Part shown: piece after piece, positions 1 through 64,000 of the stretch
How positions within the stretch are numbered: the first letter of the stretch is position 1
Layout: every line of letters begins with the position of its first letter
From: Streptomyces sp. AM 4-1-1
Lineage (GTDB): Bacteria > Actinomycetota > Actinomycetes > Streptomycetales > Streptomycetaceae
Direction: 5' to 3'
Length of the DNA stretch: 64,000 nt
Assembly: GCF_029167625.1 (NCBI RefSeq)
Contig: NZ_CP119145.1
Coordinates: forward strand, 186,001 to 250,000
Notes under the pieces: generated by a model
The model's input: only the letters and a program-made list of their open reading frames with translations
What the model was told of the DNA's origin: nothing
The model's database searches: none
Made by a program: the position numbers and the translations under genes

Positions 1-294
1 GACCTGGATGACGAGGGCGAGCAGCAGGGCGGTGACCGTCGCGCCGACGACGACGTCGGTGAGCGCGAGAGCCTGGACGACCGGGTCGACGAGCGGGCGT
101 GAGCCCGGGGCGAGGTCCGAGAAGACGGGAGCGGTGGCGTCGTGACGGTAGCCGACGGAAAGGAGCAGGACGTAGGTGGCGGACTGGCAGACGGCGAGGC
201 AGCCGACGGCGTGGATGAGGTTACGGCTGGTGGCGAGCCCGTGACAGCCGACGAGGAAGATCCACGCGGCGGTCAGGTACGGCAGGACGGACAT
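1..294 (-). CDS. mnhC: Mrp/Mnh-type cation antiporter subunit C (NuoK-like), 3' end outside window
   Basis: Small hydrophobic NuoK-like subunit of a multi-subunit Na+/H+ (Mrp/Mnh) or Mbh-type complex; its helices would line an ion path in the cytoplasmic membrane. The visible 98 residues start MSVLPYLTAAW and contain three hydrophobic stretches. The last, near ALALTDVVVGATVTALLLAL, is the usual NuoK/MrpC signature. It directly follows the B subunit on the minus strand. The ATG that overlaps the B stop runs into a stop after eight codons, so ATG 294 or GTG 300 is the likelier start. The C-terminus and the expected D subunit lie beyond the window edge. Confidence 0.8.
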   Translation of the reverse strand, partial: MSVLPYLTAAWIFLVGCHGLATSRNLIHAVGCLAVCQSATYVLLLSVGYRHDATAPVFSDLAPGSRPLVDPVVQALALTDVVVGATVTALLLALVIQV

Positions 295-316
295 CAGCAC
301 GCACCCGATTCCCGGT

Positions 317-1057
317 TCATGTGTGGTCCTCCTTCTCGATCTCCACGGCCTGGTCGAGGAACCGGGCGAGCAGCACGACCACCGCGCAGGCGACCTCCAT
401 GCCGATCGCCGCGTTGAGCAGCGGTACGGTGCCGCCGGACGCGAGCGTGTTGAACGTGCCGTACGGCAGCAGGGTGTTGGCGAGGAACGCGGACCCGCCG
501 AGGAGTCCGGCCACGCCGATCACCAGATAGGCGGCCTCGCCCGCCGCGTCGCCGAACTGGTAGAGGCCGACGGGTCTGATCCGCTCCAGCGCCCGGTAGT
601 CGACGGCGATGTACAGCAGGTGCAGAGCGGTGGCCGCGACGACCCCGCCCTGGAATCCCCCGCCGGGGCTGAGCTGGCCGTGCGCGACGACGTACAGGCC
701 GACGAGGAGGGTGACCGGCAGCGTCAGGAGCGCGTAACGGCGGATGTGCGGGGCGACACGGGCCGGGGCGGGTTCGACCTGGCGTTCGTCGCGGGTCTGC
801 CGCAGCAGGACTACGGTGCCGAGCACGGCCGCGAAGAGGATGCTCTCCTCACCGAGGGTGTCGAAGGCGCGCTGGTCGAAGTTGACGGAGGAGACGACGT
901 TCGCGGTGTGCCGGGCGAGTGCGGCGCGCACCGCGCGGTCGCCGTACGGGTGGGAGTCGCCGCCGAAGGCGGGGAGCCGGAAGCAGGCCGCGACGAGCAG
1001 CGCGGCGAGCCCGGCCGTGCCGACGGCCAGCACCAGGAGCCGCAGAGTCCGGCTCAC
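317..1057 (-). CDS. mnhB: Mrp-type antiporter subunit B fused to an MbhE-like N-terminus
   Basis: 246 residues. The first ~90 match the extreme C-terminal part of MrpA (MbhE region; hallmark NVVSSVNFDQRAFDTLGEES). Residues ~105-245 are MrpB, with the conserved GQLSPGGGFQGG loop and four to five membrane segments. The protein is a membrane subunit of a cation/proton antiporter module. Its start overlaps the preceding DUF4040 gene by 4 nt, suggesting translational coupling. The E-F-D-B-C order resembles the antiporter half of membrane-bound hydrogenase (Mbh) complexes more than a classical mrpABCDEFG operon, where this N-terminal region is part of a long MrpA. Confidence 0.85.
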   Translation of the reverse strand: MSRTLRLLVLAVGTAGLAALLVAACFRLPAFGGDSHPYGDRAVRAALARHTANVVSSVNFDQRAFDTLGEESILFAAVLGTVVLLRQTRDERQVEPAPARVAPHIRRYALLTLPVTLLVGLYVVAHGQLSPGGGFQGGVVAATALHLLYIAVDYRALERIRPVGLYQFGDAAGEAAYLVIGVAGLLGGSAFLANTLLPYGTFNTLASGGTVPLLNAAIGMEVACAVVVLLARFLDQAVEIEKEDHT

Positions 1058-1389
1058 GTCGGTTCCCTCCGCCCGCCGTCCCGCCGCCTTCCCTTCGGGG
1101 CGGGGGTTTCGCGGTCCTCGGTGGGGCGTTCGCCGTCCGGTGCGGGCCGCTTGCCGCGCCGGCGCACCTTGTGGACGGAGAGCAGCAGCAACAGCGGGGT
1201 CAGCGCCGAGCCCACCGCGAGCTGGGACAGCGCCACGTCCGGCGCCTGGAGGACCAGGAAGAGCGCGGCCAGGGTCAGTCCGAGCACGGACAGGACCAGA
1301 GCCTGCCGGGCCGGATCGCGCACCAGTACGGCGGCGGTGGCCGACGCGGCGACGAGCAGCAGCGCGATCACGGTCAGTGCGTCAGTCAT
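1054..1389 (-). CDS. Mrp/Mbh subunit, DUF4040 (MrpA C-terminal domain, MbhD-like)
   Basis: 111 residues. Three hydrophobic segments contain the DUF4040 signature LFLVLQAPDVALSQLAVGSAL, normally found near the C-terminus of MrpA or as free-standing MbhD. The tail (residues ~75-111) is very basic and probably cytoplasmic. The gene overlaps the F-G gene by 8 nt upstream and the B gene by 4 nt downstream, so all are probably made from one transcript. It would form part of the membrane domain coupling ion flux to a larger NuoL/MrpD-type subunit that is not in the window. Confidence 0.82.
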   Translation of the reverse strand: MTDALTVIALLLVAASATAAVLVRDPARQALVLSVLGLTLAALFLVLQAPDVALSQLAVGSALTPLLLLLSVHKVRRRGKRPAPDGERPTEDRETPAPKGRRRDGGRREPT

Positions 1390-1837
1390 CGTCGTCCGCC
1401 TCCGGTTCGTTCTCGCGCAGCGCCCGGGACGCGACCTGGTTGCCGACCACCAGAAGAGCCCCGGTCACCAGGAGTTTCACCGCGGCCCGCCCCGGTCCGG
1501 CGGCCACGCACAGCGACAGCACGACCGCCACCGTGGCGACGAGGGAGCAGCGGTCGGCGATCCGGCCGCGTGGCGGGTCGTCCTTGAGGTCGGGGCCGAG
1601 CAGCCTCGCGTAGACGAGGGTGCCCGCGGGGCCCAGGAGGGACAGCACCAGGGCCGTGTCGACGTACGCGGGCCGCGCGAACCCCTGGGCGAGGAGCAGG
1701 AGTACCAGGCAGATCAGCGCGGTGGCGTGGTTCTGCGCGCCGACCCGGCGCCGCAACGGTCCGGTGGCGACCGCGGGGACGGTCGGTCCCACCGCTCCCA
1801 CCAGGAGCACCGCCGCCGCCACGAGCCAGCCGTTCAC
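1382..1837 (-). CDS. Mrp subunit F fused to a shortened subunit G
   Basis: 151 residues, GTG start chosen because it overlaps the stop of the E gene by 4 nt (GTGA) and gives a hydrophobic N-terminus. Residues 1-85 resemble MrpF/MnhF (membrane segment, then YVDTALVLSLLGPAGTLVYARLL). Residues ~100-140 (AAVKLLVTGALLVVGNQVASRALREN) resemble the C-terminal half of MrpG, whose usual motif is a KALLV...TSPVASHALARAA-like segment. F and G are normally separate genes of about 90 and 110-120 residues, so this looks like a fusion that lost the N-terminal half of G. F is a confident call; G is an inference. Confidence 0.7.
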   Translation of the reverse strand: MNGWLVAAAVLLVGAVGPTVPAVATGPLRRRVGAQNHATALICLVLLLLAQGFARPAYVDTALVLSLLGPAGTLVYARLLGPDLKDDPPRGRIADRCSLVATVAVVLSLCVAAGPGRAAVKLLVTGALLVVGNQVASRALRENEPEADDDD

Positions 1838-2010
1838 CGGCCCGCCACCGCGCGCCGGGCCCGGCTCGCCGCGAGGGCCGCCAGTAGTGCGGCAGAGCCG
1901 CCCACCACCAGCTCCAGGGCGTCCACCGCGCTGACCAGCGTCAGCCAGAGGCCGGACAGGGCCGCCCACCACAGGGCGACCTCGGCCATGACCGCCACCG
2001 CGTGTCCCAT
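1834..2010 (-). CDS. Very short MrpE/MnhE-like subunit
   Basis: 58 residues, about a third of a normal MrpE (~160). It consists of two hydrophobic segments (ALWWAALSGLWLTLV and ELVVGGSAALLAALAA) joined by VSAVDALE, matching the N-terminal core of MnhE. Start ATG 2010 has a GGGAGG Shine-Dalgarno about 7 nt upstream. It is the first gene of the antiporter operon and is transcribed away from the dehydrogenase genes to its right. Size and operon position support an E-type subunit, but the sequence is short for a firm call. Confidence 0.6.
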   Translation of the reverse strand: MGHAVAVMAEVALWWAALSGLWLTLVSAVDALELVVGGSAALLAALAASRARRAVAGR

Positions 2011-2143
2011 CCGCCGCACCTCCCGGCCTCCCGCGTGCTCGTACCCGCCGGCCGGCCGTTCGCCGGCCGGGCCGTGCCGCAACCGCCGCCGGACGGCCGT
2101 CGGCGTCCGCCGGCGTCCGCCGGCGTCGTCGGTGACTGTCCCG

Positions 2144-4240
2144 TCAGGGCAGGAGCGGGAGCAGCCTGTCGGGGGTCAGGGGGAGGGTGCGCGGGCGGGC
2201 GCCGGTCGCGTGCGCGACGGCGTTGCCGATGGCGGCCGCGGCGCCGACGATGCCGATCTCGCCGATGCCCTTGCTGCCCATCGGGTTGAGGTGCGGGTCG
2301 TCCTCGTCGATCCAGTGCGCCTCGATGTCGGGCACGTCGGCGCAGGCCGGGACGTGGTACGAGGCGAGATCCCGCTCGGTGAAGTCGCCGTACACCGGGT
2401 CCATGGTGCTGCCCTCGGTGAGCGCCATCCCGATGCCCATGGTCATTCCGCCGATGAACTGGGAGCGCGCGGTCCGGGAGTTGAGGATGTGCCCGGCCGC
2501 GAAGACGCCCAGCATCCGGCGGACCCGGGCCTCGCCGGTACGCGTGTCGACGGTGACCTCGGCGAAGTGGGCGCCGAACGCGTGCCGCGCGTACGGGGGT
2601 TCCTCCGCGGTCTCCCGGGCCGTGTCGGTGCTGACGGTCAGTCCTTCGACGGGCAGCGGGCCGCTGTGGTCGCGCAGTCGGCGCGCCAGGATGTCGGCGG
2701 CCTTGTGCACGGCCCAGCCCCACGAGGCCGTGCCGGAGGAGCCGCCCGCCAGGGGTGCGTCGGGCAGGTCGCTGTCACCGATGTCGATCCGGACGTTGTC
2801 GACGGGGGTGGCGAGGGCCGCCGCGGCGACCTGCGCGAGGACGGTGCGGGCCCCGGTACCGATGTCGGTGGCGTTGACCTGGACGAGGTAGGAGCCGTCG
2901 GGCGACGCGTGGGCGGTGGCGCCGGAGGCGCTGATGAGGACCGGGTAGGTGGCCGAGGCGACCCCGGTGCCGGTCAGCAGCGGCCCTTCCCTGCGGGCGG
3001 CGGGGCGCGGATCGCGGTCGTGCCAGCCGAAGCGGGCGGCGCCCTCCCGCAGGCAGGCGGCGAGGTTGCGGCTGCTGAACGGGCGGTCGCTGTCGGGCTC
3101 GTGCGCCGGATCGTTGCGCAGTCTCAGCTCGACGGGGTCGATGCCGAGGGCCGCCGCGAGTTCGTCCATGGCCGACTCCAGGGCGTACATGCCGGACGCC
3201 TCGCCCGGTGCCCGCATCCAGGAGGGGCTGGGCACGTCCAGGGCTGTCACCCGGTGGACGGTCCGGCTGTGCGGGGAGGTGTACATGACGCGGGCCGGTA
3301 CGGCGGCCTGCTCCACGAACTCCTTGATCGTGGAGGTCTGCGTGATGATCTCGTGGGCGAGCGCGGTGATGACGCCGTCGGGTCCGGCGCCGAGCCGGAC
3401 ACGCTGCACGGTGGGGGCGCGGTGGCCGACGACGGCCGCCATCTGGGCGCGGGGCATGGCGAGTGCGACGGGGTGTCCGGTGTGGCGCGCGGCCATGGTG
3501 GCGAGGACGACCTGAGGGCGCGGTGTCCCCTTGGAACCGAAACCGCCGCCGACGTGGGCGGAGAGGACGGTGACCCGCTCCGGTTCGAGCCCGAACGCCG
3601 CGGCGAGGCTGTCGCGCACCGTGGTGGCGCCCTGGCTGGAGTCGTGCACGGTCAGATGCCCGTCGGTCCATTCGGCGGCGGAGGTGTGCGGTTCCATCGG
3701 GTGGTTGTGCAGCGCGCTCAGCGTGTACGTGGTGTCGACCTGGACGGGTGCGGCGGCGTAGGCCCGGTCGAAGTCGCCGCGTTCGCGTACCGCGGGATAG
3801 CCGCCGTTGGCCGCGTCCGGGACGTGCAGGCCGGGGTGGTCCTCGGTGAGGAGGACGTCGTGCGGCAGCCGGTCGTACTCGACCCGTACGGCGTCGGCTC
3901 CCGCCCTGGCCGCTTCGAGGCTTTCGGCCACCACGAGGGCGACGGGCCAGCCGCGGTGCGGGACCCGCTCGTTCTGGAGGACGTCGAGGATCGGGTCGTC
4001 GGGTTCCTTCAGCCGTGGGGCGTTCTCATGGGTGAGGACGGTGTGCACGCCGGGCAGCGCGAGGGCGTCGGCGGTGCGGACGGCGGTGATCCGGCCGTGC
4101 GGCACGGTCGCGGGGACCGGCCAGGCGTACAGCGTGCCGGCCGGGGGGAGTTCAGCGGCGTAACGGGCGGTGCCGGTGACCTTCTCCCGGCCCTCACGGC
4201 GGATGACAGGGGTGCCCAGGGGGTGGGGGGCGTGGCTCAT
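2144..4240 (-). CDS. Molybdopterin-binding catalytic subunit of an aldehyde/xanthine dehydrogenase (PaoC type)
   Basis: 698 residues. Catalytic subunit of a three-gene molybdenum hydroxylase of the xanthine oxidase family, which oxidises aldehydes or N-heterocycles with water as the oxygen donor. The N-terminus has the entry motif REKVTGTARYAAE. The Moco loop AHVGGGFGSKG is at ~245. The C-terminal MGSKGIGEIG near 655 carries the conserved catalytic base Glu. The length is that of PaoC/YagR-type subunits, not of the large single-chain xanthine dehydrogenases. No Tat signal is seen, so cytoplasmic placement is likely. It is last in its operon, behind the FAD and 2Fe-2S subunits. The substrate cannot be read from the sequence. 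Confidence 0.92.
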   Translation of the reverse strand: MSHAPHPLGTPVIRREGREKVTGTARYAAELPPAGTLYAWPVPATVPHGRITAVRTADALALPGVHTVLTHENAPRLKEPDDPILDVLQNERVPHRGWPVALVVAESLEAARAGADAVRVEYDRLPHDVLLTEDHPGLHVPDAANGGYPAVRERGDFDRAYAAAPVQVDTTYTLSALHNHPMEPHTSAAEWTDGHLTVHDSSQGATTVRDSLAAAFGLEPERVTVLSAHVGGGFGSKGTPRPQVVLATMAARHTGHPVALAMPRAQMAAVVGHRAPTVQRVRLGAGPDGVITALAHEIITQTSTIKEFVEQAAVPARVMYTSPHSRTVHRVTALDVPSPSWMRAPGEASGMYALESAMDELAAALGIDPVELRLRNDPAHEPDSDRPFSSRNLAACLREGAARFGWHDRDPRPAARREGPLLTGTGVASATYPVLISASGATAHASPDGSYLVQVNATDIGTGARTVLAQVAAAALATPVDNVRIDIGDSDLPDAPLAGGSSGTASWGWAVHKAADILARRLRDHSGPLPVEGLTVSTDTARETAEEPPYARHAFGAHFAEVTVDTRTGEARVRRMLGVFAAGHILNSRTARSQFIGGMTMGIGMALTEGSTMDPVYGDFTERDLASYHVPACADVPDIEAHWIDEDDPHLNPMGSKGIGEIGIVGAAAAIGNAVAHATGARPRTLPLTPDRLLPLLP

Positions 4241-4327
4241 GGCGGGGTCCTTCGGCTCTTCCGGTGCTGCCCGGTGTCGGGTCCGCCCGGACGGTGCGGC
4301 GTGGGCTCGGTCCCGGTGTCGGGGCGC

Positions 4328-5314
4328 TCAGGTGCGTGCGGTGAGTTCGGCCAGCGCGTCGACCGCGAGGTTGCGGGCGAGGGGCACCTTGAACGCGTTG
4401 TCGCGCAGTGGCCGGGCGGCGGCGAGTTCGGCGTCCACCGCGCGCTCGAAGGTGTCCTCGGTGGCGGGCGCGCCCCGCAGGACCTCCTCGGCGGCGCGGG
4501 CCCGCCACGGGCGGTGGGCGAGTCCGCCGAAGGCGAGCGCGGCGTCCTCGATCCGGCCGTCGCGCACGAGCAGCACCGCGGCGACGGAGGCCAGGGCGAA
4601 GGCGTACGAGGCGCGGTCGCGGGCCTTGCGGTAGAGGGAGACCGTGCCGAGCTGGCGCGGTGCGAGGACGACCTCGGTGATGAGTTCGCCCGGCCTGATC
4701 ACCGTGTCCTGGTCGGGATTGTCGCCGGGCAGCCGGTGGAATTCCGTGACGGGCACGGCGCGTTCGCCGTCGGGGCCGTGCAGCAGCACCGTGGCGTCGA
4801 GCGCGGCCAGCGCGACGGCCATGTCCGACGGGTTGGTCGCGACGCAGTCCGCGGAGTGGCCGAGGACCGCGAGGTCGCGGTGGTGGCCCTCACGGGCCGG
4901 GCAGCCGGTGCCGGGGGACCGTTTGTTGCAGGGCTTGGAGGTGTCCTGGAAGTACGGGCATCGGGTGCGCTGCAGCAGGTTCCCGCCGGTCGTCGCGGTG
5001 TTGCGGAGCTGGCCCGAGGCGCCGGCCAGCAGTGCCTGGGAGAGGACGGGGTAGCGGGTGCGCACGGCGAGATGGGCGGCGAGGTCGCTGTTGCGCACGG
5101 TCGCGCCGATCCGCAGTCCCCCGCCGTCGGTCTCCGTCACCCGGTCCAGCGGCAGCCGGCTGACGTCGATGACCAGGTCCGGTGTCTCGACGCCGAGCTT
5201 CATCAGGTCGACGAGGTTGGTGCCACCGCCGAGGAACCTGGAACCGGGGTGGGCGGCGCCCGCGCGGACCGCCTCGACGGTGGAGCCCGCGCGCAGATAG
5301 GCGAAGGGTTTCAC
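4328..5314 (-). CDS. FAD-binding subunit of aldehyde/xanthine dehydrogenase with an extra 4Fe-4S insert (PaoB type)
   Basis: 328 residues. It carries FAD between the 2Fe-2S clusters and the electron acceptor. FAD-binding motifs [15 protein letters not shown] (N-terminal) and [20 protein letters not shown] are clear. A Cys-rich segment follows ([20 protein letters not shown], then a further Cys). In E. coli PaoB the equivalent insert binds an additional 4Fe-4S cluster, so this is a PaoABC-like rather than a classical xanthine dehydrogenase. GTG 5314 overlaps the stop of the 2Fe-2S subunit gene (GTGA), indicating coupling. Confidence 0.92.
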
Positions 5315-5877
5315 GGCGTCACGTCCTCGATCGCCTCGACGATGTGCGGATAGGCACCGCAGCGGCACAGGTTCCCGCTCATCCGCTCGCGGATCTCGGG
5401 CCTGTTGAGCGGCGCCGGGGTGGTGACGGGTTCGATGTCCGGGGTGGCGTGGGACGGGAAGCCGTCCGCCGCCTCGCCGAGCATCCCCACGGCGGAGCAG
5501 AGCTGACCGGGGGTGCAGTATCCGCACTGGAAGGCGTCCCGGTCGAGGAACGCCTGCTGCACCGGGTGCAGGTCCTCGCCGTCGGCCAGGCCCTCGACGG
5601 TGGTGATGCGGGAACCGTCGTACGCGACGGCGAACAGCAGACAGCTGTTGGCCCTGCGGCCGTCGACGAGGACCGTGCACGCTCCGCACTGACCGTGGTC
5701 GCAGCCCTTCTTGGCCCCCGCGAGTCCCAGGTGTTCGCGCAGGGCGTCCAGGACCGTGGTGCGGTGGTCGAGCGTCAGGGTGTGCTCGGTCCCGTTGACC
5801 CGCAGGGTCAGGGTGGAGCGGTCGTCGGTCACCGGCGGCTGCTCCGGGCCGTCCTCCCGCTGGCTGATGAGGTCCAC
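5311..5877 (-). CDS. 2Fe-2S subunit of aldehyde/xanthine dehydrogenase (PaoA type)
   Basis: 188 residues. Two-domain ferredoxin subunit with a plant-type 2Fe-2S site ([21 protein letters not shown], Cys spacing C-x4-C-x2-C) and a C-terminal 2Fe-2S site ([10 protein letters not shown] ... [10 protein letters not shown]). E. coli PaoA has a Tat signal. Here no twin-arginine segment precedes the domain, so the enzyme is probably cytoplasmic. Start GTG 5877 is preceded by GAAAGG 9-10 nt upstream; an in-frame GTG at 5832 is an alternative. First gene of the paoABC-like operon. Confidence 0.92.
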
Positions 5878-6028
5878 TCGCTCGCACCTTTCAGAACCCG
5901 GCCGGAGCCGGTCCGGGCTGGTCGGACCGCGGTGGTGGAACCGGGCCGGCCGGGCCGCCGAAGCCGCCCCCGGCCGGTCCGGCCGGACCGGCCCGCCGAC
6001 CGACCGGCCGGACCACACACGCGCGATT

Positions 6029-6057
6029 TGTCTATTTGATTACATTTTCATGGTCAC
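6029..6057 (-). promoter_or_regulatory. Candidate sigma70-type promoter for the 2Fe-2S/FAD/Mo dehydrogenase operon
   Basis: An A+T-rich island in an otherwise very GC-rich gap. Read on the minus strand it offers GTGACC (6057-6052), a 17-bp spacer and TAGACA (6034-6029). The leader to GTG 5877 would be about 145 nt. The -35 and -10 matches are only moderate. Confidence 0.35.
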
Positions 6058-6070
6058 TTGTCGTTTCCTC

Positions 6071-6110
6071 GGTACCGACACCCTCGGACCGGTGCCGGCA
6101 CCCTCGGGCC
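6071..6110. repeat. Two 20-bp direct repeats containing short palindromes
   Basis: Two adjacent copies (6071-6090 and 6091-6110) differ at three positions. Each contains a small palindrome (GGTACC in the first, GGTGCCGGCACC in the second). They lie just downstream of the formate dehydrogenase operon stop, read on the minus strand, and may help to terminate it. Confidence 0.5.
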
Positions 6111-6118
6111 CGCGTCGG

Positions 6119-6517
6119 CTACCGGCTCTCCAGCCGCAGCCGGACCTCCTGCTCCTGGTCCCCGGCCGCCGTCCCGATCACCCGCACGGTGAAGGCGTCG
6201 GCCAGGTGCTGGCGCAGCCGGTCGACGGCCCAGTAGCCGCCCTGTGCCTCGACCGTGACCGGCGCGGAGAGGGTCGCCGGTCCCGCGACCGCCTTCGTCC
6301 GGGAGACGTCGACCGTCGCGGCCCACACCGTGGGGTGACTCCTCGACTCCTCGTGCGGTACGTCCTCCGGCGCCCGGTCGGACGCGAAGGAGGTGCTCAG
6401 CACGGCGAAGACCGTCTGCGCGTCGCCCTCGGCGCAACCGCTGAGCGACACCGTCACGTCCCGGCTCTCCTTGCCGCTCCGGGCGCTGTCCTGGGCCTGT
6501 CCGTCGGTGCTGTTCAC
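6119..6517 (-). CDS. Unknown small protein, last gene of the formate dehydrogenase operon
   Basis: 132 residues, soluble, acidic to neutral, with one cysteine (LSGCAEGD). It has no signal peptide or membrane segment. Start GTG 6517 overlaps the NrfD stop by 4 nt (GTGA), the same coupling seen along this operon. I do not recognise the family. Its alternating strand-helix pattern would fit a small alpha/beta fold. Tight linkage to the formate dehydrogenase genes suggests an accessory or assembly role, which is only an inference. Confidence 0.7.
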   Translation of the reverse strand: MNSTDGQAQDSARSGKESRDVTVSLSGCAEGDAQTVFAVLSTSFASDRAPEDVPHEESRSHPTVWAATVDVSRTKAVAGPATLSAPVTVEAQGGYWAVDRLRQHLADAFTVRVIGTAAGDQEQEVRLRLESR

Positions 6518-7512
6518 CGGGGTTCCTTCCGTTGGTGGTCGGGCTGTGGGTTCTCTCGTTGGGGGCCCACCGTGTAGACCGGGTCGTCGGCCGACGCGAT
6601 GCCCGCCGCGAAGACCCCGAAGCGGGTGCACGCCGATCCGGCGAGCAGCGCGAGCCCCGCGCCGACGGCGGCCGCACGGCTGCGGTGCCCCAGCAGGGCG
6701 GCTCCCGCGGCGCCGACGGCGGTCAGGGCGCGGGCGGAGCGCAGCAGTGTCCCGGCCCGCCCCGTCCGGTAGGTCTCGGCGACCATGCCGAGCCGCCGTT
6801 CGGCGGCGCGTTCGGCGAGACCTTCGCACACGGCGGCGAGCACCGCGGCGTACCGGGCCGGGGTGTTCTCCCGGACCGGGGCGACGGCCAGGGCCATGCC
6901 CGCGGCGGCGGCCGTCGCCGATGCCCCGAAGAGGTACGGGAGTTCGCGGTGCGCGCCGTGCCAGGCGGGTACGGCGGTGTCGGCGGCCAGGACGGCGGTG
7001 TACGTCGCCACGGCGGGCCCGAAGAGGGCTGCCGCCCCGGTCGCGGCGGCGCCCGCCCTGGGCAGCCGGCCGGTGACCGCGCACAGGGCGGCGCCGCCCG
7101 CCGCCGGACCGTAGACGGACAGCAGCCAGGAGCCGACGCTCATCGGCGAGGTCGGTTTGAAGACCCTCAGCATGTTGGGGAATCTGCTGGGCCGGCCCAG
7201 GTCGTGGACGAGCGCGGCGGCGGAGAGGCCGATGGTCACGACGGAGGAGACCTTCATCGCGGTGGCCGTCACCGGCCGGCCGGACAGGTGCGCCCCGGCG
7301 GCGAGCACCGAACCCGCGCCCGCGAGCCCGCCGAGGAAGAAGTATCCGGCGATGTCCTGCGCCGACCAGGCGGGGGCCTTGATCACCGGGCGCCCGTAGT
7401 ACGACCCGAACTCGGCGCGCGGCACCATCAGTTCCTCGCCGCGCCGCCGCTTGCGCCTGCCCCCGCGCCCGCGCCCACGCGTGCGGTCGTCCGTCCGTCC
7501 GGGGTCGCTCAT
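6514..7512 (-). CDS. NrfD/PsrC-type membrane anchor subunit of formate dehydrogenase
   Basis: 332 residues with about eight hydrophobic segments after a strongly basic N-terminus (residues 10-27, many Arg and Lys). Features of the NrfD/PsrC family include the KAPAWSAQDIAGYFFLGGLAGAG region at ~45 and the LVHDLGRPSRFPNMLRVFKPTSPMSVGSW motif region at ~100. The family passes electrons between an iron-sulfur subunit and the quinone pool. ATG 7512 overlaps the ferredoxin-subunit stop (ATGA). Confidence 0.88.
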   Translation of the reverse strand: MSDPGRTDDRTRGRGRGGRRKRRRGEELMVPRAEFGSYYGRPVIKAPAWSAQDIAGYFFLGGLAGAGSVLAAGAHLSGRPVTATAMKVSSVVTIGLSAAALVHDLGRPSRFPNMLRVFKPTSPMSVGSWLLSVYGPAAGGAALCAVTGRLPRAGAAATGAAALFGPAVATYTAVLAADTAVPAWHGAHRELPYLFGASATAAAAGMALAVAPVRENTPARYAAVLAAVCEGLAERAAERRLGMVAETYRTGRAGTLLRSARALTAVGAAGAALLGHRSRAAAVGAGLALLAGSACTRFGVFAAGIASADDPVYTVGPQRENPQPDHQRKEPR

Positions 7513-8594
7513 CGCTGTCCTTTCCGCCTGGTGAGCACGGGCAGGGCGAAGGAGAGCGTCAGGCCGCCGACGAGGGAGAGCGCCGCGATCCCCGCGTGCC
7601 GCCACATGGCGGGCAGGTCACGGGTGGTGACCACGGGTGCCGGTGGCAGCCCGTAGACCTCGGGCTCGTCCAGCAGCAGGAAGAACGCGCCGTCCCCGCC
7701 GACCCCGTTGCCGGGGTCCTCGCCGTACAGCCGGGCCTCCGGGACCCCGGCCTCGTGGAGTTGCCCGACCCGCAGGGCCGCCCGCTCGCGCAGTTCGTCG
7801 AGCGGGCCGAACTGGATGGATTCGGTGGGGCAGGCCTTCGCGCAGGCCGGTTCCTGACCGGCGCCGAGCCGGTCGTAGCACATCGTGCACTTGAACGCCC
7901 GCCCGTCGGTGGGGCGTTGCTCGATCACGCCGTAGGGACAGGCGGGGACGCAGTATCCGCAGCCGTTGCAGATGTCCTCCTGGACGACGACCGTGCCGAA
8001 CTCGGTGCGGAACAGCGATCCGGTGGGACAGACGTCCAGGCAGGCGGCGTGGGTGCAGTGCTTGCAGACGTCCGAGGACATCAGCCAGCGGGTGCCCTCG
8101 GCCGCGACGCCGGTCCCGGTGACGGCCGTGTCCCCCGGCCCGGTACCCGTACCGCATCCGCACCCGCCGGCCCCGCCCGAGCCGCATCCGCCGCCCCCGT
8201 CCGGACCGTCTCCGCCGGCCGTGCCGGACCGGGGCCCGCAGCCGCAGCCAGCGCCGTCGGCGGTCGTGGGCCCGGTCCCGGCGAGCGGGAGTTCGGTGCG
8301 TCCGCCCGCGACGGGCTCCTCGGGCCGCTCGTCCCGGACCGGCTTCGGCTGTTCGATGAAGGCGACATGACGCCAGGTGGACGCGCCGAGGCCGCCCGTG
8401 TTGTCGTACGACATGCCGGTCAGCGGTCCCCCGTCCGCCGGGATCGCGTTCCACTCCTTGCAGGCGACCTCGCACGCCTTGCAGCCGATGCAGACCGAGG
8501 TGTCGGTGAAGAAGCCGACCCTCGGCGGGGCGTCCCGGTGGCCCGCGTCGCCCGCCGGGTCCGCCTCCGGCCCGCTGAACAGGTTGTCCCTCAC
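7509..8594 (-). CDS. Formate dehydrogenase iron-sulfur subunit (4 x 4Fe-4S) with a Gly/Cys-rich insert
   Basis: 361 residues. Electron-transfer subunit carrying four ferredoxin-type cysteine groups: CIGCKACEVAC (35-45), CKHCTHAACLDVC (177-189), CNGCGYCVPAC (209-219) and CTMC...CAKAC (236-255). A C-terminal hydrophobic helix (IAALSLVGGLTLSFALPVL) anchors it in the membrane, as in FdnH/FdoH. Between the first and second clusters is an unusual low-complexity segment, residues ~100-165, rich in Gly with five extra cysteines. GTG 8594 overlaps the catalytic-subunit stop (GTGA). Confidence 0.9.
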   Translation of the reverse strand: MRDNLFSGPEADPAGDAGHRDAPPRVGFFTDTSVCIGCKACEVACKEWNAIPADGGPLTGMSYDNTGGLGASTWRHVAFIEQPKPVRDERPEEPVAGGRTELPLAGTGPTTADGAGCGCGPRSGTAGGDGPDGGGGCGSGGAGGCGCGTGTGPGDTAVTGTGVAAEGTRWLMSSDVCKHCTHAACLDVCPTGSLFRTEFGTVVVQEDICNGCGYCVPACPYGVIEQRPTDGRAFKCTMCYDRLGAGQEPACAKACPTESIQFGPLDELRERAALRVGQLHEAGVPEARLYGEDPGNGVGGDGAFFLLLDEPEVYGLPPAPVVTTRDLPAMWRHAGIAALSLVGGLTLSFALPVLTRRKGQR

Positions 8595-11500
8595 GCCCGG
8601 TCCTCCGTTCCGGTCGTCGCCGTGATGCCCGCCCGGCGCCGGTAGTCGGCGACGAGTTCCGGCAGGGCCGGACCCCGGGGGCGGCGCCCCGGCCTGATGT
8701 CGGCGGTGAGCGCCTTGTCCTCCTGGATGAGGGCGTTGGGGTCGAGGGCGATGGCGACGAGTTCGTTGGCGGCGTCCCCGGTGGCGATCCCGTTGGGTCC
8801 CCAGTGGAACGGCAGACCGATCTGGTGGACCGTGCGGCCCTGGACGGTCAGCGGGGTGATCCGCCGGGTGACCATCACCCGCGCCTCGACGGCGTTGCGC
8901 GCGGTGATGATCGTCGCCCAGCCGCCGTGTTCGAGGCCGCGTTCGGTGGCGAGCTGCGGGGAGATCTCGCAGAAGAACTCCGGCTGCAGTTCGGCCAGGA
9001 AGGGGGTCCAGCGGCTCATGCCGCCCGCGGTGAAGTGCTCGGTGAGGCGGTGGGTGGTGACGACGTACGGGTAGACGTCGGCGCCGGGCTCGTTCCCGCT
9101 GGGGTGGTAGCGGTTGCCCTCCCTCGGGTGGAGCTTCCGGACCGGCGACCGCGACTGCTCCGGGTGGAGGGCACTGGTGAACGGCGAGTCCTGCGGTTCG
9201 TAGTGCGTGGGCAGCGGGCCGTCCTCCAGCCCGGCGGGCGCGTAGAGCCAGCCCTTTCCGTCGGCCTGCATGATGAACGGGTCGTCGCCGCGCAGCGCGT
9301 CGGGCCCGGTCGCGTCGTCGTCGGGCACGTGGTCGGGGGCCCGGTCCGGTACGAAGTCCGGGACGTCCCGGCCGGTCCAGCGGCCGTCGACCTCGTCCCA
9401 CCACACGTACGCCTTGCGGTCGCTCCACGGGGTGCCGTCGGGGGCCGCGGACGCGCGGTTGTAGAGGATACGGCGGTTGGCCGGCCAGGCCCACGCCCAT
9501 TCGGCGGCCACCCAGTCCTGTTCGCTCTGCGGCTTGCGGCGGGCGGCCTGGTTGACCCCGTCCGCGTACACCCCGCAGTAGATCCAGCAGCCGCAGGTGG
9601 TCGATCCGTCGTCCTTCAGCTCGGTGTACGCGGAGAGCGGGGCGCCGTCCGGACCGTGGCCGTTGATCTCGGCCAGCACGGCCGCGGCCACGGGTTCACG
9701 CAGCGGGCCGTCGACCGGGTAGTCCCAGGTCAGGTCCTGCAGCGGGCGGTCCATCGGGTCGGTGGAGGAGGCCAGCCGCTCCTTGATGCGGCGGCCCAGG
9801 TGGTACATGAACCACAGGTCGCTGCGGGCGTCCCCGGCCGGTTCGACGGCGGCGTGGTGCCATTGCAGCCAGCGGTTGGTGTTGGTGAAGGACCCGGACT
9901 TCTCGGTGTGCGCGGCGGCCGGGAAGAAGAACACCTCGGTACCGATCCGGTCGGTCTCCATCTCACCGGTCTCGATCTCCGGCCCGTCCTGCCACCAGGT
10001 CGCGGACTCGATGAGGGAGAAGTCGCGGACGACGAGCCAGTCCAGCTCAGCCATGCCGAGCCGTTGCAGCCGGGTGTTGGCGGAGCCGACCGCCGGGTTC
10101 TCCCCCATCAGGAAGTAGCCCTTGCAGATGCCGTCGAGCTGCGCCAGGACCGTTTCGTACGTCGCGTGGGAGCCGGTCAGCCGGGGCAGATGGTCGAAGC
10201 AGAAGTCGTTGTCGGCGGTGGCCGCCTCGCCGTAGTACGCCTTGAGCAGGCTGACGAAGTACGCCCGCATGTTCCCCCAGAAGCCCTTCTCGGTGCGGCT
10301 GGCCCGGATGAAGGCGTCCAGGTCCTCGTCGGGGTGGGCGTGCGGCATGGGCAGATAGCCGGGCAGCAGGTTGAACAGGGTCGGGATGTCGCTGGAGCCC
10401 TGGATCGAGGCGTGGCCGCGCAGCGCCTGGATGCCGCCGCCGGGCCGGCCGATGTTGCCCAGCAGGAGCTGGAGGACGCTGGCGGCCCGGATGTACTGGG
10501 AGCCGACCGAGTGCTGGGTCCATCCGACCGCGTAGGCGAAGGCGCTGGTGCGGTCGCGTCCCGAGTTCGAGGTCAGCGCGTCGCACACCTGGAGGAAGAG
10601 GTCGCGGGGGACTCCGCAGACGTCCTCGACCAGTTCGGGGGTGTAGCGGGCGTAGTGACGCCTGAGGACCTGGTAGACGCAGCGGGGGTGCTGGAGGGTC
10701 TCGTCGCGGGGGGCGCGTCCGGCGGTCTGGGCTCCGCCGGAGCCGTGGGCCTCGGAGCCGGCGGCGCCGTGCAGGTGGTCGTGCGTCCCGCTCTTCCCGG
10801 ACCGGTCCTCGTACTGCTGGTCGACGTCCCCGGCCGGTGCCTGGACCTCGGCGCCCTGGTACTGCCAGCTCTCCGGGTCGTACTGGTGCCGTTCGCGGTC
10901 CAGGCCGGAGAAGACCCCGTCGAGGTCCTCGGTGTCGCGGAAGTCCTCGCCGACCAGGGTGGCCGCGTTGGTGTAGGCGAGGACGTACTCGCGGAAGTCC
11001 TTCCCCTCGGTGAGGACGTGGTTGATGATGCCGCCGAGGAACGCGATGTCGCTGCCGGCCCGGATCGGCACGTGCAGGTCGGCCAGGGCGCTGGTGCGGG
11101 TGAAGCGCGGATCGACATGGATGACGCGCGCCCCGCGCGCCTTCGCCTCCATCACCCACTGGAAGCCGACCGGGTGGGCCTCGGCGAAGTTGGAGCCCTG
11201 GATGACGATGCAGTCGGAGTGCTGGAGGTCCTGCATGAAGGTGGTCGCCCCGCCGCGCCCGAACGAGGTGCCGAGTCCGGCGACGGTCGAGCTGTGGCAG
11301 ACCCTGGCCTGGTTCTCCACCTGCACCACGCCGAGCCCGGTGAACAGCTTCTTGATGAGGTAGTTCTCCTCGTTGTCGAGGGTGGCGCCGCCGAGGCTGG
11401 CGATGCCGAGCGTGCGTGCCGTACGCAGCCCCTCGTGCTCCCACTCCCATGTCCGGCGCCGGGTCTCGATCACCCGGTCGGCGACCATGTCCATGGCCGT

Positions 11501-11863
11501 CTCCAGGTCGAGCGGTTCCCAGTCGGCCGCGTAGGGGCGGCGGTGGAGGACCTGGTGGCGGCGGGACGAGCCGGTGGTGAGCTGGAGGGTGGCCGAGCCC
11601 TTGGGGCACAGCCTGCCCCGGCTGATCGGTGAGTCGGGATCGCCCTCGATCTGCACGACCCGGTCGTCCTTGACGTACACCTGCTGCCCGCAGCCGACCG
11701 CGCAGTACGGGCAGACGGACCGTACGACGCGGTCGGCGGTGTCGGTGCGCGGCCGGAGGTTCTCGGTGGGCGGCGACATCGCCGCGCGGCCCCTGCCCAG
11801 GCGGTCACCACCGGTCAGCTGTCGGTAGACCGGCCAGCGGCCGAGCGGATTCGGCACTCCCAT
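8591..11863 (-). CDS. Molybdenum formate dehydrogenase catalytic subunit (Cys-containing)
   Basis: 1090 residues; oxidises formate to CO2 at a bis-MGD molybdenum centre. The N-terminal 4Fe-4S motif is CPYCAVGC...LCPKGSA (51-88). The active-site segment NQARVCHSSTVAGLG has Cys where E. coli FdnG has selenocysteine, followed by the conserved His. The C-terminal molybdopterin dinucleotide-binding domain ends in FHWGPNGIATGDAANEL. No twin-arginine signal precedes the cluster, unlike periplasmic FdnG, so the active site should face the cytoplasm. ATG 11863 has GGAGG 6 nt upstream. First gene of a four-gene overlapping operon with ferredoxin and NrfD subunits. Confidence 0.94.
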   Translation of the reverse strand: MGVPNPLGRWPVYRQLTGGDRLGRGRAAMSPPTENLRPRTDTADRVVRSVCPYCAVGCGQQVYVKDDRVVQIEGDPDSPISRGRLCPKGSATLQLTTGSSRRHQVLHRRPYAADWEPLDLETAMDMVADRVIETRRRTWEWEHEGLRTARTLGIASLGGATLDNEENYLIKKLFTGLGVVQVENQARVCHSSTVAGLGTSFGRGGATTFMQDLQHSDCIVIQGSNFAEAHPVGFQWVMEAKARGARVIHVDPRFTRTSALADLHVPIRAGSDIAFLGGIINHVLTEGKDFREYVLAYTNAATLVGEDFRDTEDLDGVFSGLDRERHQYDPESWQYQGAEVQAPAGDVDQQYEDRSGKSGTHDHLHGAAGSEAHGSGGAQTAGRAPRDETLQHPRCVYQVLRRHYARYTPELVEDVCGVPRDLFLQVCDALTSNSGRDRTSAFAYAVGWTQHSVGSQYIRAASVLQLLLGNIGRPGGGIQALRGHASIQGSSDIPTLFNLLPGYLPMPHAHPDEDLDAFIRASRTEKGFWGNMRAYFVSLLKAYYGEAATADNDFCFDHLPRLTGSHATYETVLAQLDGICKGYFLMGENPAVGSANTRLQRLGMAELDWLVVRDFSLIESATWWQDGPEIETGEMETDRIGTEVFFFPAAAHTEKSGSFTNTNRWLQWHHAAVEPAGDARSDLWFMYHLGRRIKERLASSTDPMDRPLQDLTWDYPVDGPLREPVAAAVLAEINGHGPDGAPLSAYTELKDDGSTTCGCWIYCGVYADGVNQAARRKPQSEQDWVAAEWAWAWPANRRILYNRASAAPDGTPWSDRKAYVWWDEVDGRWTGRDVPDFVPDRAPDHVPDDDATGPDALRGDDPFIMQADGKGWLYAPAGLEDGPLPTHYEPQDSPFTSALHPEQSRSPVRKLHPREGNRYHPSGNEPGADVYPYVVTTHRLTEHFTAGGMSRWTPFLAELQPEFFCEISPQLATERGLEHGGWATIITARNAVEARVMVTRRITPLTVQGRTVHQIGLPFHWGPNGIATGDAANELVAIALDPNALIQEDKALTADIRPGRRPRGPALPELVADYRRRAGITATTGTEDRA

Positions 11864-12056
11864 CGCGTCCTCCAGCGATTCGCGGATTCTCTACAGGCTC
11901 ACCCCGCGGCTGGGTGTCTGCGACACGGAGCGGTCCGTCGGTGGCCGCCCTCCGGAGCCGCGGACGGCCGGCCGGGTCCGTCCCGGCCCGGCCGGTCCGG
12001 CAGAGGCTGAGGGGCCGCGTACCCGCTCGGGGGAGCTGAAACCTGTCCGAAGCCCC

Positions 12057-13043
12057 TCAGAGTTCGCGCAGGGCCGGAAGGAGAGTCCGCTGCGCCCATT
12101 CGAGGAACGGCCGCTGGTGGTCGCCGCCGATCTGGACCAGTGCGATCTCCGTGAAGCCCGCGTCGCTGTAGGCGCGTACGGCGTCGACGAACGCGTCCAC
12201 GTCGTCGCCGCACGGGACCGCGTCCGCGATGTCGTCCCGGCGGACGAGTTCCGTCGCCTGGGCGAAGCTCGAAGGGCCGGGGAGCTCCGAGTTGACCTTC
12301 CAGCCGCCTACGGACCAGCGGAACTGGTCGTGGGCCCGCGCGATCGCGGCGTCCCGGTCGGTGTCGTAACAGACCGGCAGCTGACCGACCCGGGGCTTCC
12401 CCGAGCCGCCGTGCCGGTCGAAGGCGGCCAGCAGCTCCTGCTCGGGTTCGGTCGCGATGACGAGGTCCGCGTGCTTTCCGGCGATCTCGCAGGACCGCTC
12501 CCCCGACACGGCGACGCCGATGGGCGGCGGCGCTTCGGGCAGGTCCCACAGCTTGGCGTTCTCCACGTCGAAGTGGGCGCCGTGGTGGTTGACGTATCCG
12601 CCGCCGAAGAGGGCCCGGATGATCTCCACGGCCTCCTCCAGCATCTCCAGCCGGACATGGGGCGACGGCCAGCCGGCCCCGACCACGTGCTCGTTGAGGT
12701 TCTCGCCGGACCCGAGTCCGAGCCGGAAGCGCCCCTCGGAGAGGAGTTGCAGCGTCGCCGCCTTCTGCGCCACCACCGCCGGGTGGTAGCGGGTGGTCGG
12801 GCAGGTCACGTACGTCATCAGCGGGATCGTGGTCGTCGCCTGGGCCGCCGCTCCCAGGACGGTCCACGCATACGGGGCGTGCCCCTGGGAACTCAGCCAG
12901 GGGAAGTAGTGGTCCGAGGTGACGGAGAAGTCGAAACCCGCCCGTTCCGCGCCCACCACGTCCTCGACGAGTGCGCGGGGCCCGGACTGCTCGGTCATCA
13001 TCGTGTAGCCGATTTGCACCATGCGAAACGCTTTTCCGATCAT
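12057..13043 (-). CDS. LLM-class F420-dependent oxidoreductase (G6PDH-like family)
   Basis: 328 residues, a TIM-barrel flavin/F420 luciferase-like monooxygenase fold. Hallmarks are VQIGYTMMTEQ (strand 1), FDFSVTSDHYFPW, the GLGSGENLNEHVVG loop that contacts F420, and GVAVSGERSCEIAGKHADLVIATEP. It is close to the F420-dependent glucose-6-phosphate dehydrogenase-related group common in actinobacteria; the substrate is unknown. ATG 13043 has GGGGAG directly abutting it, so ATG 13022 (MVQIGYT) may be the real start. It stands alone, 190 bp upstream of the formate dehydrogenase operon on the same strand. Confidence 0.88.
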   Translation of the reverse strand: MIGKAFRMVQIGYTMMTEQSGPRALVEDVVGAERAGFDFSVTSDHYFPWLSSQGHAPYAWTVLGAAAQATTTIPLMTYVTCPTTRYHPAVVAQKAATLQLLSEGRFRLGLGSGENLNEHVVGAGWPSPHVRLEMLEEAVEIIRALFGGGYVNHHGAHFDVENAKLWDLPEAPPPIGVAVSGERSCEIAGKHADLVIATEPEQELLAAFDRHGGSGKPRVGQLPVCYDTDRDAAIARAHDQFRWSVGGWKVNSELPGPSSFAQATELVRRDDIADAVPCGDDVDAFVDAVRAYSDAGFTEIALVQIGGDHQRPFLEWAQRTLLPALREL

Positions 13044-13110
13044 CTCCCCTTAAAACATGAATTCGACGCAATGGCCGAGTGACACCCTTCCCCCGGGGTA
13101 TCCGGCTTGC

Positions 13111-13464
13111 ATGGATGTATCGAACAGAGCCCTCGCGTCCCCGGCCGTCGAACTCGCCCTGGGACGCAGCACGCTGGGGGCGGTGCTGGGCATCATCGGA
13201 GTGGTCCTGGTGGGCACGCTGATCGGAGCGGTCTGGCTGGGGAGGCGGCGCCGGGCCCAGGAGTTGCCGGCGCCCCGGCCGGACGAACAGCCGCCCCGGC
13301 CGGACCACCGCGCCCATATCGAGGAGCGCGACGTCCACGGCGACGACGCCTTCCCGGCGGACGGCAAGGGGCTCTCCCCGTACGAGCTGGGTGATCACGG
13401 CAACGAGACCATCCGGCACGCCGACGACACGACGCCTCCCCGGGACGACGGGACGCGCGACTGA
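13111..13464 (+). CDS. DUF6479-type single-pass membrane protein
   Basis: 117 residues. One N-terminal membrane helix (LGAVLGIIGVVLVGTLIGAVWLG, residues ~20-42) is followed by a basic stop-transfer run and a charged, proline-rich cytoplasmic tail. The tail has the PDEQPPRP and GLSPYELGDHGN features common to Streptomyces DUF6479 proteins. Function is unknown. It is divergent from the F420 oxidoreductase with only 67 bp between starts. Confidence 0.7.
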   Translation: MDVSNRALASPAVELALGRSTLGAVLGIIGVVLVGTLIGAVWLGRRRRAQELPAPRPDEQPPRPDHRAHIEERDVHGDDAFPADGKGLSPYELGDHGNETIRHADDTTPPRDDGTRD

Positions 13465-13581
13465 CCGCACCGGCCGCACGCCCCGCGCGGGGTTCCGGCC
13501 GGTCGCGGCGCTCCGGCGCCTCGCCCGGCACCGGTCCACGGCGTCTCGTCAGGCACCGATCCGCACATCATCCAGGGGGCC

Positions 13582-14499
13582 GTGGTGGACCACGCGCAGT
13601 CCGATCGGAAGACCCGGGTCACCGTCCTGGTGGCGCTGGCGGCGAATCTGCTGATCGCGGTGGCGAAGGCGGTCGGCGGTCTCTTCTCGGGGTCCCCCGC
13701 GCTGCTCTCCGAGGCGGCTCACTCGGTCGCGGACAGCATGAACGAGATCTTCCTGCTGACCGCGCTCAGCCGAAGCCGTCGGCCGGCCGACGTCCGTCAT
13801 CCGTTCGGCTACGGCATGGAGCGCTACTTCTGGTCGTTGCTCGCCGCCGTCGGGATCTTCGTCATGGGTGGCTGCTTCTCGTTCTTCCAGGGCTTCGAGG
13901 CGTTCCGCAGTGACAAGCAGGAGTCCCCGACCGGCTACACCGCAGGACTGATCGTGCTGGGCGTCGCTCTGCTCGCCGAGGGCAGCTCGCTGGTCCGCGC
14001 CCTGCTCCAGGCGCGGGCCGAGGGCAGCGGGGTCCGCGATCCGGCGCTGCGCACCGTCATCGCCGAGGACAGCACAGCCGTCCTCGGTGTCGTCCTGGCC
14101 ATGGCGGGCATGTCACTCCACTGGGCCACGGGCGATGTGGCCTGGGAGGCGTCCGCCTCGCTCGGCATCGGACTGCTGCTGGTGTTCGTCGCGTTCCGGC
14201 TCGGCCGGGACGCCCGTGACCAGCTGATCGGCGAGTCGGTCGCTCCGGAACTGCGTGATCACATCCGTGAACTCCTGGACGAGCAGCCGGAGATCGACAA
14301 TGTGGCGGCCCTGCTCACCATGCGGCTGGGCCTGGACTCGGTGCTGGTGGCGGCCCGGGTGGACCTCGCTCCCGGTATCGACAGCGAAGAGGTCGAGCAG
14401 GTCTGCGTACGGATCAAGGAGGCCGTCGTCGAGAAGTGGCCGGAGGCCGACCACGTCTTCCTCGACATCACGAACGCGCCGCCGCACGGCGGTGTCTGA
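13582..14499 (+). CDS. Cation diffusion facilitator family metal transporter
   Basis: 305 residues, usual CDF length. The membrane domain has about six helices, with the metal-site motif SEAAHSVADSMNE on helix 2 and HPFGYGMERYFW at helix 3. The C-terminal soluble domain (residues ~210-300) ends in HVFLDITNAPP and is the usual metal-sensing dimer domain. It exports divalent metal (Zn, Mn or Fe class) in exchange for protons; the metal cannot be assigned. Start GTG 13582 or GTG 13585, with AGGGGG just upstream. Confidence 0.9.
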   Translation: MVDHAQSDRKTRVTVLVALAANLLIAVAKAVGGLFSGSPALLSEAAHSVADSMNEIFLLTALSRSRRPADVRHPFGYGMERYFWSLLAAVGIFVMGGCFSFFQGFEAFRSDKQESPTGYTAGLIVLGVALLAEGSSLVRALLQARAEGSGVRDPALRTVIAEDSTAVLGVVLAMAGMSLHWATGDVAWEASASLGIGLLLVFVAFRLGRDARDQLIGESVAPELRDHIRELLDEQPEIDNVAALLTMRLGLDSVLVAARVDLAPGIDSEEVEQVCVRIKEAVVEKWPEADHVFLDITNAPPHGGV

Positions 14500-14622
14500 G
14501 CGGACGGGTGCCGCCCCGGCAGGTGTTGCGGCGACGCCCGCCCCACCCGAGGCTGGAAAGGGACGCCACCGCCGTCCGACCGCGTACATTCAGCGCTCCG
14601 ACCCCACGGAGGCAGTTCGACC

Positions 14623-15447
14623 ATGACCGGACGAAGCGAACCGAAGGCTTCCGCGGCGACCCCCTTGACCGGAGCGTCCGCACCCTGCTGGGTCAATCTG
14701 ATGACCAGGGACCTGGCGGCGGCCCAGCGGTTCTACGGTTCCGTGCTCGGCTGGACGTTCCGCCCGACCAGGCTGGGTGACGAATTCGCGGTGGCCCGCC
14801 GTGACGGTGTGCCCGTCGCGGGGATCGGCGCGGTGGCGACCGCCTACCAGGTCGCCGTGGCCTGGACCCCGTACTTCGCGGTGGCGGACGCGGATGTGGC
14901 GGCCTCCCGCATCCGGGAGCGCAGCGGCACGGTGGCCGTGGGCCCGCTCGCGCTCGGCAAGGGACGCGGCGCGCTGGCGTCGGACCGCCAGGGAGCGGTG
15001 TTCGGCATCTGGGAGCGGACCGGGGCCGCCACGTCGCCGCCCGCCGCGGACGACCAGTCGCACGCCTGGCTGCGGCTGCGCACCAGGGACACCTTCGACG
15101 CGGCGATCTTCTACGGCGAGGTGCTGGGCTGGGCGAGCGACCGCCCCGGCGCCTGCGAGGTCTCGTACGTGCGGGACGAGGTCGTCGTGGTCTGCGCCGG
15201 GCGGCAGCTGGCCCGGATCAGCTCCGGCGCGGTCGAGGCGGCCGGTGACCCGATGGTGCGCCCGCGCTGGCAGGTCCACTTCCCCGTCGACGACGTGGCG
15301 GCGGTGTCGGCGGCGGCCCGCGAGCACGGCGGCACGGTGATCGAACGGCGGCCCCTCGCGCAGGGCACGCAGGCGACCCTGCGCGACCCGGACGGCGGCC
15401 TCTTCACCGTCACCGACGTCCCGAACCCCACCGTGCTCACGGACTGA
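14623..15447 (+). CDS. VOC (glyoxalase-fold) family protein with two domains
   Basis: 274 residues. Two tandem VOC domains (residues ~20-135 and ~145-270), each with the F-Y-x-x-V-L-G-W signature (RFYGSVLGWTF and IFYGEVLGWAS). Metal-binding residues are not obviously conserved in both halves. Members of this family include dioxygenases, glyoxalases and antibiotic-binding proteins, so the function is open. ATG 14623 has GGAGG 9 nt upstream. The stop codon is inside a tandem hairpin repeat. Confidence 0.85.
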   Translation: MTGRSEPKASAATPLTGASAPCWVNLMTRDLAAAQRFYGSVLGWTFRPTRLGDEFAVARRDGVPVAGIGAVATAYQVAVAWTPYFAVADADVAASRIRERSGTVAVGPLALGKGRGALASDRQGAVFGIWERTGAATSPPAADDQSHAWLRLRTRDTFDAAIFYGEVLGWASDRPGACEVSYVRDEVVVVCAGRQLARISSGAVEAAGDPMVRPRWQVHFPVDDVAAVSAAAREHGGTVIERRPLAQGTQATLRDPDGGLFTVTDVPNPTVLTD

Positions 15448-15523
15448 CACCCCACCGTGCTCACGGACTGACACCGCACGGTCCTCACGGACCGGCATCT
15501 CGCGGTCCTCGCGGACCGGCACC
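15428..15523. repeat. Four tandem 24-bp repeats, each a short hairpin
   Basis: Units at 15428-15451, 15452-15475, 15476-15499 and 15500-15523. The first two are identical; units 3 and 4 diverge together. Each contains an inverted repeat (CCGTG-CT-CACGG in units 1-2, GGTCC/GGACC in units 3-4), and the sequence changes keep the pairing. The array begins inside the last codons of the VOC gene and faces a convergent gene, so it may serve as a bidirectional terminator. Confidence 0.75.
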
Positions 15524-15621
15524 GCGCGCCGGAGAGCTGTTCCGGGGGTGAGGGGCCGCTGTCCCGGGACCGGTTCCGCGCGGCGTTCGGCCGACGGGCC
15601 CTGGCCGGTTCCGCACGGCGA

Positions 15622-16137
15622 TCAGTCGTCGTCGCCGTTCCCGGAGCGGGCCAGTGCCCAGGCCGGGAACACGAACCAGCACACGACGAACCACAGCGCC
15701 ATGCCGCCGACCAGCCAGAGGGCGAGGGTGTTGTGCAGCGCCACCCGCATGATGAGCAGCAGGGTCGAGCACATCGTGCAGAGGAGCAGCACGAGTCCGA
15801 GGACGGTCAGCCGCGACGCCCAGATGACGGTCTGCGGTTTCATGCGGCGACCGGTCAGCAACCGGTGGTACGACACCGGTGCGATCAGCGCGGCGGCCGT
15901 GGCCGAGCCGAGGATCACGGTGACGACGTAGATGGTGAGATCGGCCGGCGCCAGATCGGCGAAGCGGGACTGGAACACGACGGCGAGCAGAAAACCGAAG
16001 AGGATCTGCACACCGGTCTGGGCGACGCGCAGTTCCTGGAGCAGTTCGGTCCACTGGCGGTCGGCACGCTCCTCCGCCGTTTCCTGCCGGCCGTTGCCAC
16101 CGTCGCGGGATATGTCCATGGGGGATCTCGGGCTCAC
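15622..16137 (-). CDS. DUF6328 family membrane protein
   Basis: 171 residues (GTG 16137; ATG 16119 is an alternative). The N-terminal RQETAEERADRQWTELLQELR segment followed by VAQTGVQILFGFLL is typical of DUF6328 proteins of actinobacteria. Four hydrophobic segments are at residues ~45-65, 70-95, 110-130 and 135-160. Function is unknown. It is convergent with the VOC gene and separated from it by the hairpin repeats. Confidence 0.8.
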   Translation of the reverse strand: MSPRSPMDISRDGGNGRQETAEERADRQWTELLQELRVAQTGVQILFGFLLAVVFQSRFADLAPADLTIYVVTVILGSATAAALIAPVSYHRLLTGRRMKPQTVIWASRLTVLGLVLLLCTMCSTLLLIMRVALHNTLALWLVGGMALWFVVCWFVFPAWALARSGNGDDD

Positions 16138-16274
16138 CGTAATGCCTCGCTCTCGGCGTACGCGGAGTACTCCGCGTTCCCTGCCCGGTCACCGTTGAAC
16201 CTCCGGGGCACGACGTCCTCGCGCCCCCTTCCCCCTCCCTTCCCTCCGTCCCTTCCGCCGGGAGCGGTGGTGTC

Positions 16275-16670
16275 TCAGGAGGGGCGGAGCCGGCCGCGCA
16301 GGGTGTCGGCGAACTCCTCGGCCCGCGACAGCTGGGTCCGCAGATGCGCCACCCGCTCCGCGGCGGCCCGTTCGAAGTGGCGTACCCGCTCCAGCAGCGC
16401 CGCCCGTTCGGCCCCGGTGACCGGGTCGCCGGAGTCCAGGCGGTCGGTGGCCGCGAGCAGGTCGCGCATCTCGTCGAGCGTGAACCCCAGCGGCTTCATG
16501 CGCCGGATGAGCATGAGGCGGGCGACATCGTCCTCGGTGTAGAGCCGGAAACCGCCCTGGGAGCGGGCCGAGGGCGTGACCAGCCCGGCCTCGTCGTAGT
16601 GCCGGATCGTCCGCAGCGACAGCTCGGTCCGCGCGGCGACCTCACCGATCCGCAGATGCGCGTCGCTCAT
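16275..16670 (-). CDS. MerR family transcriptional regulator
   Basis: 131 residues. The N-terminal winged helix-turn-helix has the classic MerR pattern (LRIGEVAARTELSLRTIRHY, GGFRLYTEDDVARL), followed by a dimerisation coiled coil at ~80-120. There is no cysteine in the C-terminal part, so it is not a typical metal or redox sensor. ATG 16670 follows GGGGAG. It is divergent from sulP; a perfect 9-bp inverted repeat in the gap is its probable operator. Confidence 0.92.
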   Translation of the reverse strand: MSDAHLRIGEVAARTELSLRTIRHYDEAGLVTPSARSQGGFRLYTEDDVARLMLIRRMKPLGFTLDEMRDLLAATDRLDSGDPVTGAERAALLERVRHFERAAAERVAHLRTQLSRAEEFADTLRGRLRPS

Positions 16671-16777
16671 GTCCGTCCACTCCCCGCGTTCCCGCTTCCC
16701 CCACGAACCTTGTGGCTCGCGGCGGGCCCTGAGACCTCGGTGTCTTCCGAAGAGATCTCGTGACTCGACGGCTCGGT

Positions 16778-16801
16778 CTCTACCCTAACGTCAGGGTAGA
16801 G
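16778..16801. promoter_or_regulatory. MerR-type operator overlapping the sulP promoter
   Basis: A perfect inverted repeat CTCTACCCT / AGGGTAGAG with a 6-bp centre (AACGTC). TAGAGT at 16797-16802 would serve as the sulP -10 element, so the palindrome sits in the promoter spacer, as in MerR-controlled promoters. The clearly intergenic role of this palindrome also argues against the longer sulP frame that starts at 16760. Confidence 0.7.
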
Positions 16802-16819
16802 TCCGGGTTTCCCGCATCC

Positions 16820-18373
16820 ATGTCCCGCCCGCCGTGTGTCCGGCGCGCGGTGGCCCGAGCACGACAGGTCCCTTCCCTCTTGCTGTCCTCCCCCGCACGG
16901 TCCCTGAAGCCGCCGTCCCTCGATGCCTTCACCCCGAAGGTGCTGCGCACCGAGGTGCTGGCCGGACTGGTCGTCGCACTGGCGCTGATCCCCGAGGCGA
17001 TCTCCTTCTCGATCATCGCCGGGGTCGATCCCCGGGTCGGTCTGGTCGCCTCGTTCACGATGGCGGTCACCATCTCCGTCGTCGGCGGCCGGCCCGCCAT
17101 GATCTCCGCGGCGACCGGCGCCGTCGCACTGGTCATCGCTCCGCTCAACCGGGAGTACGGTTTCGGCCATCTCGTCGCGGCGGTCATCCTGGGCGGGGTC
17201 ATCCAGATCGTGCTGGGCGCGCTGGGAATCGCGAAGCTCATGCGCTTCGTACCGCGCAGCGTGATGGTCGGTTTCGTGAACGCGCTGGCCATTTTGATCT
17301 TCATGGCCCAGGTCCCGGAGATGCGTGACGTGCCCTGGGCGGTGTATCCGCTGATCGCGGGCGGGCTCGCGCTGATGGTGTTCTTCCCGAGGCTCACCCG
17401 GGTGGTCCCGGCGCCGCTGGTCTCCATCGCGGTCCTCACATCGATCACGGTGGCCGCGGGGATCGCCGTGCCCACCGTCGGCGACAAGGGGGCCCTGCCG
17501 TCCGCGCTGCCGGTGCCGGGGCTGCCCGACGTGCCGTTCACGCTCGACACCCTGACGACGATCGCGCCGTACGCGCTCGCCATGGCGCTGGTCGGGCTGA
17601 TGGAGTCACTGATGACGGCCACGCTGGTCGACGATCTCACCGACACCCGGTCCAGCAAGACCCGTGAGTCCGTCGGACAGGGCATCGCCAATGTGGTCAC
17701 CGGGTTCTTCGGCGGGATGGGGGGCTGCGCGATGATCGGCCAGACCATGATCAACGTGCGGGTGTCGGGCGCCAGGACCCGGCTGTCCACGTTTCTCGCG
17801 GGCGCCTTCCTGATGGTGCTGTGCGTCGTCTTCGGGCCGGTCGTCTCGGACATTCCGATGGCCGCGCTGGTCGCCGTGATGGTGATGGTGTCGGTGGCGA
17901 CCTTCGACTGGCACTCGGTCGCGCCCCGCACCCTGCGCCGGATGCCCGCCGGGGAGATCGGCGTCATGGTGATCACCGTGGTCTGCGTGGTCGCCACCCG
18001 GAACCTCGCCATCGGTGTGGTGATCGGCAGCCTCACCGCCGTGGTGATCTTCGCGAAGCGCGTCGCCCGGCTGGTGCGGGTCACCTCCGTGACCGACCCG
18101 GACGGTTCCTCGGTGGTGTACGCCGTCACGGGTGAGCTCTTCTTCGCGTCCTCCAACGACCTGGTGACACGCTTCGACTACGCGGGCGACCCCGGCCGGG
18201 TGGTGATCGACCTGTCCGCGACCCGCGTCTGGGACGCGTCGTCGGTCGCCGCGCTGGACGCCGTCACCGCCAAGTACGCCGAGCGCGGGAAGACCGTCGA
18301 GATCACCGGGCTCGACGAGGACAGCGCCAGGCTGCACTCCACGCTGAGCGGCGAACTCACCTCGGGGCACTGA
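16820..18373 (+). CDS. SulP family anion transporter with STAS domain
   Basis: 517 residues from ATG 16820. About 10-12 membrane segments, including LRTEVLAGLVVALALIPEAIS (first helix with the SulP phospho-site-like region) and GGRPAMISAATGAVALV. A C-terminal STAS domain (residues ~420-510; VVIDLSATRVWDASSVAALD) follows. Imports sulfate, bicarbonate or another anion. GTG 16760 in the same frame is rejected because it lies upstream of the operator and -10 element. The divergent MerR protein is the likely regulator. Confidence 0.9.
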   Translation: MSRPPCVRRAVARARQVPSLLLSSPARSLKPPSLDAFTPKVLRTEVLAGLVVALALIPEAISFSIIAGVDPRVGLVASFTMAVTISVVGGRPAMISAATGAVALVIAPLNREYGFGHLVAAVILGGVIQIVLGALGIAKLMRFVPRSVMVGFVNALAILIFMAQVPEMRDVPWAVYPLIAGGLALMVFFPRLTRVVPAPLVSIAVLTSITVAAGIAVPTVGDKGALPSALPVPGLPDVPFTLDTLTTIAPYALAMALVGLMESLMTATLVDDLTDTRSSKTRESVGQGIANVVTGFFGGMGGCAMIGQTMINVRVSGARTRLSTFLAGAFLMVLCVVFGPVVSDIPMAALVAVMVMVSVATFDWHSVAPRTLRRMPAGEIGVMVITVVCVVATRNLAIGVVIGSLTAVVIFAKRVARLVRVTSVTDPDGSSVVYAVTGELFFASSNDLVTRFDYAGDPGRVVIDLSATRVWDASSVAALDAVTAKYAERGKTVEITGLDEDSARLHSTLSGELTSGH

Positions 18374-18552
18374 GCGCACACCGCCAGGGCACGGGCGGGC
18401 GCTGACGGCGCCGGCGGCACCGGACCGGGCCCAGGTGGCCCCGAAGCGGAGAAGCCGGGGAAGAAGGACAGCGACGCCACGCGAGCGAGACGCGGACCCT
18501 GGCGGTCGGGCGGTAGCGGGCGCGGCACCGTACGGGGGATGTGCGCGGCCCA

Positions 18553-18596
18553 CGGTCGGGACACGGTCCGGTCGGGACACGGTCCGGTCGGGACGT
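18553..18596. repeat. Tandem 16-bp repeat, about 2.8 copies
   Basis: Unit CGGTCGGGACACGGTC at 18553-18568 and 18569-18584, then a partial third copy. It lies in the 263-bp gap between convergent sulP and GNAT genes, just before the terminator hairpin. Confidence 0.7.
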
Positions 18597-18600
18597 GGGT

Positions 18601-18630
18601 GGTGGGGACACCGTCCGCGGTGTCCCCACC
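18601..18630. terminator. Bidirectional terminator between sulP and the GNAT gene
   Basis: Perfect 12-bp stem (GGTGGGGACACC / GGTGTCCCCACC) with a 6-nt loop, six bases from the end of the convergent acetyltransferase gene. There is no T-run, as is common in Streptomyces. Confidence 0.8.
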
Positions 18631-18636
18631 TCACGA

Positions 18637-19581
18637 TCAGCACCAGTTCATCTTGATCTCACGCTCGAAATTGAGGTATCCGGCGCGGCGGAAGGCCTCC
18701 GCCATCGGAATGTTGCCGAGGTCCGTGGACGCGCGGATGCGGGGGACGCCCTCCGCGGCGAGGACTCGGGTCCCCTCGGCGAGGAGGTCGTCGACGTAGC
18801 CGTTGCCGCGGTGCTCGGGCAGCACCCCGATGTAGGCGATGATCGGGTTGTAGGCATTGCGGGCCGGAATGACGAACCCCACCGGCTCTCCCCCGGGCAG
18901 GGCCGCGATCCGCCACCAGTCCCGCGGGCTCGGATACCGCGCGAGTTCGTCCTCGTACTGTTCGACGGCTGCTTCATGGGCAGGCATCCGGGTCAGTTCG
19001 GCACGGCTGTGCGCGTCCAGCGTTCCGTCGAGGACCGAGGCCATCAGCGCCACGAGTTCCTTGCCGTCGTCGACCGGCCGGAACGCGAGGCGCCCGCCGG
19101 GTTCGGGAACCGGCGCCTCGGGGCGCCACTCCAGTCGCAGTCGTTCGACGAAGGGCCGGGCCCCCACTCCTTCCAGTACCGCCATGCGGTCTTGGACGAC
19201 TCGTGCGGTCATCGCGTTCTCACGCCAGTCCGGCGGGGCGAACCGGCTGTACTCAGGGGGGTGCGCCCCGTCCGGCAGGACAGCGGCCATCGCGGTGCGC
19301 AGGAGTCGTACCCCTGTGTCCACCTGGCCGGAATCCGGAGCGCCGTCCTCGATGTCGAGGACGTCCAGGATGAGTGGCGCGTCATCGGCCGCCCGGCCCC
19401 ACCAGGCCACCCTGGCCAGCAGGCGGTCACCACGCAGGGCGACCCACATCCATTCCGGACGGCGACGGCCGGCGGCGAGATCGTTCGCCAGTTCCCCGTT
19501 GAGGGTGTAGGGCAGCCGGGAGAACAGGTCGAGTTCTTCGCGTCCGGTGATCGGACGCATGGTCAGGTCGTTCGTTTTCAC
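18637..19581 (-). CDS. GNAT-superfamily acetyltransferase, two-domain
   Basis: 314 residues. The C-terminal GNAT domain (residues ~170-314) has the acetyl-CoA-binding motif A region IAYIGVLPEHRGNGYVDDLL (Q/R-x-x-G-x-G/A pattern) and ends in GYLNFEREIKMNW. The N-terminal half is a second, degenerate GNAT-like domain, so the protein resembles tandem-GNAT enzymes such as mycothiol synthase or aminoglycoside-modifying relatives; the substrate is unknown. Start GTG 19581 follows GGAG by 11 nt; GTG 19593 is possible. A 17-codon leader ORF lies 41 nt upstream. Confidence 0.82.
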   Translation of the reverse strand: MKTNDLTMRPITGREELDLFSRLPYTLNGELANDLAAGRRRPEWMWVALRGDRLLARVAWWGRAADDAPLILDVLDIEDGAPDSGQVDTGVRLLRTAMAAVLPDGAHPPEYSRFAPPDWRENAMTARVVQDRMAVLEGVGARPFVERLRLEWRPEAPVPEPGGRLAFRPVDDGKELVALMASVLDGTLDAHSRAELTRMPAHEAAVEQYEDELARYPSPRDWWRIAALPGGEPVGFVIPARNAYNPIIAYIGVLPEHRGNGYVDDLLAEGTRVLAAEGVPRIRASTDLGNIPMAEAFRRAGYLNFEREIKMNWC

Positions 19582-19622
19582 GGTCAAGCACACTCCGGTG
19601 AAGGCGCCTGTCCGCTCCGGGG

Positions 19623-19676
19623 TCAGACGCGGTGCGCGCCCCGGGAGGACATGAGCGCGGTAATCCTGCGGATCAT
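19623..19676 (-). CDS. 17-residue leader ORF upstream of the GNAT acetyltransferase
   Basis: Encodes MIRRITALMSSRGAHRV. A strong Shine-Dalgarno (AGGAGGG, 8 nt before ATG 19676), better than that of the gene itself, argues for translation. It ends 41 nt before the acetyltransferase start. The position, the arginines near its start and a hairpin just upstream fit a ribosome-mediated leader/attenuator. The regulatory role is inferred. Confidence 0.55.
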   Translation of the reverse strand: MIRRITALMSSRGAHRV

Positions 19677-19706
19677 GGGCTTGTCCCTCCTCTCGCTGTC
19701 GTGGCC

Positions 19707-19724
19707 CCGCACCTCACGGTGCGG
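19707..19724 (-). other. Hairpin in the GNAT leader transcript
   Basis: Perfect 7-bp stem CCGCACC / GGTGCGG with a TCAC loop. It lies between the predicted transcription start (about 19730) and the leader ORF, on the minus strand. Confidence 0.5.
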
Positions 19725-19736
19725 ACGCAGAGGCAA

Positions 19737-19766
19737 TCTCTATCCGGCCCACGGCCCCGCTCGCAA
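19737..19766 (-). promoter_or_regulatory. Predicted promoter of the GNAT leader transcript
   Basis: On the minus strand TTGCGA (19766-19761), an 18-bp spacer and TAGAGA (19742-19737) resemble the housekeeping HrdB consensus. The remainder of the 303-bp gap 19594-19896 has no other feature I can support. Confidence 0.45.
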
Positions 19767-19896
19767 CCCTTTTCGATCGTCGTGCTCACGACCGCGTCGA
19801 ACGGCACGCCCCGGCGTGCCCGGCCTCGGGTCCCGGTCGGGATCGGAGGCAGCTCGGGGTCGGTCCGCGGTACGGGGAGGTGGCCGCCCCGCGCCG

Positions 19897-20388
19897 TCAG
19901 CCGACGGGGAGCACCAGCTCCGGGCGGTCCCACATGACGGCGGGCGGGTCGGCCGCCTCGGTTCCGACGCGCCGGGCCCCCACGCTGCGGTAGAAGCCCT
20001 CGGCGGGCGGGTGCGAGACGATCCGCACCTCGTCGAGCCCCGCGCGACGCGCCTCGTCCCGCAGATGACCGACGAGCAGCCGGCCGATCCCCAGTCCCTG
20101 AGCGTCGTCCGCGACGAACATCAGGTCGAGCTCCGGCGGGTCGAGGATCAGCGAGTAGAAGCCGAGCACCCGGTGCGAGGCGCTGTCGACGGCGACGAAC
20201 ACCCGGTGCGTCTCGACGTAGTCGGGCCCCACACGGTATCCGGCCACCATGGGCGCGTACGGCCCCTCGTAGGCACGGGAGGCCGTGACCAGCCGGGTGA
20301 GCCGTTTGGTGTCACGCGCGGTGGCCCGGCGCACCGACACGTCCTCGCGACGTGGGGCGCCACCCCTGGGCGTAATGCTCGATGTCAT
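19897..20388 (-). CDS. GNAT family N-acetyltransferase
   Basis: 163 residues, single GNAT domain. The acetyl-CoA motif A is LDLMFVADDAQGLGIGRLLV (Q-G-L-G-I-G), and the C-terminal part is PPAEGFYRSVGARRVGTE. The substrate is unknown. ATG 20388 lacks a Shine-Dalgarno. Instead a -10-like TAATAC ends 7 nt before the ATG, so the mRNA is probably leaderless. Longer in-frame starts up to 20532 would translate promoter DNA and are rejected. Confidence 0.85.
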   Translation of the reverse strand: MTSSITPRGGAPRREDVSVRRATARDTKRLTRLVTASRAYEGPYAPMVAGYRVGPDYVETHRVFVAVDSASHRVLGFYSLILDPPELDLMFVADDAQGLGIGRLLVGHLRDEARRAGLDEVRIVSHPPAEGFYRSVGARRVGTEAADPPAVMWDRPELVLPVG

Positions 20389-20395
20389 GTGGAGA

Positions 20396-20431
20396 GTATT
20401 ACGCACGCTCCGGCGGTCCATCACGCGTGAT
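20396..20431 (-). promoter_or_regulatory. Leaderless promoter with overlapping palindromic operator for the GNAT gene
   Basis: Minus strand: GTGATG (-35, 20424-20419), 17-bp spacer, TAATAC (-10, 20401-20396), with ATG starting at about the expected +1. A perfect 12-bp palindrome ATCACGCGTGAT (20420-20431) covers the -35 box and could bind a dimeric repressor. Confidence 0.55.
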
Positions 20432-20613
20432 CCGGCGCACGGACTCCCGCACTTCTCTCCGGAGCGGGACCGGCCTTGAACGGCGCGGGCGGGGTACACG
20501 ACCTCCAGCACGGCATCCGGCAGCCCAGACATCGGCTCCGGTTACGGACGAAAGGGGTTGGTGAGAGTGGAACAGCACGACGCGACGACCGAGACCCGGC
20601 GGGGGCGGTGACC

Positions 20614-21192
20614 ATGACGACTGTCGTGATCATCATCGTGGCGGTCCTGGTGGTGGCCGCCGGACTGTTCTTCGCCTTCGGCCGCACCCGGGGCGGACGC
20701 GGTCTGCGGAGCCGGTTCGGCCCCGAGTACGAGCGTGCCGTCGCCCGGCACGACGGTGACACCCATGCCGCCGAGCAGGAGCTCGGTGAACGGGTCAAGC
20801 GGTACGGCTCCCTCGACGAACGGCCGCTGTCGGCCGAGGCCCGCGCGGAGTACGCCGCGCGCTGGACCGAGCTTCAGGAGCAGTTCGTCGATTCGCCGCA
20901 GAACGCGGTCGCCGAGGCCGACGCGCTGCTGGCGCGTATGGCCAGGGACCGGGGTTTCCCGGACGCCGAGAACTTCGACGAGCAGATGGCGGCGCTGTCC
21001 GTGCACCGGGCCGAGCACGTCAACGGTTACCGCCGGGTCCACACGGCCCGGCGCGGCCAGACCGGTACGGAGGAGATGCGCGAGGCGCTGATCGAGGCCC
21101 GCGGTCTCTTCGACGCGCTGCTCTCGGACGGAACCAAGGTGCCGGCCCACGCCGGCGGGCACCACCCGACGAAGGAAAGTGGCACATCATGA
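20614..21192 (+). CDS. Unknown membrane-anchored protein with an FVDSP/AVxEAD motif
   Basis: 192 residues. An N-terminal membrane helix (TTVVIIIVAVLVVAAGLFFAFG) is followed by a soluble helical cytoplasmic domain rich in Glu, Ala and Arg. Residues ~85-115 carry the motif FVDSPQNAVAEADALLARM, also found in the next gene. Start ATG 20614 follows a G-rich Shine-Dalgarno. Conserved in Streptomyces in my judgement, but no function can be assigned. It overlaps the following gene by 4 nt, so the two proteins are probably made in equal amounts and act together. Confidence 0.75.
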   Translation: MTTVVIIIVAVLVVAAGLFFAFGRTRGGRGLRSRFGPEYERAVARHDGDTHAAEQELGERVKRYGSLDERPLSAEARAEYAARWTELQEQFVDSPQNAVAEADALLARMARDRGFPDAENFDEQMAALSVHRAEHVNGYRRVHTARRGQTGTEEMREALIEARGLFDALLSDGTKVPAHAGGHHPTKESGTS

Positions 21193-21851
21193 CGTACGAA
21201 TCCGCACGCACCCCGCAGACCCCGGCGAATCGCGCCGGCCGCTCCGAGAACACCGGACGCTCCGAGAACGCCGGGCGGCGCGGTTCCGCCTCCAGGGCCC
21301 AGGGTCCGGAGGGCGCCGCGCCTCCCACCGTGCGCCCGATCCCGGGTGACCGGCCCGACGACCGGACGGATCTGCCCACCGAGCCCGGTACGGCGGGGAC
21401 GGGAACCGACGGCGGTCACGACACGACCCGGCTGGACATACCGGGAGCGGGCGTCGGAGCGTCCGGCGCCGGACCGGACCAGGACGTCCACGAGGACGGG
21501 GCGCGGAAGCGGACCCCGTCGTCCCGGGACGGTCACCGCACCTCCGGACCGGCGGGGAACACGGACGGTGCCGGCGCGGCCGAGCCGCTGTTCCCCTCGG
21601 GCGAGCAGGACCAGCTCGCCGCGCGCCTCCAGCAGGCCGTCAGCGACTTCGTGGAGAGCCCGCGCCGGGCGGTCGAGGAGGCCGACCGCGCCTTCGACGA
21701 GATCGTCACGGGGCTGACGGACGCCCTCGCCCGACGCCGCGACGCCCTGCGGGCCGGGTGGCAGGGCCAGGACACCGAGGCACAGACGGAGGAACTGAGG
21801 ATCGCGTTGCAGCGCTACCGCGAGAGCGCCGAACTGCTGCTCCGCGTCTGA
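21189..21851 (+). CDS. Unknown protein sharing the FVESP/AVEEAD motif with its upstream neighbour
   Basis: 220 residues. The first ~130 are disordered and low-complexity (Gly, Arg, Pro, Asp rich). The C-terminal ~85 form a helical domain containing FVESPRRAVEEADRAFDEIV, similar to the motif in the preceding gene. It has no signal or membrane segment. Start ATG overlaps the upstream stop (ATGA). The two genes may have arisen by duplication of the helical module. Confidence 0.75.
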   Translation: MTYESARTPQTPANRAGRSENTGRSENAGRRGSASRAQGPEGAAPPTVRPIPGDRPDDRTDLPTEPGTAGTGTDGGHDTTRLDIPGAGVGASGAGPDQDVHEDGARKRTPSSRDGHRTSGPAGNTDGAGAAEPLFPSGEQDQLAARLQQAVSDFVESPRRAVEEADRAFDEIVTGLTDALARRRDALRAGWQGQDTEAQTEELRIALQRYRESAELLLRV

Positions 21852-21877
21852 ACGAACACTCCGGCATCCCCGGCCCC

Positions 21878-21917
21878 GCCCCGGTGCGGCGCTCCTCCCC
21901 GAGCGCCGCACCGGGGC
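21878..21917. terminator. Strong rho-independent hairpin after the FVxSP gene pair
   Basis: Perfect 17-bp stem (left arm 21878-21894, right arm 21901-21917) with a CTCCCC loop, 26 nt after the stop. The rest of the gap to 22344 (about 430 bp) has no gene I can support. It contains an A+T-richer stretch near 22035-22065 that could be a promoter for a long desaturase leader. Confidence 0.85.
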
Positions 21918-22344
21918 ATGTCCGGCTCCGCGCGCGGCCGGAGCCACGGCCGTTCTCCCGCTCCGCGCCCCTCACCGTCCCGTCCCCCGTCCTTCACCGG
22001 CCCTTCCCGTACGCTTCACCGGTCCGGCCCGCGTTTGTGCGGGCGGTTATCATGGTGAACAAGACGCCCCAGCCCCTGGCTTCTGGCTGCCCCTCCCGCG
22101 GGCAGCGACCACCGGCCTCATCAGGGCCGCGGGTCCCAACCGGGGACGTCAGCGACCGTCACCGCGGCATCCGTCACGACGCCGCCGTGCTCCCGTCGCC
22201 TTCTCGACACCGCAGTGGCAGTGACCACTTCGGCAATCCGTACCCGGCATCTCGCGTCCCGCGACTCGCGTCGCCTCTCTCGTCCCGTACCAAACGTGGC
22301 ACAGCGCGTGATCCGGTTCTTCTACTCGTTAGGGCGTTGACGGC

Positions 22345-23406
22345 ATGACGATCCACACCTCCGGGGCCCCCACGGCCACCGCTCCCCCACGCGAATCGGG
22401 CAGCGACTTCGCCCGGCTGTCCAGGGCGATCACCGCGGACGGTCTGATGCGGCGGCGACCGGGCTACTACCTGGTGCGGATCTCGCTCGTCGCGCTGTTC
22501 TGCTCGGCGGGCTGGGCCGCCTTCGTCATGGTCGGTGACAGCTGGTGGACGCTCGCCCTGGCCGCCTTCCTCGCCGTGGTCTTCGGTCAGGTGGCCCTCG
22601 TCGCGCACGACATCGGTCACCGCCAGGTGTTCCGGCTGCGCCGGGCGAGCGAACGCACCGGGCGGATCGCCGGGAACCTCGTCATCGGGATGGGGTACGG
22701 CTGGTGGCAGGACAAGCACTCACGCCACCACGCCAACCCGAACCACGAGGAACTGGACCCGGACGTCAACCCCGACATCCTGGTGTGGAGCGCGCGCCAG
22801 GCACGGGTCGCCAAGGGGCTGCCCCGGCTGATCGGGCGCCACCAGGCGTACCTCTTCTTCCCGCTTCTCGCGCTGGAGGGCTTCAACCTCCATGTCGCGG
22901 GCGTACGCGCGCTGGCCGACCGGACCCTGAAGCAGCGCGGCGCGGAGGGCGGGCTGCTCCTCGCCCACTTCGCGCTCTATCTGACCGCGCTCCTCGTGGT
23001 GCTGCCGCCCGGCAAGGCCATCGCCTTCCTCGCCGTCCACCAGTGTCTGTTCGGGCTGTACCTGGGCTCCATCTTCGCCCCCAACCACAAGGGCATGCCC
23101 ACTCTCACCGGCCAGGACCGGCCCGACTTCCTGCGGCGCCAGGTCCTCACGTCCCGCAACGTACGCGGCGGCTGGTTCACCGATGTGGCGCTCGGCGGGC
23201 TCAACTACCAGATCGAGCACCACCTCTTCCCCAGCATGCCGACCCCGCATCTGCGCAAGGCCCGCCCCATCGTCCAGCGGTACTGCCAGGAACTGGGTGT
23301 CCGTTACGTCGAGACGGGGCTGATCGGTTCCTACCGCCAGGCCCTGCGGAGCCTGCACGACGCGGGTGCCCCCCTGCGGGCCGCCGCCCGCGGCCAGGCG
23401 GGCTGA
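22345..23406 (+). CDS. Membrane fatty acid (acyl-lipid/acyl-CoA) desaturase
   Basis: 353 residues. Di-iron membrane desaturase with all three histidine boxes: HDIGH (~88-92), HSRHH (~124-128) and QIEHH (~293-297). Four membrane helices are expected, with the boxes facing the cytoplasm. It introduces a cis double bond in membrane fatty acids with O2 and a ferredoxin- or cytochrome-type donor. Regiospecificity cannot be read from the sequence. The gene is monocistronic and has an unexplained leader of several hundred bases. Confidence 0.92.
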   Translation: MTIHTSGAPTATAPPRESGSDFARLSRAITADGLMRRRPGYYLVRISLVALFCSAGWAAFVMVGDSWWTLALAAFLAVVFGQVALVAHDIGHRQVFRLRRASERTGRIAGNLVIGMGYGWWQDKHSRHHANPNHEELDPDVNPDILVWSARQARVAKGLPRLIGRHQAYLFFPLLALEGFNLHVAGVRALADRTLKQRGAEGGLLLAHFALYLTALLVVLPPGKAIAFLAVHQCLFGLYLGSIFAPNHKGMPTLTGQDRPDFLRRQVLTSRNVRGGWFTDVALGGLNYQIEHHLFPSMPTPHLRKARPIVQRYCQELGVRYVETGLIGSYRQALRSLHDAGAPLRAAARGQAG

Positions 23407-23557
23407 CCGGGCGGGGCGCGGTCCGTCCGGCCCCTCCCCCACTCCCATAACGGCGTTTCTCCCCACGAATACGGCAGATCTTCTGAGAGTCTGCTGATAC
23501 GCCCCCGGCCGTGCGCCCCACGCGCACGGCCGGTGTCACGCGGGGACAGGAGTGCGC

Positions 23558-23911
23558 ATGAACGGGTCGGGCCCGGCGATCGCGCTGCTGCTGTGTGTCG
23601 TCCTGGCCGGGACGGCGGCGCTCCACGCGGCCGGGGCCTTGCTGGCGGTGGTACGTGAGCCGTTGCGGACGCGGCCGTTCAGCGGCGGGCTCGCTCCGCC
23701 GGAACACGCGATGTCGCGGTTCCATGTGCGCTGGTATCCGGTGACGATGGTCTTTCTGGCCTTCGACATGGAAATGCTGTTCATGTACCCCTGGACGAAG
23801 GTCGTCGTCGAGGTCGGCGTGTCGGCCGTGGTCGAGATGTTCCTCTTCCTGGGCGTCCTGTTCGCGGCGGTGGCCTACGCCTGGCGCGAGGGTGCCTTCC
23901 GATGGACCTGA
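23558..23911 (+). CDS. nuoA: NADH-quinone oxidoreductase subunit A-like protein (second, partial nuo cluster)
   Basis: 117 residues, three membrane helices. It has the NuoA core RFHVRWYPVTMVFLAFDMEM followed by LFMYPW, corresponding to F-x-x-FDxE-x-x-F-x-x-PW. The Cys of the usual ECG loop is replaced (FSGGLAPPE). The NuoA loop normally lies at the quinone/B-D interface. AGGAG precedes ATG 23558; an in-frame GTG at 23552 is rejected because it overlaps that Shine-Dalgarno. First gene of an eight-gene overlapping operon. Confidence 0.88.
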   Translation: MNGSGPAIALLLCVVLAGTAALHAAGALLAVVREPLRTRPFSGGLAPPEHAMSRFHVRWYPVTMVFLAFDMEMLFMYPWTKVVVEVGVSAVVEMFLFLGVLFAAVAYAWREGAFRWT

Positions 23912-25200
23912 CCCCGCTCGTCCGGTTACGCCGCGCGGCCCTGCGCAGACCCGCCGTCCTGGTCGCCGCCGGGCCGGGCGCGACACGGGTGCGGCTGGCC
24001 GTCGAACGTGAACTGCCGCGCCGGGGGTGGCCCACGGCGCACGGTCCCGCCGACGCCGATCTGCTCGTCGTCGCCGGAGATCCGGGAACCGGTCACGCCG
24101 AGTGGGCCGCGGGGGTGTGGGACGCGATGGGCGCGCCACGCGCCAGGGTCGCGGTCGGTGCGGCGGAGCGGGTGGCCGACGCTCTCGACGAGGCGCACCG
24201 GGCGCTGCTCGCCGCCTGCCGGGCGACGGGAGGGGGCCACCCCACGGTCGAGCGCCGGCCTCAGGAACCCGGCCGTGGAAGCGACCTGACGGCACATCGG
24301 CGGCGTTCCCCGGGCGCCGGCCCACAGCACGGACGGACCGGGCACGAAGAGCACACCGGGCACGGAACGTCCGGTGTCGCGGGGGCCGCGATGGCCGAGC
24401 GCGCGGACGACCGGGACGGTCTCCGGCTGGACCGGCTGCACCTCCCGCTCGGGCCGATGCTGCCCGACTGGCCCGCCGGGCTGGTGCTGCGGCTGGCGCT
24501 CCAGGGCGATGTGATCCAGCGGGCCGCCGTCGAGACACCGCCGCCCTCGGCGCACCACACGCGGCCGGCGTACTGGGACGAGCCGTGGCTGCGCGCGCTG
24601 CGCGGCGAGACGGTGTCCCGGGGAGCCGCCGCGCGACGGCTCTGCGCGGCGCATCTCGACAGTCTGGGCCGGCTCCTCGCCGTGGCGGGGTGGGGCGACG
24701 CGGCGGCGCGTGCCCGGTCGGTCCGGGACGCCGCGCTCACGGACACCCCGGCGGCCGAACTCCCGCCGCTCGTCGATGCGTTGGCGCGGCGGGTACGACG
24801 CTCGTGGGTGCTGCGCCGCTCGACGGCCGGGCTCGGCGTGCTCACCGGGGCGCGTGCGGTGGCCGCCGGGGCGACCGGGCCCGCGCAGACCGCCACGGAG
24901 GACGGCCACGGGGACGTGTACGGCCGGCTGCTGGCCTGGCTGGCCGGCGCCGAACGCGCCTCGGCGGAGTCGGCGGACGCCCGGCCGCTGGACGGCCCCG
25001 CCGCGCGCACCGGCCCCAGGGGCGCGCTCGACGGCCCGTGTCCCCCTTCCCGTGCGCTGCTCGATCTGCTGCCCGCCCTCCTCGACGGAGCCGAGTTCGC
25101 GGGCGCGCGTCTGATCGTGGCCAGCCTCGACCCCGATCTCGACGGCCTGGTCACCAGCGCCGCCGGGTCCGCGGACGGCACGGAGGTGCGAGGTGGCTGA
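23902..25200 (+). CDS. NuoB/NuoD-like hybrid protein without cluster cysteines
   Basis: 432 residues in the place where nuoB-C-D would be. Residues ~15-100 resemble the NuoB fold (ADADLLVVAGDPG, then VWDAMGAPRARVAVGAAERV), but the Cys of the NuoB GxCA motif and the other N2-cluster ligands are absent. After a disordered linker (~115-175), the part around LHLPLGPMLPDWPAGLVLRL resembles the start of NuoD (L-x-x-GP-x-HP-x-x-G-x-LRL). No quinone-site His or Tyr can be recognised. It probably caps the membrane arm as a scaffold that cannot carry electrons. The homology is my reading of motifs. Confidence 0.6.
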   Translation: MDLTPLVRLRRAALRRPAVLVAAGPGATRVRLAVERELPRRGWPTAHGPADADLLVVAGDPGTGHAEWAAGVWDAMGAPRARVAVGAAERVADALDEAHRALLAACRATGGGHPTVERRPQEPGRGSDLTAHRRRSPGAGPQHGRTGHEEHTGHGTSGVAGAAMAERADDRDGLRLDRLHLPLGPMLPDWPAGLVLRLALQGDVIQRAAVETPPPSAHHTRPAYWDEPWLRALRGETVSRGAAARRLCAAHLDSLGRLLAVAGWGDAAARARSVRDAALTDTPAAELPPLVDALARRVRRSWVLRRSTAGLGVLTGARAVAAGATGPAQTATEDGHGDVYGRLLAWLAGAERASAESADARPLDGPAARTGPRGALDGPCPPSRALLDLLPALLDGAEFAGARLIVASLDPDLDGLVTSAAGSADGTEVRGG

Positions 25201-26137
25201 CCCGGGGCCGCTGTGGAGCGCCGCCCTGCTGCCCGCCCTGCTGATCACGGCCGCCGCGGCGACCGCCGGTCTCGACGCCGTCCTCACGGCCGGGGCCGCG
25301 CGCGGCCGGGCCGGAACGGTCCGCGAGACGGCCTCACGGGCGGCGGCCCCGGTGCGCGAGGTGGTACGCCTCCTGGTGCGGCAGCCCCGCCGTACGACCG
25401 CCATGGACGTCACGCTGCTCCGGATCGGGGTGGTCCTGCTGCCGACGACGGCCGTACTGGCCGCCGCGGTGCTTCCGCTCGGCTTCCGCGCGGTGGGCGA
25501 CCCGGACATCGGCGTCGTGTGGTTCAACGCGCTGGAGGCGCTGGCCTGGGCCGCGGTGTGGCTGACGGGCTGGGCGTCGAACTCGGCCCTGGCCCTGATC
25601 GGCGGCTACCGGTTCCTGGCGCAGGGGCTGGCGTACGAGCTGCCGCACATGTTCGCGCTCACCACGGCGGCGCTGGGCGCGGGCTCACTGCGGGTGGGTG
25701 GCGTGGTCGACGCGCAGGCCGGTCTGTGGTTCGTCGTGTGGATGCCCGTGGCCTTCGTGGTGTACCTGGTCAGCGCCATGGCGATGGCGTTCTGGGGGCC
25801 GTTCGACCAGCCCGTCGGACGTGACGTGTCGGGCGGTGCGGGCGCCGAGCTGTCGGGCGCCGACCGGGTGCTGTTCTTCGGTGGCCGCTGGCTGCTGCTC
25901 GTGGTGGCCGCGGCCGTCGGTGTGCCGCTCTTCCTCGGCGGCGGTCACGGCCCGTGGCTGCCCGGCTGGGCCTGGGTCCTGGTCAAGACCGCGGCCGTGC
26001 TGGCCGTACTGGTCCGGGTCCGGCACCTGGTTCCGGCCGTGCGCATGGACCGTTACACGGAGATCGCCTGGCTGGTGCTCACACCGCTCACGGTTCTCCA
26101 GGCCCTGGTGGTCGCCGTGGTGGTGCTGGGCCGATGA
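25193..26137 (+). CDS. nuoH: NADH-quinone oxidoreductase subunit H-like protein
   Basis: 314 residues, about eight membrane segments. The NuoH hallmark GWASNSALALIGGYRFLAQ followed by YELPHMFALTT is clear, though charged loop residues of the quinone chamber are partly changed. NuoH connects the quinone site with the proton channels. GTG 25193 overlaps the preceding gene by 8 nt, and the stop overlaps nuoJ (ATGA). Confidence 0.9.
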   Translation: MADPGPLWSAALLPALLITAAAATAGLDAVLTAGAARGRAGTVRETASRAAAPVREVVRLLVRQPRRTTAMDVTLLRIGVVLLPTTAVLAAAVLPLGFRAVGDPDIGVVWFNALEALAWAAVWLTGWASNSALALIGGYRFLAQGLAYELPHMFALTTAALGAGSLRVGGVVDAQAGLWFVVWMPVAFVVYLVSAMAMAFWGPFDQPVGRDVSGGAGAELSGADRVLFFGGRWLLLVVAAAVGVPLFLGGGHGPWLPGWAWVLVKTAAVLAVLVRVRHLVPAVRMDRYTEIAWLVLTPLTVLQALVVAVVVLGR

Positions 26138-26697
26138 CGGACGGGCCGCTGTTCTGGGTGCTGGGCGTGTCGGCGGTCGTCGGCGGGGTGTCCGTCTTCC
26201 GTTTCGACTCGATGGCCCGGGCCACGTACGCCCTGCTGTTCTCGCTGCTCTGCGTCGGCGGCGAGGTGATGCTGCTGGGGCTGGACTACCTGGGCGTGGT
26301 GATCGTGCTGATGATGACCGTCGAGATGGCGGTCATGGGCGTCTTCATGATCATGTACATGATGAACCCGGCGGGGCTCACGCCGATGCCGATGCTCCAC
26401 AACCGACGGGGCGCGACGGTCATCAGCCTCGTCGTCCTCGCCGGGCTGACCGCCGGAATCCTCCTGGTGCCCTGGCCTTCGCGGCGCGGCCGGCCACCCG
26501 CCGACGCCACGGAACAGCTCGGCCTGTCCCTGATGGGACCTCAGATGCTCACCATGATGACCCTCGGCATGGCGCTGTTCGCCACCATCGTCGCGACCGT
26601 CGTCCTGGCCACCCGCCGCGGACGTTACGACCGGCTGGGCGACGGCCTCGGCGCCCGGCACGCCGACGACCCGGTGCGTGGCGGTGTCGGCCGGTGA
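26134..26697 (+). CDS. nuoJ: NADH-quinone oxidoreductase subunit J-like protein
   Basis: 187 residues with five hydrophobic segments. The core YALLFSLLCVGGEVMLLGLD corresponds to the NuoJ TM3 region with its pi-bulge. VIVLMMTVEMAVMGVFMIMY follows. Membrane-arm subunit linking H to the K/N channels. ATG overlaps the nuoH stop. Confidence 0.88.
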   Translation: MTDGPLFWVLGVSAVVGGVSVFRFDSMARATYALLFSLLCVGGEVMLLGLDYLGVVIVLMMTVEMAVMGVFMIMYMMNPAGLTPMPMLHNRRGATVISLVVLAGLTAGILLVPWPSRRGRPPADATEQLGLSLMGPQMLTMMTLGMALFATIVATVVLATRRGRYDRLGDGLGARHADDPVRGGVGR

Positions 26698-26999
26698 ACC
26701 TGGAACTCTTCCTGCTGCTCGCCGCCGCGCTGTTCTGCGTCGGCCTGTTCGGCGCGCTCACCCAGCAGAGCGTCGTGATGCTGATGATGGGCCTCGAACT
26801 GATGCTGGGCGGTGTCATCGTCGCCGCCGCAGCCGTCCGGCACTACATCGCCCCGGCGACCGGCGACGGTCAGGTGCTGGTCGTTCTCGCCGTCACGGCG
26901 ATGGCCCTGGAGATGGCGATCGGATTCGCCGTCGTCACCGCCCTGTTCCGCGCCCGCGAGATCGACATGACGGACCTGGCCGCGGAGTTGAAGGAGTGA
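26694..26999 (+). CDS. nuoK: NADH-quinone oxidoreductase subunit K-like protein
   Basis: 101 residues, three helices. It carries the NuoK glutamates in membrane helices: GLELMLGGVIVAAAA (helix 2) and ALEMAIGFAVVTALFR (helix 3). These glutamates form part of the proton path, so pumping function looks retained. GTG start overlaps the nuoJ stop (GTGA). Confidence 0.92.
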   Translation: MNLELFLLLAAALFCVGLFGALTQQSVVMLMMGLELMLGGVIVAAAAVRHYIAPATGDGQVLVVLAVTAMALEMAIGFAVVTALFRAREIDMTDLAAELKE

Positions 27000-28879
27000 G
27001 CGGGGCGGACGGACTCCTGTGGACGCTGATCGCCCTGCCGCTCGTGGCGGGTACCGCGCTCGCCGTCGCCGGACGCGCCGCCGACCGGATCGCGGCCCCC
27101 GTCGCCGTGTGCGTCGCGCTCGGCGATCTCGGTCTCGCGCTGACCGCCGCGCTGCGGCATCCGCACGCGGGCGCGCCACTGGTCGCCGGCCTACCGGTGC
27201 GGCTGGCGGTCGACGGGCTCTCCGGACTGATGGTCGTGACCGTCACGGCGGTGACCCTGGCCGTACTCGCCTCCGGCGTCGGCGAGTTCGGCGCCGCCGA
27301 GGCACGGGCGCGGTACTTCGGCCTGATGCTCGTCTTCGCCGCGAGCATGCTGGTCACGGTCACCGCGGTCTCGCTGCCGGTGCTGCTCATGGGCTGGGAG
27401 GTCATGGGCGCGACCTCCTGGGCGCTGATCGGATACCGGTGGCGCGATCCGGCCGGGGTCGCCGCGGCGGACACCGCGTTCCTCACCACCCGTACCGCCG
27501 ATCTCGGCCTCTACCTCGCGGCCGGGGCCGCGCTCGCGGGCGGCGGTCCCGCCGGGCTCGATCTGGCCCGGCTGTCCGACGCGGCCGGCCCCTGGCGGTC
27601 CGTGGTCACGGCCGGGATCATCGTCGCCGCGCTCGGCAAGTCGGCCCAGCTGCCCTTCAGCTTCTGGCTGTCGGGCGCCATGCGCGGCCCCGGCCCGGTC
27701 TCCGCCCTGCTCCACTCGGCGACGATGGTCGCGGCCGGGGCCTACCTCCTGTTGCGCACCGGACCCCTGCTCGAAGCGTCCGGCTGGGGCGGCGCGGCCG
27801 TGGCCTGGACCGGTGCGGCCACCGCCGTGGCGCTGGGACTCGTCGCGGTGGCCCAGACCGATCTCAAACAGCTGCTGGCCGCTTCGAGCTGCGCGCAGAT
27901 CGGCTTCATGGTCATGGCCGCCGGGGCGGGTGGCGTCACCGGCGGGACGCTCCAGCTGATCGCCCACGCGGCGACGAAGAGCCTGCTGTTCCTCGCGGCG
28001 AGCGCCTGGCTCACCGCACTCGGCACCAGGACGCTGAGCGGACTGTCCGGCGCGGCCCGCCTTCACCGGACGGTCGGCGCCGCCTTCACCGTCGGCGCCC
28101 TCTGTCTGGCGGGGCTGCCACCACTGTCGCTGTGGGCGACGAAGGACCTGCTGCTCGCCTCCGCGCTCGGCCGGAGCCCCTGGCTGTACGTCACGGGGCT
28201 CACCGCCGTCGTGCTGTCCGCTGCCTACAGCGCCAAGGCCCTGTGGTTCGTGCTGCGCCCCGCGCCCGCGCGGGACCGGCCGGAGTACGACACCGAACGA
28301 CGGGGCACCCGCCGGTTCCCCCCGGCCGCCGTGGCGCCGCTCGTCCTGCTGGCCGCCGCCTGCGTCGCGCTGACCGCGACGGCGTTCCCGCCGGTACGCG
28401 ACGCCGTGGAGCGGGTGCTCGGGACGACCGGGCGGGCCGGGCCCGGCGCCTGGGAGGCGGCGCTGTCCGGGGCGGTGGCCCTGGCGTCCGCCGCCACCGC
28501 CTGGGTGTGGGGCGGGCGGGCGCTGCCCTTGCCACCGTCCGCCAGGGCATGGGCCGAGCAGTGGCTGGGACTGGAGCGCTCGGCGCGGCTGCTGGTGGTA
28601 CGGCCCGTGCTGCGGCTCGCCCGGCTGTCGGCGGTCCTCGACGACCGGGTGCTGGACCGGGCCGTCGACGGCTCCGCCCGCCTCACCCTCCGGCTGGCGC
28701 GCGGGACGGACCGGGTGGTGGAGCGGGCCGTCGACGGCACGGTCACCGCCGTCGCGGCCGGAGCACGCGCGCTGGGCGCACTCGCCCGTACCCCGCAGAC
28801 GGGGCAGCTTCACCAGTACCTCTCCCAGGCCGCAGCGGCCTTCACCCTGCTCGCCGTCGTGTTCGTCCTGGTGAGGTGA
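26996..28879 (+). CDS. nuoL: NADH-quinone oxidoreductase subunit L-like protein
   Basis: 627 residues, antiporter-like subunit with about 14-16 membrane helices. Key residues are visible: VLLMGWEVMGATSWALIGY (TM5 Glu), LGKSAQLPFSFWLSGAMRGP (TM7 Lys region) and LLHSATMVAAGAYLLLR (TM8). The long C-terminal amphipathic arm is represented by a charged ~150-residue tail ending in a last helix. GTG 26996 overlaps the nuoK stop. Confidence 0.92.
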   Translation: MSGADGLLWTLIALPLVAGTALAVAGRAADRIAAPVAVCVALGDLGLALTAALRHPHAGAPLVAGLPVRLAVDGLSGLMVVTVTAVTLAVLASGVGEFGAAEARARYFGLMLVFAASMLVTVTAVSLPVLLMGWEVMGATSWALIGYRWRDPAGVAAADTAFLTTRTADLGLYLAAGAALAGGGPAGLDLARLSDAAGPWRSVVTAGIIVAALGKSAQLPFSFWLSGAMRGPGPVSALLHSATMVAAGAYLLLRTGPLLEASGWGGAAVAWTGAATAVALGLVAVAQTDLKQLLAASSCAQIGFMVMAAGAGGVTGGTLQLIAHAATKSLLFLAASAWLTALGTRTLSGLSGAARLHRTVGAAFTVGALCLAGLPPLSLWATKDLLLASALGRSPWLYVTGLTAVVLSAAYSAKALWFVLRPAPARDRPEYDTERRGTRRFPPAAVAPLVLLAAACVALTATAFPPVRDAVERVLGTTGRAGPGAWEAALSGAVALASAATAWVWGGRALPLPPSARAWAEQWLGLERSARLLVVRPVLRLARLSAVLDDRVLDRAVDGSARLTLRLARGTDRVVERAVDGTVTAVAAGARALGALARTPQTGQLHQYLSQAAAAFTLLAVVFVLVR

Positions 28880-28883
28880 CCCC

Positions 28884-30389
28884 GTGCTGACCGTCCTCGT
28901 CCTCGCACCGGCCGCGGTGGCCGCGCTGCTGCTCTGCCTGCCCCGGCGCACGCCCGCGCGGGTGATCCGCGCCGTGTGGCTCGCGGTCACCGCCGCCGAG
29001 CTGGGCCTGACCGTCGCCGTCCGGTCGGGCCACCCGGCGGGCGGCGGGACGAGTCATGAGGAGCGGGCGCGCTGGATTCCGAGCGCGGGCGTCGGCTACC
29101 ACGTCGGCGTCGACGGCCTCTCCCTGCCGCTCACCGCACTGACCTGTGTGCTCTTCCTGGCCTGTGCGGTGTACTCGCTGCGCGGGACCCGGCGTACCCG
29201 GGAGTTCGCGGCGCTCTTCCTGTTCCTCCAGACGACCTGCCTGGGCGTGTTCGTCTCGCTGGACCTGATCCTCTTCTTCGTCTTCTTCGACCTGTCCATC
29301 GTGGCGATGTACTTCGTCATCGCGGGCTGGGGACACCGGGACGCCGGGCGGGCGGCGCTGAAGTTCTTCCTCTACACCTTCGTCGGATCGCTGGCGCTGC
29401 TCCTCGGATTCATCGGCCTCTATCTGGCGGCCTCGCCGCACACCTTCGACATGGTGGAGCTGACCCGGCAGAACCCGCTCGCCGGGCGCGCCGCGTACGG
29501 CGGCGCCGTGCTGCTCGCGATCGGTGTCGGGCTGGCCGTGAAGACCCCCACCGTGCCGTTCCACACCTGGCTGCCGCCGGCCCACACGGAGGCGCCCACC
29601 GCCGGATCGGCGATCCTCGCCGGGGTGCTGCTGAAGATGGGCACGTACGGCTTTCTGCGGATCGCCATGCCGATGCTCCCGGACGCCTGGCGCCGGTACG
29701 CCCTCGTCCTCGTCGTCGTCGGCGTCGTGTCCGTGCTGCACGGGGCGCTGGTCGCCCTGGCGCAGACCGACTTCAAGCGGATGATCGCCTACACCTCGGT
29801 CACCCACATGGGCTATGTCGTGCTCGCCGTGGGCGCGGCGGCCGCCGTGGGCGGCGACGTGGCCGAGGCCCGGTCCCTCGCCGTGACCGGCGCGGTGACG
29901 CAGATGGTCAGTCACGGTCTGCTGACCGGTGCGCTGTTCCTGCTCGCGGGGGTGCTGTACGAGCGGGGGCGTACGTACGACATGGGGGCGTACTCCGGAG
30001 TCGCCGGTCCCGCGCCGGTGTTCGCCGGGCTCACGGGTGTGGCGGCCTTCGCGTCGCTGGGGCTGCCCGGTTTCTCCGGGTTCATCGCAGAGTTCCAGAT
30101 CTTCGCCGGCGCCCTCGGGCCCCGGCCGGTGGCCACGGGACTCTCGCTGTTCGGCATCGTGCTGACCGCCGCGCTGTTCCTACGGGCCTTTCAGAGGGTG
30201 TTCCTCGGACCGGCCGCCCCGTCCGACGCCCCGGGCATCCCGCGGGGGTTCACGGACATCAGGCTCCATGAGGGACTGGCCGTGGCGCCGTTGCTGGCCC
30301 TCGCCGTCGTGCTGGGGGTGGCCCCCCGGTTCCTGCTGGACCTCGTCGAACCGGCGTCGAGGGCCGTCCTCGGGCTGCTCGCGCGGTGA
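28884..30389 (+). CDS. nuoM: NADH-quinone oxidoreductase subunit M-like protein
   Basis: 501 residues, antiporter-like. Motifs FFVFFDLSIVAMYFVIAGWG (TM5 region), KTPTVPFHTWLPPAHTEAPT (TM7 Lys) and SAILAGVLLKMGTYGFLR (TM8) are those of NuoM. FKRMIAYTSVTHMGYV is TM12. All channel-lining charged residues I can check are kept. GTG 28884 lies four bases after the nuoL stop. Confidence 0.93.
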   Translation: MLTVLVLAPAAVAALLLCLPRRTPARVIRAVWLAVTAAELGLTVAVRSGHPAGGGTSHEERARWIPSAGVGYHVGVDGLSLPLTALTCVLFLACAVYSLRGTRRTREFAALFLFLQTTCLGVFVSLDLILFFVFFDLSIVAMYFVIAGWGHRDAGRAALKFFLYTFVGSLALLLGFIGLYLAASPHTFDMVELTRQNPLAGRAAYGGAVLLAIGVGLAVKTPTVPFHTWLPPAHTEAPTAGSAILAGVLLKMGTYGFLRIAMPMLPDAWRRYALVLVVVGVVSVLHGALVALAQTDFKRMIAYTSVTHMGYVVLAVGAAAAVGGDVAEARSLAVTGAVTQMVSHGLLTGALFLLAGVLYERGRTYDMGAYSGVAGPAPVFAGLTGVAAFASLGLPGFSGFIAEFQIFAGALGPRPVATGLSLFGIVLTAALFLRAFQRVFLGPAAPSDAPGIPRGFTDIRLHEGLAVAPLLALAVVLGVAPRFLLDLVEPASRAVLGLLAR

Positions 30390-31789
30390 CCGGCATGGAC
30401 GAGAACCCGGCCGCCCTGCTGCCCGAGATCCTGCTGGCGGGCGGCTCGGTCGTCGGGCTGCTGCTCGGGTCCTGGCTGCCCCGCACCCGGCAGTGGGTGG
30501 TGGCGCTGGTGGCCGCCGCGGTCTGCGTCGCGGGGATCGTGGCGGCGGCCGTGGCCTCGGCCGGGCCGGACAGCACCGCGTTCGGCGGCGCTTTCGCCGT
30601 CGACGCACCGACCACCACCTGCCGGATCGCCGTGCTCGCCGGACTGCTCGTCGTCATCGGGCTCGGCGCCGGGCCGCTGCGGGCGGACCCCAGGGAGAGC
30701 GAGTTCCACGTCCTGCTGCAACTGGGCGCGCTGGGGGCGCTGGTCCTGGCGGGTGCCCAGGACCTGCTGCTGCTGTCCGCCGGATATCTGCTGGCGAGCG
30801 TTCCCGCGTACGCCCTCGCCGGATTCCGCAAGGACGGCCCGGGTACCGAGGCGGCGTTGAAGTTCTACGTCGTCGGGGCGTTCCTCGGGGTGCTGATGCT
30901 GTCCGGGGTCACTCTGCTGTACGCGGCCGGTCGCGCCACCGGCTACCCGGCCCTGGATGCGGCGCTGCGCGACGCGCCCCGGGGACTGGTCGTCGTGGGG
31001 GCGGTCGGGCTGCTGGCCGGGCTCCTGTTCAAGGCGGGGGCTGTGCCCGCGCACTTCTGGGTGCCGGACGCGGTGCAGGGCAGCGCGGCCCCGGTCGCCG
31101 CGTTCCTCACCACCCTGCCGAAGATCGGCGCGCTGGTGGCGCTGGGCCGGCTCGGAGCCGTACCACTGGCAGGTGGCCCGCTCCCCTGGGCCGCTCTGAT
31201 CGCGGTGGTCTCCGCGGCCTCCATGACGCTCGGCAACCTCGGCGCGTTCTTCCAGCGGGACGTGAAGCGGCTGCTCGGCTACTCGGCGATCAGCCAGATC
31301 GGCTATCTGCTGCTGCCGGTGGCGGTGACCGGGCGGGCCTCACTCGCGCAACCCGCGCTCCTGTACTACCTGTTCGCGTACACCGTCACCAATCTCGGTG
31401 CCTTCGCGGTGGTCTGCGCCCTGCCCGACGCCCGCGAGACCGCGGACTACCGGGGGCTGGCGCGGCGGCGCCCGCTGCTCGCGGCGAGCCTCGTCGTCTG
31501 TCTGCTCGGACTCGTGGGCACCCCGCCGACCGCGGTGTTCCTGGGCAAGCTGGAGGCGTTCACCGCCGCTTTCGACGGCGGTCACGGCCGGCTCGCGGTG
31601 CTGGCCGCCGTCAACACCGTGGCCTCGCTCTTCTACTACCTGCGCTGGATCGTCCCCGCCGTCACGCCGGGCGCGGGCGGGCGGCTGCGGGACGGCGGGC
31701 GGGGGCCGCGCCTCCTCGCCTGCGCCACCGCGGCCGGTTCGGTGGTGCTGGGACTCGTCGGCGGACCGGTGCTGGCGGCGCTGCGCTGA
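30386..31789 (+). CDS. nuoN: NADH-quinone oxidoreductase subunit N-like protein
   Basis: 467 residues, antiporter-like, last gene of the cluster. Contains GTEAALKFYVVGAFLGVLML, KAGAVPAHFWVPDAVQGS (TM7 Lys and TM7b) and VKRLLGYSAISQIGYLLLP. GTG 30386 overlaps the nuoM stop; ATG 30395 is an alternative. The stop is 55 bp from the convergent mod transporter gene, and no strong terminator hairpin is apparent in between. Confidence 0.92.
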   Translation: MTGMDENPAALLPEILLAGGSVVGLLLGSWLPRTRQWVVALVAAAVCVAGIVAAAVASAGPDSTAFGGAFAVDAPTTTCRIAVLAGLLVVIGLGAGPLRADPRESEFHVLLQLGALGALVLAGAQDLLLLSAGYLLASVPAYALAGFRKDGPGTEAALKFYVVGAFLGVLMLSGVTLLYAAGRATGYPALDAALRDAPRGLVVVGAVGLLAGLLFKAGAVPAHFWVPDAVQGSAAPVAAFLTTLPKIGALVALGRLGAVPLAGGPLPWAALIAVVSAASMTLGNLGAFFQRDVKRLLGYSAISQIGYLLLPVAVTGRASLAQPALLYYLFAYTVTNLGAFAVVCALPDARETADYRGLARRRPLLAASLVVCLLGLVGTPPTAVFLGKLEAFTAAFDGGHGRLAVLAAVNTVASLFYYLRWIVPAVTPGAGGRLRDGGRGPRLLACATAAGSVVLGLVGGPVLAALR

Positions 31790-31844
31790 GGCCGCTTCCG
31801 TAGCCCTCGCGACGCGCTCCGCCGGGCTCCGCGCTTCGGCGCCC

Positions 31845-33794
31845 TCACCGGGTCACGAGGGTGATCTCCGTGGCCTTGACGCTGGTCCATACCGCTGATC
31901 CGTCGGTGATGCCGAGTTCCGTCGCCGCCGCCGTGGTGATCTCGGCGACCAGGTCCGGTGCCCGCTCAGAGGCGATCACGACCCGTAGCCTGCTGCCGAC
32001 GGCGGTGATCTCACGGACGGTTCCCGGCCAGACGTTACGGGGGCTGCCCGCGGGACGGTCACGGTGCACGGAGACGGCTTCGGGCGCGATGACCGCCAGC
32101 GCCGACGCCCCCTCCGCGACGGGCTCGGCGGTCACCAGCCGGGCGCCGCCGTCGAGCGTGAGGGTGCCGTCGGGCGCCCCGGTGCCCGGCCAGGCGTTGC
32201 GGCCCAGCATCCGGGCCACCCACGGGGAGCGCGGATGGCGGGCGACCTCGGCGGGCGACGCGTCCTGGAGGGTGCGTCCCTCGTCCAGTACCAGGACCCG
32301 GTCGGCCAGCGAGACCGCCTCGACGGGGTCGTGGGTGACGATCAGACAGACGCCCGGGAAGTCGGCGAGGTGCCTGCGCAGGGTGTGGCGCACCCGTGCG
32401 CGGGTGGTCTGGTCGAGGGCCGCCAGCGGTTCGTCGAGGAGCAGCAGCCGGGGCCGGGCGGCGAGCGCCCTGGCCAGCGCGACCCGTCCGGCCTGTCCGC
32501 CGGAGAGCTGTCCGGGTCTGCGGTGGGCCAGTTGGCCGACGCCGAGCTGGTCGAGCCAGCGCTGGGCCTCGCGGCGGGCCTCGGCGCGGCGGACGCCCTG
32601 GGCACGGAGTCCGTACGCGGTGTTGCCGAGGGCGCTCAGGTGCGGGAAGAGCGCGCCGTCCTGCGGGACCCAGGCGACGCCCCTGCGGTGCGGGGGGAGC
32701 GCGGTGATGTCGAGGTCACCGAGGCGCAGTTCGGCGCGGGCCCGGGGGGTGAGGCCGAGGAGGGCGCGCAGCAGGGTGGTCTTGCCCGCCCCGTTGGGGC
32801 CGACGACGGCGATGGTGGTGCCGGGATCGGCGTCGAGGGTCAGCCGGTCGAAGCCGGTGACGTCGGCGTGCAGCGGCCAGCGCTGCCGTGGCTCGTCCGG
32901 TTCCACGGCCGGTTCCACGGCCTCGGAGGTGTCCGGGGCGGGCGGGGTGGTGTCGGCCGCCGGGGGCGTGACGCGCGGGGCGCGGCCCGGGGCGCCGCCG
33001 GTCCAGCGCCCGCGCAGGGCGATCAGGACGGTCATCGCGATGGCGAGCAGCAGCAGCGAGACGGAGGTGGCGGCCTCGGGCGAGTCCTGGAGGAGCAGAT
33101 ACACCTGGAGGGGCAGGGTCTGGGTGGTGCCGGGGAGGTTTCCGGCGAAGGTGATGGTCGCCCCGAACTCCCCGAGGGCGCGTGCCCAGGTCAGCGCGGC
33201 ACCCGCGGCCAGGCCGGGGGCGACCATGGGAAGGGTCACGGTGAGGAACACCCGGACCGGGGAGGCCCCCAGGGACGCCGCTGTCTCCTCGTACGAGGGA
33301 CGCAGTCCGGCCAGGGTGCCTTCGAGACTGATGATCAGGAAGGGCATCGCCACGAAGGTCGCGGCGACGACCGCGCCGGAGGTGTGGAACGGCAGGGTGA
33401 TGCCGAGGGTGTTCTCCAGCCAGGGGCCCAGCACCCCGCGGCGGCCGAAGCCGAGGAGGAGGGCGACCCCGCCGACGGTCGGCGGCAGCACCATCGGCAG
33501 CAGGACCAGGGTGCGGACCAGTGTCTTGCCGGGAAACGGCACCCGGGCCAGCAGCCAGGCGAGCGGCACCCCGAGGAGCAGGGAGAGTCCCAGCGCCCAG
33601 AAGGAGACGAGCAGCGACAGCCTGAGCGCCTGGGTGACACCGGGGCTGGTCAGATGGGTGCCCAGGTCCGCCCAGGAGGTGCGGGCCAGGATGCCGACCA
33701 GCGGCATCAGCAGGAACGCGATCGCGAGGAGGGCGGGAACGGCCAGCGCCAGGGGGGCGCGGGGGCCGGCCGGGCGGGTGCGGTGGCGTCTCAT
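31845..33794 (-). CDS. modBC: Molybdate ABC transporter: ModB permease fused to ModC ATPase
   Basis: 649 residues. Residues 1-265 are a ModB-type permease (six helices; EAA loop EETAASLGASPVRVFLTVTL). After a Pro/Thr-rich linker, residues ~310-540 are an ABC ATPase: Walker A GPNGAGKTT, signature LSGGQAGRVALARAL, Walker B RLLLLDEP and His-loop IVTHD. Residues ~580-649 are a Mop/TOBE molybdate-binding domain (SPRNVWPGTV, SVKATEITL). ModB and ModC are separate chains in most bacteria. ATG 33794 has AGGAA 8 nt upstream. It supplies molybdate for the Mo enzymes found at 2-12 kb. Confidence 0.93.
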   Translation of the reverse strand: MRRHRTRPAGPRAPLALAVPALLAIAFLLMPLVGILARTSWADLGTHLTSPGVTQALRLSLLVSFWALGLSLLLGVPLAWLLARVPFPGKTLVRTLVLLPMVLPPTVGGVALLLGFGRRGVLGPWLENTLGITLPFHTSGAVVAATFVAMPFLIISLEGTLAGLRPSYEETAASLGASPVRVFLTVTLPMVAPGLAAGAALTWARALGEFGATITFAGNLPGTTQTLPLQVYLLLQDSPEAATSVSLLLLAIAMTVLIALRGRWTGGAPGRAPRVTPPAADTTPPAPDTSEAVEPAVEPDEPRQRWPLHADVTGFDRLTLDADPGTTIAVVGPNGAGKTTLLRALLGLTPRARAELRLGDLDITALPPHRRGVAWVPQDGALFPHLSALGNTAYGLRAQGVRRAEARREAQRWLDQLGVGQLAHRRPGQLSGGQAGRVALARALAARPRLLLLDEPLAALDQTTRARVRHTLRRHLADFPGVCLIVTHDPVEAVSLADRVLVLDEGRTLQDASPAEVARHPRSPWVARMLGRNAWPGTGAPDGTLTLDGGARLVTAEPVAEGASALAVIAPEAVSVHRDRPAGSPRNVWPGTVREITAVGSRLRVVIASERAPDLVAEITTAAATELGITDGSAVWTSVKATEITLVTR

Positions 33795-33943
33795 CGCGGG
33801 TTCCTGGGGCTGGGCGGGGGGCCGCCCCGAAGGGTGGCCACCCGGTCGGGTCGCTTCCGGGGGCCCGGGGTCCGGCCGGTCACGTCCCTGTGGCGGGTCT
33901 CCCGGCCGGGCGGCGGTCCCCCGGGCTGTTCACGGCTGTCCGG

Positions 33944-34747
33944 CTACGGCTGCTGGAAGCCCGCGGCCCGCAGGATCTTCTGGGCGGCGGGACCGCTCAG
34001 CCACTTCACGAACGTGTCGGCGGCCTCCGTGTGCGTGGACTGCTTGAGGGTGGCGGCCGGGTAGGAGGCGACGGCGTTCTGCGCGTCGGGGATGTCGACG
34101 GCGTCGACCTTGTCCGTGGCGCCGGCCGCGTCCGTCCGGTAGACGATGCCCGCGTCGGCCTCGCCGAGTTCGACCTTGCTGAGGACCGCGCGGACGTTGG
34201 GCTCCTGCGAGACCGGCTTCACCTCGATCTTCTGGGCGTCCAGGACCTGTTTGCCGTAGCGGCCGACGGGGACCTCGGGGGCGGCGAGGACGACCTTCAG
34301 CTTGGTGTCGGCGAGGTCCTTCAGGCCCTGGATCTTGTGCGGGTTCCCCTCCCCGGTGGCGATCACCAGGCGGTTCTTGGCGATCACGGTCGGGGTGCCG
34401 GTGTCGGAGGCGAGGCCGTCCATCGTCCTGGTGTCCGCGGTGACGAGGGCGTCGGCGGGGGCGCCCTGCTTGACCTGGGCGGCGAGTTCCTGGGAGCCGG
34501 CGAAGGAGAACGTCACGGTGGTGCCGGGGTGCTCCTTCTCGTAGGCGGCGCCCGCGGACTTGAAGACATCGGTGAGCGAGGCGGCGGCGAGCACGGTGAG
34601 GCGCGCCTCGGGCGCCGCGGACGAGCCGGTGGCCCGGGCGCCGTCGGCCTTCCCGCCGTCGTCGCCGCCGCAGGCGGTGAGCGGTGCCAGCAGTGCGGCG
34701 GTGATGAGCGCGGCGGCGGTCCGGCGGACGGTGGGCGTGGTGGGCAT
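33944..34747 (-). CDS. modA: Molybdate-binding lipoprotein ModA
   Basis: 267 residues. A lipoprotein signal with lipobox LTACGG (Cys ~27) is followed by a class II binding-protein fold: LTVLAAASLTDVFKSAG, FSFAGSQELAAQVKQGAPAD (oxyanion-contacting Ser), and the C-terminal DADAGIVYRTDA. It is the extracytoplasmic receptor for molybdate or tungstate. GGAGGAG precedes ATG 34747. The 149-bp gap to modBC holds no other gene that I can see. Confidence 0.93.
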   Translation of the reverse strand: MPTTPTVRRTAAALITAALLAPLTACGGDDGGKADGARATGSSAAPEARLTVLAAASLTDVFKSAGAAYEKEHPGTTVTFSFAGSQELAAQVKQGAPADALVTADTRTMDGLASDTGTPTVIAKNRLVIATGEGNPHKIQGLKDLADTKLKVVLAAPEVPVGRYGKQVLDAQKIEVKPVSQEPNVRAVLSKVELGEADAGIVYRTDAAGATDKVDAVDIPDAQNAVASYPAATLKQSTHTEAADTFVKWLSGPAAQKILRAAGFQQP

Positions 34748-34779
34748 CAGGAAGGGACTCCTCCGGAAGTGGCGACAGG

Positions 34780-35175
34780 TCAGACGCGGTCGATGTGCAC
34801 ACTGGTGGACTTGACGCGGGCGGTGGCCCGCATCCCGACCTCCAGTCCGAGTTCCTCGACGGCCTCCCGGGTCAGCAGGGACACCAGGCGGTGCGGGCCC
34901 GCCTGGATCTCCACCTGCGCCGCCACATCGCCGAGCTTCACGCCCGTGACGATCCCCGGGAAGGCGTTGCGGGCGGAGGTGTACGAGGGTTCGTCGTCCC
35001 CGCTCCCGCCCTGTCCCACCTCGATGGAGAAGGCGGCGAGGTCACGGCCGTCGATGAGCCGGCGGCCACTGTCGTCGCGATGGGTCGCGACCCGGCCGGC
35101 GTCCGCCCAACGGCGGGCGGTGTCGGGGCTGACTCCCAGCAAGCGCGCCGCCTGCCCGATTGTGTAGGACTGCAT
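34780..35175 (-). CDS. Helix-turn-helix/Mop-domain molybdate-responsive regulator
   Basis: 131 residues. The N-terminal MerR-like helix-turn-helix is TIGQAARLLGVSPDTARRWA, with wing DDSGRRLIDG. The C-terminal Mop/TOBE domain (residues ~68-131; SARNAFPGIV, VKSTSVHID) binds molybdate and matches the Mop domain of the adjacent ModBC. Domain order resembles a small ModE analogue that senses molybdate and controls the mod genes; it is the first gene of the mod operon. ATG 35175 has no Shine-Dalgarno; the transcript is probably leaderless. Confidence 0.88.
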   Translation of the reverse strand: MQSYTIGQAARLLGVSPDTARRWADAGRVATHRDDSGRRLIDGRDLAAFSIEVGQGGSGDDEPSYTSARNAFPGIVTGVKLGDVAAQVEIQAGPHRLVSLLTREAVEELGLEVGMRATARVKSTSVHIDRV

Positions 35176-35183
35176 GTGCGACA

Positions 35184-35212
35184 AGATATTCGCATACGTC
35201 TCGCAGCTGCAA
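35184..35212 (-). promoter_or_regulatory. Predicted leaderless promoter of the mod operon
   Basis: Minus strand TTGCAG (35212-35207), 17-bp spacer, ATATCT (35189-35184), with ATG 35175 eight bases further on. The palindrome GCAGCTGC overlaps the -35 box and could be bound by the HTH-Mop protein itself. Confidence 0.5.
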
Positions 35213-35328
35213 TGCTCCCTGGTGTTCCGTGGGGCATCTGCCGGACGGTATGAGAGCGGCGGGGCGACGCCGCCGAACGCCCGAAGTCCGCGTCACGGGC
35301 TCCCTGCGCCCTTTGACGGCCCGCCCCA

Positions 35329-35490
35329 AGGGCTGTCCCGCGATCCGTGGTGGATCAGCGTGCGGCGTCGGATGCGGTGCGTCGCCAGGCGGAGGAGCGT
35401 CCGCATACTGGATGTACGGGGACGCTCCCACAACGCCGCGAGGCGCCGTAGCTGTCGTCGCACGCCCACCAGGGATCACGGGACAGCCCT
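35329..35490. mobile_element. 162-bp MITE-like palindromic element
   Basis: Bounded by 18-bp inverted repeats AGGGCTGTCCCG(C/T)GATCC at 35329-35346 and, inverted, 35473-35490, with one mismatch. An inner perfect inverted repeat GGAGCGTCC/GGACGCTCC lies at 35394-35402 and 35420-35428, and the intervening arms pair imperfectly, so the whole can fold into one long stem. It encodes no protein. It lies in the 412-bp gap between mod and mutA. It resembles non-autonomous repeats I believe are dispersed between Streptomyces genes. No target-site duplication is clear. Confidence 0.65.
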
Positions 35491-35587
35491 CAGGACAGGG
35501 GGCGCGGCGGATCAAGGGCGCTCCGGAGAGGGCAAGGTCACAGGCCGCACCTGTCGCGGATTCCGGCCCCTGCCCTAGCATCTGAGC

Positions 35588-37441
35588 ATGACGGTACTGC
35601 CCGATGACGGGCTTTCCCTGGCCGCCGAGTTCCCCGACCCCACCCACGAGCAGTGGCAGAGCCTCGTCGAAGGCGTACTGCGCAAATCGGGCAAGGACCT
35701 CTCGGGCGCGGCCGCCGAGGAAGCGTTGTCCACCGCGCTGGGGGACGGGCTCACCACCCGGCCCCTCTACACCTCCCGCGACGCCGCGCCCGCCGCCGGT
35801 CACCCGGGCTTCGCCCCCTTCGTGCGCGGGGACAGACCCGGGGGAAACGCGACGGGCGGCTGGGACGTGCGCCAGCGCCACACGATGCCCGACCCCGTCC
35901 GGCTCAACGAGGCGGTGCTCGCCGACCTGGAGAACGGGGTCACCTCGCTCTGGCTGACCGTGGGCGGCGCGGGCGGGGTGCCGGTCTCCGGGCTCGCACG
36001 GGCGCTGGACGGGGTCTATCTCGACCTGGCCCCCGTCGCCCTCGACGCGGGCGGTGACTTCGACGCCGCCGCGCGGGAACTCCTGCGGCTGTACGAGGAG
36101 CGGGGGGTGGCCGAGGAGTCGGCGCGCGGCACCCTCGGGGTGGACCCGCTCGGGCACGCGGCCCGTACCGGCGCGGAACCCGGCACGGCGTCCCTTCCGC
36201 ACTGGGCGGGGCTGTGCGACACCCGGTACCCGGGTCTGCGCGCGCTGACCGTGGACGCGATGCCGTACCACGAGGCGGGCGGTTCGGCCGCCGAGGAGCT
36301 GGGCAGCGCGCTGGCGACGGGTGTGGCCTATCTGCGGGAGCTGACCGGGTCGGGCCTGTCCGTCGCGGCCGCGTGCGGCCAGCTGGAGTTCCGGTACGCG
36401 GCCACCGCGGACCAGTTCCTGACCATCGCCAAACTGCGGGCGGCGCGGCTGCTGTGGGCGCGGGTCGCCGAGGTGTGCGGGGAGCCCGGCGCGGGAGCGC
36501 AGCGTCAGCACGCCGTGACCTCTCCGGTGATGATGACCCGCCGCGACCCGTGGGTGAACATGCTGCGGACGACGCTGGCCTGTCTGGGTGCGGGCGTCGG
36601 CGGCGCCGGGTCCGTCACCGTGCTGCCCTTCGACCACGCGCTGGGACTGCCGGACGCGTTCGCGCGGCGCATCGCGCGCAACACCTCGACGATCCTGCTG
36701 GAGGAGTCACATCTGGCACGGGTCATCGACCCGGCGGGCGGTTCCTGGTACGTCGAGCGGCTCACGGCCGAACTCGCCGAGGCGTCCTGGGCGTTCTTCC
36801 AGGAGATCGAGCGCGCGGGCGGCCAGGCGGCGGCGCTGCGCTCCGGGATGATCGGCGAGCGGCTGGCGGCCACCTGGGCGGAGCGCGGCAGGCGGCTGGC
36901 GCGGCGCGGCGAACCCATCACGGGCGTCAGCGAGTTCCCGAACCTCGCGGAGCGTCCGGTGGAGCGGGAGAGCGCCCCGCCCGATCCCTCCGGCGGTCTG
37001 CCGAAGGTGCGCCGTGACGAGGCGTTCGAGGCGTTGCGCGCCCGGTCGGACGCGCATCTCGCGGCGACCGGGCGGCGGCCCCGGGTGTTCCTCGCGGCGC
37101 TCGGCCCCGCGTCGGCCCACACGGCACGGGCCTCGTTCGCCTCGAACCTCTTCCGGGCGGGCGGGATCGAACCGGTCCACGACCCGGTGTCGGTGGACGC
37201 GTCGACCGCCGCCGACGCGTTCGCGGCCGCCGGGGCCGAGATCGCCTGTCTGTGTTCCAGTGACGCGCTCTACGCGGAGGAGGCCGAGGCGGTCGCCGCC
37301 GCCCTCGGCACGGCCGGGGCGCGCCGGGTCTTCCTCGCGGGCCGGCCCGGCGAGTACGCCGGCGTCGACGCGTACGTCTTCGCGGGCTGCGACGCCGTCG
37401 CGGTCCTCACCTCCGTCCTCGACCGTATGGGAGTGGCGTGA
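35588..37441 (+). CDS. mutA: Methylmalonyl-CoA mutase small (beta) subunit
   Basis: 617 residues. Non-catalytic partner of MutB in the B12-dependent isomerisation of methylmalonyl-CoA and succinyl-CoA. The TIM-barrel half has the family pattern ([48 protein letters not shown]). The C-terminal Rossmann half lacks the DxHxxG cobalamin motif, as expected for MutA. TAGCAT 6 nt before ATG 35588 suggests a leaderless start. The stop overlaps mutB. Confidence 0.95.
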
Positions 37442-39666
37442 TGCCGACGCCCGACAGCCCGGTGAGCCCGGTTCCCGACTTCTCCGGCGTCGCCCTGACG
37501 AGCGACCGCCCCGCCGACGGCTCGGACGACCGGTGGCGCGCGGCGTTGAAGGAGGCCACGGGGTCGTCCGAGGACGATCTGCTGTGGGAGACGCCGGAGG
37601 GCATCGGCGTCAAGCCGCTGTACACCGAGCACGATCTGGAGGGGCTGGACTTCCTCGGGACGTATCCGGGCATCGCCCCGTATCTGCGCGGGCCGTATCC
37701 GACGATGTACGTCAACCAGCCGTGGACGATCCGGCAGTACGCCGGGTTCTCGACCGCCGAGGAGTCGAACGCCTTCTACCGGCGCAATCTGGCGGCCGGT
37801 CAGAAGGGGCTCTCGGTCGCCTTCGACCTGCCGACCCACCGCGGCTACGACAGCGACCATCCCCGGGTCACCGGTGACGTCGGCATGGCGGGGGTGGCGA
37901 TCGACTCGATCTACGACATGCGCCAGCTGTTCGACGGCATCCCGCTCGACCGGATGACGGTGTCGATGACGATGAACGGCGCGGTGCTGCCCGTGCTCGC
38001 GTTGTACATCGTGGCCGCCGAGGAGCAGGGCGTGCCGCCGGAGAAGCTGGCGGGGACCATCCAGAACGACATCCTCAAGGAGTTCATGGTCCGCAACACG
38101 TACATCTATCCGCCGGGCCCGTCGATGCGGATCATCTCCGACATCTTCGCGTACACCTCGCAGCGGATGCCGCGCTACAACTCGATCTCGATCTCCGGCT
38201 ACCACATCCAGGAGGCGGGTGCGACGGCCGATCTGGAGCTGGCGTACACCCTGGCCGACGGGGTGGAGTATCTGCGGGCCGGGCGGGAGGCGGGGCTCGA
38301 CGTGGACGCGTTCGCACCGCGTCTGTCGTTCTTCTGGGCGATCGGTATGAACTTCTTCATGGAGATCGCGAAGCTGCGGGCGGCCCGGCTGCTGTGGGCG
38401 AGGCTGGTCGGGCAGTTCGATCCGAAGAACGCCAAGTCGCTGTCGCTGCGCACCCATTCGCAGACATCCGGCTGGTCGCTGACCGCGCAGGACGTGTTCA
38501 ACAACGTCACCCGGACCTGTGTGGAGGCTATGGCCGCCACCCAGGGGCACACCCAGTCGCTGCACACCAACGCCCTCGACGAGGCACTGGCGTTGCCGAC
38601 GGACTTCTCCGCCCGCATCGCCCGCAACACGCAGCTGCTGCTCCAGCAGGAGTCCGGCACCTGCCGGGTCATCGACCCGTGGGGCGGGAGCGCGTACGTG
38701 GAGAGGCTGACGTACGACCTGGCGCGGCGGGCCTGGCAGCACATCGAGGAGGTGGAGGCCGCGGGCGGAATGGCGCGGGCCATCGACGCGGGCATCCCCA
38801 AACTGCGGGTGGAGGAGGCCGCGGCGCGCACCCAGGCGCGGATCGACTCGGGGCGTCAGCCCGTGATCGGCGTCAACAAGTACCGGGTGGAGACCGACGA
38901 GAAGATCGATGTGCTGAAGGTCGACAACTCGTCGGTGCGCACCCAGCAGATCGAGAAGCTGCGGCGGCTGCGCGAGGAGCGCTCCGAGGACGCCTGCCAG
39001 GCCGCGCTGCGGGCGCTGACCGAGGCGGCCGGGCGGAATCCGGGGCCGGGGCTGGAGGGCAATCTGCTGGCGCTGGCGGTCGACGCGGCCCGTGCGAAGG
39101 CCACGGTCGGTGAGATCTCCGACGCGTTGGAGAAGGTGTACGGGAGGCACGCGGGCCAGATCCGTACGATCTCCGGTGTGTACCGCAAAGAGGCAGGTGA
39201 GTCGCCGTCCGTGGACCGGACCCGGGCCCTGGTCGACGCGTTCGAGGAGGCGGAGGGGCGCCGTCCGCGCATCCTGGTCGCCAAGATGGGCCAGGACGGC
39301 CATGACCGGGGCCAGAAGGTGATCGCCACGGCCTTCGCGGATCTGGGTTTCGACGTGGACGTGGGCCCGCTGTTCCAGACGCCGGCGGAGGTGGCCCGGC
39401 AGGCCGTCGAGGCGGACGTGCACATCGTCGGCGTCTCGTCGCTGGCCGCCGGGCATCTGACGCTGGTGCCCGCGCTGCGCGAGGAGCTGGCCGCCGAGGG
39501 CCGGGAGGACATCATGATCGTGGTGGGCGGGGTGATCCCGCCGCAGGACATCGAGGCACTGCACGAGGCGGGGGCGACGGCGGTGTTCCCGCCGGGCACG
39601 GTGATCCCGGACGCGGCGTTCGACCTGGTGACGCGGCTCGGTGCCGCGCTCGGCCACGAGCTGTGA
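37441..39666 (+). CDS. mutB: Methylmalonyl-CoA mutase large (alpha) subunit, B12-dependent
   Basis: 741 residues. The catalytic TIM barrel contains the substrate-binding YPTMY segment, [12 protein letters not shown] and [13 protein letters not shown]. The C-terminal cobalamin domain has the base-off motif GQDGHDRG (DxHxxG) and later GVSSLAAGH and [10 protein letters not shown]. It links propionyl-CoA, odd-chain and branched-chain catabolism to the TCA cycle, and in Streptomyces supplies methylmalonyl-CoA for polyketides. ATG 37441 overlaps the mutA stop (TGATG). Confidence 0.97.
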
Positions 39667-39677
39667 GCCGCTGACCC

Positions 39678-40706
39678 ATGGCCGCGACGATCGACCTCGA
39701 CAGCTATGTGAAGGGGGTGCTCGACGGGAAGCGGGCGTACATCGCGCGCGCGATCACTCTCGTCGAGTCGACCCGCCCCGATCACCGGGCGCTCGCGCAG
39801 CGGCTGCTGAGCGAACTGCTGCCGCATTCCGGACGGGCCCGGCGGATCGGTGTCAGCGGGGTGCCCGGGGTCGGCAAGTCCACGTTCATCGACGCGCTCG
39901 GCACGATGCTGACCGGGCTCGGACACCGGGTCGCCGTACTGGCCGTGGACCCGTCGTCCAGCCGTACCGGTGGTTCCATCCTGGGCGACAAGACCCGGAT
40001 GGAACGGCTGGCGGTGGACGCCGCCGCGTTCGTGCGCCCCTCCCCCACCGCCGGGACGCTCGGCGGGGTGGCCAAGGCGACCCGTGAGTCCGTCATCGTG
40101 ATGGAGGCCGCGGGCTACGACGTGGTGCTGGTGGAGACGGTGGGGGTCGGCCAGTCGGAGACGGCGGTCGCGAACATGGTCGACACCTTCCTGCTCCTCA
40201 CACTCGCCCGCACGGGCGACCAGTTGCAGGGCATCAAGAAGGGCGTCCTGGAGCTGGCGGACGCCATCGCGGTCAACAAGGCGGACGGCCCGCACGAGCG
40301 CGACGCCCGGTCGGCCGCGCGTGAACTCGCGGGCGCGCTGCGGCTGATGCACCCGGCGGACGCGGCGTGGACTCCCCCGGTGCTGACGTGCAGTGCCCGT
40401 GAGTCCAGCGGTCTCGACGCCCTCTGGGAACGGCTCGAACAGCACCGGGCGCTCCTGGAGTCCAGCGGACGGCTCGCCGCGAAACGCCGTGAGCAGCAGG
40501 TGGACTGGACCTGGACGATGGTCCGCGACGAGCTCCTGGACAGTCTGCGCAGTCATCCCCGGGTGCGTGCGCTGGCTCCCGCCCTTGAACAGCGGGTGCG
40601 GGACGGGGAGTTGACGGCCACTCTGGCGGCCGAACGCATCCTCGGCGTATTCCGGGGTGGCGACGGGGCCGATCCGCCGGACACGGGTCCGGGCCCGACG
40701 GGCTGA
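39678..40706 (+). CDS. meaB: MeaB-type GTPase chaperone of methylmalonyl-CoA mutase
   Basis: 342 residues. G3E-family P-loop GTPase with Walker A GVPGVGKST, DPSSSRTGGSILGDKTRM (switch), ETVGVGQSE (G3) and NKADG (G4). It protects and reactivates MutAB by gating adenosylcobalamin loading. It lies 11 bp after mutB in the same operon. Confidence 0.95.
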   Translation: MAATIDLDSYVKGVLDGKRAYIARAITLVESTRPDHRALAQRLLSELLPHSGRARRIGVSGVPGVGKSTFIDALGTMLTGLGHRVAVLAVDPSSSRTGGSILGDKTRMERLAVDAAAFVRPSPTAGTLGGVAKATRESVIVMEAAGYDVVLVETVGVGQSETAVANMVDTFLLLTLARTGDQLQGIKKGVLELADAIAVNKADGPHERDARSAARELAGALRLMHPADAAWTPPVLTCSARESSGLDALWERLEQHRALLESSGRLAAKRREQQVDWTWTMVRDELLDSLRSHPRVRALAPALEQRVRDGELTATLAAERILGVFRGGDGADPPDTGPGPTG

Positions 40707-40712
40707 GGCGAC

Positions 40713-40749
40713 GGCGGCGGCTCGCTCGGCACCCGCGCGGGCCGCCGCC
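40713..40749. terminator. Possible terminator of mutA-mutB-meaB
   Basis: 9-bp G+C stem (GGCGGCGGC/GCCGCCGCC) with a 19-nt loop, directly after the meaB stop. The gap 40707-41206 is otherwise non-coding. It has an 18-bp direct repeat (40829-40846 and 40876-40893) and ends with the iron boxes. Confidence 0.45.
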
Positions 40750-41106
40750 CCGGTCGTCCTGGGCCCGCGCCCCGGCGCACGGCCCGACACACGCCCGCGA
40801 GCCGCCCCCCGCAGCTGCTTGCTCACCTCCGCGAGCCGTCCCGCACTCGTTCACGCCACCCACCCGCAAGCTCCGCCGCGAGCCGTCCCGCACGCGCGTC
40901 GCACGGAAGCGCGGCACCTTCGCACCGGGCCGTCGCCCCCGTCACTCCGCACCGCGGACCGCCGCCGCCTCTGCGGCCGACCACCGCACGCCTCGTCAAC
41001 TCCCTTGCGCGGCAGCCGAAGCGCCACACCGCGCCCCGAGGACGGCATTTCCGTCGACCGGTACGGCGGGCGGCCGCTCCGGCCACTGCGCCGTGCGGCT
41101 TTTCGC

Positions 41107-41125
41107 TCAGGTGAGGTTAACCTAA
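41107..41125. promoter_or_regulatory. Upstream iron box (DmdR/DtxR-type operator)
   Basis: Matches 16 of 19 positions of the actinobacterial iron box (inverse orientation TTAGGTGAGCCTAACCTAA). It lies 62 bp upstream of the second, perfect box, in the dhb promoter region. Confidence 0.75.
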
Positions 41126-41168
41126 CCACTGATTCGACAGCTGATACCCACTGGGCTGCCACTTCATA

Positions 41169-41187
41169 TTAGGTTAGGCTCACCTAA
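41169..41187. promoter_or_regulatory. Perfect iron box in the dhb promoter
   Basis: TTAGGTTAGGCTCACCTAA is the exact DmdR1/DtxR-IdeR-type iron-box consensus. It ends 19 bp before the dhbA ATG, so Fe2+-bound repressor would block initiation. The dhb operon should be on only under iron limitation. Confidence 0.92.
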
Positions 41188-41206
41188 CAACATGGGGAGG
41201 TTGTTC

Positions 41207-42016
41207 ATGCCTGAGCACATACCGGGCTGTCGTGGCGAGTTCGCGGACCGCGTCGCTCTGGTGACCGGCGCCGGACAAGGCATCGGGGCGGCCGTCGCCG
41301 CCTCACTCGCCGCCCTCGGCGCACGGGTGGCGGCGACCGACATCGCCCCGCGGCGCGACGTGCCCGGTCCGGCCGATGAGACGGACACCGACCGCTCCAC
41401 CGGCTCGGTCAGTTCCTTCACCCTGGACGTCACCGACCGGGCGTCCGTCGACCGGACCGTGGATCAGGTGGAACGCGAACTCGGGCCGGTGGACCTGCTG
41501 GTGAACGTCGCCGGCATTCTCCGTACCGCCCCCGTGACGGAATTCTCCGACGAGGACTGGGCGGACACCTTCGCGGTCAACACCACCGGAATCTTCCATA
41601 CTTCACGGGCCGTCGGACGACGGATGGCCGGCCGGGGCTCGGGGTGCATCGTCACGGTCGGCTCCAACGCCGCCGGCGTTCCCCGCACGGGCATGGCCGC
41701 GTACGCCGCGTCCAAGGCCGCCGCCGCCATGTTCACGAAGTGTCTGGGGCTCGAACTCGCGGGCAGCGGCGTCCGCTGCAACGTGGTGGCCCCCGGCTCG
41801 ACCGACACCGCCATGCAACGGGCCCTGTGGACCGGCGAAGACTCCGAACGGCGGGTCGTGGCCGGGGACCCCGAGACGTACCGGACAGGGATTCCGCTCG
41901 GCCGGATCGCCGCCCCCCAGGACATCGCCGACGCCGTCGTCTTCCTCGCCTCGGACCGCGCCCGGCACATCACCATGCAGGAGTTGTACGTCGACGGCGG
42001 CGCCACCCTGCGCTGA
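41207..42016 (+). CDS. dhbA: 2,3-dihydro-2,3-dihydroxybenzoate dehydrogenase
   Basis: 269 residues, short-chain dehydrogenase. It has NAD-binding [17 protein letters not shown], the catalytic Ser (VGSNAAG) and Y-x-x-x-K (YAASK), and ends YVDGGATLR. Final step to 2,3-dihydroxybenzoate for a catechol siderophore. ATG 41207 has GGGGAGG 6 nt upstream and is preferred over ATG 41192, which abuts the iron box. First gene of dhbA-C-E-B. Confidence 0.92.
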
Positions 42017-42102
42017 CCCCGCCCACCCCGCGTCCCGCACCCCACCGCATCCGCACCCCGACCCCCGCCACGCTGACGGGAACCACCGAGAATGGAGCCC
42101 CC

Positions 42103-43304
42103 GTGTCGACGGCATCCCAAGTCGCCACGCACGTCCCCCTGGCCGATCCGGCCCACCCCGCCGTAGGAGCGGCCACCGCGCTGCTCGACGCGTACACCCC
42201 GCGCGCCCGCTTCCTCGCCACCCCCACGCGCACCCTGCTGGCGACCGGCGCCGCCTGTGAAGTCCCGCACGACGAACGCCCGTTGCCACAGCGAGTGGCC
42301 GCCACGCTGGCCGCCGCCCGCAGCGCCGGACGGTCCGCGCCGGTCGTCGTCGGGGCCGTCCCCTTCGACCACACCGCGCCCTCGGCCCTGGCCGTCCCGG
42401 AGACCGTGCGCAGCGCGCCGCCGCTCACCGCCGACCCGCTGATCGCGCTGCCCGCGGAGGCCCCCGACTCGGCCGACTGGGAGATACGCCCGGTCCCCGC
42501 TCCGGAGGTGTACGGGGCCGGGGTGGCCTCGGCCGTCGAGCGCATGTGGCGCGGCGAGTTCAGCAAGGTCGTGCTGTCCCGCACGCTCGAACTCACCGCC
42601 CCCGAAGCGCTGGACATCCCGGCGATGCTGCAACGGCTCGCCCGCCGCGACCCGTCCGGCTACACCTTCGCCCTGCCCACCGCGCCCGGCCGGACCCTGC
42701 TCGGCGCCAGCCCCGAACTGCTGGTCTCCCGCCACGGGCAGCGTGTCGTCGCCAATCCGCTCGCCGGGTCGACACCGCGCAGCACCGACCTGGCCGAGGA
42801 CGTCCGCCGGGCCGCCGCCCTGCTGGACTCCGCCAAGGACCTCCACGAACACGCCGTGGTCGTGGACGCGGTGCACCAGGCGCTGGCCGGGCACTGCACG
42901 GAGATGACCGTGCCCGCGCGGCCCACACTGGTGCGCACCGCCACCATGTGGCACCTGTCCACCACCATCACCGGGACGCTCGCCGCCTCCGGCACCTCCG
43001 CGCTGGAGCTGGCCTGCGCCCTGCATCCGACCCCGGCGGTCTGCGGTACGCCGACCGGCCTCGCCCGTACGGTGATCGGCGAGACCGAGCCCTTCGACCG
43101 CGGCTTCTTCACCGGGGTGGTGGGCTGGGGGGACGCCCACGGCGACGGCGAGTGGGTGGTGACGATCCGGTGCGCGGAGGCGGAGGAGCAGACCCTGCGG
43201 CTGTACGCGGGAGCGGGTGTCGTCGCCGCGTCCGAACCCGAGTCGGAGACCGCGGAGACCGCCGCGAAGTTCCGCACGTTCCTGCACGCGGTGGGGGTCG
43301 ACCT

Positions 43305-43308
<4 letters not shown>
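42103..43308 (+). CDS. dhbC: Isochorismate synthase
   Basis: 401 residues. Chorismate-binding enzyme with the C-terminal core [44 protein letters not shown] and the [13 protein letters not shown] signature, plus the Mg-binding [19 protein letters not shown]. Converts chorismate to isochorismate. GTG 42103 with GGAG 6 nt upstream; the stop overlaps dhbE (GTGA). Confidence 0.94.
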
Positions 43309-44951
<1,643 letters not shown>

Positions 44952-44968
44952 ACGGAACGCAACGCACC

Positions 44969-45601
44969 ATGGCTCTGCCCGCCATCGCCCCGTACCCCAT
45001 GCCGACCGCCGGCGAACTGCCCGCGAACCGGGTCGGCTGGACCGTCGACCCGTCCCGCGCGGTCCTGCTCGTCCACGATCTGCAGAACTACTTCCTGTCG
45101 GCGTTCGACCGGGAAGCCGAGCCCGTTCCCGAACTGCTGGCCAATGTCGCGGCGTTGAGGAAGGAGGCGGAGCGGCTGGCGGTCCCCGTCCTCTACACCG
45201 CCCAGCCCGGCGGCCAGAGCCCCGAGGAGAGGGGACTCCAGCAGGACTTCTGGGGGCCGGGACTGCCCGACGACGCCCACGCCGCCGCGATCGCCGACGC
45301 GGTCGCTCCCGGCCCCGACGACACCGTCCTCACCAAGTGGAAGTACAGCGGCTTCGTCCGCACCGACCTCCTGGAGCGGCTGCGTGAGCAGGGCCGTGAC
45401 CAGATCGTCGTCACCGGTGTCTACGCCCACATCGGCGTGCTGATGACCGCGTGCGACGCCTGGATGCGGGACATCCAGGCCTTCGTGGTGGCCGACGCCG
45501 TCGCCGACTTCTCCGCCGCCGACCACGCCATGGCGCTGCGCTGGGCGGCCGGGAAGTGCGCGGTCGTCACCACGGCCGACGCCGTCTTCGCCGAAGAGTG
45601 A
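44969..45601 (+). CDS. dhbB: Isochorismatase without an aryl carrier domain
   Basis: 210 residues. Isochorismatase fold with LLVHDLQNYFLSAF (catalytic Asp), LTKWKYSGF (catalytic Lys) and GVYAHIGVLMTACDA (GVYAH with cis-peptide). EntB/DhbB homologues are ~285-310 residues with a C-terminal aryl carrier protein; here the protein stops after the isochorismatase domain, so the carrier must come from another gene. Last gene of the operon. Confidence 0.93.
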   Translation: MALPAIAPYPMPTAGELPANRVGWTVDPSRAVLLVHDLQNYFLSAFDREAEPVPELLANVAALRKEAERLAVPVLYTAQPGGQSPEERGLQQDFWGPGLPDDAHAAAIADAVAPGPDDTVLTKWKYSGFVRTDLLERLREQGRDQIVVTGVYAHIGVLMTACDAWMRDIQAFVVADAVADFSAADHAMALRWAAGKCAVVTTADAVFAEE

Positions 45602-45619
45602 GCGAGGCGGCGCCCACAC

Positions 45620-45709
45620 CCTGAGGCGGTGGTACTCACGTCCTGAGGCGGCGGCGCCCACGCCCTGAGGTGCGGTGGTATTCATGCCCTGAGGCGGCCC
45701 TCCACGGCG
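45620..45709. repeat. Four tandem 22-24-bp repeats after dhbB
   Basis: Units beginning CCTGAGG at 45620, 45642, 45664 and 45688 (22, 22, 24 and 22 bp), drifting in sequence from copy to copy. Non-coding. The gap 45602-46105 also holds the terminator and the rho-like leader. Confidence 0.65.
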
Positions 45710-45807
45710 TGGTCCCGGCCTGCGGACTCCGGCAGACCACCGAGGTCACGGCTTCGGCGACCCGGTTCCTCCGGCACCGGCACACCCCCACACCCCACCC
45801 GTCCGAC

Positions 45808-45839
45808 AGCGGCCCCGGTCATGCGCGACCGGGGCCGCT
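45808..45839. terminator. Terminator hairpin after the dhb operon
   Basis: Perfect 13-bp stem AGCGGCCCCGGTC / GACCGGGGCCGCT with a 6-nt loop, about 200 bp after dhbB and just before the promoter of the Rho paralogue. Confidence 0.85.
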
Positions 45840-45854
45840 GTCATGTGCCCCCTC

Positions 45855-45883
45855 TTCCCGGCCGGGGCCCGAGGTGTTACAGT
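45855..45883 (+). promoter_or_regulatory. Predicted promoter of the Rho paralogue with a 215-nt leader
   Basis: TTCCCG (45855-45860), 17-bp spacer, TACAGT (45878-45883). The leader begins near 45890. A 7-bp inverted repeat CGAAGAG/CTCTTCG (45885-45891 and 45929-45935) and a C/T-rich stretch (about 45922-45980) follow, which could be a Rho-binding site for self-control. Confidence 0.45.
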
Positions 45884-46105
45884 CCGAAGAGAAAGCGTGT
45901 ACGTCCCGTTCGGGGCAGGTACCACTTCCTCTTCGCAATTCTTCTCCGTGCCGCCGCTGCGCCTGTCCTTCTTCGACCGGCGAACCGGCTCCCGGCACCC
46001 TTCCACACCGTCCGGTCCGGGCCTGTGCCCGACGCCCGGTGCGTGACTCAGCCGCACCGTACCCACCGGACTCCTCATTCGCCATGTCCGCGAAAGGACT
46101 CCTCC

Positions 46106-47248
46106 ATGACCACCACACTCGAACGCCCCGTCGTCCGACGGGAACAGCCTCCGGCCCACGCGGCCGGTGTCCTCGACCTCACTGCGCAGGGACACGGCGT
46201 GCTCCGTACCGGCGACTGCCTGCCCACCCCGCACGACGTGCACGTGTCCGTCGCCCTCGTCCGCCGGCACTCCCTGCGCAAGGGCGATGTCGTCGAGGGC
46301 GCTTGCGACCGGCCCCTGACGCTGAGCACGGTCGAACGGGTCAACGGCCTTCCCCCGCAGGCCGTTCGGGACCGGCCGCACTTCCGTGACCTCACCCCGG
46401 TCCACCCCCGGGAACGGCTCCGGCTGGAGTCCGCGTCCAGAACCGCCGCGACCCGCCTCGTCGATCTGATCGCGCCGGTCGGCAAGGGGCAGCGCGGGCT
46501 GATCGTCGCACCGCCCCGGACGGGCAAGACGGTGCTGCTGCAGCAACTGGCCGCCTCGGTCGCCGCCAACCACCCCGAGAGCCATCTGATGGTCGTGCTG
46601 CTCGACGAACGCCCCGAGGAGGTCACGGACATGCGCAGATCGGTCCGTGGCGAGGTGTTCGCCTCGACCTTCGACCGGCCTGCGAAGGAACACATCGCGC
46701 TCGCCGACCTCGCCGTGGAGCGGGCCAGGCGGCTGGTCGAACAGGGCCGGGACGTCGTGATGCTGCTGGACTCGCTCACCCGGCTGTGCCGGGCGCACAA
46801 CAACGCCGCGTCGGCGGGCGGACGCACCCTGAGCGGTGGCGTCGACGCCGCCGCGCTGACCGGCCCCAAACGTCTCTTCGGTGCCGCGCGGGCGGCCGAG
46901 GAAGGCGGTTCGCTGACGATCCTCGCCACCGCGCTCGTGGAGACCGGCTCCCGCGCCGACGACTATTTCTTCGAAGAGCTGAAGGGCACCGGCAACATGG
47001 AGCTGCGTCTGGTCCGCGCCCTCGCGGAAAAGCGGATCTTCCCGGCCGTCGACATCATGTCCTCAGGCACCCGCCGTGATGAACTCCTCGTCCCGGCGGC
47101 GGAGTTGGCAGCCGTCCGGGGCCTGCGCCGCGCCCTGCACGGCAGGGACGGACAGACGGCGCTGGGGACGCTGCTGGAGAGAATCCGGCAGACACCCGAC
47201 AACGCCGCCTTCCTGCGCCAGGTCCACCGCACGGTCCCCGGCGCCTGA
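46106..47248 (+). CDS. Short paralogue of transcription termination factor Rho
   Basis: 380 residues, shorter than E. coli Rho (419) and far shorter than the usual actinobacterial Rho with its long N-terminal insert. Residues ~20-75 form a cold-shock RNA-binding domain (GHGVLRTGDCLPTPHDVHVS, RKGDVVEG). The motor has P-loop APPRTGKTVLLQ, LLDERPEEVTDMRR, Q-loop SLTRLCRAHN and R-loop GTGNMELRLVRALAEKRIFP, all intact. An active RNA helicase/terminator is therefore likely. AAAGGA lies 8 nt before ATG 46106. The N-terminal helix-bundle domain is missing. It may be a specialised second Rho; the main rho is presumably elsewhere. Confidence 0.88.
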   Translation: MTTTLERPVVRREQPPAHAAGVLDLTAQGHGVLRTGDCLPTPHDVHVSVALVRRHSLRKGDVVEGACDRPLTLSTVERVNGLPPQAVRDRPHFRDLTPVHPRERLRLESASRTAATRLVDLIAPVGKGQRGLIVAPPRTGKTVLLQQLAASVAANHPESHLMVVLLDERPEEVTDMRRSVRGEVFASTFDRPAKEHIALADLAVERARRLVEQGRDVVMLLDSLTRLCRAHNNAASAGGRTLSGGVDAAALTGPKRLFGAARAAEEGGSLTILATALVETGSRADDYFFEELKGTGNMELRLVRALAEKRIFPAVDIMSSGTRRDELLVPAAELAAVRGLRRALHGRDGQTALGTLLERIRQTPDNAAFLRQVHRTVPGA

Positions 47249-47260
47249 CCCCACCGCCCG

Positions 47261-48622
47261 TCAGTGCCGGGCGCTCATCGACGCGGTGTGCTCCCGCACC
47301 TGCTCCGGGGTGAGGTAGGCGTCGGTGTACTCGAAATCGCGCAGTGTGGCGGGCTTACGGGCCTGGAAACCGGTCCGCACGAAGGCGTCGCCCGCCACGG
47401 CGTTGAGCATCCAGTCGGTCAGGACCCGCGTCTTCGCGACGCTGGTCCGCAGCGCCGACCAGTGGTACCCGCGCGCCACCGCCTGCGCGGAGATGCCGTG
47501 CAGTTCGACACCGAGCGGCTTGGAGACGGCGTCCTTCCCCCCGAGGTCGACGACGAGCCCGAGGTCCCGGTGGGTGTACGGCTGCAACGGTGTTCCGCGC
47601 AGCGAGGCGATGACGTTGTCCGCCACCTTCCGTCCCTGGCGCATGGCGTGCTGCGCGGTGGGCGGGCAGACACTTCCGTCGCCCTTGACGAGGTCCGGAA
47701 CAGCCGCCGCGTCGCCCAGCGCGAACACCCCGTCGAACCCGGGCAGGGTCATCTCCGGTGTCACCGCGAGCCGGCCGCGTACCGTGTCCGCGCCGAGTGT
47801 GCCGACCAGCGGGCTCGCCGCGACACCCGCCGTCCAGATCAGGGTGCGGCAGGGCAGCACCCTGCCGTCGGTGAAGGTCACCTCTTCCGGGCCCGCCTTG
47901 GCGATGGACACCCCGAGCGACACCTCGACGCCCCGGTCGCGCAGGACCTTCAGAGCGCTCTCACCGAGCTTGTCCCCCAGCTCCGGCATCAGCTTCGGCG
48001 CGATGTCGATCAGATGCCACTTGATCAGCTTCGGATCGAGGCGCGGATAGTGCCGCAGGGCGCTGGTCGTGAGCCGCTGCAGACAGGCGGCAGTCTCCGT
48101 GCCCGCGTATCCGCCGCCGACGACCACGAACTGGAGCCGTGAGGCCCGCTCGGCCTCGTCGTGGCTGGCGTCCGCGAGATCGAGCTGGGCGATCACGTGG
48201 TCCCGGACGTAGGCTGCCTCGGCGAGCGTCTTCATGCCCCGGGCGTTCTCGACAAGACCCGGGATGTCGAACGTCCGGGTGATGCTGCCGGGCGAGAGCA
48301 CGATGTGGTCGTACGGCTCGTTGACGATCTCGTCGGTGATCTTGCGTACGACACAGACCTTCGCCCGGGTGTCCACCCCGATGGCGCCGCCCGGGATGAT
48401 GCGGGTGCGGTGGCGCCTGCTGCGGCGCAGCGAGACCGCGACCGACTGCGGGGTGAGCACGCCGGAGGCCACCTGGGGCAGAAGCGGCAGGTAGAGCTGG
48501 TACGAGAAAGGCGCGACCAGAGCGATGTCGGCCTCCCCCGGTCCGAGTTTGCGCTCCAGACGGCGCACGCACTCGACTCCGGCGAATCCGGCGCCCACTA
48601 CGAGAATCCTGGGTCGTGCCAC
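47261..48622 (-). CDS. ndh: Type II NADH dehydrogenase (NDH-2)
   Basis: 453 residues. Non-pumping flavoenzyme passing NADH electrons to menaquinone. FAD motif RILVVGAGFAGVECVRRL, NAD-binding FVVVGGGYAGTETAACL, and the C-terminal FAD segment FALGDAAAVPD followed by CPPTAQHAMRQGRKVADN. A C-terminal amphipathic region (SALRTSVAKTRVLTDWMLNAV) would attach it to the membrane. GTG 48622 with AAGGGA upstream. Convergent with the Rho paralogue, 12 bp between stops. Confidence 0.93.
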   Translation of the reverse strand: MARPRILVVGAGFAGVECVRRLERKLGPGEADIALVAPFSYQLYLPLLPQVASGVLTPQSVAVSLRRSRRHRTRIIPGGAIGVDTRAKVCVVRKITDEIVNEPYDHIVLSPGSITRTFDIPGLVENARGMKTLAEAAYVRDHVIAQLDLADASHDEAERASRLQFVVVGGGYAGTETAACLQRLTTSALRHYPRLDPKLIKWHLIDIAPKLMPELGDKLGESALKVLRDRGVEVSLGVSIAKAGPEEVTFTDGRVLPCRTLIWTAGVAASPLVGTLGADTVRGRLAVTPEMTLPGFDGVFALGDAAAVPDLVKGDGSVCPPTAQHAMRQGRKVADNVIASLRGTPLQPYTHRDLGLVVDLGGKDAVSKPLGVELHGISAQAVARGYHWSALRTSVAKTRVLTDWMLNAVAGDAFVRTGFQARKPATLRDFEYTDAYLTPEQVREHTASMSARH

Positions 48623-48825
48623 AGTGTTCGTCCCTTCTCGGGCTTGCACGGTCGTCTCTCCGCCTGCCCCGTCACACGCGTCCCTCACCCCCTCATCCTG
48701 ACCAGCCGTCCAGGAGTCCGCCCGCTGGGTACGGCAGAACGGGCGGCGGCTCCGGAGCACGGGCGGCACGGGCGGTGCGGGCCACCGCCCGTGCCGCGCC
48801 CGCCGCCCGGCGGTCACCGGACACG

Positions 48826-49197
48826 TCAGCGTGTCAGGCAGGTCAGCGCCGTACAGGTGCCGCTCGCGGCGCCGACCGCCAGTACGGCGCCCATGACGCA
48901 GCGGGCCCTGAGCCTGCGGTAGCGCTCCTCGTACTCGCCGCGCAGTTCCACGGCGCGGGCGCGGATTCGGATCAGCGTGGCCCGTGACGCGGCGACACGG
49001 TCCGCGACGTAGACGCGTTCCACGTCCTCGCGCTGGGCGGTGGTGAGCCAGGGCAGTGCCTCGGTGAAGCGGTCCGCCCGGACGCGCGCGTCGGTCAGCT
49101 CGGCGTTCCAGAGCAGGTGTCCTTCGAGCTGGGCCAGGCCGCGGACGGGGTCGTCGTCGGGTCTCACCCGCCCCCTCTCCCCGGGCCGGCGGCTCAT
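48826..49197 (-). CDS. Unknown small protein coupled to ctaD
   Basis: 123 residues. A helical charged domain (residues ~15-95) is followed by a C-terminal membrane segment ([22 protein letters not shown]). ATG 49197 overlaps the ctaD stop (ATGA), so it is probably translated together with oxidase subunit I. The family is not recognised. An assembly or accessory role for the oxidase is inferred from coupling only. Confidence 0.75.
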
Positions 49198-50927
49198 GCC
49201 TGCTTGTCCCCGGGTGCCACCGTCACGGAGGCGCCGGGGTGGTTGACAGCGTCGTCGAGCAGCCGGACCGAGGGGTGGTGCAGGTCGAAGGCCGGGGACT
49301 CGGAGCGGATGCGCGGCAGGGTGACGAAGTTGTGCCGGGGCGGCGGGCAGGACGTCGCCCATTCGAGCGAACGGCCGTAGCCCCACGGGTCGTCGACCTC
49401 GATCTTCCTGCCGTACTTGGCGGTCTTCCACACGTTGTAGAAGAACGGGAGCATCGACAGTCCGAGCAGGAACGAGGAGATCGTCGAGATCGTGTTCAGC
49501 GCGGTGAATCCGTCGGCGGCCAGATAGTCCGCGTACCGACGCGGCATTCCCTCGGCGCCGAGCCAGTGCTGGACCAGGAACGTGCCGTGGAAACCCACGA
49601 ACAGCGTCCAGAAGGTGATCTTGCCCAGCCGTTCGTCCAGCATCTTGCCGGTGAACTTCGGCCACCAGAAGTGGAAGCCAGCGAACATCGCGAAGACCAC
49701 GGTGCCGAAGACGACGTAGTGGAAGTGCGCGACCACGAAGTACGAGTCCGAGACGTGGAAGTCCATCGGCGGCGAGGCCAGGATGACACCGGTCAGACCA
49801 CCGAAGAGGAAGGTGACCAGGAAGCCGATCGACCACAGCATGGGCGTCTCGAAGCTGAGCGAGCCCTTCCACATCGTGCCGATCCAGTTGAAGAACTTCA
49901 CCCCGGTGGGCACCGCGATGAGGAACGTCATGAAGGAGAAGAACGGCAGCAGCACCCCGCCGGTGACGTACATGTGGTGCGCCCACACCGTCACCGAGAG
50001 ACCGGCGATGGAGATGGTCGCGGCCACCAGACCGATGTAGCCGAAGATCGGTTTGCGGCTGAAGACCGGGATGATCTCACTGACGATGCCGAAGAACGGC
50101 AGGGCGATGATGTACACCTCCGGATGGCCGAAGAACCAGAAGAGGTGTTGCCAGAGCAGTGCGCCGCCGTTGGAGGCGTCGAAGATGTGTGCCCCGAACT
50201 TCCGGTCCGCCTCCAGCGCGAAGAGCGCGCCGGCCAGTACGGGGAAGGCGAGCAGGACCAGCACACCGGTCAGCAGGACGTTCCAGGTGAAGATCGGCAT
50301 GCGGAACATCGTCATCCCGGGCGCCCGCATGCAGACGATCGTGGTGATGAAGTTGACCGAACCGAGGATCGTACCGAAGCCGTTGAAGGTCAGACCCATG
50401 ATCCACAGGTCGGATCCGACCCCGGGCGAGTGCACCGAGTCGGTCAGCGGGGAGTAGGCGAACCAGCCGAAGTCGGCCGCCCCCTGCGGGGTCAGGAAAC
50501 CGGCCACCGCGATCAGCGAGCCGAAGAGGTACAGCCAGTACGCGAACATGTTCAGCCGAGGGAACGCCACGTCGGGCGCGCCGATCTGGAGCGGCATGAT
50601 CCAGTTCGCGAACCCGGCGAACAACGGCGTCGCGAACATCAGCAGCATGATCGTGCCGTGCATGGTGAACGCCTGGTTGTACTGCTCGTTCGACATGATC
50701 TGCGTGCCGGGTCTGGCGAGCTCGGCGCGCATGAGGAGCGCCATCACACCGCCGATGCAGAAGAACGCGAACGAGGTCGTCAGGTAGAGCGTGCCGATCG
50801 TCTTGTGGTCCGTGGTGGTCAGCCACCTGATCACGACGTTGCCCGGCTGTTTCGGGCGCAGCGGGAGTTCGTTCTCGTACTCCTCCCCCTCCGCCTCGTC
50901 CGCCCCTGCTTCACCCATCGTCGTCAC
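49194..50927 (-). CDS. ctaD: Cytochrome c oxidase subunit I (aa3-type), orphan copy
   Basis: 577 residues, twelve membrane helices. Haem and copper ligands are present: HGTIMLLMF (His of haem a), [16 protein letters not shown] (CuB His-Glu-x-x-Tyr cross-link motif), WAHHMYVTG (CuB His pair) and [12 protein letters not shown] (haem a3/a). The D-channel [20 protein letters not shown] is also kept. No ctaC, ctaE or bc1 genes are adjacent, so it must use subunits encoded elsewhere. GTG 50927 has AAGGAG 7 nt upstream. Confidence 0.95.
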
Positions 50928-51038
50928 TGCGACGCTCCTTCGCTTGTCTTTCGCGGGATTCGGTGTCCGCACCGCGTCCGTTCGGACGGCCGACGGGTTC
51001 CTCCGGCGCTCCGCGCCGGTCCCCTTCCGGCAGCAAAG

Positions 51039-51073
51039 CAGCCGCCGGGCCGTGTTGTACGGCCCGGCGGCTG
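51039..51073. terminator. Strong hairpin between the Cys-rich protein gene and ctaD
   Basis: Perfect 15-bp stem (51039-51053 and 51059-51073) with loop GTTGT. It isolates ctaD from transcription coming from the right. The gap 50928-51451 otherwise holds nothing that I can support as a gene. Confidence 0.85.
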
Positions 51074-51451
51074 TCGTCGTGCGACTTTCACTCGACAGGA
51101 CGTCGAGGGTGTCCGCGGTCAGGTGGCCGCCAGTCCCGGTCGGGGCGGGGCGGGAGGCGCGGACCGAGGGGTGGACCCCGGCCGCCACGGCCCCGGCCGT
51201 GCCCGCGACGACCGCCCCGGGCAGGACGACGGCCGGCTCTGGTACGTGGCGTATCCGAAGGTCGCCGAGATCCCGATCAGCGTGCCCACCGCGCGCCGAT
51301 GGCCGACAGGGCCGCCGGCCGGGGCGCGGCCCTTTTCACGCCGTCCCCCGGCCGGGTGGCCTCCGGTCCGTCGGGTGGGCCCGTGCACGCCCTCGACGAG
51401 CGAAGGTGCGGGCGCAGGCCGGGGCGACGGGGCAGTCGCTGCCGCGCCCGG

Positions 51452-52222
51452 TCAGTGGGACCCGCGCTGCCGGGGCGGTGAGCCGGTCCCGGGGCTCTTG
51501 CGGGCGCCGCGGTTGGCGAGCAGCGCCCGTCTGATCCCGGCCGCGGCGGTCCTGGCGTGCTCGGACGTCGCGGTGTTCTCCGCCACCGAGGGGACGAACC
51601 GGTGCAGGGGCCGGCGGCAGTGACCGCAGGCGGTGCCGGTGGTGACGAGATAGCCGTCCTCGCACGGCGGGTTCTGGCAGTGGCCGGGACGCAGCAGCTG
51701 TTCGGCGATGTCCTGGGCGGTCCAGCGGCGCCTGCCGTCCTCGTCCTTCTCGTACAGCGCGTGGGCCCACCGGGTGTTCCAGCGGCGCTCCAGGCGGTCC
51801 AGCAGCTGATCGGCGCTGCGATGGGACAGCTCCTGGTGGATCAGCTCGTGAAGGGTGTGCGGGATGCGGTGGGAGAACGCCTGTGTCAAGGGCTGCGGCA
51901 GGGCCTGAAGGATGTACGCGACCGGATCGCCGGCCGCTCGTTCGCGCCATTTGCGGCACGGGCACGCTCCGTCGAACGGGAGCTGGGCGTGGCAGCGCCC
52001 GCACAGTCCGCGGCATTCGGCGCACAGTCCGTCGTTCAGTCCGTCCACGTGGGGTGCGGGAGCCCTGCCGCAGTCGCGGCAGCAGGCGGCGCACGGACCA
52101 CAGAGCCGTTCGGTTCCGGACCTGGTCGTCCAGGAACGCTGCTGGCACCGGCAGCAGAGGGCTGTGTTGCAGTACTCGTGGTGGGCGGCGCCCGACTGCC
52201 GTCCGAGGGGAGGAAGCGACAT
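51452..52222 (-). CDS. Cys-rich zinc-ribbon-like protein of unknown function
   Basis: 256 residues. The first ~90 contain about 15 cysteines in CxxC-type pairs (LCCRC, LCGPCAACCRDC, LCAECRGLCGRC, ACPC), suggesting two or more zinc ribbons. A helical middle (VAYILQALPQPLTQAF...LHELIHQEL) and a further CxxC pair set (GHCQNPPC, ACGHC at ~185-205) follow. A basic tail ends it. I do not recognise the family. It could bind nucleic acid or act as a scaffold. It is divergent from two small overlapping ORFs. Confidence 0.7.
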   Translation of the reverse strand: MSLPPLGRQSGAAHHEYCNTALCCRCQQRSWTTRSGTERLCGPCAACCRDCGRAPAPHVDGLNDGLCAECRGLCGRCHAQLPFDGACPCRKWRERAAGDPVAYILQALPQPLTQAFSHRIPHTLHELIHQELSHRSADQLLDRLERRWNTRWAHALYEKDEDGRRRWTAQDIAEQLLRPGHCQNPPCEDGYLVTTGTACGHCRRPLHRFVPSVAENTATSEHARTAAAGIRRALLANRGARKSPGTGSPPRQRGSH

Positions 52223-52284
52223 GGCTGCGTTCTCCAGGATCGTGGCGGACCGGGGGTACCCACGATTTCACGAACGGCGGCGAG

Positions 52285-52437
52285 GTGACGACCACCGACA
52301 CCGGACACCCGGCCGTCGGGCACGGGTCCGGCCGCATCACCGTGAACACCGTCACCGGAACGGCCCCGACGGACCCGCTCGTGGCCGAGACGCTGGACAA
52401 GGACCTTCAGCGGCGCCTGTCCTCCCCCGGTCCATGA
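52285..52437 (+). CDS. Small ORF (50 residues), first of an overlapping pair
   Basis: GTG start after GGCGGCGAG; composition and third-codon GC bias are those of real Streptomyces coding DNA. The product is hydrophilic, Thr/Gly-rich at the N-terminus and has a helical C-terminus (LVAETLDKDLQRRLS). No family recognised. The stop overlaps the next ORF (ATGA). It is divergent from the Cys-rich protein gene. Confidence 0.45.
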   Translation: MTTTDTGHPAVGHGSGRITVNTVTGTAPTDPLVAETLDKDLQRRLSSPGP

Positions 52438-52595
52438 TCGACGGCGGCAGGCGGCGCGGGTCCATCGGCTCGTCCTCGGACGCGCAAGGGCAGGCGGAGG
52501 GGGCGGTGGCCGCCGTGGTCACCGCGTCGGTGGGCGGTGATCCGGCGGTGGTCGTGGCAGCGGCCTCGGAGGCGTACGACTACCGGAAGGTGTAG
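52434..52595 (+). CDS. Small ORF (53 residues), second of an overlapping pair
   Basis: Starts MIDGGRRRGSIGSSS, then an Ala/Val-rich stretch (AEGAVAAVVTASVGGDPAVVVAAA) and ends SEAYDYRKV. Strong third-codon GC bias. ATG overlaps the previous stop. There are no cysteines and no clear signal peptide; the Ala/Val segment could be a helix but is weak as a membrane span. Unknown; a short peptide factor or remnant are both possible. Confidence 0.45.
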   Translation: MIDGGRRRGSIGSSSDAQGQAEGAVAAVVTASVGGDPAVVVAAASEAYDYRKV

Positions 52596-52653
52596 CGCGT
52601 CGGACGGGCCGTGACCCTGCCGGTGCCACGGCCCGCTCCCTCCGCCGGTGTCC

Positions 52654-52692
52654 GGTGGTGGCGGTCGGTGGTGGCGGTCGGTGGTGGCGGTC
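52654..52692. repeat. Three perfect tandem 13-bp repeats
   Basis: GGTGGTGGCGGTC at 52654, 52667 and 52680, with four bases of a fourth copy, 25 bp upstream of the NUDIX start. Confidence 0.85.
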
Positions 52693-52720
52693 GGTGTTTC
52701 CCGCGCGCAGGCTTGACGGC

Positions 52721-53209
52721 ATGTCGACAGGCAGGCGCAGCGCGGGGCTTCTTCTCTTCCGGTCCGGGACGAGAGGCGCGGAGGTGTTGATCGGGCACAT
52801 GGGTGGCCCGTTCTGGGCGGGGCGCGAGGCCGCCGCCTGGTCGATCCCGAAGGGCGGTTACGGGCCGGACGAGGAGCCCGCCTCGGCCGCCCGCCGGGAG
52901 TTCGAGGAGGAGCTGGGGCTGCCGGTGCCGGACGGCGCGTGGGTACCGCTCGGCGAGGCCCGGCAGCCCAGCGGCAAGCTGGTGACCGTGTGGGCGGTGG
53001 CCGCCGACCTCGATGTGTCGAAGGCGGTTCCCGGGACGTTCGGCATGGAGTGGCCGAAGGGTTCCGGTGAATGGCGGGAGTTCCCGGAGATCGACCGGTT
53101 CGCCTGGTGCACCCCGGAGGAGGCCGAGGAGCGCCTGGTCCGTGGCCAGCGCGTCTTCGTCGAGCGCCTGATCGGCCACGTCGAAGGCGAGGGCGCGTCC
53201 TCGGCGTAG
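52721..53209 (+). CDS. NUDIX hydrolase
   Basis: 162 residues. The Nudix box GGYGPDEEPASAARREFEEE followed by LGL fits G-x5-E-x7-R-E-U-x-E-E-x-G-U. The N-terminus STGRRSAGLLLFR and the GHMGGPFWAGREAAAWSIPKGG part resemble small ADP-ribose or (d)NTP pyrophosphatases of actinobacteria. The substrate is unknown. ATG 52721; a longer in-frame start at 52655 would translate the tandem repeats and is rejected. Confidence 0.88.
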   Translation: MSTGRRSAGLLLFRSGTRGAEVLIGHMGGPFWAGREAAAWSIPKGGYGPDEEPASAARREFEEELGLPVPDGAWVPLGEARQPSGKLVTVWAVAADLDVSKAVPGTFGMEWPKGSGEWREFPEIDRFAWCTPEEAEERLVRGQRVFVERLIGHVEGEGASSA

Positions 53210-53371
53210 CGTCGTCCGGCTCCGGCCTGGGCGACATGCCATGTGGGCGGGGAGTTCCCGCGGTGGCGCGGAAGGAGCGACCGACCACGGCCTCCCGGGA
53301 GTGCGCGGTCCAGGGAACCGGCGGGGCGGCGAACCCACGCGCCCCGGTCCGACGGCCCACAGCCACAGCCA

Positions 53372-53387
53372 CCGTACGGCCGTACGG
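53372..53387. repeat. 16-bp perfect palindrome in a convergent gap
   Basis: CCGTACGGCCGTACGG lies between the NUDIX and alcohol dehydrogenase stops. It could help to terminate from both sides. Confidence 0.5.
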
Positions 53388-53445
53388 ACCGGCGCTCCAC
53401 GGCGTCGGCCCGTACGGAAGGGGAGGCGGATCGCGGGGAGGCGGA

Positions 53446-54486
53446 TCAGCCGTTGGGCAGGATGACCGCGCGCCCGTTGATCTTCCCGGCGTGCAGTCGC
53501 TCGTACGCCTTCGGCGCCTCGTCGAGCGAGTACGTCTCCACGTGCACGTCGACCACTCCGGCATGCGCCAGATCGAGCACCTCGGTCAGCTCGCTGCGGG
53601 AGCCCCAGTAGGGCGCCGTCACCGTGACACCGTAGGCCAGGCTGCCGAATCCGACAGGCAGTTCACCGCCCCCGATGCCGACGATCGTGACGTCGCCGTC
53701 GATCGCGGCCGCGGCCCCGGCCGTGCGCACGGTGGGAGGCGCGCCGACGAAGTCGAGGACGACCTCCGCCCCGATGCCTCCGGTGAGCTCGCGGACCCTG
53801 GCCGCCGCGTGCTCGTCGGAGAGCACGGTCTCGTGGGCGCCGACGCTGCGGGCCAGGGCGAGCTTGTCCTCACTGACGTCGAGGGCCACGACCCGGACGG
53901 CCGTCATGGCACGCAGCAACTGGATCGCCACATGGCCGAGGCCACCGGTGCCGATGACGACGGCGGTGGCCCCGGGCACCAGCTTGGGCATGGACCGCTT
54001 GATCGCGTGGTACGGGGTGAGCCCGGCGTCCGTCAGCGGTGCGGTCCTCACCGGGTCGAGGTCACCGATCGGGACCAGGTGACGCGGGTCGTCGACGATC
54101 ATGTACTCGGCCATGGCGCCGGGGGCGCCGAGTCCGGGCGGGTTGATGCCGAGTTCCTTGGCACGCAGACAGTAGTTCTCCTTGCCCTGGGCGCACTTGA
54201 CGCACGTACCGCATCCCCAGGGGCCGTACACGGCGACCGGGTCGCCGGTCGAGAAGCCGGTGGCTCCGTCCCCCAGCGCGGCCACGGTGCCGACGCCCTC
54301 GTGCCCGAGGGTGAGCGGCAGCGGGAAGGGGAGCTGCTCCGCGGACCAGCTCATCACGGCGACATCGGAGTGGCAGACGCCTGCGGCGGCGACCTTCAGC
54401 AGCACCTGTCCTGGTCCCGGCTCGGGATCGGGAACGGTGACCACCTCGGGTGCGGCGCCGATGCTGCGGTACTGGACGGCTTTCAT
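53446..54486 (-). CDS. Zinc-dependent alcohol dehydrogenase (medium-chain)
   Basis: 346 residues. Catalytic zinc ligands are in GVCHSD and GHEGVGTV. The structural zinc loop is CGTCVKCAQGKENYC. The Rossmann motif GTGGLGHVAIQLL precedes VVALDVSEDKL, where the Asp favours NAD over NADP. The upstream gap (54487-54831) has GAAGGA near the start and no other gene I can support. Substrate unknown. Confidence 0.93.
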   Translation of the reverse strand: MKAVQYRSIGAAPEVVTVPDPEPGPGQVLLKVAAAGVCHSDVAVMSWSAEQLPFPLPLTLGHEGVGTVAALGDGATGFSTGDPVAVYGPWGCGTCVKCAQGKENYCLRAKELGINPPGLGAPGAMAEYMIVDDPRHLVPIGDLDPVRTAPLTDAGLTPYHAIKRSMPKLVPGATAVVIGTGGLGHVAIQLLRAMTAVRVVALDVSEDKLALARSVGAHETVLSDEHAAARVRELTGGIGAEVVLDFVGAPPTVRTAGAAAAIDGDVTIVGIGGGELPVGFGSLAYGVTVTAPYWGSRSELTEVLDLAHAGVVDVHVETYSLDEAPKAYERLHAGKINGRAVILPNG

Positions 54487-54831
54487 GGGATCGACCTCGG
54501 TCCTTCTGTAGTTTCTCTGCCCCCGAGCTGCGGTTCCTCCGCTCCCGAGTCCCCGTTTCCCCGGACTTGATACCTTTTGGCCGCCCTTCGGTCACTTTCG
54601 CTCGGGTGACGGGCCGGTTTCTCCCGTACGGCGCTCAGCGGCGGGGGCGAACGCAGCCGCTTCCCCGCCGTCGCGATGAGCACGCGAGCCGTCGGCGAAG
54701 CGGCGGATCCGTTCCCGAGCCGCCCCGGACGACTGTTCTGAGCCAGGGCGGGAACTCGAACAGCTCACCAAGAGCGGCGCTGCCGCGGCACCCCGCCGCC
54801 GCACGCCGCCGACCGGCTGGAGAGAGAAAAC

Positions 54832-55014
54832 ATGCTGGGAATCGCAGCGGCAGTGTTCTTCGGGATCGCCTTCGTCATCAACGCGACGGAGACCTCGACG
54901 TCCATCCTGTTCAGCCCCACGAGCCTGATGCTGTTCGGTCTGGTCCTTCTCGCGCTTCAGGTGAGCGGCATCGGCGCCGCCCTCCCCGCGCGTGGACGTG
55001 GTCGCCGACGCTGA
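54832..55014 (+). CDS. Small two-helix membrane protein
   Basis: 60 residues: MLGIAAAVFFGIAFVIN, then LMLFGLVLLALQVSGIG, with a basic tail GRGRRR. GGAGAG precedes ATG. It resembles short conserved membrane proteins of Streptomyces of unknown role. The gap 55015-55368 after it has no gene; it contains a short palindrome GGACAGGGCTGTCC (55085-55098). Confidence 0.65.
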   Translation: MLGIAAAVFFGIAFVINATETSTSILFSPTSLMLFGLVLLALQVSGIGAALPARGRGRRR

Positions 55015-55368
55015 CGGCCGAAGGCGCGGACCGCGGGGGGTGGACGCCTCGTCCGACCGTCGAGAACCACTCAACTACCGCCCGGGACAGGGCTGTCCGA
55101 TCCCATTCAGGTGATCCCTGTGGCACTCTGGTTCCGGCCGTCCCACCGGGCTCCCCCGTACCGGTGGGGCGGTTTCGGGTGTTCCGCGCTCTCCCCCGGT
55201 CCCCCTTCCCGTTCTCTCCGTTCGGCCTCCCGGAGTGACGGACCCTCACCTCGCATATCGGTCGCATCCTCGCTGTGACGTGATCAACTTCCCCGAACAC
55301 GCATACGCGCTTCCCCCGGGGGCAGGCGAACACACCTCATGGCCCATAACCCAGGGGAGCGTGACCAG

Positions 55369-56319
55369 ATGACGGCGCACACCGCGCAGACGGCCCACAT
55401 GGAGCGAGCGGAGGGTGCACGGTCGACGGCGACGAGCACATCGGTCGTACCGGGCACCTCGGACATCGCTGGTATCAAGGGCGTGACGAGCTTCACCGAC
55501 GACCTTCCGTGGATCGAGGACGCGGGGAAGATAGCTCCCAAGGACGCGCGGAATCTGTCGAAGCTGTTCTTCGACCGGCTCCAGGTGCTTGAGGAGGGCA
55601 CGCACGAGTACCAGTACGCGCGCAACACCCTTATCGAGATGAACCTCTCCCTCGTCCGGTTCGCGGCGGGCCGCTTCCGCAACCGGGGCAGCGGCGACAT
55701 GGAGGACATCGTCCAGGTCGGCACCATCGGTCTGATCAAGGCGATCGACCGGTTCGACCTCTCCCGCGAGGTGGAGTTCACCTCCTTCGCGGTCCCGTAC
55801 ATCGTCGGCGAGATCAAGCGGTTCTTCCGGGACACCAGCTGGGCCGTGCACGTGCCGCGCCGGCTCCAGGAGCTGCGGGTCGACATCGCCAAGGCCAAGG
55901 AGACCCTGGCGGGCGACCTGGACCGGGACCCGACCGTCCGGGAACTCGCCGAGCACCTGGGGATCGACGAGTCGGAGGTCAGCGAGGGCATCGTCGCCGC
56001 CAACGGCTACACGGCCGGATCGCTGGACATGCCGACCGACGCGACGGACGCGGGACGGCTCAACACCCCGGGCCGCACCGTCGTCGACGCCATGGGCGAC
56101 ACGGACCCCGCGCTGGAGAGCGTCGAGAACCTGCACACGCTCGCTCCCCTGCTGAGCAACCTGGACGCGCGCGAGCGGCGCATCATCGACATGCGGTTCG
56201 GCCAGGAGATGACCCAGGCCCAGATAGGCGCCGAACTCGACATCTCGCAGATGCATGTGTCACGGCTGCTCAGCCGGATTCTCCGCAAGCTCCGCAACGG
56301 GATGTTCACCGAGGACTGA
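55369..56319 (+). CDS. RNA polymerase sigma factor of the SigB/SigF/SigG stress family
   Basis: 316 residues. Region 2 is NLSLVRFAAGRFRNRGSGDMEDIVQVG..GLIKAIDRFD (2.1-2.3) and FTSFAVPYIVGEIKRFFRD (2.4). Region 3 contains PRRLQELR. Region 4 contains LLSNLDARERRIIDMRF and MTQAQIGAELDISQMHVSRLL. The ~50-residue disordered N-terminus is usual for Streptomyces paralogues. GGGGAG 9 nt before ATG 55369 decides the start; ATG 55339 has no good Shine-Dalgarno. No anti-sigma or anti-anti-sigma gene is adjacent. Confidence 0.95.
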   Translation: MTAHTAQTAHMERAEGARSTATSTSVVPGTSDIAGIKGVTSFTDDLPWIEDAGKIAPKDARNLSKLFFDRLQVLEEGTHEYQYARNTLIEMNLSLVRFAAGRFRNRGSGDMEDIVQVGTIGLIKAIDRFDLSREVEFTSFAVPYIVGEIKRFFRDTSWAVHVPRRLQELRVDIAKAKETLAGDLDRDPTVRELAEHLGIDESEVSEGIVAANGYTAGSLDMPTDATDAGRLNTPGRTVVDAMGDTDPALESVENLHTLAPLLSNLDARERRIIDMRFGQEMTQAQIGAELDISQMHVSRLLSRILRKLRNGMFTED

Positions 56320-56326
56320 GCCGCCG

Positions 56327-56347
56327 GCCGCCGGTCCGACCGGCGGC
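56327..56347. terminator. Hairpin directly after the sigma factor gene
   Basis: 10-bp inverted repeat GCCGCCGGTC / GACCGGCGGC with a single central base (effectively a 9-bp stem and 3-nt loop), 7 bp after the stop. Confidence 0.7.
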
Positions 56348-56509
56348 GCCCGGCCCCTCGGCGACCATCCGCCGGCCCGCGACCACTCCCCGTACCCGCA
56401 GAGGACCGTACGGCGGGGGACGCGGGCCGGCGGCGGCGCGTGACGGCTCCCCCGCGCCTCGGCCGCTCCGCGAAGGTGTCCCGCCCCACCGCCCGGTGTT
56501 GCCAGGACA

Positions 56510-56538
56510 TTGCGGGTTCGTGGCCAAACCGGTGACAT
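56510..56538 (+). promoter_or_regulatory. Predicted promoter of metY-metX
   Basis: TTGCGG (56510-56515), 17-bp spacer, TGACAT (56533-56538). The ~85-nt leader contains a GTCCG/CGGAC hairpin. I looked for SAM-sensing riboswitch elements here and saw none. Confidence 0.4.
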
Positions 56539-56631
56539 GCTTCCGCACGCGCGCGGCGCCCTCTACGGTCCGAAGCCGGACGGTCGTGAGGCTTTGCCCC
56601 ACACCACTGAGCTACCCGTGCGAGGAACGTC

Positions 56632-57999
56632 ATGAGCCAGCCCCTGGACTCCGTCACCGCAGGCCACACCCCTGAGGGTCAGGACCACGACCGGCCGGAC
56701 GCCGGGCCCGCCTGGTCCTTCGAGACCAAGCAGATCCACTCGGGCGCCGTCCCCGACCCGACGACGGGCGCCCGCGCGGTGCCGATCTACCAGTCCACGT
56801 CGTTCGTCTTCCGGGACACCCAGCACGCGGCCGACGTCTTCTCGCTCGCCGAGCCCGGCAACATCTACACCCGCATCCACAACCCGACCCAGGACGTCCT
56901 GGAGCAGCGGATCGCCGCGCTGGAGGGCGGAGTCGCCGCCGTCGCGGTCGCCTCGGGGCAGGCCGCGCAGACCCTCGCCGTCCTGACGCTCGCGGGGGCC
57001 GGCGACCACATCGTCTCCAGCACCTCCCTCTACGGCGGTACGTTCAACCTGTTCCGCCACACCCTCCCCCGGTTCGGCATCGAGGTGACGTTCGTCGACG
57101 ACCCCGACGACCCGGACGCCTGGCGGGCAGCCGTCAGGCCGAACACCAAGGCGTTCTTCGCCGAGACGCTGGGCAACCCGCGCGGCGACGTGCTCGACAT
57201 CCGGGGCGTGGCCGACGCGGCGCACGAGGCCGGACTGCCGCTGATCGCCGACAACACCCTGCCCACCCCGTACCTGCTGCGTCCCCTCGACCACGGCGCG
57301 GACATCGTGGTCCACTCGGCGACGAAGTTCCTCGGTGGCCACGGCACCACCATCGGCGGGGTGGTCGTCGACGGCGGCACCTTCGACTTCGGCGCGCACG
57401 CCGAGCGCTTCCCCGACTTCCACTCCCCCGACCCCAGCTACCACGGGCTGCGTTACTGGCCCGACCTGGGACCCGGTGCGTTCGCCGTGAAGTTGCGGGT
57501 GCAGTTGCTGCGCGACCTGGGTCCGGCGCTCTCGCCGCACTCGGCGTTCCTGCTGCTCCAGGGTGTGGAGACGCTCAGCCTGCGGGTGGAGCGGCACACC
57601 TCGAACGCGTTGGCCCTCGCCCGGTGGCTGGAGGGGCGCGACGAGGTGTCCGCCGTGCACTACCCGGGCCTGGAGTCGAGCAGGTGGTACGAGGCGGGGC
57701 AGCGATATCTGCCGCGCGGCGCCGGCGCGGTGTTCTCGTTCGAGCTGCGCGACGGGGTGGAGGCGGGCAAGCGTTTCGTGGACGCGGTCGAGCTGTTCAG
57801 CCACCTCGCGAACATCGGTGACGTACGAAGTCTGATCATCCACCCCGCGTCGACCACCCACAGCCAGCTGGACGAGGCACAGTTGGCCGCCACCGGGGCG
57901 ACCCCGGGGCTCGTGCGGCTGTCGGTGGGGCTGGAGAACGTGGCGGACCTGAAGGCCGATCTGGAAGCGGGCTTCCGGGCGGCGAAGGCGGCGTCCTGA
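56632..57999 (+). CDS. metY: O-acetylhomoserine sulfhydrylase
   Basis: 455 residues. PLP enzyme of the Cys/Met metabolism family making homocysteine from O-acetylhomoserine and sulfide. Motifs: ETKQIHSGAVPDPTTGARAVPIYQ, NIYTRIHNPTQDVLE, the PLP lysine in HSATKFLGGHGTTIGG, and SLIIHPASTTHSQL. The size (~430-455) and the long insert after the Lys favour MetY over the shorter MetB/MetC. GAGG precedes ATG 56632. Its stop overlaps the proposed metX CTG start. Confidence 0.94.
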   Translation: MSQPLDSVTAGHTPEGQDHDRPDAGPAWSFETKQIHSGAVPDPTTGARAVPIYQSTSFVFRDTQHAADVFSLAEPGNIYTRIHNPTQDVLEQRIAALEGGVAAVAVASGQAAQTLAVLTLAGAGDHIVSSTSLYGGTFNLFRHTLPRFGIEVTFVDDPDDPDAWRAAVRPNTKAFFAETLGNPRGDVLDIRGVADAAHEAGLPLIADNTLPTPYLLRPLDHGADIVVHSATKFLGGHGTTIGGVVVDGGTFDFGAHAERFPDFHSPDPSYHGLRYWPDLGPGAFAVKLRVQLLRDLGPALSPHSAFLLLQGVETLSLRVERHTSNALALARWLEGRDEVSAVHYPGLESSRWYEAGQRYLPRGAGAVFSFELRDGVEAGKRFVDAVELFSHLANIGDVRSLIIHPASTTHSQLDEAQLAATGATPGLVRLSVGLENVADLKADLEAGFRAAKAAS

Positions 58000-59150
58000 A
58001 CCGGACGGCCGCACCCCCCTCGCTCCCCGTCCCGGCCACGGGAGGCCACCGGGACGGGGACCCGCCGGGCCGCAGGTCCTGGGCGCCGCTCGGCCGGCCG
58101 CTGCCGCTGGAGTGCGGCGACACGCTTCCCGGCGTGCGGATGGCGTACGAGACGTGGGGACGGCCGGACCCGGACGGGGCGAACGCGGTGCTGGTGCTGC
58201 ACGCGCTGACGGGTGACAGCCACGCCGCCGGCCCCGCCGGGCCCGGACACCCCACGGCGGGCTGGTGGGACGCCCTGATCGGCCCTGGGAAGGCCCTGGA
58301 CACCGACCGCTGGTTCGTGGTCGCGCCGAACGTGCTCGGCGGCTGCCAGGGCACCACCGGACCCTCGTCGCCGCATCCGGACGGCGCCCGGTGGGGCAGC
58401 CGGTTCCCCCGTCTGACGGTCCGTGACCAGGTGGCCGCCGAGGCCGAGCTGGCCGACGCCCTCGGCATCGGACGCTGGGCCGCGGTCATCGGCGGCTCGA
58501 TGGGCGGGATGCGGGCGCTCGAATGGGCGGTGAGCCGGCCGGAACGCACCGGGGCCCTGGCGGTGCTGGCCACCACCGCCGCCGCCTCGGCGGAGCAGAT
58601 CGCCTGGGGATCGCTCCAGATCTCCGCGATCCGCGCCGACCCGGGCTGGCGGGGCGGGGACTACCACGAGGCACCGCCCGGCGAAGGACCCCACCGGGGC
58701 CTGGGGCTGGCTCGGCGGATCGCCCATGTCACCTATCGCAGCGAACAGGAGCTGGAAACCCGGTTCGGCGGCCGGCCGCAGCCGGGCGAACACCCCTGTC
58801 GGGGCGGGCGTTACGGGGTGGAGTCGTACCTCGATCATCACGCCGCGAAGCTGGTGCGCCGGTTCGACGCGGGCAGCTACGTCACGCTCACCGAGGCCAT
58901 GAACGGGCACGACGTCGGCAGGGGCCGGGGCGGCGCCGCCCCGGCCCTGCGCGCGGCACGCATGCCCGCCCTGGTCGCGGGTGTCGAGTCCGACCGGCTC
59001 TACCCGCTCGCGCAGCAGGCACGGCTGGCGGCCGCGCTGCCCGGCGCAGGCAGGCTCCGGATCATCGACTCGCCGTACGGGCACGACGGATTCCTGATCG
59101 AGACCGAGCAGGTCGGGCGCCTGCTGCGCGAGGTGCTGCCCGGCACCTGA
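57996..59150 (+). CDS. metX: Homoserine O-acetyltransferase, probable CTG start
   Basis: 384 residues from CTG 57996. Alpha/beta-hydrolase fold with HALTGDSH, nucleophile Ser in GGSMGGMRALEW, catalytic Asp in GVESDRLYPL and His in YGHDGFL. The family-conserved N-terminal segment LPLECGDTLPGVRMAYETWG lies partly upstream of GTG 58134 and ATG 58140. No ATG, GTG or TTG exists further upstream in frame, so the likely start is CTG 57996, overlapping the metY stop by 4 nt (CTGA) with GAAGG upstream. Function is firm; the start is inferred. Confidence 0.88.
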   Translation: MNRTAAPPSLPVPATGGHRDGDPPGRRSWAPLGRPLPLECGDTLPGVRMAYETWGRPDPDGANAVLVLHALTGDSHAAGPAGPGHPTAGWWDALIGPGKALDTDRWFVVAPNVLGGCQGTTGPSSPHPDGARWGSRFPRLTVRDQVAAEAELADALGIGRWAAVIGGSMGGMRALEWAVSRPERTGALAVLATTAAASAEQIAWGSLQISAIRADPGWRGGDYHEAPPGEGPHRGLGLARRIAHVTYRSEQELETRFGGRPQPGEHPCRGGRYGVESYLDHHAAKLVRRFDAGSYVTLTEAMNGHDVGRGRGGAAPALRAARMPALVAGVESDRLYPLAQQARLAAALPGAGRLRIIDSPYGHDGFLIETEQVGRLLREVLPGT

Positions 59151-59252
59151 CACCCACGGCCGGCCGGGGCGGGCACGCGACGGTGATGCCCGGAGAGGCC
59201 GGTCCCACGGGACCGCTCCGCCCGGCCGTGGACCTCTTCGGTACGCGTCCCG

Positions 59253-59978
59253 TCAGATCCGCCCCGCCGTCCGCTCCCCCCGCGCGCCGTCGAGAACCGC
59301 CCGGTGCACGGCGCGGGCGAGGCGCGCCCCCCAGGGTGAACGGGGCCCGGCGAACGGTTCCCCGCCGTCGGCGCCCGGGGCGGGCGAGGCGACACAGACG
59401 GCGTCGGTGGGGGTCCCCGAGCAGTCGAGTCCGGCGTCCAGAAGCGCCTGCACCTTGGCCTCGGTGGCCGTGGCGACGGCGTTGACCAGCGCGGCGTCGG
59501 ACAGGGCGACCGGCAGGGTCACCACGATGTTGACGGTGCCGGGCGGCCGCGGCCCGGTGTCGCCGTCCGGCGCAGCGGCCCAGCCCCGGACACCGAGACC
59601 GCAGGTGACGGTCGCCGTCGCACCCTTGTCGGTGGCGACCGTGCGGGCGGTGACGTCGGCGGCGGTCATCAGTCCCGCGCCGGGGCCGGTCAGGCCCTCG
59701 GCCGCGGCGATCTCCGCGAGATGCCGGTCGGGGTCCAGGCGTGGGTACCCACCGGGCACCTGGGCGTTCACGATCCATCGCCGGGGGCCGAGTCCGCCGC
59801 CGAGCACGGCGCTGCCGCACACCCGCCAGCCGGGTCCCAGCCGCCACACGAGGTGGTGCAGACCGACGCCGCCCTCGTGCCGCCCCAGCAGCTCGCCGCG
59901 CCGCTGGGGCGGGAAGGTCCGTACGTCGGTGATGGCGCACTCCCTGGGCACGGGTTCGGGCAACGGCCCGCCGATCAT
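59253..59978 (-). CDS. cbiZ: Adenosylcobinamide amidohydrolase (CbiZ family)
   Basis: 241 residues. CbiZ core with NAQVPGGYPRLDPDRHLAEI, GLMTAADVTAR and VNIVVTLPVALSDAALVNAV. CbiZ cleaves the nucleotide loop of imported (pseudo)cobalamins so that the ring can be rebuilt as cobalamin. Fits the B12-dependent mutase and the cobalamin riboswitch in this window. It is convergent with metX. ATG 59978 lacks a strong Shine-Dalgarno. Confidence 0.85.
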   Translation of the reverse strand: MIGGPLPEPVPRECAITDVRTFPPQRRGELLGRHEGGVGLHHLVWRLGPGWRVCGSAVLGGGLGPRRWIVNAQVPGGYPRLDPDRHLAEIAAAEGLTGPGAGLMTAADVTARTVATDKGATATVTCGLGVRGWAAAPDGDTGPRPPGTVNIVVTLPVALSDAALVNAVATATEAKVQALLDAGLDCSGTPTDAVCVASPAPGADGGEPFAGPRSPWGARLARAVHRAVLDGARGERTAGRI

Positions 59979-60270
59979 ATGGGGCGCACCGGACCCGTTC
60001 CCAGGCCGGGCCGGTGACCGTCGCTGCCCGCGCCCACGGCCCCGTCACCATCCCCTCGCTTCACTCGAACGGCCTAGTGCGGGTGGCGGCGGCCGCAGGC
60101 GCGCGGTGGTGGGCCGTGATGGGCGTCCCCGCACCTGGCGGGTCCGCCGGAGGCCGTCCTCCGGTGCCCGGCGGTTGCACGGTCCTACGGGGTGAGGCGC
60201 GATGGAAGTCGGGCGCGCCTCCCCTGGGGGACTCACCCACAGGACGCGCTCGGGCGAGGAGGAATCGGTC

Positions 60271-61233
60271 ATGGGTGCCGCTGACGGTTTCACGGATTCC
60301 GGAGAGCTCGACGGCCTGACGGTCTACGACAGTGACGGGGAGAAGATCGGAAATGTGGGGCGGGTGTACGTCGACGACGACACCGGCAAGCCGGACTGGA
60401 TCACGGTCAAGACCGGTCTGTTCGGCATGAAGGAGAGCTTCGTACCGCTCTCCGGGGCCCGGCGGTCGGGTTCCGACCTGCACATCTCGCATCCCAAGGA
60501 CCGCGTCAAGGACGCCCCGAGGGTCGACGCGGACGCGCATCTGTCCGTCTCGGAGGAGGAAGAGCTCTACCGGCACTACGGACTGACCCGGAACCGCACG
60601 ACGAAGCTCGGCGACCGGTCCGGCACCGGCACCGGGACGCCCGACGCGTCCCGCGCGGGTGTTCTGGGTGCCGCGGGCGCCGGAGCGGGCGCCGGAGCGG
60701 CGGGTACCGCGCGTACCGCCGGTGATCCGGCCGGTACGGGCAAGCACCGGAACGCGGACGCGTCCGCCATGTCCCGTCCGATGGCGGGGGCGGGAGCGGA
60801 GCGGTCGGCTCCCGGCATGGGCGGCAAGGAGGAGGTCATCCGGTCCGAGGAGCAGCTGCGCGTCGGCACGGAGGAGTACGAGAGCGGCAAGGCGCATCTG
60901 CGCAAGTACGTGGTGACCGAGAACGTCACCAGGACGGTGCCCGTGAGCCATGAAGAGGTGCGGATGGTCCGTGAACCTCTGCGGGGCGACGAGAAGTCGA
61001 CCCGGGCGTCGGACATCGGCGAGCAGGACGTGGAGGTCACGCTGCACGCGGAGCGTGCCACGGTCCGCAAGGAGGCCGTGCCGGTGGAACGGGTGCGTCT
61101 GGAGACCGACCGGGTCACCGAACAGAAGGAGGTCTCCGCCGAGGTCCGCAAGGAGCAGGTCGACTACGCGGACGGCTCGGAGAAGGGCGGCAAGGACGCG
61201 GGCGGCGAGTTCGGCCGCGGTCGTCGCCGCTGA
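60271..61233 (+). CDS. PRC-barrel plus DUF2382 stress-type protein
   Basis: 320 residues. Residues 1-75 are a PRC-barrel (LDGLTVYDSDGEKIGNVGRVYVD). A disordered Gly/Ala/Thr linker (~110-185) follows, then a DUF2382 domain (residues ~185-310) with its strand repeats (EEQLRVGTEEYESGKAHLRK, VPVERVRLETDRVTEQKEV). Common in desiccation- and radiation-tolerant bacteria; biochemical role unknown. AGGAGG 8 nt before ATG 60271. Confidence 0.9.
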   Translation: MGAADGFTDSGELDGLTVYDSDGEKIGNVGRVYVDDDTGKPDWITVKTGLFGMKESFVPLSGARRSGSDLHISHPKDRVKDAPRVDADAHLSVSEEEELYRHYGLTRNRTTKLGDRSGTGTGTPDASRAGVLGAAGAGAGAGAAGTARTAGDPAGTGKHRNADASAMSRPMAGAGAERSAPGMGGKEEVIRSEEQLRVGTEEYESGKAHLRKYVVTENVTRTVPVSHEEVRMVREPLRGDEKSTRASDIGEQDVEVTLHAERATVRKEAVPVERVRLETDRVTEQKEVSAEVRKEQVDYADGSEKGGKDAGGEFGRGRRR

Positions 61234-61266
61234 CCCTCCGCATCGGCGGGGACAGTCACACACACC

Positions 61267-61302
61267 GGGTGAGGGGCGGGCCGCAGGGTCCGCCCCTCAC
61301 CC
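61267..61302. terminator. Terminator hairpin after the PRC-barrel gene
   Basis: Perfect 13-bp stem GGGTGAGGGGCGG / CCGCCCCTCACCC with a 10-nt loop, 34 bp after the stop. It would also stop minus-strand transcription coming from the riboswitch. Confidence 0.85.
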
Positions 61303-61384
61303 CGTGGGCCGGTGCCGGGGTGTTCGCCGCCCCGGCACCGGCCCGTGCGCGGGCGCCGGGGCGGCCTCTCAGGTCCGCCGCGTG

Positions 61385-61612
61385 GCCCCGCCCGGGCAGG
61401 AAGCGCACCGAGGGCCGGGCGTCCAACCGGTCCGGGGGACCGCCGCGGTCACGCGGTGGACGTCCGCGATGGGTTCCGCGGTGATCACCTCGTGCGGGGA
61501 CACCGCCCGCGACGACCCGGCCCTGTTCCGTGACGACGATCCGCTCGCAGAACACCGCCGGGAGACTGTTGGGGTCGTGCGGCGCGACGACGGCAGTTCC
61601 CCGGCGTCCCAC
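61385..61612 (-). pseudogene. Frame-shifted C-terminal remnant of an ABC transporter ATPase (B12/iron-siderophore type)
   Basis: One minus-strand frame reads VVAPHDPN followed by AVFCERIVVTEQGRVVAGGVPA, matching the His-loop and following strand of FecE/BtuD-type ATPases (typically HDLN..A.YCDR.VVL..GRVVA.G.P). The match continues in another frame (HEVITAEPIADVHRVTAAV), then returns as DARPSVRFLPG. Two frameshifts are needed. Walker A, signature and Walker B regions are absent, as is most of the gene. It lies directly downstream of the cobalamin riboswitch, so it was probably part of a B12 importer. No intact partner remains in the window. Confidence 0.6.
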
Positions 61613-61667
61613 GGCTCGTGCGCGGAGCCTGGTGTCCGTGTGCCGTGTCCGGTCCCGGGCGCGGCCG

Positions 61668-61825
61668 CCGGCGGGTCTTCGGACTCGGGTTCACACGGAG
61701 GAGGCGCCTTCCCGGGAACCCGTGGGCGTCCCAGTGGCCTTGGCCCCGCCCGTCCCCTGACCGCTGCGCGTCAGCTCCGGACTCGCACCGGATTTCCTGA
61801 CCCCCGCATGGGGCTTCACCAGCAT
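61668..61825 (-). promoter_or_regulatory. Cobalamin (adenosylcobalamin) riboswitch
   Basis: Read on the minus strand, the order of conserved elements is GGTGAAGCCCC, then AGGAAATCCGGTGCGAGTCC and GGAGCTGACGCGCAGCGGT (core), then GGCCACTGGGA (B12 box GCCACTG), GGGAAGGCGCC, and finally CGAGTCCGAAGACCCGCC. This order and spacing match the cobalamin class. The only coding trace downstream on this strand is the broken ABC ATPase. The 111-bp gap between the riboswitch and the ketosynthase stop has no other feature. Confidence 0.88.
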
Positions 61826-61936
61826 TTAGCGAACTGTCACGCGGTCGATGACCGCCCGGCGGGGGTGTGCGCGGGGGCAGTACGCCAGGCCGGTGGCCCG
61901 GCGTTCCGCCCCCGTTCCGTGGCCCGTCGACCCGGT

Positions 61937-63160
61937 TCAGGGACGCTGGAGCGCCAGTACGGCGTTGTGTCCGCCGAATCCGAAGGAGTGGCTGACGGCC
62001 CGTCCGACGGGTTGCCTCAGCGGTTGTTTGGTGACGCAGTTGAGGTCGAACTCGGGCGCGGGCGCGTCGAGGTTCGCGATCGGTGGTACGACGCCGTGCT
62101 GAAGGGTGAGGATGGTCAGCCCGGCCTCGATCGCGCCCGCCGCCCCCATGCAGTGGCCGAGCACGCCCTTGGGGGCGGTGACGGGCGGCCGGTGCGGGTA
62201 GACCCGGCTGATGAGGGCGGCCTCGGTCGCGTCGTTCATCGGGGTCGCGGTCCCGTGGGCGTTGACGTGCTCGACGTCCTCCGGCCGCCACCCCGCGTCA
62301 CGCAGCGCCGACTCGACCGCGGCCTGGGCGACGGCGCCCGAGGGAAGCGGGCTGGTCGGGTGGTGGGCGTCGGTGGTGGCGCCCGTACCGGCGAGCAGCG
62401 CGCGGGGGGCCGCGCCCCGGGCGCGCGCGTCGTCGGCCCGTTCCAGCACCATGATGGCGGCGCCCTCACCCATGACCAGTCCGCGGCGGTCGGCGGCGAA
62501 CGGGCGGCACAGCCCGGCCGGGTCGCCGTCCGCGGGAGCGGCGGCGCCGGAGCGGGCGAGGCCCGTCATGGCGACCGGGTAGATGATCGACTCGGTGGCC
62601 CCGGCGACCGCGATGTCGCACTGGCCGGTGACCAGCAGGTCGCGGGCGACGGACAGCGCGGTGACGCCGGACGAGCACGCGGTGCACGGCGCCAGGCTGG
62701 GGCCGGTGGCCCGCATGTCGATGGCGATCTCCGCCGCGGGCATGTTGGGGATGGTGAGCAGGATGCCCGACGGTGAGGTGGCGCTCGGGCCGCGCCGGTC
62801 GAGGGTGACGGCCTGCGCGGTGAGTCCGGCCGAGCCGCCGCTGCTGGTGCCGACGACCACCGCGACCCGGGTGCCGTCCCAGTCGGCGGGGTCGAGTCCG
62901 GCGTCCGCGACCGCCTCCCTGGCCGCGAGGACGGCGAACTTGACGTACTTCCCCATCCGGAAGGCGGTCCTTCCGCCGATCCGGGCGTCGAGGCCGGTGT
63001 CGTCGACCGTGCAGGCGAAGTCGACCACGCATCCGTCGAGCTCCGGCACGGTGTGGGCCGAGGAGACCCCGGCGCACACGCCGTTCCAGGTGGTCTCGGT
63101 GTCGTGGCCGGCCGGAGTGATCATTCCCAGGCCGGTGACGACGACGGTGTGACGGCTCAT
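61937..63160 (-). CDS. FabF-like beta-ketoacyl-ACP synthase
   Basis: 407 residues, thiolase fold. Catalytic Cys in PCTACSSG (~165), His in VNAHGTATPMND (~302), Lys/His in PKGVLGHCMGAAGA (~335), and the C-terminal HSFGFGGHNAVL. All catalytic residues are present, so it is an active condensing enzyme rather than a chain-length factor. ATG 63160 overlaps the acyl carrier protein stop (ATGA). Together with the ACP and an acyl-CoA dehydrogenase/oxidase it suggests a small secondary-metabolite or special fatty-acid pathway. Confidence 0.92.
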   Translation of the reverse strand: MSRHTVVVTGLGMITPAGHDTETTWNGVCAGVSSAHTVPELDGCVVDFACTVDDTGLDARIGGRTAFRMGKYVKFAVLAAREAVADAGLDPADWDGTRVAVVVGTSSGGSAGLTAQAVTLDRRGPSATSPSGILLTIPNMPAAEIAIDMRATGPSLAPCTACSSGVTALSVARDLLVTGQCDIAVAGATESIIYPVAMTGLARSGAAAPADGDPAGLCRPFAADRRGLVMGEGAAIMVLERADDARARGAAPRALLAGTGATTDAHHPTSPLPSGAVAQAAVESALRDAGWRPEDVEHVNAHGTATPMNDATEAALISRVYPHRPPVTAPKGVLGHCMGAAGAIEAGLTILTLQHGVVPPIANLDAPAPEFDLNCVTKQPLRQPVGRAVSHSFGFGGHNAVLALQRP

Positions 63161-63417
63161 CGGGCGTTGCCCACCGGCAGTTCGCCCCGCAGCGACTCGT
63201 CGATGAACGCCGTGAGTTCGGCGAGGGTGGCATCGCGGTAGAGCCTGTCCGAGCCCGCGTCCACGTCCAGCGTCTCCCTCAGGATGACGGCGAACTCGGC
63301 GACGGCGAGGGAGTCCATTTCCAGGCTGTCCATCGTGGAGTGCGGCAGGATCTCCGCCGCGGGCACCCTGAAGGTGCCGATGAGAATCTCGTTGATCTTG
63401 GGGTGGATCTCGTACAT
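63157..63417 (-). CDS. Acyl carrier protein
   Basis: 86 residues, acidic four-helix protein. MDSLAVAEFAVILRETLDV contains the phosphopantetheine Ser in DSL; an upstream DSL in the same helix region is too early. GAAAGGAAG precedes ATG 63417. Overlaps the ketosynthase gene by 4 nt, so they act as a pair. Confidence 0.9.
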   Translation of the reverse strand: MYEIHPKINEILIGTFRVPAAEILPHSTMDSLEMDSLAVAEFAVILRETLDVDAGSDRLYRDATLAELTAFIDESLRGELPVGNAR

Positions 63418-63438
63418 GATCTTCCTTTCGCTTGCGTG

Positions 63439-63452
63439 CGCATATGTATGCG
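63439..63452. promoter_or_regulatory. Palindromic operator-like site upstream of the ACP gene
   Basis: CGCATATGTATGCG is a perfect 6-bp inverted repeat with a 2-bp centre, in the A+T-richest part of the 99-bp gap upstream of the ACP gene, about 21 bp before its ATG. It may overlap a -10 element and bind a dimeric regulator. Confidence 0.45.
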
Positions 63453-63516
63453 ACCATGTGGATGAAGCGCGCATCAGACACTCCGCCGCCGGAACAACTC
63501 GACGACGAACCGCCGG

Positions 63517-63681
63517 TTACGCCTTGGGGCGAACCGATTCGTCACCGCCGCGGCGCGGTTTCGCGAACCACCGCGCCAGCGTGGAAGCCGTGCCCCAGTA
63601 CGCCAGCAGCACGGCCCTGACGCCGAGCGCCGCCGCGGCCTCCTTCATCGACCGCACCGGGGCCCCGGCCACCGGGGTCAT
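63517..63681 (-). CDS. Small ORF (54 residues) coupled to the acyl-CoA dehydrogenase/oxidase gene
   Basis: MTPVAGAPVRSMKEAAAAL start, a central hydrophobic patch (VRAVLLAYWGTASTLARWF) and a basic tail. Third-codon GC bias is strong, and the ATG overlaps the upstream stop (ATGA). No family recognised. Confidence 0.55.
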   Translation of the reverse strand: MTPVAGAPVRSMKEAAAALGVRAVLLAYWGTASTLARWFAKPRRGGDESVRPKA

Positions 63682-64000
63682 CGCGTCCCCGGCGTCCGGG
63701 GCCGCTCCGGGCCGGTTCGCCAGGCACCTTCCGGATCTTCGTACGCGTCCGTGTAGTCGGCACCCGCGATGGGCCAGTCGCCGAACAGTTCATCCGGAAG
63801 CGCGAAGGACTCGACCAGTTCGCCCGCGTGCGCGGCGACGGCGGCGATGAGCTGTTCGGTGGTCTCCGGCAGCGCGTCGACCTGGCCGGCGGTCAGCCAC
63901 CCGGCCGCCAGGAGATCGCCGCTGTTGCGGGCCACCCACTGGAGCGCGAACAGCAGCTCCAGCTCCCGCAGCCGCTCGCGGGCCGGTCCCTCCGGGAGAC
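63678..64000 (-). CDS. Acyl-CoA dehydrogenase/oxidase-like protein, C-terminal part only
   Basis: The 5' part lies beyond the window. The visible ~106 residues (ERLRELELLFALQW, ARNSGDLLAAGWLTAGQVD, LVESFALPDELFGDWPIAG) match the C-terminal helical region of acyl-CoA oxidase-type flavoenzymes. That region in other proteins ends with a similar dimerisation segment. The flavin site is not visible, so the class is a moderate-confidence call. It is upstream of the small ORF, ACP and ketosynthase on the same strand. Confidence 0.6.
   Translation of the reverse strand, partial: LPEGPARERLRELELLFALQWVARNSGDLLAAGWLTAGQVDALPETTEQLIAAVAAHAGELVESFALPDELFGDWPIAGADYTDAYEDPEGAWRTGPERPRTPGTR

Follow-up and report, generated by a model that had tools for sequence, protein, structure and literature searches.

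A full-length cobalamin riboswitch in this Streptomyces genome is very probably a relict. We put at about 0.9 the probability that it was left behind by a deletion of ~2.7 kb, which removed the importer operon under its control, and that it is now decaying. The sequence analysed, here called the window, is the 64-kb stretch G000:C1:186001-250000, taken from an assembly of two contigs totaling 7.47 Mb. In the mechanism that we propose, an ancestor would have carried an ABC importer operon (binding lipoprotein, FecCD permease, and ATPase), controlled by the cobalamin riboswitch and flanked by genes for a ketoacyl synthase and a PRC/DUF2382 protein. A single deletion, between two places alike for a few bases, would have taken everything from the binding-protein start codon up to the ATPase H-loop. 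A dead ATPase tail would now stand behind the riboswitch with its leader, and both would be drifting under relaxed selection.

The riboswitch and its surroundings

The aptamer is present in full. It matches the Rfam cobalamin riboswitch (RF00174) on the minus strand at 61839-61653, with 70.2 bits (cut-off 31.5), an E-value of 2.7e-15 and coverage of model positions 1-189 of 189. This is the sole match within the window that reaches an Rfam gathering score. A preliminary description of this DNA had proposed a complete-looking minus-strand cobalamin riboswitch within 61385..61825; the covariance model bears this out, with a match that starts 14 bases beyond that interval. Behind the riboswitch lies nothing but a frameshifted ATPase tail. 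No intact minus-strand gene follows, and no gene of B12 import, biosynthesis, or utilization occupies the controlled position.

The sequence elements around the aptamer have changed. At its 5' edge, all 24 intact orthologs have a TAnnnT hexamer where the window reads CAGTTC (61831..61836, minus strand). This block is perhaps a -10 box, lost in the window; a consensus scan of 60900-62100 detected neither a promoter nor a terminator. Comparison with relatives places the leader, from the aptamer to the former binding-protein start, at 61598..61652 on the minus strand. The ribosome-binding site, within 61596-61605, reads GGGG for GAGG.

The PRC-barrel/DUF2382 gene (60202-61233) lies on the opposite strand, convergent with the ATPase remnant. 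Between its end and the remnant are two GC-rich inverted repeats (61268-61301 and 61306-61344) that lack a T run; these are possibly a terminator serving both strands. The window also contains mutA, mutB, meaB, and cbiZ, the first three further left than cbiZ, and the preliminary description had rightly named mutAB and cbiZ as neighbors.

Loss of the importer operon

Relatives retain a complete operon at this place. We compared the DNA around this site first with 61 genomes, the window's own among them, and then with 392. In relatives that have both the riboswitch half and the tail half, the two match far apart; among the matches listed, the window's own genome is the only one of the 392 with both halves in one piece. 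All 13 relative regions that we fetched (L074-L086) carry the riboswitch followed by a binding protein, a FecCD permease, and an ATPase, the proteins being located by tblastn. This answers the synteny comparison proposed in the preliminary description. In one intact relative, L076, Pfam identifies Peripla_BP_2, FecCD, and ABC_tran. The two halves lie ~2.7 kb apart in 13/13 of these relatives, and ~2.7 kb of their sequence is missing from the window. Taken with the RF00174 E-value, this spacing of the orthologous halves makes the layout more than a chance resemblance.

The deletion junction falls at the binding-protein GTG start codon. Alignment with relatives places it at 61590..61597 (minus strand); the exact base cannot be named because both sides resemble the window at 61590-61597. 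In 23 of the 24 intact loci, the GTG stands 5-6 bases past GAGG or GGGG and opens a lipoprotein-type signal; for the odd one, L083, the script located the GTG elsewhere. Because ~2.7 kb is missing and the junction sits at this GTG, the loss is that of the whole three-gene importer operon and not of one gene. Thus, the earlier proposal that the switch outlived its gene holds in that the riboswitch outlived its target, while the target itself has to be redrawn: three genes were lost, the first of which encoded a binding protein and not an ATPase. The operon was probably lost in a single event.

Neither the binding protein nor the permease was found at the window locus. A permease of the lost type was also not found elsewhere in the genome (E <= 1e-100; genome rated 99.99% complete), where the best binding-protein match is 30% identical. 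The ketoacyl-synthase search found no sister above 86-88% identity in that gene.

It is very unlikely that the operon is really present and was masked by an assembly or sequencing error. Separate frameshifts and many substitutions lie beside the junction, the search at E <= 1e-100 found no such permease in a nearly complete genome, and a like event is seen in another genome (L113, described below).

The ATPase remnant

What remains of the operon is the tail of its last gene. The ABC ATPase remnant (61384..61597, minus strand) aligns from residue 206 of the 277-residue ATPase of intact relatives. It contains insertions of 3 nt and 1 nt and a deletion of 1 nt, giving two frameshifts. The H-loop has changed from LHDLN to PHDPN, and everything N-terminal of the H-loop region, including the Walker and signature motifs, is missing. 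The preliminary description was accurate on both counts, having reported an ATPase fragment that needs two frameshifts and lacks its N-terminal motifs.

A 118-aa GTG open reading frame lies over the remnant (61256..61612, minus strand) and is probably not a gene. It starts inside the old leader and is in frame with the beginning of the ATPase tail, as would be expected of a new riboswitch-controlled fusion protein. Its start is, however, upstream of the changed ribosome-binding site, it is off the ancestral frame between the two frameshifts, and it has no Pfam match at E <= 0.01. We consider such a fusion protein extremely unlikely.

Change in the aptamer

The window aptamer has accumulated changes at conserved columns. 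The Rfam score of 70.2 bits compares with 80.4-100.6 bits for 17 intact orthologs (two of them partial matches) and 80.1 bits for the orphan riboswitch of L113. After near-duplicates L101 and L112 were dropped, 24 intact orthologs were identical at 117 aptamer columns. The window departs from them at 11 of these columns (106 of 117 kept) and L113 at 2. When each intact ortholog is compared with the other 23, private changes number 0-1 in 23/24; the exception is L083, with 10, an intact but distant lineage with other neighbors.

No such excess of changes is seen in the neighboring ketoacyl synthase, which we used as a clock. Its private changes number 22 in the window, against 12 in L079, 25 in L085, 16 in L095, and 12 in L103. 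Set against 6 aptamer and 123 synthase changes pooled over 18 intact loci, the window's 11 and 22 give a Fisher p of 2.8e-5 over all codon positions, in a test that was picked after the alignment was seen and that uses sequences related to each other. Six intact loci without a synthase match, L083 among them, were left out. With third positions only, the ratio is 11:7 in the window versus 6:61 in the pooled intact loci (p = 1.1e-5). For the orphan L113 it is 2:4 (p = 0.04).

The helices give a mixed picture. Most aptamer pairs are kept; those broken or lost are 124/175, 73/202, and 114/188, together with 256/274 in the leader. At helix columns 34/205, both sides have changed, from A-U to G-C, with pairing preserved, and the neighboring pair 33/206 has become U-G. 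The compensated pair fits a structure that was retained for a while, perhaps before the deletion. Folded alone, the window RNA gives an uninformative z of 0.31. We also considered damage from GGAAA in place of GGGAA next to P5. This was dropped, as a comparable form occurs in a second riboswitch of the genome; our script detected the P5-adjacent motif in 4 of the 10 genome hits, the window's own included.

These changes bear on whether the RNA has a use of its own. The riboswitch could have been kept as a stand-alone B12-sensing RNA, acting in trans or as an antisense RNA to the PRC/DUF2382 gene, which converges on it and now ends ~420 bases away. Its full length, its score far above the Rfam cut-off and the one compensated helix pair would suit such a role, and antisense-acting cobalamin riboswitches are on record (PMC9943018). 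Against this, the excess of private changes at conserved columns is not what is expected of a sequence kept by selection. The TAnnnT hexamer is broken both in the window and in L113, where it reads TAGCTC. Among the matches listed, no second genome of the 392 has the two halves joined, and the inverted repeats, despite lacking a T run, intervene before the PRC gene. We regard a retained stand-alone or antisense RNA as very improbable. It is a similarly long shot that a B12 aptamer still able to fold was released by the deletion close to the 3' end of a convergent gene and has become a young B12-responsive RNA, antisense or stand-alone. The suggestion in the preliminary description that the RNA might have been reused as a regulator in its own right thus finds no support here. 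As judged from sequence comparison, a decaying relict is favored because 11 conserved columns have changed with no comparable excess in the neighboring gene, and the window RNA is probably idle now.

Loss of the operon in other Streptomyces

The same operon has been lost several times in the genus, the window being one case. The relatives that share its gene order are Streptomyces. Querying public genomes with the flanking ketoacyl synthase yielded 34 loci, and we examined the 28 from Streptomyces, of which L115 and some others are short or end at a contig boundary. The riboswitch and all three genes are present in 12/28 (L093, L095, L097, L099, L101, L103, L104, and L108-L112). Two more (L090 and L098) have the riboswitch and an operon with a lesion or a missing end; in L090, the ATPase match ends at residue 228. 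In five loci (L089, L091, L094, L096, and L114), the flanks are present and the operon is wholly gone, and in six (L092, L102, L105, L106, L107, and L115), the PRC gene is not beside the synthase. Gene remnants without a riboswitch match occur in L088 and L100 (2/28). Apparent duplicates are L112 and L082, L103 and G140, and L091 and L141.

One of the 28 closely parallels the window. L113 (Streptomyces sp. CB00316) has a riboswitch, confirmed by Rfam, with the mere ends of the first and last genes. Because it retains the binding-protein start and ATPase residues 178-268, its loss is an independent event. Rfam found no riboswitch in L088, L089, L091, L092, L102, or L114; the remaining riboswitch-negative loci were judged by BLAST alone. 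In four further genomes with the synthase and without the permease type (one of which duplicates L091), the operon is wholly gone between the synthase and the PRC gene.

Riboswitches also persist elsewhere without the permease. Besides the window's, 15 genomes have a match to the riboswitch region and no permease of the lost type, and we fetched 11 of these (all except G064, G216, G312, and G382). Rfam matches a riboswitch in 10/11, the exception being L135. Partial losses of the same operon with the riboswitch kept are seen in three: L128 (68.4 bits) has a binding protein and an ATPase tail, L129 (83.4 bits) an ATPase split over two frames, and L138 (72.7 bits) a broken binding protein and a piece of the permease. 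A different importer stands behind the switch in L132, L133, and L137, and no part of either importer was found in L130, L131, L134, L135, or L136.

Several single loci merit description. In L098 (Streptomyces parvus JCM 4069; L098:12776-14258), the permease match breaks off at residue 320 and the ATPase is matched from residue 45 on; a deletion spanning both genes is likely, with the riboswitch still there. In L100 (Streptomyces sp. McG3; L100:11336-11572), scraps of the permease (308-333) and ATPase (112-167) lie between the synthase and the PRC gene. Riboswitches without importer genes nearby occur in L130, L131, and L134 (L134:4352-4762, minus strand). The open reading frame behind the L134 riboswitch has a cysteine-rich start that by eye is 2Fe-2S ferredoxin-like.

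Relation to known systems

The locus is ordinary in kind and has a clean evolutionary explanation. It resembles other RF00174 riboswitches in its full-length match over the gathering score and in the 106 of 117 invariant columns that it keeps. It differs in having no intact downstream gene, in its 11 changed columns and in its broken pairs. Its intact orthologs have the Pfam composition (Peripla_BP_2, FecCD, and ABC_tran in L076) of FecCD-type, BtuFCD-like importer operons behind cobalamin riboswitches, whereas the window retains the ATPase tail alone.

Cobalamin riboswitches beside broken genes have been described before. In Cutibacterium acnes, they occur upstream of pseudogenes (PMC9600381); the fragments there have been described as adhesin-like, whereas here an importer operon was lost and relatives reveal the ancestral state. 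Antisense-acting riboswitches include 50 cases beside pseudogenes, read as fortuitous (PMC9943018). The window riboswitch is like the antisense-acting ones in lying opposite the neighboring gene's strand near its 3' end, and unlike them in showing no sign of regulating the PRC gene. The B12 riboswitches of S. coelicolor are discussed in PMC4991794. Among the open-access papers searched, we found no account of this locus.

The locus is a natural experiment, on a small scale, in the fading of a regulatory RNA whose operon has been deleted. It can be aligned column by column with intact orthologs, with an independent orphan, and with several partial losses. It also cautions against taking a high-scoring riboswitch match as proof that a gene is regulated, and a riboswitch makes a poor proxy for an importer in metabolic reconstruction.

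Other riboswitches and importers in the genome

The genome retains other riboswitch-linked loci for probable importers, one of them FecCD-type and others ECF-type. At E <= 0.001, it yields 10 hits to the cobalamin riboswitch model, of which 9, the window's among them, exceed the cut-off. One of them (L070:6954-7099) is followed by a FecCD permease, an ABC ATPase, and a Peripla_BP_2 protein, which make up a probable second importer. The L073 hits flank a DUF4430 protein, an ECF S-component, a double ATPase, and a CbiQ-like protein with a prenyltransferase-toroid protein; this ECF transporter locus spans L073:3411-11699 (G000:C1:6390411-6398699). Its DUF4430 and toroid proteins presumably resemble transcobalamin-type binders. 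A second, related ECF S-component is encoded at G000:C1:1691304, close to another of the riboswitch hits (L071). The earlier suggestion that the strain lost a B12 importer therefore stands for one probable importer, but not for import as a whole, since these other loci remain. Such redundancy may have made the loss tolerable.

The corrinoid substrate of the two FecCD-type importers is assigned from their riboswitches because their NCBIfam scores fall short of the cut-off for every family shown. For L076, the best NCBIfam scores are to putative F420-0 and EitA/EitC models, with BtuC/BtuD lower. We infer that the lost importer carried corrinoids.

The lost and second importer types co-occur less often than expected. 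Of 391 other genomes of the genus, 116 have the lost permease type, 96 have the second type (E <= 1e-120), and 13 have both, which corresponds to an odds ratio of 0.29 (Fisher p = 5.5e-5, with genomes counted as independent of phylogeny). Phylogeny is likewise ignored at E <= 1e-100, where 25 of the 122 genomes with the second type have both (p = 0.008), and at E <= 1e-150 (4 of 40; p = 0.003). The lost-permease set is 117 genomes minus G129 (51% identity), with G398 (a partial match in a 55% complete genome) kept. No signal is seen among genomes whose flanking synthase is at least 80% identical over nearly its full length (read by eye; partial match G248 left out): the second type occurs in 7/17 with the lost operon versus 3/5 without it, the window genome included. 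A close second-type match (70%) was present in 2/13 other genomes searched. These counts give a hint at most that the second type may have replaced the lost operon.

The other riboswitch hits stand beside different genes. They include CobN (L069) and a ribonucleotide reductase (L072), and one divergent pair lies ~140 bases apart at G000:C1:6750293-6750795 (L068:5294-5481, minus strand, and 5622-5796, plus strand). One member of this pair faces metE. The other faces a methylmalonate-semialdehyde dehydrogenase gene (NCBIfam TIGR01722 over cut-off), followed by a further open reading frame; to our knowledge, a B12 switch on such a gene is unusual.
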